From: a virus
DNA length: 23,671 nucleotides
Reading direction: 5' to 3' (one strand)
Virus record (IMG/VR): IMGVR_UViG_3300031673_000490
Coordinates: 1 to 23,671 of that record
This document shows positions 1-23,671 of this stretch, one piece after another. Below the pieces are notes generated by a model that did not search any database, was not told where the DNA came from, and saw nothing but the letters and a program-made list of their open reading frames with translations. The translations under genes and the position numbers were made by a program. Within the stretch, counting starts at the first letter, position 1, and the number at the start of each line of letters is the position of its first letter.

Positions 1-300
1 TCCTCCGGGCTTAACTATTCTGAGCCAGTTTCTCAAAGATTCCGTCACGTCAACCATGTGTTCAAGCGAGTGACTTGCCATTAGAAAATCATAGCTTTCA
101 TCCTTGATGCCAGTGAGAAATTGAGCATCGCCATCTTTAATGTCCCAGGTCTTCACCGATTTCATGCCTGCAAAAAGACCGATATATCGAGCAAGGGGAT
201 CGGGCTTCCCCCCAATATCAATCCCTTCACCTGTAAAAAATCGCGCATGGAATGACCCGTCATAAAATCGCCGCTTTGCTGCTTTACTTTGCTCGTGCAT
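1..300 (-). CDS. Class I SAM-dependent methyltransferase, partial (3' end beyond window)
   Basis: The first 100 codons are visible; the gene runs off the left edge. It is too short for a simple ORF listing but clearly coding. It starts at ATG 300, inside the end of the glycosyltransferase gene (17-nt overlap). The peptide shows GEGIDIGGKPDP (a motif I-like glycine loop), then TWDIKDGDAQFL (motif II region), then YDFLMASHSLEHMVD and NWLRIVKPGG. The last two are the motif IV/V pattern of the Methyltransf_11/25 group (xSLEH, LxxxLRxVKPGG). The family transfers a methyl group from SAM; the substrate cannot be read from the sequence. Tight overlap with a glycosyltransferase suggests a glycan- or surface-modification pair, which is inference. 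Family confidence is good and function unknown. Confidence 0.85.
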   Translation of the reverse strand, partial: MHEQSKAAKRRFYDGSFHARFFTGEGIDIGGKPDPLARYIGLFAGMKSVKTWDIKDGDAQFLTGIKDESYDFLMASHSLEHMVDVTESLRNWLRIVKPGG

Positions 301-994
301 AATTCATGGCCTCGATGTTATGCCCGTCACGTTTAAAATTGCAATTCGGGCTCTCTCGGCATATTTCCAGACAATTTGTTTTATGTAATCCTTCGGAAAT
401 CGCAAACGGCATACTCTGATTTCCTATGAAAAGATCGGCGGCATTAATAATCTCTGCCAACTCTAAGCAGTCGCAAACCTGATAAAATGGAACGTCGCCA
501 AACAACTTGACGAATTGTTCATGTTCTCCTTCTAATCCAACGAATATCGCTTGATCTTGGAATTTCTGGACTATATCCTTCCAGGGAAAATCTTCGTTAT
601 GATATCGAGAACTTCGATGGAAAATGATATTCGCAACCTTTTTTCCACCGGCAATTAACCACTGTTCGTTAATTAAATTTGCCGACAAACCGAAAGCCTC
701 TAAATGCGATGATGCTAAATTATTATGGCCAACATCATTGAACACGTTAAGATTACGTAACCTGAATTTATTAAGATTATGGGTGGCGTGTATTTCATTC
801 TGGATAATTACGTCGTCAATGTACGGTTGGGCCACAAGTAATGGTTTCAGCAATGCCACCTTTTCCTCATTGAAAGAAAGTATATCCCATGTGGGATCTA
901 AAAATAATATACCACCACCAAGTTCCTTAATCGTAGGCAGGCTATAAATAATATCCCCCATGTCTCCACTATGTAGAAAGGTCTGCGGGTTCAC
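284..994 (-). CDS. Glycosyltransferase family 9-like (heptosyltransferase-like) protein, GTG start or frameshifted 5' end
   Basis: This 236-aa product has the look of a compact GT-B fold GT9 enzyme. It has an N-terminal HSGDMGDIIYSLPTIKELGG segment (GDxxxxxPxxxxL, like the ADP-heptose transferase N-domain), and the C-terminal half has IFVGLEGEHEQF and ADLFIGNQSMPFAISEGLH (the nucleotide-sugar site pattern in which a D-x-x-I-G-N-D/Q-S stretch is followed by A-x-x-G). Such proteins are common in phage genomes; the sugar and acceptor are unknown. The first codon of the open frame is GTG at 994, with no proper ribosome binding site. The perfect AGGAGG lies further upstream, before ATG 1065, in another frame (see 991-1065). 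The true start is therefore probably 1065, with a one-base shift. It overlaps the downstream methyltransferase by 17 nt. Confidence 0.75.
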   Translation of the reverse strand: MNPQTFLHSGDMGDIIYSLPTIKELGGGILFLDPTWDILSFNEEKVALLKPLLVAQPYIDDVIIQNEIHATHNLNKFRLRNLNVFNDVGHNNLASSHLEAFGLSANLINEQWLIAGGKKVANIIFHRSSRYHNEDFPWKDIVQKFQDQAIFVGLEGEHEQFVKLFGDVPFYQVCDCLELAEIINAADLFIGNQSMPFAISEGLHKTNCLEICRESPNCNFKRDGHNIEAMNYARAK

Positions 995-1065
995 TTTCTT
1001 AGCCTTAATCTTTTTGTCTTTATGCTTTTTAAGTTCCGCACTACTATAATATTTTTATTCCTCAT
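991..1065 (-). other. Displaced 5' end of the glycosyltransferase gene (apparent -1 frameshift), or a 24-aa leader peptide
   Basis: ATG 1065 has AGGAGG four bases upstream and overlaps the TGA of the preceding gene (ATGA), the usual coupling in this operon. In that frame the reading stops after 24 codons, with its TGA overlapping the GTG at 994. In the -1 frame the same DNA reads YYSSAELKKHKDKKIKAKK directly into VNPQTF of the glycosyltransferase. Adding one A to the A5 run (T5 on the plus strand, 1052-1056) joins the start and the enzyme. I read this as a homopolymer indel (sequencing or real), or possible slippage, rather than an independent peptide. Confidence 0.6.
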
Positions 1066-1358
1066 AGTTCCTCCTGGGAGTGTGTTTGTTTGAAATATGC
1101 CATGCCATCAGATACGGCGATTAAGTCCCATCCTTCGAGACCTAAAATATTAAAATCAGTTCCCCCTACTGGAACAATCTTGTATGTAAAAATCACGTAA
1201 GACAAGCCATCCTCTGCCTCTTCAGTAAGGGCCTGGCAATCAGGGCATAAAACGGGCAAATCATCTTTCATTGCACCTTCAAAATCTGCAATCAATATCT
1301 CTATGGTTTTTCCACATCCATCACAGACCTCATCTGTTTTTAAATCGCCCATAATCAT
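1062..1358 (-). CDS. Small zinc-ribbon protein with DUF4177-like C-terminus
   Basis: 98 aa. The N-terminal half carries CDGC and CPDC, about 25 residues apart, a likely four-cysteine zinc ribbon. The C-terminal half (IFTYKIVPVG...ILGLEGWDLIAV...YFKQ) matches the DUF4177 pattern: a strand ending in YKxVxV, then LGxEGWxLxxV, then FK. DUF4177 proteins are small, of unknown role, and frequent in phages. Two ATGs (1358 and 1352) are possible; the AAGGGG upstream is better spaced for the second, which would remove two residues. It lies 5 nt after the tail terminator gene and overlaps the next start by ATGA, so it is translated as part of the operon. Confidence 0.7.
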   Translation of the reverse strand: MIMGDLKTDEVCDGCGKTIEILIADFEGAMKDDLPVLCPDCQALTEEAEDGLSYVIFTYKIVPVGGTDFNILGLEGWDLIAVSDGMAYFKQTHSQEEL

Positions 1359-1363
1359 TCCCC

Positions 1364-1786
1364 TTAATCTAAAATAGTTCTAACATTGTAGTCTACATGG
1401 TACGCCCATACTTTAAAAGTCTTAGCCGGTGGAGGTGTTGTATGATTCTCAATTGTCAAAGTTGCGTTTTCCCTGAACATCCATACAAGGGTTGATCCGA
1501 CAATAGAAAACGTGGATTCATCATAAAGGGTTATTAAGTCTGCATACATATTTTCAATTTCCGTTGAACCTGAAAGGGCTGAAAACAATGAAAACTGTAT
1601 GATGGTGTCTTCAAACTCTTCTGTGGCTGCAAAGGTTTTCTCCGGCGCGTTCGATACAATTAAAAAAACTGCATAGGGATAGTCTGCGCCTTCCGGTGCC
1701 TGCCCCTTATATATACGATTAGCAATATGGGCACTTAGTAGGCTGCCGCTTAATTCACCCCAGATCGCTTTGCTCAAATTTAGCAT
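1364..1786 (-). CDS. Tail terminator / tail completion protein (DUF3168-like)
   Basis: 140 aa. The IYKGQAPEGADYPYAVFLIV stretch followed by FEDTIIQFSLFS resembles the DUF3168 / HK97 gp10-lambda gpU type: an early 'P...YPYxxF' loop, then a beta strand with Q/FSxxS. In siphophages this protein caps the tail tube and joins it to the head. Position supports the call, because it follows the head closure protein and one small gene, the usual order connector - closure - terminator. Its start codon shares one base with the stop of the 76-aa gene, which implies translational coupling. The family call is by pattern only. Confidence 0.65.
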   Translation of the reverse strand: MLNLSKAIWGELSGSLLSAHIANRIYKGQAPEGADYPYAVFLIVSNAPEKTFAATEEFEDTIIQFSLFSALSGSTEIENMYADLITLYDESTFSIVGSTLVWMFRENATLTIENHTTPPPAKTFKVWAYHVDYNVRTILD

Positions 1787-2016
1787 TAGGTCGATTCCTT
1801 TAGCCCCGATGGTTTCTTTTCAACGAGTTCAAATCTTTTAAAGATAGCCGGAAGCTGCACTGCGTCATCAACCTCCATAAACATTTCAGCCTCAATTGTG
1901 AACATTGAACCCATTTCCATGTGAATATCAAGTTTTCGGACATGCTTTAATCCGAGTGCATCACATATTTCTTTTGCTACTTTGTGATATCCTGTGATCA
2001 AGGGTTTATGTGCCAT
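1786..2016 (-). CDS. Small conserved phage protein between head closure and tail terminator
   Basis: 76 aa, not confidently assigned. The N-terminal KVAKEICDALGLKHVRKLDI followed by an alternating strand (MFTIEAEMFMEVDD) resembles small phage proteins of the pattern 'LC.ALGL....V..ldI....d....V..e.y...e', of unknown function. It contacts both neighbours by one-base stop/start overlaps (at 1786 and 2016), so all three genes are probably translated together in fixed ratio. The HK97 gp10-like adaptor often sits here, but the protein looks too short for that. No Cys, no signal peptide, no membrane segment. Confidence 0.6.
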   Translation of the reverse strand: MAHKPLITGYHKVAKEICDALGLKHVRKLDIHMEMGSMFTIEAEMFMEVDDAVQLPAIFKRFELVEKKPSGLKEST

Positions 2017-2333
2017 TACGTCGACTCCTTTGCCATAATGTCTAAATACTCGTTTTTTTCTGAAGGATTTATCACACTCACAATATTGAAGTAGCGATTG
2101 CCAAATTTTAAAAGCCAGGAGGGCCGGAATAGGCTCCTGTATCGCATTCGTATCCTATGGCTTACAACCATATCAGTCTGCATGGATTGAACCGTCTCCG
2201 TGGCGCTCAGGGGCCATATGGCACAAAAAACCGTCGCGATGGTATTGTAAACCTCAGAGAATCCACCCATCCCATCCGACGTTTTCGTTGCCGCCTGGAT
2301 CTCAATTCTTTTATTTAAGTCTCCGATTTGCAT
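2016..2333 (-). CDS. Head closure (head-tail joining) protein, Phage_H_T_join / HK97 gp7-like
   Basis: 105 aa, the usual family length. It begins MQIGDLNKRIEIQ, then DGMGGFSEVYNTIATVFCAI, then TDMVVSHRIRMRYR, and ends with the FGNRYFNIVSVINPSEKNEY segment. This is the standard pattern of the family: L-x-x-R-I-x-I-Q, a D-x-x-G-G turn, the 'THxIxxRYR' strand, and the 'xRxYxIxxVxNPxExNxxL' end. These proteins form a dodecameric ring under the connector and close the DNA channel before the tail attaches. It overlaps the preceding small gene by 19 nt, and its stop shares a base with the next start. Confidence 0.85.
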   Translation of the reverse strand: MQIGDLNKRIEIQAATKTSDGMGGFSEVYNTIATVFCAIWPLSATETVQSMQTDMVVSHRIRMRYRSLFRPSWLLKFGNRYFNIVSVINPSEKNEYLDIMAKEST

Positions 2334-2575
2334 TTCAATCCAAGCACATTCATTAAATTTACGTGATTGTCGATTTCCTGCCTTGCCATCGCCTTCAGGT
2401 TTTCGGGAATGTCGGGATTGGAGATAACCCTTTCACCGGCACAGATAAGATCCATTGCGTCTTTTTCCACTTCCTTTTTCATTGCCCTCACATATTTAGT
2501 CACGTCCAAGTTCAGTGGTACTCCCCATTCCGATGTAGAACCGTACTTTTTAGAACTCATCCCATAACCTCGCAC
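2315..2575 (-). CDS. Small protein of unknown function between connector and head closure genes
   Basis: 86 aa from the first possible ATG. A second ATG at 2560 (MSSKKYG) gives 81 aa and a shorter overlap with the connector gene, and may be the true start. The product is mostly charged helix in the middle (YVRAMKKEVEKDAMDLICAG) with a helix at the end (IPENLKAMARQEIDNHVNLM). It overlaps its upstream neighbour (2550) and downstream neighbour (2333), so it is held within the coupled head-completion block. No family recognised. Confidence 0.55.
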   Translation of the reverse strand: MRGYGMSSKKYGSTSEWGVPLNLDVTKYVRAMKKEVEKDAMDLICAGERVISNPDIPENLKAMARQEIDNHVNLMNVLGLKCKSET

Positions 2576-3767
2576 TCGCTAAAAGCCGCTGCACCGTCTT
2601 ATTCTCCTGATAATTCTGCCCGCTCATAATCTTGGCCTCCTTGTTGACATAAAGGTCTGCCGCGATAAGCAAAAAGGCTGCCTTGATCTTGTAGGGTACC
2701 AGTGCCCGTGTCGTCCAGCCGCAGACATACCGTATCGTGATCGGTTTCGACGGATAGGCGGTAAATGACGGCCATGATACCCCATACGGCAAAACAATCC
2801 GCCCGCACATCTCGCCGTTTGTTTCAACCAGATACTGGGTCGTGACGGTCATTGTGGTCTCAACGCCGTCAGAATCCTTGTATTTTACCGATGAAACCGT
2901 TTGAAGGTTTCCGAATGGCAATTTGATGTAATTTTTATTCGGCCAGCCACCAAGAGAGAAATCCCACGTCTGGGTAATCAGTGCACGACGGCAAATATCT
3001 TCCACGTGCTCCCTGCTGGCTGTGATAATTGCCTCTAATAGATCATCCTCAACTGATGTCGCGGTTAGCCTAATAACCTGGGTCCCGAAAGTACAAACAT
3101 CACCCACCACCTTAGCAACCGTCCTGATATATTGCTTCGTGCCAGTGTAGGCGATCTCTTGTGTTGACGGATCAGTTGCGTCTGTGACCTGTATAAATCC
3201 CCCGCCGGTCCAATCAGTATAGACTGCCCCTGCGAAAGTAGGGTTAGCCGCCCCCTGGTCCGCTAATTTTGCAGCGGTTCCCGTTACTCCGATTATTTCT
3301 CCGAGCGTATAGGTCCCGGATCGATCTTTTACGGTATAGGTCAAGGCTGTGACTTTCGCCACAACTACGCAGGTTTTCCCGCTGGTTTGACCTGTTATGA
3401 TATCATCAGCGGCCCAATCGGTCGCCGGTGCGACGTCAAGCGTTATGGTCTCGGTATTGGTATCGGCTTCCTGGATTTTAACGTCCAGTGTCGCGCCTGC
3501 TGCATTCATACCAGCGGCCAGAGTTACGACTGCGGAATATCCCAGAACATCAACACCGACTCCCAGGTGATCATATCCGGCCACGGTCGCGTATTCGTCT
3601 GATAGGTTGCTTTGTGTTTCGTCGATGTTATCGGCAAAGCTCCCCGAGTCTAAGCGGAGATGAATTTTCAATTCTGAAATGCTCACAGGTTCAAATGCCG
3701 GGGCTACAACCAGACCCCCGCCACTTGCCGCTCCACTTACCGCCGTTGCTGTTCCTGCGCCTGCCAT
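2550..3767 (-). CDS. Head-tail connector, phage gp6 / phiE125 gp8-like, with a large internal insertion
   Basis: 405 aa, about twice the roughly 200 aa typical of the family. The N-terminal piece FEPVSISELKIHLRLDSGSF (about residues 26-45) and the C-terminal piece from about residue 235 together form a normal gp6-like connector. The C-terminal piece has LLEAIITASREHVEDICRRA, LITQTWDFSLGGWP, IKLPFGNLQTVSSVKY, ITIRYVCGW, and IKAAFLLIAADLY. Between them are about 180 beta-rich residues. In these, TLDVKIQEADTN and YTDWTGGGFIQVTDA...YTGTKQYIRTVAKV read like a phage decoration-type beta-sandwich. Inside that domain sits a further block, ADDIITGQTSGKTCVVVAKV...VKDRSGTYTLGEIIGVTG. The connector ring binds beneath the portal. 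GGAGG lies nine bases before ATG 3767. The gene upstream in transcription is separated by the antisense HNH gene. Confidence 0.8.
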   Translation of the reverse strand: MAGAGTATAVSGAASGGGLVVAPAFEPVSISELKIHLRLDSGSFADNIDETQSNLSDEYATVAGYDHLGVGVDVLGYSAVVTLAAGMNAAGATLDVKIQEADTNTETITLDVAPATDWAADDIITGQTSGKTCVVVAKVTALTYTVKDRSGTYTLGEIIGVTGTAAKLADQGAANPTFAGAVYTDWTGGGFIQVTDATDPSTQEIAYTGTKQYIRTVAKVVGDVCTFGTQVIRLTATSVEDDLLEAIITASREHVEDICRRALITQTWDFSLGGWPNKNYIKLPFGNLQTVSSVKYKDSDGVETTMTVTTQYLVETNGEMCGRIVLPYGVSWPSFTAYPSKPITIRYVCGWTTRALVPYKIKAAFLLIAADLYVNKEAKIMSGQNYQENKTVQRLLASARLWDEF

Positions 3768-3793
3768 TATACAACTACCTCCAAAGTTCTAAC

Positions 3794-3822
3794 TTGCTTT
3801 TTAAGTTCACATGATATAGAAT
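3794..3822 (+). promoter_or_regulatory. Candidate sigma70 promoter for the HNH endonuclease gene
   Basis: TTGCTT (3794-3799), a 17-bp spacer, and TAGAAT (3817-3822; five of six with TATAAT) lie 28 bp before the HNH start. A gene running against the late operon needs its own promoter, and this is the best match in the short gap. Confidence 0.45.
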
Positions 3823-3850
3823 ATAAACAAAAATTAAATGGAGCAAAAAT

Positions 3851-4540
3851 ATGGGAAAACATTGGACTCTTACCGAAGAACAAAGTAAGGCTATTTCTAA
3901 AAGAAAAATGGGGCATCCGGTTTCTGAAGAAACAAGGCGTAAACTGTCTGAAGCTGCAAAAGGGAAAGTCCCATCTATTGAACAAAGACGCAAACAATCG
4001 GAAGCCATGAAAGGTCGGCCAAAATCTCCAGAGACAATAAAAAAGATGCGCCAATATCATGCAAATAGACCACAAAAACACAATGACAATATTAGTAAAG
4101 GTCAGGCTGGTAAGAAACTCACACCAGAACATATAGAAAACCAACGTAAAACAAAGATGGCAAATGGCACATGGAAACCTATCGGCCATACCTATGAACA
4201 AAGAGGATATCGTATGGTAAAAATTGCGGAAGGGCAAGGCAGAGCTAATTATGCTGCCGAACATAGATATATAATTGAAAAAGAAATAGGCAGAAAACTT
4301 CTTCCACATGAACACATCCACCATATTGACGGGGATAGCATGAATAATTCTATCAGTAATCTTTGTGTTATCTCTAAAGTTGATCATACCTTAATAACCA
4401 AATTGCTTCGTTGTGTTGATAAAAATCTTGCCAAGATAATAGTTTCTACACTTATGAAACGGTTTCCAAATCTGGCAAAGCATCCATATTGTACCCGCTC
4501 TTCTTTGCCCAAATATAGTAATCGCCAGCATCCAGCATGA
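3851..4540 (+). CDS. HNH homing endonuclease with NUMOD3 repeats
   Basis: 229 aa on the strand opposite to the surrounding operon. The first about 100 residues hold at least three NUMOD3-type DNA-binding units of the form S-x-E-T/Q-R-x-K-x-S-E-A-x-K-G-x (at about 25-40, 42-57, 59-72). The HNH motif is at about 137-182: EHRYIIEK, then HEHIHHIDGDSMNNSISNL, with the HH pair at 157-158 and further Asn and His (179) ligands. These enzymes cut DNA at an intronless target and spread their own gene. TGGAG eight bases before ATG 3851 supports the start. The last 29 codons are antisense to the end of the structural gene at 4452-5057, so the present C-terminus looks like read-through into host sequence. 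This is a free-standing mobile gene inserted into the morphogenesis block. Confidence 0.9.
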   Translation: MGKHWTLTEEQSKAISKRKMGHPVSEETRRKLSEAAKGKVPSIEQRRKQSEAMKGRPKSPETIKKMRQYHANRPQKHNDNISKGQAGKKLTPEHIENQRKTKMANGTWKPIGHTYEQRGYRMVKIAEGQGRANYAAEHRYIIEKEIGRKLLPHEHIHHIDGDSMNNSISNLCVISKVDHTLITKLLRCVDKNLAKIIVSTLMKRFPNLAKHPYCTRSSLPKYSNRQHPA

Positions 4541-5057
4541 ATGTGATTTGGCCCGCCGAATCAGTAATCCCTGATGCAAGGACATAAAGCCCTGCCGAAT
4601 CGGATGTTACCCAGACCTCGGCCCCGTCAATCGGACCCCCGGTCACTGAATCGGTCAGGGTATATGTCCATGATATGGCGCCGGCCCCCAGGTCGATGAT
4701 ATTTGCAGACAAACTTAACATCTGGAAAAAATTATAACACCCGGCGACTGTAATCGTTATGACTACCCAATCGGCCCCGGCCGCTATTGCCGCATCAGGC
4801 AAATCAAAGCGATATAAGCCAGGCGCTTTTGTGTCGTCTGCTTCCTTAAATCCGCCATCAGCATGGGCAGAATTGACAGCCACAAGCGTGATCGCCGGTA
4901 TATCAACTGGGATACCGCCCTGCCGCCAATATGAGGCCGTGACATCTCCAAATGCCTTTCCGGTCACTCTGATATTATCGGTTGTGCTTCTCAAAATAAC
5001 CGGGATGCTAAAAGCAACAGTCCCAGCCAGTAGGCCGCCTTGAAGTTTCTCACTCAT
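4452..5057 (-). CDS. Phage structural protein with C-terminal carboxypeptidase-regulatory/Ig-like domain
   Basis: 201 aa. The N-terminal about 110 residues have the pattern TGKAFGDVTASYWRQGG, then VNSAHADGGFKEADDTKAPG, then LYRFDLPDAAIAAGADWVVI. This beta-rich module recurs in phage particle-associated proteins; I recognise the pattern but know no precise function. Residues about 125-195 (WTYTLTDSVTGGPIDGAEVWVTSD...GQITFMLDAGDYYIWAKKSGY) form a typical CarboxypepD_reg/CNA-B-like beta-sandwich used as a surface or adhesion module. RBS AAGGGG precedes ATG 5057. The gene appears complete, ending shortly after the Ig-like domain, but its last 89 bp overlap the convergent HNH gene. Confidence 0.7.
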   Translation of the reverse strand: MSEKLQGGLLAGTVAFSIPVILRSTTDNIRVTGKAFGDVTASYWRQGGIPVDIPAITLVAVNSAHADGGFKEADDTKAPGLYRFDLPDAAIAAGADWVVITITVAGCYNFFQMLSLSANIIDLGAGAISWTYTLTDSVTGGPIDGAEVWVTSDSAGLYVLASGITDSAGQITFMLDAGDYYIWAKKSGYNMDALPDLETVS

Positions 5058-5074
5058 GATAGCCCCTTATCTTT

Positions 5075-5518
5075 TTACTCAAATGTGAAGATCCCGTTTC
5101 CATGCCAAGTAATAGTCAAGTCGCCTGCTTTCATATCTATCGGGCCATCAAGGTCAATCATAACGAGACAATGACCAGTCGTTTTATGATAAATAACAGC
5201 ATGGTCAGCGTTCTGTGGACTGGCTGCATTTTGCGCCCAGGTTACAGACGCGCCAGTATCGTCAAACGTCACTACACCAGCGGCTTCTGCCAACATAGCA
5301 GTCAGCGTGTCAAGTAGTAATCCTCCCGCTGCATATTCCCCGGCTGTTGCAATTGCAGTGTAGTTGGTTGTCCCACCGGCTGCATAGTGCGGATCAGGGT
5401 CACCCACCAAACACGTCTCGGTAACGAGCCCTATCCATATTTCATCAGCAGCCTCCCAACCACCCATAATCATTTCCTTTTTCGATTCCTCGAAAACTAT
5501 TAAATCCCCTCTTGCCAT
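5075..5518 (-). CDS. Beta-rich phage virion protein of unknown function
   Basis: 147 aa. The end of the protein, DHAVIYHKTTGHCLVMIDL followed by DGPIDMKAGDLTITWHGNGI, matches a module common in phage structural genes ('a.vy.d....d....fvdlgg.i.l.aGdltitw...gi.tl'). The middle (TFDDTGASVTWAQ) is also beta-rich. GGAGG eight bases upstream supports ATG 5518. No signal peptide. It lies between the repeat protein and the Ig-like protein, with gaps of 17-18 bp, so it is in the same transcript. It is probably particle-associated; its place in the virion is unknown. Confidence 0.65.
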   Translation of the reverse strand: MARGDLIVFEESKKEMIMGGWEAADEIWIGLVTETCLVGDPDPHYAAGGTTNYTAIATAGEYAAGGLLLDTLTAMLAEAAGVVTFDDTGASVTWAQNAASPQNADHAVIYHKTTGHCLVMIDLDGPIDMKAGDLTITWHGNGIFTFE

Positions 5519-5536
5519 TTTGTATACCTCCGTCTA

Positions 5537-6859
5537 TTAAAATAATTGGTTCATTGAGTTAAATCCAAGTTGTTCTGGTATAAATCCTGTACCACCGGCT
5601 GAAAGGTTCGCCGCAAATTCAGCAAGTATCAGGACATCAACCCCGGCACTTAACGCAACATCAAAATTCATATCTGTTACATATTCAGTGATGACAAGCG
5701 CATCAAGACCAGCCCCAAAGGTTATTTCCTTATTTACGGTGGCAACGTTCTCGGTTATAACCAGAGTATCAATGTCCGCTGTGAAACTTATCGCTTTATC
5801 AACGTTGACAATGTTCTCGGTTATGGTAAGCGCATCAAGACCAGCCCCAAAGGTTATTTCCTTATTTACGGTGGCAACGTTCTCGGTTATAACCAGAGTA
5901 TCAACACCCGCTTCAAAACTTACCTCTTTATTGACATTAACGACATTCTCAGTGATGACAAGCGCATCAAGACCAGCCCCAAAGGTTATTTCCTTATTTA
6001 CGGTTGCTGCATTCTCAGTAATGACAAGGGCGTCAACACCGGGACTCACAGAAACATTGAAGTTTATATCTGCCGTATATTCGGTAACGACAAGAGCATC
6101 AACGTCAACCGTGAAGGTTATCGCTTTATTTGCCGTAGCCGCGTATTCTGTAATAACAATAGCATCGGTTTCAGCAGATACCGGATGCTGGATCGTGGCT
6201 GCGTATTCAGTGATGATAAGCTCATCGAATTTTGCTGATGTCCATACAAAATCGTCGTCACTTACAAACTCAAAATCGTCGTCACTTACAAACTCAAAAT
6301 CGGTATCACCTATTGGAACATCTATATAATTTACATTTGCCTTGTTCTCAGTGATGACCAGCATATCAATACCGGCTTCAAAACTTATCTCTGTATTGAC
6401 GGTCGCTGCGTATTCAGTGAGGGTCAACGCATCGGCGGCGCCTGCCGATATCGGCACTACGACAGTGGCTGCATTCTCGGTTATCGTCAGAGCATCAGTG
6501 TCAACCAATATTGGGGCCATGACGGTGGCATTGGCCTCAGTTATAACAAGGGTGCCAATGCCTGTATCGAAACGTATTGCTTTATTGACATTAACGACAT
6601 TCTCAGCGATTGCCAGGGCATCGATGCCAACCTCAAATGTTATCGCTTTATTGACATTAACGACGTTCTTTGTAATGATCAGGGCGTCAACGCTGGGACT
6701 CACAAAAACATTGAAGTTTACATCTACACCGTTCTCTATTAGAACAAGAGCGTCAATTCCGGTACTGAAAGCAACGTCGCCGTCATCTACAAATTCAAAA
6801 TCAGCGTCATCTACAAATTCAAAATCAGCGTCATCTCTATAGTCAAAATCATCACTCAA
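5537..6859 (-). CDS. Repeat protein: 17 copies of a ~22-residue beta-type repeat with acidic DFEFV blocks
   Basis: 440 aa, TTG start at 6859 with AAGGAG nine bases upstream (the SD overlaps the stop of the preceding gene). The protein opens with an acidic block (DADFEFVDDADFEFVDDGD). Seven repeats follow, then a second acidic block (DTDFEFVSDDDFEFVSDDD), then ten repeats, then a short tail ending in GFNSMNQLF. The repeat consensus is DALVITENVATVNKEI + TFGAG + L: a hydrophobic strand, a turn with E-N/Y, a second strand, and a loop. The regular alternation suggests a beta-solenoid or fibre-like stack. There are no Cys. Such repeats suit an extended virion appendage, but nothing proves it. DNA copies are near-identical over part of the array, so recent duplication is likely. 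Confidence 0.75.
   Translation of the reverse strand: MSDDFDYRDDADFEFVDDADFEFVDDGDVAFSTGIDALVLIENGVDVNFNVFVSPSVDALIITKNVVNVNKAITFEVGIDALAIAENVVNVNKAIRFDTGIGTLVITEANATVMAPILVDTDALTITENAATVVVPISAGAADALTLTEYAATVNTEISFEAGIDMLVITENKANVNYIDVPIGDTDFEFVSDDDFEFVSDDDFVWTSAKFDELIITEYAATIQHPVSAETDAIVITEYAATANKAITFTVDVDALVVTEYTADINFNVSVSPGVDALVITENAATVNKEITFGAGLDALVITENVVNVNKEVSFEAGVDTLVITENVATVNKEITFGAGLDALTITENIVNVDKAISFTADIDTLVITENVATVNKEITFGAGLDALVITEYVTDMNFDVALSAGVDVLILAEFAANLSAGGTGFIPEQLGFNSMNQLF
5697..6004. repeat. 132-bp direct repeats (44 codons, two protein repeats) within the repeat-protein gene
   Basis: The string beginning AGCGCATCAAGACCAGCCCC recurs at 5697, 5829 and 5961, exactly 132 bp apart, and each copy continues identically through a stretch ending near TTTACGG. 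132 bp is two 22-residue units, so duplication has acted on pairs of repeats. Shorter 24-bp tandem copies encode the acidic DFEFV blocks at about 6252-6299 and 6781-6828. Confidence 0.9.
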
Positions 6860-6872
6860 GGCTATTTACTCC

Positions 6873-9800
6873 TTACATTCCCGCCGCACCAAATGGACAT
6901 GGGTAAACTCCGATAGTCAAATAATTTTCTATCCAATAATCACAATCAGTTATATCAGGACATACCCAACTTGGCTTTGTTGTATATGCACCAGCTTTGG
7001 GATAGACATCAAAGTCCCAACTTGCTCCGGCGTTATAGTTTATACCTGCATCTATGGAAGGCCATCCTTCGTTTGTTAGGGCAGCTTCCTTGTATATGTG
7101 CACAGCGTTTGCGTTTGGTTCGGTGACTTCATAGAGTTTGAGGTTGTCTAACCAGATTTCTTCGCCTGCGGCCATATTATCAAATCTAATGGTATCTGTA
7201 GCCTTGGAATATGTAAAATATAATTCAAAAGCAAGGAATTCCGTAGAAGTAATCGTAACACTATCTGATGTTCCCCATAATGGTGATGCATGTCTTATTT
7301 CAATAACAACCGAATCGCCTGCACCAACTTTAGCCTCTCCGATTAGTTTATACATTTTTGTTATGGTCGGATCGATACTTAAATCCCTTGAGCCCCTTAA
7401 AACGTTACTTGCCCCCTCCGCAGTATCCACCCAAGTAGTATGCAACGCTCCGTCATCAATCTCTATCGTGTTTGCACCGTAGGGAAGCCAGTAGATGTCA
7501 ACAGGATACACCTTATCATCAGCATCCAGGGTTACATTAGTCCCCGTAGCTATGAACGTAGTGCCGACATCATTATCTGGCGCACCGTCAAGCGTGAAGT
7601 TCTCTCCGTCCTGAGCACTAATTTCATACATTGTGCCTACAGTCAGACTTCCAGAAGACAGTTCAGCAAGTCTTAAATCAGCAAGTGTAAATCCTCCCTT
7701 GTCCCCTGTACCGCCAGACCCACCGTCCTGGTCGAACAGGTTAGCACCTAATACCTCTCCCGTCCCTGCTTCACCGATATAGCCAACTGCCTGGACACCA
7801 GTTCCATCGTCAACTATGAGTCGGTTGCCGGTGCCTGCGTAAGCAGCTACCAGCCCCCCAGCATCATGAAACCAGGCCTGTCCATCTACAAAGCTGCCAC
7901 GCATCTCAGTAGCTCCTGATTCATCTTCAAGAGAAATATCTTCTATATATGTGCCAGCTTTACAACAAGGCGAACCAGCTTGGAGTGTGAAGTCACCTCC
8001 TGCGGCGTTGGTGAAGAGGGGGTCGGATATCGAAGAATTAGCATCCCCAGAAATTGCAGTTTTCCAATCACCAAATTCTGACGTATCATAACCGGTTGCA
8101 TCTAATAAAAATAAATCACCGGCGGCTTTATAGTAAATATTAGAATCAAACGTGGCAGCGGGACCTGGATCAGCCGCAACACAATAAAATTGAGTAGCAT
8201 AAACTATATTATTTTTGAATATATTGCCTGTATCACTCCCATCTCCAACCATATCAATCTCAGCCAAATGGTCAGCAGTATGGTTAGCGCTTCGATTCTG
8301 CCCATTATTATATAGTGTGTTGCTATAAAGTACGTTTCCACCTTCATTCAGGACTCTTAACCCAGAACCATCATTTCCATAGCAAATATTTCCATAGACC
8401 TCATTTCCTCCACCATAATCCAATATAATACCATTACCATCCTGCATAGGTTCTTCGGTTCTTTTTGTCTGTGTGTCATACACAAGATTGAATCTAACTA
8501 TATTATTCTGTCCTTGTGAATTATTATCTGCACCATCATAGACGCTGATTCCGCTATCACTCTGAGGCGCATCAGGGTTTATCCCATTATTATATACTTT
8601 GTTATATTCAATAATAACATTATTAGCCTGGCTCAGAATACCACAACCACCATTACTGTGGGTTATATTGTGCGCCACTATAACATAGGAAGTATCTATA
8701 ACCGTGATTCCCTCGGCTGGCGAATTTGTATGACAGATATTATAGGAAATGACATTTTCAGTTCCATCACCACCATCTGTGATTCGCATTCCTCTGTAGT
8801 TGCCAGAAACAGTATTCGCATAACCTGCTGCCCCACCAATAGTAATGCTCTGACCATCATATAGTCGTATCCCATCATAATAACCGCTTATCGTACAACT
8901 CCTCACATAGCAATCAGTTGGATCGGCAGCGGCTACATCGTCAAAAGATATTCCCTTGCCCGTCCCAAGTCCAACTGCTGTGACATCATTAATAATTACA
9001 TCATTGCACGCGCCTTCAATATGAACAGAACCGTCACTACCAGAATTGGAATATTTGACTGTAATCCCATCAACTGTAACGTAATCTTTTGTGGCAATAA
9101 CAATACAGGAATTTCTTTGTCCCGCTTCGAGCACTCCAATATCAGGGTCTTCCCCAACATTGACATATAATACATCACCAGCCCAATCCCATTCATTGAG
9201 GGCCACACCTATTGTTGCCCCATCATTTGCGGTTAAAACTGTGCCGTCATAAACCACACCAATGGGTTCTGTGGTAATACCTGCTTTCTCATATCCTGCG
9301 CCACCATTTGGGCCATTTCCCGTCGTTCCAACTTTTGCATTATCTATATATATAGTAGCTGATGTAATATCCGTAAAGGTACTGCCGAGTTTTATTAGGT
9401 CTACTTTTATTGTATTGTTATCCACATTTGTCAGGTTGATAATTTCGACATCGTTTGCCCATGCTTGAACAATACCATCGTTTGTATCCACAGTTGTTGC
9501 AGCTTTATAATGAACGACAATATTGTAGGCTGTATCAGCACTAACCGAAACAGATGACAATGAGGTTTGGGCACCAGCATCATTATTATATCTCGATTGA
9601 AAGTATAAGGTTCCTCCAGATTCTTTCACATCAACGACAGAACCAAGTCCAATAGAAGCATCCCATATTCCAATTATACTCTCAATATACTGTCCTACCC
9701 CCCATGTATACCCAGATACTAAATAAAAATCTGTTGACGACCAATATTCCGTTCTCTCAGTTAAAACTTTAGTTATTCTGTCAGCAGCCCCCGCAACAGT

Positions 9801-10259
9801 AATTTCTACTCGACTATTTTGACAAAGTGCGTCTCCATTTACTGTCCAGCCATCACATCCATCATCAAAGTCGTCATCAATTTCTTCCGAACCAGAACTC
9901 GCAGATGAACCGCTTGCACTCCATGTAGTCAGAGTATCAGCTGCATTGATGATAGGGGCGGCACCTTCTCCATAAGCTCCGATAGTAAATTGATGCCCTG
10001 AGGTTCCATTCGCTCCAACCGTGAACTGCTCTCGCCAGGTATCACCTCGATTGAACAAAAGGAAATTATCAGACTGGTCACCTGTAAGTGCCGCTTGAGC
10101 CGCCGCTATGGTTGCGAAAGCGGCCTGTGCTCCTGTCAACTCAGTAGTCGTCCCATCGCCCCCAGCGGAGTCGGTATCAATATAATAATTGGTAGCCCAC
10201 GCCTGGCCACATAATCCTAAAATCAATATCAAGCCAATAACTAAGATTAATTTTTTCAT
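6873..10259 (-). CDS. Large secreted-type right-handed beta-helix protein (pectin-lyase fold), putative tail spike or polysaccharide-binding/degrading protein
   Basis: 1128 aa. Residues 1-22 are a clear Sec signal peptide (MKK, hydrophobic core, AWA before T23). Next comes YYIDTDSAGGDG...FNRGDTWREQ, the usual opening of bacterial extracellular beta-helix proteins. Residues about 125-315 (CDGWTVNGDALCQ...ATIYIDNAKVG) look like an inserted concanavalin/LamG-type sandwich. From about 375 to 770 there are parallel beta-helix rungs rich in NxIxYNxxxxN patterns (IVAHNITHSNGGCGI, NVIIEYNKVYNNGI, GNEVYGNICYGNDGSGL), closed by a DPLFTNAAGGDFTLQAGSPC segment typical of these helices. The last about 350 residues are a beta-rich tail. 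In phages this fold serves tail spikes. The signal peptide is odd for a virion protein. Start ATG overlaps the upstream stop by one base (TAATG) after GGAGG. No catalytic residues could be assigned. Confidence 0.85.
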   Translation of the reverse strand: MKKLILVIGLILILGLCGQAWATNYYIDTDSAGGDGTTTELTGAQAAFATIAAAQAALTGDQSDNFLLFNRGDTWREQFTVGANGTSGHQFTIGAYGEGAAPIINAADTLTTWSASGSSASSGSEEIDDDFDDGCDGWTVNGDALCQNSRVEITVAGAADRITKVLTERTEYWSSTDFYLVSGYTWGVGQYIESIIGIWDASIGLGSVVDVKESGGTLYFQSRYNNDAGAQTSLSSVSVSADTAYNIVVHYKAATTVDTNDGIVQAWANDVEIINLTNVDNNTIKVDLIKLGSTFTDITSATIYIDNAKVGTTGNGPNGGAGYEKAGITTEPIGVVYDGTVLTANDGATIGVALNEWDWAGDVLYVNVGEDPDIGVLEAGQRNSCIVIATKDYVTVDGITVKYSNSGSDGSVHIEGACNDVIINDVTAVGLGTGKGISFDDVAAADPTDCYVRSCTISGYYDGIRLYDGQSITIGGAAGYANTVSGNYRGMRITDGGDGTENVISYNICHTNSPAEGITVIDTSYVIVAHNITHSNGGCGILSQANNVIIEYNKVYNNGINPDAPQSDSGISVYDGADNNSQGQNNIVRFNLVYDTQTKRTEEPMQDGNGIILDYGGGNEVYGNICYGNDGSGLRVLNEGGNVLYSNTLYNNGQNRSANHTADHLAEIDMVGDGSDTGNIFKNNIVYATQFYCVAADPGPAATFDSNIYYKAAGDLFLLDATGYDTSEFGDWKTAISGDANSSISDPLFTNAAGGDFTLQAGSPCCKAGTYIEDISLEDESGATEMRGSFVDGQAWFHDAGGLVAAYAGTGNRLIVDDGTGVQAVGYIGEAGTGEVLGANLFDQDGGSGGTGDKGGFTLADLRLAELSSGSLTVGTMYEISAQDGENFTLDGAPDNDVGTTFIATGTNVTLDADDKVYPVDIYWLPYGANTIEIDDGALHTTWVDTAEGASNVLRGSRDLSIDPTITKMYKLIGEAKVGAGDSVVIEIRHASPLWGTSDSVTITSTEFLAFELYFTYSKATDTIRFDNMAAGEEIWLDNLKLYEVTEPNANAVHIYKEAALTNEGWPSIDAGINYNAGASWDFDVYPKAGAYTTKPSWVCPDITDCDYWIENYLTIGVYPCPFGAAGM

Positions 10260-11524
10260 TAATCCTCCGGTCCTGCATCTGTATTAACACCTTGAACCGT
10301 ATAGGTGAAATACTGCCAGCTTGCGTCTGCTATTTGCATACGCTTAACCATAAAGGCAGATCCAACAGTTGCCGATGAAAGTATGCAATCGTTAGCATCC
10401 AAGGGTGTTCCGTCGTGTGTAAAAATTTCTCCAGCAGGAGGACAAAGTTCGATTTGGAAAGCTTCCGATGTTTCGACCGCAAACTTGATGGGGTAACTTA
10501 CGGCAACAAGAATGATATCGGTTTCCTCACCAGCCCCTTGATTGTTTATTGCTGAATTGGCAAGCATGTTGGCTTCTGAAAATGCTGTCTGTGACGCGGC
10601 GTTTGTAAAGGGTAATGTACTGAATTCCCTCGGCTTATTCCATGTAGGAGCAGCCGCACCATTAGCGGTTAGCTGGTATGTAGCAGTTCCAGCAGCCAAC
10701 CAGACAGGATTTGCAGCCGCGGCTCCAATCAGTACTTCTCCGGCAGCGCCAACAGCCGTTGCTTCAAAAGCGCCCGCGGTTGCCCCGATTAAAATTCCAC
10801 CATCGGTAAAGGTTCCGGCTCCTGAACCACCTGCCGGAACGCCAATCTGTGTACCTGGTGAGGCATTGATAATGGCTATGATCTCATCGTCTGAATCTAC
10901 CAACGCGGCAACAGCATTAAGCTCAGCCTGACTCGCCAGGTCGGTTTCACCATCAAGCAAATTCAATTCTGCAAATCCCAATGTCTCAGCAACCCCCCCT
11001 AATAGAGCCCACTGGTTGGCTGAAATGGTAGTCTCTCCAATAGTCTCAAGTTCTCTGAATTCAGTCAGAGTGACTAATGCGCCATCTAATGGTGTATTTA
11101 TCTCTGATGCTGAAGCGCTAATATCCTGTACCTGAGAGATATTTGTAATAGTAAGGGTATCCACAACATCTCCATCGGGAACATCAGTTCCACCTGCACG
11201 ATAAATATAAGCTGTTCCGATGGTGTTAGCTGTTGGAAGGTCTGACACGATTTCCCACCGGCCCGCTCCGGCTTCGTCATCAGGAGTGATTACGAGCGGA
11301 GAATTTTCTTCAGCCGAACTCGAACTTTCAAACCGATACAGATAAAAGACCTTTGCGTCGGTAATGACCAAACACAAATCCCCATCTACCAAGTCGGCAT
11401 AAGGAATGTTGTCAACGGATTTCGTACTGCCTATTAAATTTACGCGGCCATACATTTTGGTGGCGGCTGCCCATCCTGTGGTTGCAGTAAAAAAGATGAT
11501 TAATATTGCAATTAATTTTTTCAT
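10259..11524 (-). CDS. Secreted-type fibre-like phage protein
   Basis: 421 aa with a clear Sec signal peptide (MKKLIAILIIFFTATTGWAA, cut near residue 20). Residues about 43-95 (YADLVDGDLCLVITDAKVFY followed by LVITPDDEAGAGRWEIV) match a module found at the ends of phage tail-fibre-like proteins, where 'GD...V.D..V..Y.yd..S...E..P..I.PDD..G.GRW'. The middle is Ala/Gly-rich (GGILIGATAGAFEATAVGAA and similar), a fibre shaft style. The C-terminal region (FAVETSEAFQIELCPPAGE) is probably a beta-sandwich knob. RBS AAAGGAG precedes ATG 11524. It follows a terminator and is coupled (TAATG) to the beta-helix gene, so the two signal-peptide proteins form a unit. Role is inferred as surface recognition. 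Confidence 0.7.
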   Translation of the reverse strand: MKKLIAILIIFFTATTGWAAATKMYGRVNLIGSTKSVDNIPYADLVDGDLCLVITDAKVFYLYRFESSSSAEENSPLVITPDDEAGAGRWEIVSDLPTANTIGTAYIYRAGGTDVPDGDVVDTLTITNISQVQDISASASEINTPLDGALVTLTEFRELETIGETTISANQWALLGGVAETLGFAELNLLDGETDLASQAELNAVAALVDSDDEIIAIINASPGTQIGVPAGGSGAGTFTDGGILIGATAGAFEATAVGAAGEVLIGAAAANPVWLAAGTATYQLTANGAAAPTWNKPREFSTLPFTNAASQTAFSEANMLANSAINNQGAGEETDIILVAVSYPIKFAVETSEAFQIELCPPAGEIFTHDGTPLDANDCILSSATVGSAFMVKRMQIADASWQYFTYTVQGVNTDAGPED

Positions 11525-11556
11525 ATCACTCCTTTAGAAACTCTATCCCACTTGGT

Positions 11557-11592
11557 AGTAAAAAAGGGCGAACGGTCAGACCGCCGCCCTTT
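11557..11592 (-). terminator. Rho-independent terminator after the small virion genes
   Basis: Outer stem AAAGGGCG (11563-11570) pairs with CGCCCTTT (11585-11592); an inner stem CGGTC/GACCG extends it. On the minus strand the hairpin is followed by a run of six T (11565-11560). It separates the 203-aa gene from the signal-peptide gene pair, so those genes need read-through or their own promoter; I see no clear promoter in the gap. Confidence 0.85.
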
Positions 11593-11620
11593 AGAACAAA
11601 TTAGTCAGACTTTTTTCTTG

Positions 11621-12232
11621 TTATATAGGCACTTCTTCCCAGGATATCCCAAGACTTACAGATACACCGGCTGCGCCTATCGCTCCTATGACTGTTGCGG
11701 TTCCTGGGGCAGACGCAAAAGCACCCTTCAGATCACCAGCCATGAGTTCAGAACCTTCCGTATCGATGGTCGCTGCATTTACAAATAACGGCCAAACAGC
11801 TACAGGAGCCAGTATTGTAGCTACAGAATAAGCTCTCGCTACGCCTACGGTTAGACCTGTACTTGCCGTTAAAAGTGTTCTCCCCGTTAATGTCGCTGCT
11901 GTGAGACCACCTGGTACAGTTAGTTGTGTGCCAACCGCCAGCACCATACCTGTCAAAGCCGCTGATATGGTATGAACCTGAGCGGACCAGAGATGCCATA
12001 CCAGATTATATCCGCTCAATGCGGGATTATGCACAATCAGCCCGACTGCTGCTGTTGCATCGAAAAGAGCAACATTCTGATCCTCACAATAGGCAAAATA
12101 TTCATTCCCGCGAAGGGTTTGATTTCGATAATCTCCACCGCCTCCTGACACAATGAGAGAACCATCTGCATCAGATACCAGTGGATTTTTTGTTCCTTCT
12201 GCTGCTGTTATAGCTCCAACTCTTGCATACAT
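11621..12232 (-). CDS. Putative virion protein, Gly/Ala/Thr-rich (capsid-associated?)
   Basis: 203 aa. It opens MYARVGAITAAEG with a following VSDADGSLIVSGGGGDYRNQ, then a hydrophobic beta-rich body full of small residues (TGMVLAVGTQLTVPGGLTAA; TLTGRTLLTASTGLTVGVAR), ending SLGISWEEVPI. The style resembles head-fibre or decoration proteins encoded just after major capsid genes, where the last strand is often '..glsWeE.P.'. No signal peptide or true membrane helix. GGAGG ten bases before ATG 12232 supports the start. The gene ends 28 bp before a strong terminator, making it the last gene of the head segment. The function is an inference from position. Confidence 0.6.
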   Translation of the reverse strand: MYARVGAITAAEGTKNPLVSDADGSLIVSGGGGDYRNQTLRGNEYFAYCEDQNVALFDATAAVGLIVHNPALSGYNLVWHLWSAQVHTISAALTGMVLAVGTQLTVPGGLTAATLTGRTLLTASTGLTVGVARAYSVATILAPVAVWPLFVNAATIDTEGSELMAGDLKGAFASAPGTATVIGAIGAAGVSVSLGISWEEVPI

Positions 12233-12263
12233 AATTTTATACCTCCTATGTTAACTCATAATT

Positions 12264-12446
12264 TTAAATTGCCGTTTCAAGGGCATAGATTAATCTTAAA
12301 TCCGGTTCCCACATACCATCATAAAAGATATATTGTTCTCCGGTATCAATACAATGGTACGTTGAACCTTCCGGTGGAGCCGTGGGAAAGGTATCTGTTG
12401 CTAAACCTTGAAACCGTTGAATTGTGGTGACAAGTTTTTCTGCCAT
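12264..12446 (-). CDS. Small phage protein (60 aa), probable virion component
   Basis: 60 aa. It has the pattern TTIQRFQGLATDTFPTAPPE followed by STYHCIDTGEQYIFYDGMW. The 'fp...P.Gs.....DTG..Y.y.g..W' part is frequent in phage fibre and decoration proteins and probably forms a small beta-hairpin module. A very strong SD (GGAGGTGA) lies five bases before ATG 12446, and the gene is tightly packed (14 bp from its upstream neighbour), so it is real despite its size. Precise role unknown. Confidence 0.65.
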   Translation of the reverse strand: MAEKLVTTIQRFQGLATDTFPTAPPEGSTYHCIDTGEQYIFYDGMWEPDLRLIYALETAI

Positions 12447-12460
12447 GATGTCACCTCCCG

Positions 12461-12997
12461 TTAATATGCTGCTTCTACATAAGCACCAGCAGACATTGGA
12501 ACATAGAACAGCGAATGAAAAACACTGCCCGTCAACATATCGGCGGTTGTGGTTAAATGACCGATGGTTGAATCGGCATCTCTATATCCAACGACTATCG
12601 GATCACCAAGACCAACCGCCACATCTGACACGCCTGCGCTGCCCGTAATCTGATGATTTGACCCGGCTACAGCACCACCTCCCCAGATTACTCTTGTGCC
12701 TTCTGTCATGTTTGCAATGGATAAACTTACCAGTCCCAGCGGTGTTGCTGCTATCGCCCCACCTGTATGTAAAAGACATGAATAATTATATTGGAATAAT
12801 GTTAAAGCCGCTCCCAATAATACCGTTACTTCCATGAACAAATGCTTCAAAAGAATTGTCCCGTGAACATTGAAATCCTCGACTTGTGCTTGATGTAGAT
12901 GTACCAAATCGGACACATCCACAACGGATGTATCAACTCGCATACCTAAAATAAGGTCCGCGATTCTTGCTCTTGTACTCGGTGCATAGTTTGCCAT
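12461..12997 (-). CDS. Putative virion protein downstream of the major capsid gene
   Basis: 178 aa, no family recognised. The first about 50 residues are partly helical (STRARIADLILGMRVDTSVV, then VHLHQAQVEDFNVHGTILLK). The rest is beta-rich and hydrophobic with Gly/Ala turns (IAATPLGLVSLSIANMTEG, VIWGGGAVAGSNHQITGSAG), ending FYVPMSAGAYVEAAY. There is no signal peptide. GGAGG precedes ATG 12997. It is preceded by a hairpin (13026-13049) and lies among small genes that follow the capsid gene, so a decoration, head-fibre or minor capsid role is plausible but unproven. Confidence 0.6.
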   Translation of the reverse strand: MANYAPSTRARIADLILGMRVDTSVVDVSDLVHLHQAQVEDFNVHGTILLKHLFMEVTVLLGAALTLFQYNYSCLLHTGGAIAATPLGLVSLSIANMTEGTRVIWGGGAVAGSNHQITGSAGVSDVAVGLGDPIVVGYRDADSTIGHLTTTADMLTGSVFHSLFYVPMSAGAYVEAAY

Positions 12998-13025
12998 TTG
13001 TCAGCCTCCTATTTTTAATTGTTTT

Positions 13026-13049
13026 GGGCGGCCATATTTCAGGCCGCCC
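13026..13049 (-). other. Perfect GC-rich intergenic hairpin (attenuator or RNA-processing element)
   Basis: GGGCGGCC (13026-13033) and GGCCGCCC (13042-13049) form an 8-bp perfect stem with an 8-nt loop, in the gap between the 177-aa and 178-aa genes. On the minus strand it is followed by AAAACAATT, not a T run, so it is not a normal intrinsic terminator. It may protect the 3' end of the capsid message or attenuate expression. Confidence 0.7.
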
Positions 13050-13072
13050 CGGTTAGTTGTTAGTTATATCCA

Positions 13073-13606
13073 TTATGCTTTCTTTACGGACTCCTGAACC
13101 GCACCCTGATAACGCCCACCACTGCAAATAGCAAAAAATGTGGTCAGACATCCAGCCCCGGCATTTTTAATATCGAGTCGGAAGCCAATATGCCCTGAAA
13201 TCAACTGATCAGCTTCAAGGGAAATTATGTAAACGATATTGGTTACACCGGCTACAGGGATAAGCCCAGTAGCAGCTACAGTAACAGCCGTCCGAGGACC
13301 AACGATATCGTTCCCGTCAATGGTTTGGTCAGTCGGAAGGGCAAGAGTTCCCATTGGGTAATAACTGAATGGGATCTTCGTTGCCGTAGTCGGAGCCCCG
13401 GCGAGTGCTGTCCAATTGCTGCATGATTCAACGGTAATGACCGCAGCGGCCAGCGGATCTGTCCCAAACAAGACGAAAAAATCCACATGATTCCAGTACT
13501 GCATATTTACAACAGGCAGATGATGATCGGCTCCGTTTAACTCGTGGGCATGATCAAGCAGTTGCACAAAATGCCCTTCTTCTGGTATACAAAATCCTTT
13601 TCCCAT
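13073..13606 (-). CDS. Putative capsid decoration/stabilisation protein
   Basis: 177 aa, directly after the major capsid gene, the usual place for a decoration protein. It begins MGKGFCIPEEGHFVQLLD, then HHLPVVNMQYWNHVDFFVLF. It then follows the order of a beta-sandwich seen in phage capsid-surface proteins: a strand with VITVESCSNW, a KIPFSYYPMG turn, NIVYIISLEADQL, GHIGFRLDIKNA, and a final FFAICSGGRYQG strand. The connector insertion at 2550-3767 shows a comparable strand order (DVKIQ, TDWTGGGFIQVTDA, KQYIRTVAKV), hinting at a shared fold. GGAGG eight to nine bases before ATG 13606. Decoration is inference from position and fold style. Confidence 0.6.
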   Translation of the reverse strand: MGKGFCIPEEGHFVQLLDHAHELNGADHHLPVVNMQYWNHVDFFVLFGTDPLAAAVITVESCSNWTALAGAPTTATKIPFSYYPMGTLALPTDQTIDGNDIVGPRTAVTVAATGLIPVAGVTNIVYIISLEADQLISGHIGFRLDIKNAGAGCLTTFFAICSGGRYQGAVQESVKKA

Positions 13607-13627
13607 GATAAAACCTCCTAATTTTAT

Positions 13628-13647
13628 TCCGGGGAGTAACCCCCGGA
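13628..13647 (-). other. Intergenic hairpin after the major capsid gene
   Basis: TCCGGGG (13628-13634) and CCCCGGA (13641-13647) form a 7-bp stem with a 6-nt loop, just after the capsid stop. The next gene's AGGAGG follows within about ten bases and there is no T run, so it is more likely an mRNA-stability or partial attenuation element than a full terminator. Confidence 0.65.
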
Positions 13648-13656
13648 TATTAATTG

Positions 13657-14976
13657 TTATCTGCTTTCCAATGCAATAAAATGACCCTGTGTATAATCAG
13701 AACCACCTTTAAAAGGCGTTAATGGCGTTGCCCTCACAGGCTGTCCATCCATTCTGGTAATAAAACGCAGGATTTGCTGGTCCGTCAGGAATTCGACATG
13801 AATAGAAACGTCCTGCCTCATCCCGCCTTTCCTTGCCAGAATATACCCATTAGACAAATCCGCCAAAACGATATCTCCGGTTGTACCCATTGTAGCGCAT
13901 TGCTGAATTGGAACGACTGGGCGTCCGAATAAAGTTCCATAAGGCTGTCCAGAAAGCCCACCGGCTGGCATATAAACCGGAACACCACCAGTACCCACTG
14001 AAATACTCATCGTAAACAACTGAGGCTCGACATTCTGATTGATAAGCCATACAGCATTAGACCTGCTTTCAGCAAATATGCGGGAATACATATTTATAAC
14101 ATTTTCCGCGATAACCGTTGCACCCTGGCCGTCCTCTTTATCAACACTTACGAGGCCACCGCCATTCATAATGCCAAGACATTCACCGGCGCCAGTACCC
14201 TGAAAAATCTGGTCATCCATTTTGAACGCAAAGGCTGATTCAAATCCCTGACGGACCCAGCCTTCAAGGGCCACCATGTCAGACATAAGCTCCTCAGTCA
14301 GGTAGCAAATGCCAGCCATCTTATGGAGGTTCAACTCAATTCGCCTGAATTTCGGCTTCGATGCCGTTATGGTTCCGCCCTCATCAACCATGTAAACCTG
14401 GATTCCACCCCATAGATTAGATACGCGCGAGCTTTCATCAACACCGTTCAGCTTGATCGAATTTGAATTGCTTGAGATCTCAATGGTTCTGCATCGTTGT
14501 GCAAGTTGAGAAATCTGCACCGCACCATCAAGCAGTTCATTTGAGAAATCGCTTTGGATCATGAAAGCCCCATCACTGGGGACCGTTTCACCAAGGCCCG
14601 TTGCCGCATTTCGTATATTCAAAAGTCTTGGGTCTACCCTTCCACCCTTGACGCTTGCCTGAATAACAGCGGCCACTTGTTCGCCAAGAGAACCGAACTT
14701 GTCCTTATCCCGTATCTTAATCCCGCTGCCCTTGTTCTCATTTTTCGGTTGCGTTTGCGGGGTTCCCGGTCGTTCTAACTCGGCTGCAATGCGCTCCTGC
14801 CTTTCCATTGTTTTAATAATGTCCTGATATTCTTTTACTGTGTCCATGATCTCATTTTTGTAAATAAGTTCCTCTTTCGTGAGATCGCGGTTTTCATTGA
14901 CACACTGAGCATCAATGCTCGCGGATTTTGCCATCAAAACCCGAATGTCTTCCTTATATTGGGTAACTGTCTTCAT
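13657..14976 (-). CDS. Major capsid protein, HK97 fold, with N-terminal delta/scaffold domain
   Basis: 439 aa from ATG 14976, chosen because AAGGAGG lies eight bases upstream; an in-frame TTG at 14994 would overlap the RBS. Residues 1 to about 110 are charged coiled coil (ENRDLTKEELIYKNEIMDTV...QDIIKTMERQERIAAELERP), the delta domain that acts as an internal scaffold and is removed by the head protease in this family. The mature part begins around the GSLGEQVAAVIQA...DPRL region. It carries the usual order: ETVPSDGAFMIQSDFSNELL, the E-loop region, KMAGICYLTEELMSD, FAFKMDDQIFQGTGAGECLG, and PYGTLFGRPVVPIQQC...DLSNGYILARKGG. The C-terminus RFITRMDGQPVRATPLTPFKGG is characteristic. Located immediately after the ClpP-like protease, as expected. 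Confidence 0.93.
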   Translation of the reverse strand: MKTVTQYKEDIRVLMAKSASIDAQCVNENRDLTKEELIYKNEIMDTVKEYQDIIKTMERQERIAAELERPGTPQTQPKNENKGSGIKIRDKDKFGSLGEQVAAVIQASVKGGRVDPRLLNIRNAATGLGETVPSDGAFMIQSDFSNELLDGAVQISQLAQRCRTIEISSNSNSIKLNGVDESSRVSNLWGGIQVYMVDEGGTITASKPKFRRIELNLHKMAGICYLTEELMSDMVALEGWVRQGFESAFAFKMDDQIFQGTGAGECLGIMNGGGLVSVDKEDGQGATVIAENVINMYSRIFAESRSNAVWLINQNVEPQLFTMSISVGTGGVPVYMPAGGLSGQPYGTLFGRPVVPIQQCATMGTTGDIVLADLSNGYILARKGGMRQDVSIHVEFLTDQQILRFITRMDGQPVRATPLTPFKGGSDYTQGHFIALESR

Positions 14977-14990
14977 CTTAAATACCTCCT

Positions 14991-15902
14991 TCAATTTAGA
15001 TAATGTGTTGGGGCTAACATTTCGCCCTTGGTTAATAGTTCCGCTGTTCGATCCTTCTTCTTCGGTTTCGGCTCCTCAACGTCCCGCTGAGTAGCAGATC
15101 CAACGTCCCGCTGAATCTTTTCCTTTCCCGGCGTCAGGTCGTCAATCTGGTCTCCGTCCCGGAGATCATCTGGCAAACCATCCGCAACTATCGCTTTGGC
15201 CTGTTTCTGGGTATATCCTGCGTCCCGTAGGATACGTTCCAAATCACGGGCAGTCGGTGTCTGTTTTTCACCTTTGAGCTGATCAGGTACATTGGCAAAA
15301 ACAGACAGATCAAAAAAAGTGGCTTTCGCCTTCTCGTTTTTTTCACTTTCTTCAATTACGTCGATAAAACCCATTTCCAGGGCTTCCTCGGCGGTCATCC
15401 ATGTTTCGGCGGTCATAAGATCTTTGATTTCATCTTCGTCTTTCCCGGTTTTATCCATGTACGTCTTGGCAATGGTCCCACCTACCTTGTCCAAAAGATC
15501 AGCCTCTTCCCGCATGGTGTCGGCATTTCCGATAACGATAGACCAGGGGTCATGGATCATCAGAAAAGCATTCTCGGCCATACGAACTTCATCTGAGGCG
15601 AGAGCAATCACAGAAGAGATCGAGGCGGCGAGTCCATCAATATGGGTAATTGTCTTTGACTTGTGTTGCTTAATTGCATTGAATACCGCCGTTCCATCAA
15701 AGACAGACCCACCGGGCGAATTGATTCTGATATTGATGATCTTTGATTTAAGAGCGTTCAAATCCTTAACAAATTGTTCAGCACTTATGCCAAACCACGA
15801 AATCTCATCATAGATATAGACCGTAGACTCTTCAGTGGCCTTGTTTTCAATCTTATATCCAGATTTGGCCCGTGGCTTAAATGGACTTCGTTGGATTCTC
15901 AT
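14991..15902 (-). CDS. Head maturation protease, ClpP-like (peptidase S14), with C-terminal scaffold motif
   Basis: 303 aa. The ClpP core is clear: INIRINSPGGSVFDGTAVFN (residues about 56-75), the nucleophile motif DGLAASISS with Ser94, and the histidine in FLMIHDPW (His117). An acidic helix-turn segment (YMDKTGKDEDEIKDLM) follows, then the TWMTAEEALEMGFID end typical of S14 head proteases. After about residue 215 there is a tail with RDLERILRDAGYTQKQAKAI, the scaffold-like helix seen at the end of many phage proteases. An acidic, Lys-rich end follows, with the short repeat QRDV twice. It cleaves the capsid N-domains inside the prohead. AAGGAGG precedes ATG 15902; the stop is 14 bp before the capsid start. 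A terminator-like structure lies just upstream. Confidence 0.92.
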   Translation of the reverse strand: MRIQRSPFKPRAKSGYKIENKATEESTVYIYDEISWFGISAEQFVKDLNALKSKIINIRINSPGGSVFDGTAVFNAIKQHKSKTITHIDGLAASISSVIALASDEVRMAENAFLMIHDPWSIVIGNADTMREEADLLDKVGGTIAKTYMDKTGKDEDEIKDLMTAETWMTAEEALEMGFIDVIEESEKNEKAKATFFDLSVFANVPDQLKGEKQTPTARDLERILRDAGYTQKQAKAIVADGLPDDLRDGDQIDDLTPGKEKIQRDVGSATQRDVEEPKPKKKDRTAELLTKGEMLAPTHYLN

Positions 15903-15929
15903 TTGATTTTCCTCCTTGATTTCAGGGCA

Positions 15930-15990
15930 AAGAAAAAGGGGCGAAGTACAGGCGGGATTACTCCCGGTATAGGCCCTATACTTGCCCCTT
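15930..15990 (-). terminator. Long terminator-like branched hairpin upstream of the head protease
   Basis: AAGGGGCGAAGTA (15936-15948) pairs with TACTTGCCCCTT (15979-15990) with a single bulged base. The interior holds two more dyads (CGGGA/TCCCG and the palindrome TATAGGCCCTATA). On the minus strand the second arm runs into TTTTTCTTT, so it can act as an intrinsic terminator. It stands between the 79-aa gene and the protease-capsid pair, so it may be an attenuator that protein or RNA contacts relieve. Confidence 0.75.
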
Positions 15991-16044
15991 GATTTCTTTT
16001 GATCCCTTAACCCGTCAGTTAAGAGATGCCCTGATTTTTATTTG

Positions 16045-16284
16045 TCAGCTAATCTTACGTTTCAATTCTAATACTTCAAACCTCAACTCATTATCACACG
16101 AAGTACAAACAGCTTTTCCTTCCATCTCATATTCAGGGATATCAATATCATATAGCCCCGCATCTTCAAAAAATCGTGGATTAAATACTTTTCCAGTAGC
16201 TATCAAGCCATTAATACAATCAATTCCTACAATTTCCGTTTTTCTATTAAATATTATTGTGGGTTTTTCAACTCGTTTATCCAT
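16045..16284 (-). CDS. Small CxxC protein of unknown function
   Basis: 79 aa. It reads MDKRVEKPTIIFNRKTEIVG early and has one Cys pair near the end (AVCTSCDNELRFEVLELKRK); another Cys sits at IDCINGLI. A single CxxC could be half of a zinc site or a redox motif. AGGGAG nine bases before ATG 16284 supports translation. It is the last gene before the terminator-like hairpin at 15930-15990. No family recognised; most likely an accessory protein carried between portal and protease. Confidence 0.6.
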   Translation of the reverse strand: MDKRVEKPTIIFNRKTEIVGIDCINGLIATGKVFNPRFFEDAGLYDIDIPEYEMEGKAVCTSCDNELRFEVLELKRKIS

Positions 16285-16316
16285 AATATCAAGCTCCCTA
16301 TCCTGATTATTAATTT

Positions 16317-16541
16317 CTACTTTTTTTTAAACCCTAAGCATTTCCCATTTGCATCCAAATGCACATCCATGCATCCACATTGATAAACACCGGGAAGTGG
16401 ACTGACATTGAATTGACATTCCCCATTGTCACAAGTAAGGCCGACTTTTCTCAGTTTGCAGCCCTTAGGAGTCCACTGTTTGCATTCTTTCGCGATGCAG
16501 AAATATCGACCAAAGCTTTTTCGCCAGGTTGGTTTTTCCAT
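16317..16541 (-). CDS. Cys-rich small protein, probable metal-binding
   Basis: 74 aa with eight Cys (positions about 15, 20, 28, 37, 42, 55, 57 and 68: FCIAKECKQW, KGCKLRKVGLTC, GECQFN, YQCGCMDV, GKCLGF). The spacing suggests two zinc sites or disulfides. There is no signal peptide, so metal binding is more likely. GGAGG seven bases before ATG 16541 is a strong start. The gene overlaps the end of the portal-methyltransferase frame by 91 nt in another frame. This overlap may be a sign that the methyltransferase reading continues past its natural end. No family recognised. Confidence 0.65.
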   Translation of the reverse strand: MEKPTWRKSFGRYFCIAKECKQWTPKGCKLRKVGLTCDNGECQFNVSPLPGVYQCGCMDVHLDANGKCLGFKKK

Positions 16542-18499
16542 TTCTGGACCTCCGATACAATTATCAAATGCTTTTCGCCTGCTTCATCGAACTCATCTTC
16601 GACCGTAGTATATATGTCCAACACCTTAAAATTATGCTCTTTGAGAAGATCGATATATTCATTTACATTAATGAACTCCTGTTTTGTTCCGTCTATTTTT
16701 TCAACATTTGAATAAATGTAAATAAATGACAATCCATTCTTTTTTAAAACACGGCGTATTTCTGGGATGCTTTTCCCCATATTAGTCGAATGGAGAACAC
16801 TTAAAGTAAAAACAGCATCAAAATTTTTATCATCAAACTGTAGATTCTCAGCATTTCCTACCTGAAAAGCTACTTTAACCCCTGCATTTTCAGCATTCTC
16901 TTTTGCTATCTCTATCGCTTCAGGGACAAAGTCTATTGCAGTAACAGTAAGGCCGGCCAATGCAAAAAGAATGGAATCGCGGCCTCCGCCGCAACCAATC
17001 TCAAGAACAGATTTTTTGCCTTTATCAATAAGTTCTTGTGCGAAATCTTGAGCAAATTTCGACGGCTGCATATCATCAGCCCAATGAGCATTCCCTTCCT
17101 TATAGAGTTTTTCCCAATCTACGTTTTCTTTTTTTCGATCTAAAATGCGATGTGGTAACAATTTCAACTTCGATTTTACTCCTTCATTTCCTGTTTTCTG
17201 TTCTATTTGCTTTGGCTGTGGTTGCTTGCCAGTATTCTTAGCGAGATATTCATCGAACTTGCTAACCGGGATCAACCCTGTCGGCATCCAAAGTTCATCG
17301 GCCATCGGGTCTTCGCTGGGGTTCAAATCTTCTTTTGACCTGACCTCATTCGGCGTCATAATACCCGATCCAATCATTAATTTATAAAACAGAGCCCTAT
17401 CTTTACTATTTGCCCTCAAAAGGCCCTCAACAATATGCTTAAAATAGAGGTTTTGCTTTTGTTCTGCGGGTGATAGTAATTGCATGACATAATTCTGTTC
17501 GAGCCGAACCAGCCACGGCAAAATTGAATCCATGACAAAAGACATCTGCTCAGATTCAATATTATTGAAAGAAGATTTAGTCATTTCTTTCAATTTATGA
17601 ACGGGCAAATTATACCATCTCGCTATATCTGTGATATTGAACGTCCGGCTTTCAATGAATTGCGAATCGGTGGGCGGGATGCCGATTTTGTCAAGCGTCA
17701 TACCATCTTCCAGCAACATCAACCGGTGAGACTTTCCCAATCCGCTGTAGCTCTCTGTTAATGATTTTTTCAGGTTCTTGTGGGCGTTTGCATTCAATTG
17801 GCCCGGATGTGAAACAATAACCCCAGGGTGCGTACCCTGTCCGAAGTACAATTCCCCGAATGTCTCCAATGCCATGCCCAGGCCAATCGACTTCCGGGCC
17901 ATTGCGATAACCGAATATCCAACAAAACCATCAAATCCGAGCCCTGGAACGTGCAAAATCTGCTCTCTGGGGAGTGTTTTCGTCTCATTTCCCACCCTGA
18001 TATCATAAACCAGCTTCCCATCCCGGATATCAACAGCCGTCACCCTATTCGGTGCAATAGGCCATAACTCCACAATATCACCATAGCCATTAAAGACCTT
18101 TTCAGCATAACCATTGCCCCACGCCAGAATATGAGCCATAAAAGTCTCACGGCCTGCCATGGCAGTTACATACGGATTCCACTTGGTGTGTATTACATTG
18201 TAGAGGGGGTTTTTATCAAATACTTGCTTGGTTTTGCCGGTTTGTTGCATTAAATGGAGAGGAAGTGAACCCACCGTCCCGGATATTAAGGAAAGGGCAT
18301 TATAAACGGCGGAATAAGTAAGGGCGGTTTCTTCTGTAACAGTTTCACCGGATTGAGATTGGGAACCTCGGAGATTCCAAAGCGAACGATCCCATGCTTT
18401 AGGGTCGTTGAGACTGAGATTAAAAATCTTTTTAGTCCCGTGCTTGATTTTTTGACCAGTGTACCAAGCAAGAATATTGATTTTAGTGAGTAGGTTCAC
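16451..18499 (-). CDS. Portal protein fused to a C-terminal class I SAM-dependent methyltransferase
   Basis: 682 aa, GTG start with GGAG seven bases upstream. Residues 1 to about 425 are an HK97-family portal: SAVYNALSLISGTVGSLPLH, the FMAHILAWGNGYAEKVFNGYG segment, LPREQILHVPGLGFDGFVGYSVI, and ARWYNLPVHKLKEMTKSSFNNIE with the downstream YVMQLLSP region and GIMTPNEVRSKEDLNP. From about 458 to 650 there is a complete methyltransferase: WEKLYKEGNAHWADDMQPSK, motif I SVLEIGCGGGRDSILFA, motif II TAIDFVPEAIEIAKENAE, GNAENLQFDDKNFDAVFTLS, LHSTNMGKSIPEIRRVLKKNG. The portal is the dodecameric DNA channel; adding an enzyme domain is unusual. The last about 30 residues overlap the next gene in a different frame. 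An A7 run sits at the domain boundary (17129-17135). The methyl acceptor is unknown. Confidence 0.9.
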   Translation of the reverse strand: MNLLTKINILAWYTGQKIKHGTKKIFNLSLNDPKAWDRSLWNLRGSQSQSGETVTEETALTYSAVYNALSLISGTVGSLPLHLMQQTGKTKQVFDKNPLYNVIHTKWNPYVTAMAGRETFMAHILAWGNGYAEKVFNGYGDIVELWPIAPNRVTAVDIRDGKLVYDIRVGNETKTLPREQILHVPGLGFDGFVGYSVIAMARKSIGLGMALETFGELYFGQGTHPGVIVSHPGQLNANAHKNLKKSLTESYSGLGKSHRLMLLEDGMTLDKIGIPPTDSQFIESRTFNITDIARWYNLPVHKLKEMTKSSFNNIESEQMSFVMDSILPWLVRLEQNYVMQLLSPAEQKQNLYFKHIVEGLLRANSKDRALFYKLMIGSGIMTPNEVRSKEDLNPSEDPMADELWMPTGLIPVSKFDEYLAKNTGKQPQPKQIEQKTGNEGVKSKLKLLPHRILDRKKENVDWEKLYKEGNAHWADDMQPSKFAQDFAQELIDKGKKSVLEIGCGGGRDSILFALAGLTVTAIDFVPEAIEIAKENAENAGVKVAFQVGNAENLQFDDKNFDAVFTLSVLHSTNMGKSIPEIRRVLKKNGLSFIYIYSNVEKIDGTKQEFINVNEYIDLLKEHNFKVLDIYTTVEDEFDEAGEKHLIIVSEVQKWKNQPGEKALVDISASRKNANSGLLRAAN
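17129..17135 (-). promoter_or_regulatory. A7 slippery run at the portal/methyltransferase junction (possible frameshift site)
   Basis: On the coding strand the reading is GAT CGA AAA AAA GAA, giving the A-AAA-AAA heptamer in the X-XXY-YYZ register. In the normal frame the fusion continues. After a -1 slip the next codons read RKRRLGKTL and then TAA, giving a portal of about 466 aa without the methyltransferase; a +1 slip also stops within a few codons. No obvious downstream stimulatory hairpin or upstream SD was seen. Confidence 0.4.
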
Positions 18500-18656
18500 A
18501 TAAAGACTCCACCTGTTAAAGTTATATGTTTTTAAGGTGAAAATTGATGATATGTAATATTATGGCAGGAGAAAAAGTAAAACTCTATACCCTAATTATC
18601 AAAATTATTACATTTTTGTCGGTTTTTTTTCTACGGAATGACTACCCAACCCTGTT
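18500..18656. other. Non-coding gap before the portal gene
   Basis: 157 bp of AT-rich sequence with A and T runs (A8 on the minus strand near 18624-18631) and no open frame of note on either strand. I looked for a promoter driving the portal gene and found no convincing -35/-10 pair. It may contain a regulatory site for the adjacent HTH proteins; this is a guess from position. Confidence 0.4.
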
Positions 18657-18893
18657 TTATAACCATTTTTGACCTAAAAGACGAAATTTAAGAATAGATT
18701 CTCTTGAAATGAAAATAATGCCGGCAGGTTTTTCGGCTATCAATTTGCCATGATCGATCCAGAGGCGAATCGTGCGTTCATGTACTCCGAAGTATTGAGC
18801 GGCCTCACTGACCCGCAAAAGTTTTTTATCTGGAAGGTCTGAAAGATCATTGTGATCATCGATTGTTATTGTTTTTGGTTTGTTCTCTACCAT
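18657..18893 (-). CDS. Excisionase/MerR-like helix-turn-helix DNA-binding protein (copy 2)
   Basis: 78 aa from ATG 18893, chosen because AAAAGGAGA precedes it; an upstream TTG (18929) would begin inside the stop region of the neighbour. After an acidic lead (ITIDDHNDLSDLPDK) comes LRVSEAAQYFGVHERTIRLW, the HTH of the HTH_17/excisionase group, then IDHGKLIAEKPAG and the wing IIFISRESILKF. These small proteins bind DNA as regulators or recombination directionality factors. It is a paralogue of the gene immediately upstream, sharing the order SEAA-FGV-RLW-DHG-SRESIL. Position between terminase and portal is unusual for a regulator. Confidence 0.8.
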   Translation of the reverse strand: MVENKPKTITIDDHNDLSDLPDKKLLRVSEAAQYFGVHERTIRLWIDHGKLIAEKPAGIIFISRESILKFRLLGQKWL

Positions 18894-18909
18894 GGGTTGC
18901 TTTCTCCTT

Positions 18910-19224
18910 TTATAACACAGGCCCGACAATAAGATGGCTGACCTTAACCCTCAATATAGACTCCCTGGACACCCTGATAAAGCCTCGGTCGTCTATGCCT
19001 GCTAGGTGGCCATGGTCGAACCACAGCCTGGCGCACTTGTCATCAACCCCTAAAAACCGTGCCGCTTCGTCAACAGAGAAATACGGTCGATCTTCAAGGC
19101 CGGAATTGTCTTTAACTTCGGGTTCCTTTACTATTTCCGGTGTTTCGTCCTGTTTTTCAAGCTCTTTTACGGGTTCAACTGCCTTTACTTCTTTAACTTG
19201 CTTTGGTCTGCCTCGTTTTGCCAT
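18910..19224 (-). CDS. Excisionase/MerR-like helix-turn-helix DNA-binding protein (copy 1)
   Basis: 104 aa. The N-terminus MAKRGRPKQVKEVKAVEPVK has an AT-hook-like RGRPK core, followed by a long charged linker rich in K, E and V. The HTH is PYFSVDEAARFLGVDDKCAR followed by LWFDHGHLAGIDDRGFIRVS and RESIL. Compared with the downstream copy, the helix and wing positions align (xSxxEAAxxxGVxxxxxRLWxDHGxL...SRESIL), so the two arose by tandem duplication and then diverged. GGAG about ten bases before ATG 19224, within the stop of the 50-aa gene. It could control the portal/head transcript from the AT-rich gap below; that is inference. Confidence 0.8.
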   Translation of the reverse strand: MAKRGRPKQVKEVKAVEPVKELEKQDETPEIVKEPEVKDNSGLEDRPYFSVDEAARFLGVDDKCARLWFDHGHLAGIDDRGFIRVSRESILRVKVSHLIVGPVL

Positions 19225-19228
19225 TGTG

Positions 19229-19381
19229 TTATTCTCCTTTCGTTATGAAATGAAATCCAGTATTATTAAAATAATAAAGTTTATCGGCCCCAACTCTACA
19301 GGCCAGTATTTGAATTAATCTTAAACGTAACAGCCAAATAGCTATATTGTCTGGAATTGGATAACCACCTTCATTATTCAT
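19229..19381 (-). CDS. Small 50-aa protein, missed by length cut-offs
   Basis: ATG 19381 overlaps the TGA of the YopX-family gene (ATGA) and has GGAGG five bases upstream. The frame stays open for 50 codons to TAA at 19229-19231, four bases before the next ATG, filling the only apparent gap in this stretch. The product begins MNNEGGYPIPDNIAIWLLRL and continues with a hydrophobic, Leu-rich segment (RLIQILACRVGADKLYYFNN), ending FHFITKGE. It may be one amphipathic helix and a short hairpin. No family recognised. The tight fit on both sides makes it very likely real. Confidence 0.7.
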   Translation of the reverse strand: MNNEGGYPIPDNIAIWLLRLRLIQILACRVGADKLYYFNNTGFHFITKGE

Positions 19382-19752
19382 GGGGTCCTCCTTTTAGGCT
19401 TTCGCTTTATTAATTCAGGATTCTCATAAATATTTCCGATAACTTCGATGTCATCATAGGAACAAACTTCCTGATCTAAGACAAAAGAACTGAATCCCAT
19501 TTGGAAAGAGGCTGTGCTTTCATCATATTCAACAATGAGTATATCATTATAATATTTTATTAAATCTCCTTCCCAAACATCTTTCCCGTTTTTGTCTTTT
19601 AATCCAGTAAATTGCATCAGGATAATTTCTGGATCATCTTTATCTGGGAATTCAGAGCCATAACCTGTGACAGGACTCATGTCGCTAAAAAATTCTAAAT
19701 CCCATTGTTTCATTTTATTTTTTATCCATGCTCTAAATTTTATTTCTCTCAT
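19378..19752 (-). CDS. YopX family protein
   Basis: 124 aa. It starts [17 protein letters not shown] and contains [20 protein letters not shown] followed by LIKYYND, the signature of YopX proteins ('REIKFRAWD...M', '[20 protein letters not shown]'), then [12 protein letters not shown] near the end. The family is widespread in phages and prophages and its biochemical role is not established. A GGAGG lies before ATG 19752. It sits 14 bp after the large terminase, in the late transcript rather than among early genes where YopX is often found. Confidence 0.9.
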   Translation of the reverse strand: [124 protein letters not shown]

Positions 19753-19765
19753 TTCAAACCTCCTT

Positions 19766-21559
19766 TCATAATTGCATGCGTTCTTTTATTTGGGCTTCAC
19801 TTAATCCATCATACGCTGATTTAACTGGCCCGCCCTTGAGCATAGCGCGACCTATGGCCATCACGAGCGCGACTGCACCGTCGATCTTATTTTCAACATT
19901 GCTTTTCGTTGGATAGTAATATTTTACCGGCCCACCACGGCTTTCCTTCAGAATGACGTTAGAAATCATCCAACCCAGGACCGGATCTCCATCGTGCCAT
20001 ATCTGTTTTGCTGCTATTCTGGCTTCAAGCTCCTTCATAGGTTCACTCATTAACGCAGGGCCTTGATTTATCTCGATACAGGTGTCCTCTTTGGTCCATT
20101 CCATGACATTACTGATAATATAACCCGCTTCCCTTGGATCGAATGCAAGCTGCATTATCGGATGGTCTTCATTTATTAATTTTAAATCATCCTCGATAAA
20201 TTTTTGATCTGTCCTTTCACCGGGCGTCTGGATAATATAGCCCTGCTTAACCCATAATTCATATAGTCTGCGCTGTTGCTGCTTAGAATTTTTTATTGTC
20301 TCTCCGCATAGATAATGCTTACTAAATACGGCAAATCCTTTCACAAATTCAAAGAGTAAAACCAAAGAACAAATATCAATTTTACTTGCCAAATCGAGGC
20401 CAGCATAACAGGGTACACCAATAAAATCCTTAATATTAAGTGAATTATCCCGACAAGCATTCCACTTTTCCGCAGGCATCCATATAATTTCGCCTTCGAC
20501 CCAGATGCAAAAATTCAACCTTTTAACAATACTTTCCTGCATCGGCATGGCCTTTGCTTCCTCGACCTGCCGCCGGAGGTAGTCTTTGAATGGGGCCCCC
20601 AGGTATGGCATGTTCGGATTTGCCTTGATCCAATTTTTCTCATCTCGCCAGTCATCACAATCAGGGCAGCCGTCCTGGGGCACCGTTTTCCCATCCGCCG
20701 CGCACTTCTCGCATACATCAAGCCCGGACATTATACCAAACCAGGCATCGTCCTTGATGATTCCCTCGAGTATTTTCTCGCTGTAATCATGATGTTGATA
20801 GCAAATTGAGTGACGGTCGTAGCCGGCATTCGTTATCTCGAACACCAGGGCCTGACGCCTTGTTTTTGTTCCGGCGCTCATCTTACGCACTACCATATCA
20901 TTCGGGTGCTCATGGATCTCATCAAGCAGGGCAACGTGAGGCCGCTTGCCATCCAGGCCCCTATGCTCGGAGGATATTGCACGGAAAAAGCTGTTTTCGA
21001 TATGATAGGCTATGTTGTGTTTATCGATTTGTAGCAGGTCCCGGAGTGATTCGGATTTTTCGGCAAAGGTTCTGGCATCCCGGAAGGTAATCCCGGCCTG
21101 CTCCCTGGTGGTTGCGGCCGCATAGATCTCAGCCCCTGGCTCTGAATCAAAGACAAGGCAATAAAGCCCAACTCCGGCAGCACTTGGGGTTTTTCCAGAA
21201 CCTTTTGCTTGCTCGATATAAGCCGTCCTGAATCGCCTAAACCCATCTTTTTTGCGCTTCCAGCCAAAGATTGACCCAATTATAAATTTCTGGTTAGGGG
21301 TGAGTTTAAAAGGCTGGTCTGAAAAGTCGCCCTCATAGAATATCAGGAAGTTTCGGAAAAAATTTATTATTTTATTAGCTGCGTTATGGTCAAAATATAA
21401 TCCTCTAATTGCCTTTTTAGGTGTTTTGTGAATCCATGGCTTATCAATACAATGTCGTTTACATGCTAATCTCGTCCATTTATTAGCAGGTATCTTTCTG
21501 GAAATAACGTCCCTTGCATATACATGGATAGGGTGTTTATATTCTTTAGATTGACCCAT
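19766..21559 (-). CDS. Terminase large subunit (ATPase-nuclease) with an inserted zinc knuckle
   Basis: 597 aa from ATG 21559, which has AGGAG five bases upstream; an in-frame GTG two codons earlier overlaps this SD. The ATPase half has Walker A EQAKGSGKT (about residues 116-124) and Walker B HVALLDEIHEH (about 208-218), with AAATTREQA between them. The nuclease half has YAGLDLASKID (Asp389), LAFDPREAG (Asp474) and NKIDGAVALVMA (Asp560). This is the Terminase_1 type motor that packages DNA through the portal and cuts concatemers. Residues about 283-301 read CEKCAADGKTVPQDGCPDC, a CX2C-X11-CX2C zinc-binding insert between the two halves. It overlaps the small terminase by 14 nt. Confidence 0.94.
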   Translation of the reverse strand: MGQSKEYKHPIHVYARDVISRKIPANKWTRLACKRHCIDKPWIHKTPKKAIRGLYFDHNAANKIINFFRNFLIFYEGDFSDQPFKLTPNQKFIIGSIFGWKRKKDGFRRFRTAYIEQAKGSGKTPSAAGVGLYCLVFDSEPGAEIYAAATTREQAGITFRDARTFAEKSESLRDLLQIDKHNIAYHIENSFFRAISSEHRGLDGKRPHVALLDEIHEHPNDMVVRKMSAGTKTRRQALVFEITNAGYDRHSICYQHHDYSEKILEGIIKDDAWFGIMSGLDVCEKCAADGKTVPQDGCPDCDDWRDEKNWIKANPNMPYLGAPFKDYLRRQVEEAKAMPMQESIVKRLNFCIWVEGEIIWMPAEKWNACRDNSLNIKDFIGVPCYAGLDLASKIDICSLVLLFEFVKGFAVFSKHYLCGETIKNSKQQQRRLYELWVKQGYIIQTPGERTDQKFIEDDLKLINEDHPIMQLAFDPREAGYIISNVMEWTKEDTCIEINQGPALMSEPMKELEARIAAKQIWHDGDPVLGWMISNVILKESRGGPVKYYYPTKSNVENKIDGAVALVMAIGRAMLKGGPVKSAYDGLSEAQIKERMQL

Positions 21560-22028
21560 CTTCACTCCTTCTAAACTTCTCAGCTTTGCTGGCCGATCTT
21601 GGTTTATCCACCTTCAGGTTTACACGACTTGACGCACCCCCCGCGCCAAGCAGGACAGCATTTTTCATAAGGCGTTCCTCAGCTTCTTTTACTACTCTAC
21701 ACCATGGATTTATTTTCGGTTCCCCTGATTTATTAACCCAGACAGGCCCTCTCTCGCGCATTTTTTCTACAGCATCACACCAATCGCTAAACCGTTGACA
21801 ATACAAGGCAAGTGTGGTCATGTCCGCTTCCGTCATTAAGCCTACATTGTCTAAAATAGAGGCCATCCTTCGCCATTCTTTCCTGGCTATTTTATCGAGG
21901 ATTTTGGGATATCGAGGTATCTTCTCTGGGGGCTGGGGTTCCTGGTCACGGGGTTTCTTATGCGTGTGGGCAGTCCCACCACGGATATCTATGATTTTGG
22001 AGGGGATTGACTTGCGACCTTTTGACAT
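21546..22028 (-). CDS. Terminase small subunit, P27 family
   Basis: 160 aa. The start MSKGRKSIPSKIIDIRGG suits the P27 pattern (basic, then K-x-x-x-x-x-G). The core has WRRMASILDNVGLMTEADMT followed by TLALYCQRFSDW, with NPWCRVVKEAEERLMKNAVL and GASSRVNL after it; all are family hallmarks. It recognises the packaging site and loads the large subunit. It is the first gene of the late transcript. The SD is very poor (TGAGGC touching the ATG), and the promoter's -10 ends six bases before the ATG, so the message may be leaderless. Confidence 0.9.
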   Translation of the reverse strand: MSKGRKSIPSKIIDIRGGTAHTHKKPRDQEPQPPEKIPRYPKILDKIARKEWRRMASILDNVGLMTEADMTTLALYCQRFSDWCDAVEKMRERGPVWVNKSGEPKINPWCRVVKEAEERLMKNAVLLGAGGASSRVNLKVDKPRSASKAEKFRRSEDGSI

Positions 22029-22034
22029 GCCTCA

Positions 22035-22063
22035 TATATACTTAATTTAACTCAACTTGTCAA
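22035..22063 (-). promoter_or_regulatory. Consensus sigma70 late promoter, probably leaderless
   Basis: On the minus strand TTGACA (22063-22058, six of six), a 17-bp spacer and TATATA (22040-22035) precede the small terminase. The expected start site, about seven bases after the -10, is 22028, the A of the ATG. The -35 lies inside a CTTGACAAG near-palindrome, a possible operator. Confidence 0.75.
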
Positions 22064-22072
22064 GGCCTTTCT

Positions 22073-22175
22073 GTGGTATTTTTAACACACCACTGAGGCA
22101 AAAAATACACAGGTTATGTTATTGTTTTTATTGAGCTTTTTGGTTTCATTGTAAATAGTGTGTCTTTTTTACCAC
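22073..22175. promoter_or_regulatory. Inverted pair of GTGTGT-N6-TACCAC elements (operator or iteron-like)
   Basis: The 18-mer at 22158-22175 reads GTGTGT-CTTTTT-TACCAC. The reverse complement of 22073-22090 reads GTGTGT-TAAAAA-TACCAC. Both outer hexamers are identical, the length is identical, and the AT-only or near-AT core differs. They face each other across 67 bp between the divergent transcripts; the left copy ends 10 bp from the late -35. Arrangement fits a regulator that loops or binds two sites. Confidence 0.65.
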
Positions 22176-22233
22176 AGTAGGTATGAAAATTGTTATTTTT
22201 AATGATGTTTCGTTATGTTAAATTTAGATAAAA

Positions 22234-22262
22234 TTTATTGGTACACTGTTTGCATATATATT
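22234..22262 (+). promoter_or_regulatory. Candidate promoter of the divergent plus-strand operon
   Basis: TTTATT (22234-22239), 17 bp, TATATT (22257-22262) lie about 45 bp before the first gene. An alternative is TTGGTA (22238-22243) with TATTAT, spaced 15 bp. Both are mediocre at the -35, so regulation by an activator is possible. Confidence 0.35.
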
Positions 22263-22276
22263 ATTGTGACAGTTGG

Positions 22277-22299
22277 TAACATAAACCTTTAATGGAGGG
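22277..22299 (+). repeat. Leader repeat, copy 1 (contains the RBS of the first plus-strand gene)
   Basis: The 23-bp stretch, core ATAAACCTTTAATGGAGGG, occurs again at 22701-22723 with one mismatch. Here GGAGG is the RBS for ATG 22307. Confidence 0.9.
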
Positions 22300-22306
22300 C
22301 AAGAAA

Positions 22307-22657
22307 ATGAAAAAATCAGAATTGAAAATAGTAGATCAAATGAGAATAACCCCTATAGGATGGGGAGAGCCCTATGTCATGGTTGATGAAACATTAGCCA
22401 CAGAATCATTTGATGAAACAGTTGACCCAGACGATGACCCTAATGATTTGCCTGAAACCGTTGATATTGCAACCGATAAGGATGATAATTATTATGCTGT
22501 TGCAATACCATATGAAGGAACGTCCTGGGGACATAAAACAGGGGAAATGCACAATGAAAATTTATACAAACCTATCGAAAACCCCAATGAATGCTCGGAC
22601 GGTTTGGCTGCATTTTTAGACAATCATTGGTTATTGTTTGATGATGAAACCAATTAA
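22307..22657 (+). CDS. Small acidic protein of unknown function
   Basis: 116 aa from ATG 22307, chosen because GGAGG lies eight bases upstream; an ATG at 22292 is the one inside the leader repeat and precedes the RBS. The product is strongly acidic: SFDETVDPDDDPNDLPETVD in the middle and LLFDDETN at the end, with a YYAVAIPYEGTSWGHKTGEM stretch and FLDNHWLLF between. No Cys, no membrane segment, no recognised family. The charge would suit a DNA mimic or a protein-binding inhibitor, but this is only a suggestion. It is the first gene of the divergent operon. Confidence 0.6.
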   Translation: MKKSELKIVDQMRITPIGWGEPYVMVDETLATESFDETVDPDDDPNDLPETVDIATDKDDNYYAVAIPYEGTSWGHKTGEMHNENLYKPIENPNECSDGLAAFLDNHWLLFDDETN

Positions 22658-22701
22658 CTCCTTCCTTCTGCCGGGTGTGAGACGGCAGGAATGAGGAAGT
22701 T
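22656..22701 (+). other. Imperfect hairpin between the first two plus-strand genes
   Basis: CTGCCG (22668-22673) and CGGCAG (22683-22688) form the core stem around a 9-nt loop; flanking AACT/AGTT and pyrimidine/purine runs lengthen it with mismatches. No T run follows, so it is not a clear terminator; it ends where the second leader repeat begins. Confidence 0.55.
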
Positions 22702-22723
22702 AATATAAACCTTTAATGGAGGG
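22701..22723 (+). repeat. Leader repeat, copy 2
   Basis: 22 of 23 bases match copy 1 at 22277-22299. Here the ATG after the GGAGG is missing, so the copy's ribosome binding site has no properly placed start codon behind it; the only in-frame start is the ATG inside the repeat (22716). Confidence 0.9.
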
Positions 22724-23216
22724 AAGAAGAAAGGAATACGGACGGATTAGAGGCCTCAAACAAGAGGATAGATGTACCGACCCGATCAAGGGCCGACTGT
22801 ATTGTGACTGTGGCTGCCAAGACCCCCATAATGATGATCCGTCGATTAATTTGATGGATATTATCGTCTCTGGTAGGGCCAACCACGGATATGCAGACTA
22901 TACGCTTACGCGTGACGGCCAAGAGGTCGGTGAAATTAACACCCAATATTGTGCACTCGTCTTGGACGGTTACGAATACCTTGGCTGTAACCGAGATGAG
23001 ATGAGCCCATTGTTTGACCAGATATTTGATGGTGATGTTAATCGCTTTGCCCACCCCCAAAATAATTCGGCGGGGGACACCCTTGCCGAAACCGTCGCAA
23101 CCGTCCGGTTGGCAGAAAAAATTGCCCTCATGGAACAAGATGAGAGATGCAAAAACCATCCAGGATACTGCACAGTCTGTCATAGTTATTGTTATGGAGA
23201 TTGTGAGACTAATTAA
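22716..23216 (+). CDS. Cys-rich protein of unknown function
   Basis: 166 aa if it starts at ATG 22716, which lacks an SD of its own; the next in-frame ATG is at 22854, also without an SD. It has Cys clusters at both ends: RLYCDCGCQDPHNDD (about residues 27-41) and RCKNHPGYCTVCHSYCYGDC near the C-terminus, ten Cys counted in these two regions plus others nearby. The middle is ordinary and partly acidic (DEMSPLFDQIFDGD; AETVATVRLAEKIALMEQDE). The spacing suggests two zinc sites. No family recognised. It lies in the plus-strand operon between the acidic protein and the 107-aa gene. Confidence 0.6.
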   Translation: MEGRRKEYGRIRGLKQEDRCTDPIKGRLYCDCGCQDPHNDDPSINLMDIIVSGRANHGYADYTLTRDGQEVGEINTQYCALVLDGYEYLGCNRDEMSPLFDQIFDGDVNRFAHPQNNSAGDTLAETVATVRLAEKIALMEQDERCKNHPGYCTVCHSYCYGDCETN

Positions 23217-23262
23217 CTTATCGACGGGGGCCGCGCATCCTGCACGCGGGAAAGGACAGAAA

Positions 23263-23586
23263 ATGGCAGATAAATGGAAATCAATAGGATTATACGAGCA
23301 CCCGGCAAAGCACCAAGCTGGGGTTTTTGGCAACGTAGCCCTGTCGCCTGCGGGCATATATGTTTTAAAAGTTGGTGGATCACATATGTCTTGTCCGCAG
23401 GAGTGGGCCGCAAAAATCCACCATGAGGAAGGAGGCGAAAACAAAATAATCCATGTCAATGTTAACAAAGAGGATCATAAATATTTCGTAATCGCCTGCA
23501 AACGACAGGTGCTGACAATAGCCGATGTAATCCGGCAGTTCGTTCGCGACTATGGGCAGGCAGAAAGAGAAAGGGGTGATTCATGA
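23263..23586 (+). CDS. Small protein of unknown function upstream of a ParB-like gene
   Basis: 107 aa from ATG 23263, with AAAGGA six to seven bases upstream; the open frame extends far upstream but that part is a shadow of the preceding gene. It reads MADKWKSIGLYEHPAKHQAG, a beta-rich middle (GIYVLKVGGSHMSCPQEWAA; IIHVNVNKEDHKYFVIACKR), and a helical end (TIADVIRQFVRDYGQAERER). No family recognised. The TGA overlaps the next ATG (ATGA), so it is translated together with the ParB-like gene and may work with it. Confidence 0.6.
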   Translation: MADKWKSIGLYEHPAKHQAGVFGNVALSPAGIYVLKVGGSHMSCPQEWAAKIHHEEGGENKIIHVNVNKEDHKYFVIACKRQVLTIADVIRQFVRDYGQAERERGDS

Positions 23587-23671
23587 AAAAATTAGCAATA
23601 ACCGCTATTTTCCCTAATCCCAAACAGCCTCGGCAAAATTTCAATAAAGCCAAACTTCAAGAACTGGCAGA
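23583..23671 (+). CDS. ParB/RepB-like protein, N-terminal fragment (cut by window edge)
   Basis: Only 29 full codons are visible, beginning MKKLAITAIFPNPKQPRQNF and ending in NKAKLQELA. The pattern I-x-P-N-P-x-Q-P-R-x-x-F...L-x-E-L-A is the standard start of the ParB N-terminal (Spo0J/ParB CTPase or ParB-like nuclease) domain. It could be a partition protein, a transcription regulator or a ParB-fold nuclease. The ATG overlaps the preceding stop by ATGA. Confidence 0.7.
   Translation, partial: MKKLAITAIFPNPKQPRQNFNKAKLQELA

Follow-up and report, generated by a model that had tools for sequence, protein, structure and literature searches.

Is a phage portal protein that continues in frame into a complete methyltransferase (MTase) a genuine product, and if so what would an enzyme do at that position? 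The question is raised by an ORF of 682 aa in the stretch of DNA analysed here (the window; 23,671 nt, positions 1–23,671 of IMG/VR virus record IMGVR_UViG_3300031673_000490). The ORF (nt 18499–16451) starts with GTG, has no internal stop and lies on the minus strand, as do all features described below unless stated otherwise. It is surrounded by genes for the small and large terminase (the latter at nt 19766–21565; PF20441, PF03354, phrog_9), two HTH proteins, a ClpP-type head maturation protease (nt 14991–15902; phrog_94, phrog_133) and an HK97-type major capsid protein (nt 13657–14994; PF05065), followed by connector and tail-side genes, so that the order is terminase-portal-protease-capsid. 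Elsewhere in the window, a second, unrelated Methyltransf_11-type ORF (nt 1–300) runs off the end beside an ORF at nt 284–994, a 229-aa homing-endonuclease-like ORF with weak PADLOC matches occupies the strand opposite to the phage genes (nt 3851–4540, plus strand), and nt 5537–6859 encode a 440-aa protein of imperfect repeats of the type AD.L.ITE.....N.

That one chain holds both a complete portal and a complete MTase, as had been read from the sequence alone, was confirmed by Pfam and TIGR matches, an AlphaFold2 model and Foldseek. Residues 1–450 (nt 17150–18499) form a full-length HK97-type portal domain, which matches PF04860 (E=5.5e-95, residues 63–391), phrog_12 (E=3e-110) and TIGR01537 portal_HK97 (E=3.5e-74) and aligns with 18 relatives at identities of up to 83%. 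The sequence-only reading had the portal start right but ended the domain at residue ~425; it extends to 450 and includes LKLL, the tail sequence that ends the portals of close relatives, the junction lying near residue 450. Residues 451–653 (nt 16541–17149) are a class I SAM MTase domain (Methyltransf_11, E=6e-22 over residues 499–592; family alignment A4). The last 29 residues (654–682, with the stop nt 16451–16540; pLDDT <50) are a readthrough tail that overlaps the beginning of the next gene in another frame and lies outside the enzyme. The AlphaFold2 model has two confident domains, portal and MTase (the latter with pLDDT mostly 93–98), and disorder is predicted for residues 658–682 and for the linker at residues 425–460 (nt 17120–17227; pLDDT <50), within which lie the junction and LKLL, the natural end of the portal. 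The best Foldseek matches were the HK97 portal (8cez/8fql) for the first part and 8gdu, 2p8j and 6mro for the second, which has a Rossmann-like MTase fold.

A stop codon, an indel or an assembly error between residues 425 and 470 had been named beforehand as what would undo the fusion, and none is present. A second contig, IMGVR_UViG_3300031578_005045, carries an identical ORF and is 99.99% identical to the window over 10,972 bp, the sole mismatch being at nt 23114, outside the ORF. Together with the 36 contigs carrying fusions of this kind (see below), this rules out an assembly error as the origin. The closest relative, L003, comes from the same metagenome as the second contig (3300031578); its portal gene is 79% identical but it lacks the MTase, the portal ending just after LKLL and being followed by 140 bp and then the protease. 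Relative to L003, the window has an insert of 1,118 bp (nt 16039–17156; flanking blastn blocks L003 219–1540 and 1556–2306) that carries the MTase, a small Cys-rich gene (s74), and a 79-aa ORF (nt 16045–16284) for which no homologue was found. At third codon positions the MTase has a G+C content of 0.31 and the 79-aa ORF one of 0.21, compared with 0.47 in portal and protease. The portal of L003 stops where the window carries this extra low-G+C DNA; a cassette was thus inserted at the stop of the portal, which now reads into the MTase. No other portal relative fetched with portal queries carries the MTase, and within the window's own portal family there is one fusion among roughly 130 distinct portal-bearing loci.

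The gap between portal and protease is an insertion hot spot in the relatives of the window, where HNH and GIY-YIG-like genes were recognised by eye from translations (L016, L047, L084, L116, L123, L137, L152). Another relative (L062, nt 4938–7412) has a LAGLIDADG intein within the portal itself, near portal residue 284 (Pfam LAGLIDADG_3 plus an intein splicing domain). A distant portal (L102, nt 2015–4372) has a C-terminal domain with the motif HEMGHHFD, by eye a zincin-like peptidase although without a Pfam match, and may be another portal-enzyme fusion.

The gene behind the MTase, s74 (nt 16317–16541), encodes a 74-aa protein and was overlooked in the sequence-only reading, yet it was this gene that made the MTase family findable. 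It starts within the 3' end of the MTase ORF and has its own Shine-Dalgarno sequence, GGAGG (nt 16549–16553), 7 nt before the ATG. Many relatives have an MTase stop that shares an ATGA or GTGA with the start of s74; the window lacks this stop. Homologues 78–83% identical lie immediately behind related MTase genes of other phages, and seven Cys are invariant across 35 s74 sequences; the protein is probably metal-binding. For s74 of the window no Pfam or PHROGs family was found, and single members give only weak Pfam matches (e.g. Zn_ribbon_RRN7, 6e-4). A Rieske-type protein is matched weakly (E=0.0025), which is a lead only, and from the AlphaFold2 model (pLDDT 45) no fold claim is drawn.

Searches with an s74 profile and then with an MTase profile recovered about 52 viral contigs; an earlier MTase alignment, built from cellular homologues, had been too divergent for scanning. 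An s74-type gene adjoins the MTase in 48 of 48 loci with a 3' flank, about 20 of which were found via the MTase alone, and is lacking from three distant MTase matches that serve as a negative control (L276, L278 and L280; best domain E about 1e-17 to 1e-10). The search for similar fusions that the sequence-only reading had called for was thus productive, the MTase forming the C-terminus of a portal in 36 contigs. Viruses that are nearly identical but come from different samples are counted separately here; at a threshold of 97% MTase identity, 37 sequences are distinct, 26 of them fused to a portal. The fused portals belong to phrog_12 (the window, L228, L229, L230, L250), phrog_2662 (L236, L239, L242, L243, L252, L258, L267), phrog_146 (L233, L209), phrog_113 (L247, L219, L265, L275) and phrog_10963 (L251), and in L263 a phrog_30703 portal is followed by a MuF-type minor head domain and then the MTase. 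The number of portal families is given as at least five, because the phrog_12 and phrog_2662 profiles overlap. In all of these the enzyme domain is C-terminal to a portal or MuF protein. Elsewhere the MTase is fused to the prohead protease, with the portal a separate gene (L264), or is preceded by an unidentified N-terminus of 248 aa (L266).

A further 13 contigs have the MTase as a gene of its own, mostly located in the terminase-portal/neck block (within the terminase-portal block in L246, L248, L253, L254, L256, L257 and L261), so that portal fusion is not essential. In a 127-kb virus, L272, the free gene lies behind terminase and neck-type genes, as read by eye from translations. For a 60-aa N-terminal piece of the free MTases no phage homologue was found. 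At least three different portal-MTase phages, with two portal families, were present in metagenome 3300031578 (contigs 005045, 001459 and 004689). The 1227-aa portal-MTase ORF of L267/L206 has an intein-like insertion near portal residue 70, placing three elements in one frame.

A tree of the 37 MTases requires 12 partner changes over nine labels. Two of the switches are on well supported branches: the MuF-linked MTase is sister to a phrog_2662 MTase (support 99/96), and the phrog_146 fusions are nested in a phrog_12 clade (100/99). The portals of L251 (fused) and L261 (free) are 84% identical over 451/455 residues, and the L251 fusion is a whole portal joined to a whole MTase. The MTase is often better conserved than its portal (71% vs 36% between the window and L228). 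Over pairs with computable dS, its dN/dS is about 0.04–0.33 and mostly about 0.04–0.13 (L219/L249 and L258/L260 about 0.06; L239/L240 0.08; L245/L252 0.04; L252/L259 0.10; L265/L275 0.20; L247/L219 0.33); as these are simple NG86 estimates, with several dS values above 1 and other pairs saturated, only the direction is safe. That direction indicates that the MTase is under purifying selection. Only a moderate correlation (r=0.37) links the distances of s74 with those of the MTase, which counts against the interpretation preferred below. Between the window and L272, the s74 proteins are 78% identical while the adjoining MTases share about 30–33%; s74 seems either to have been exchanged separately or to be under far stronger constraint than the MTase.

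These results bear on the suggestion that the fusion is an accident that happens to be tolerated, which was part of the sequence-only reading. In its neutral form, this would be read-through into an inserted gene, borne by a flexible portal tail, and the window taken singly offers some grounds for it: the insert is recent, has a low third-position G+C and lies by the site at which relatives carry HNH and GIY-YIG genes. A chance or recent accident is nevertheless rejected at the level of the family by the MTase tree and dN/dS. Fusions recur on several unrelated portal families, the enzyme is under purifying selection and its SAM motifs are intact, which together refute neutral read-through for the MTase family and leave it highly improbable as an explanation here.

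The enzyme has a SAM-binding motif I, LEIGCGGGRD in the window, and an acidic motif II; L49, G52, C53, G56 and D73 are invariant in 17 family members. Neither a DNA MTase motif IV, (D/N/S)PP(Y/F/W), nor an m5C PC was found, the corresponding region reading SLSVLHST. Being of the Methyltransf_11/25 kind and lacking the motif IV of DNA amino-MTases, the MTase would likelier act on a protein, an RNA or a small molecule than on DNA. Modification of DNA, one of the roles proposed from the sequence alone, thus loses ground. It would make the MTase an anti-restriction device that modifies phage DNA passing the portal. In favour of this, the enzyme would sit around the DNA channel, and DarB of phage P1, a head-carried MTase, protects DNA in cis (PMC5512222). 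The residues at motif IV, the nearest structures, which are of non-DNA MTases, and the lack of a target-recognition domain all speak against this role, which is very unlikely. No close cellular donor of the MTase was found in the genomes searched (best 33–46% over partial lengths). The domain reaches no curated NCBIfam cut-off, and the NCBIfam models that it matches include no phage family.

The place of the fusion is informative about location. In solved portals the crown, formed by the C-termini, lies on the inner capsid face (PMC10359639; for 80alpha, PMC10541612), and MuF proteins lie in the head (PMC5576092). Because the MTase is joined to the portal C-terminus, that is, to the crown, and because its fused partners (portal, portal-MuF and protease) are head proteins, it is predicted to be internal to the head. 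Of the two positions considered from the sequence, the head interior is therefore far more likely and the outer clip is disfavoured. The proposal of twelve MTase copies per portal holds, at about twelve per particle, if the ORF is translated as read.

The interpretation preferred here, with a probability of roughly 0.55, is that the ORF belongs to a mobile two-gene module of MTase and s74, and that the MTase is carried inside the head on the portal and acts at infection. In most members the MTase makes up the C-terminal part of the portal, and with the crown facing the head interior about 12 copies would surround the DNA channel on flexible tethers. The s74 protein may serve as a partner of the MTase, for example as a metal-binding activator. 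As an effector brought in by the virion, the enzyme would then have a host protein, RNA or small molecule as its substrate, at the time of infection or shortly afterwards, a step that is less certain. It is favoured by analogy with published portal- and MuF-fused enzymes proposed to be packed and injected. Confidence in it is only moderate, because a host-directed role would require that the MTase be cut from the portal or meet its target at the vertex; how an enzyme bound to the portal would be injected is not obvious, and no protease site was identified, both of which count against the effector model. The most far-reaching version, a new class of counter-defence or take-over system carried by the virion, must be regarded as tentative: a holoenzyme of portal-tethered MTase and metal-binding s74, moving as a cassette between unrelated tailed phages, would enter together with the genome and methylate a host factor.

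Two other functional explanations deserve weighing against a head-borne enzyme acting at infection. The MTase might work during assembly on the capsid, the portal or s74 (e.g. on Cys, Lys or Gln side chains), the fusion holding it at the procapsid with no delivery to the host. Its position, fused to or beside portal, protease and terminase genes, suits such a role, and the constant partner s74 could itself be the substrate; but the partner head proteins are of unrelated families, so that, s74 apart, no virion substrate common to all of them readily suggests itself, and related phages manage without the enzyme. An assembly role is accordingly unlikely. Alternatively, the working form could be a free MTase, released in the cell or within the head by an internal start or by cleavage, with the fusion no more than a by-product of gene insertion. 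At the junction in the window a TTG with AAGGAG may be an internal start, from which some free MTase could be made, many fused members keep a Met at the ancestral start, and there are the free-gene members; yet no ribosome site or start is conserved across fused members, and it would have to be explained why independent lineages have repeatedly lost the stop of the portal. A free working form is judged decidedly unlikely.

Among known proteins, the HK97 portal (8cez, 8fql) shares the fold of residues 1–420 and the gene order terminase-portal-ClpP-type protease-capsid, but ends after its tail, without an enzyme domain. The view that portals carry no enzyme domain, expressed in the sequence-only reading, is correct for textbook phages and not in general: 2H, PBECR, InPase, Nudix and ART domains fused to portals have been reported from genome analysis (PMC5512222, PMC9503650). 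A portal-methyltransferase fusion is not described in the accessible portions of those papers or of PMC5576092, nor was a report of one found in the literature, of which few subscription journals were within reach. MAGs of Deltaproteobacteria, Methanoperedens and Aminicenantes contain relatives of the portal. Searches of 50,697 GenBank phage records gave only distant matches to the MTase, none covering 80% of the query, and no match to s74, which was not found in plasmids either. A scan of genomes from two phyla, 395 from that of a Desulfobacteraceae MAG and 247 from that of Candidatus Methanoperedens, likewise gave no s74, while its model found 10 of 10 control virus records.

Trm112 is an activator of several MTases. 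The zinc-binding activators of that type resemble s74 in being small, Cys-rich and paired with a class I MTase, but s74 has no convincing match to any Pfam family and did not match Trm112-type or known zinc-binding activator families by sequence; the likeness is one of analogy only, and the part played by s74 could be that of activator, substrate or chaperone of the MTase. Small class I MTases of archaea and bacteria (6mro/8gdu of Methanosarcina acetivorans; 2p8j; the N-terminal domain of NCBIfam MduS) align with the enzyme in fold and N-terminal segment, but most of these structures carry no assigned function. DarB of phage P1 (PMC5512222) is likewise an MTase carried in the head, but is a large DNA methylase-helicase, whereas the present enzyme is of ~200 aa, has neither motif IV nor helicase, and sits on the portal. 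The nearest parallel in kind is that of the portal- and MuF-fused effectors, including MuF toxins (PMC5512222, PMC9503650, PMC5576092), with a C-terminal enzyme on a head protein that is thought to be packed in the head; the difference is that here the enzyme belongs to a single family of class I SAM MTases, for which a gene for a small Cys-rich protein is an obligatory companion. The short list of portal-attached phage enzymes thereby gains a methyltransferase, and a two-gene module with a Cys-rich partner. If the proposed role is true, fusion to the portal would set both the copy number of the enzyme (12) and its place (the DNA gate, in the head interior), a choice made several times by different phages. 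The system offers a direct way of testing where portal-fused enzymes do their work: within the head, at the vertex or in the host. Enzymes on portals are a kind already known; what is new, as far as these searches reach, is this particular enzyme, the partner that always goes with it and how many portal families it has joined.
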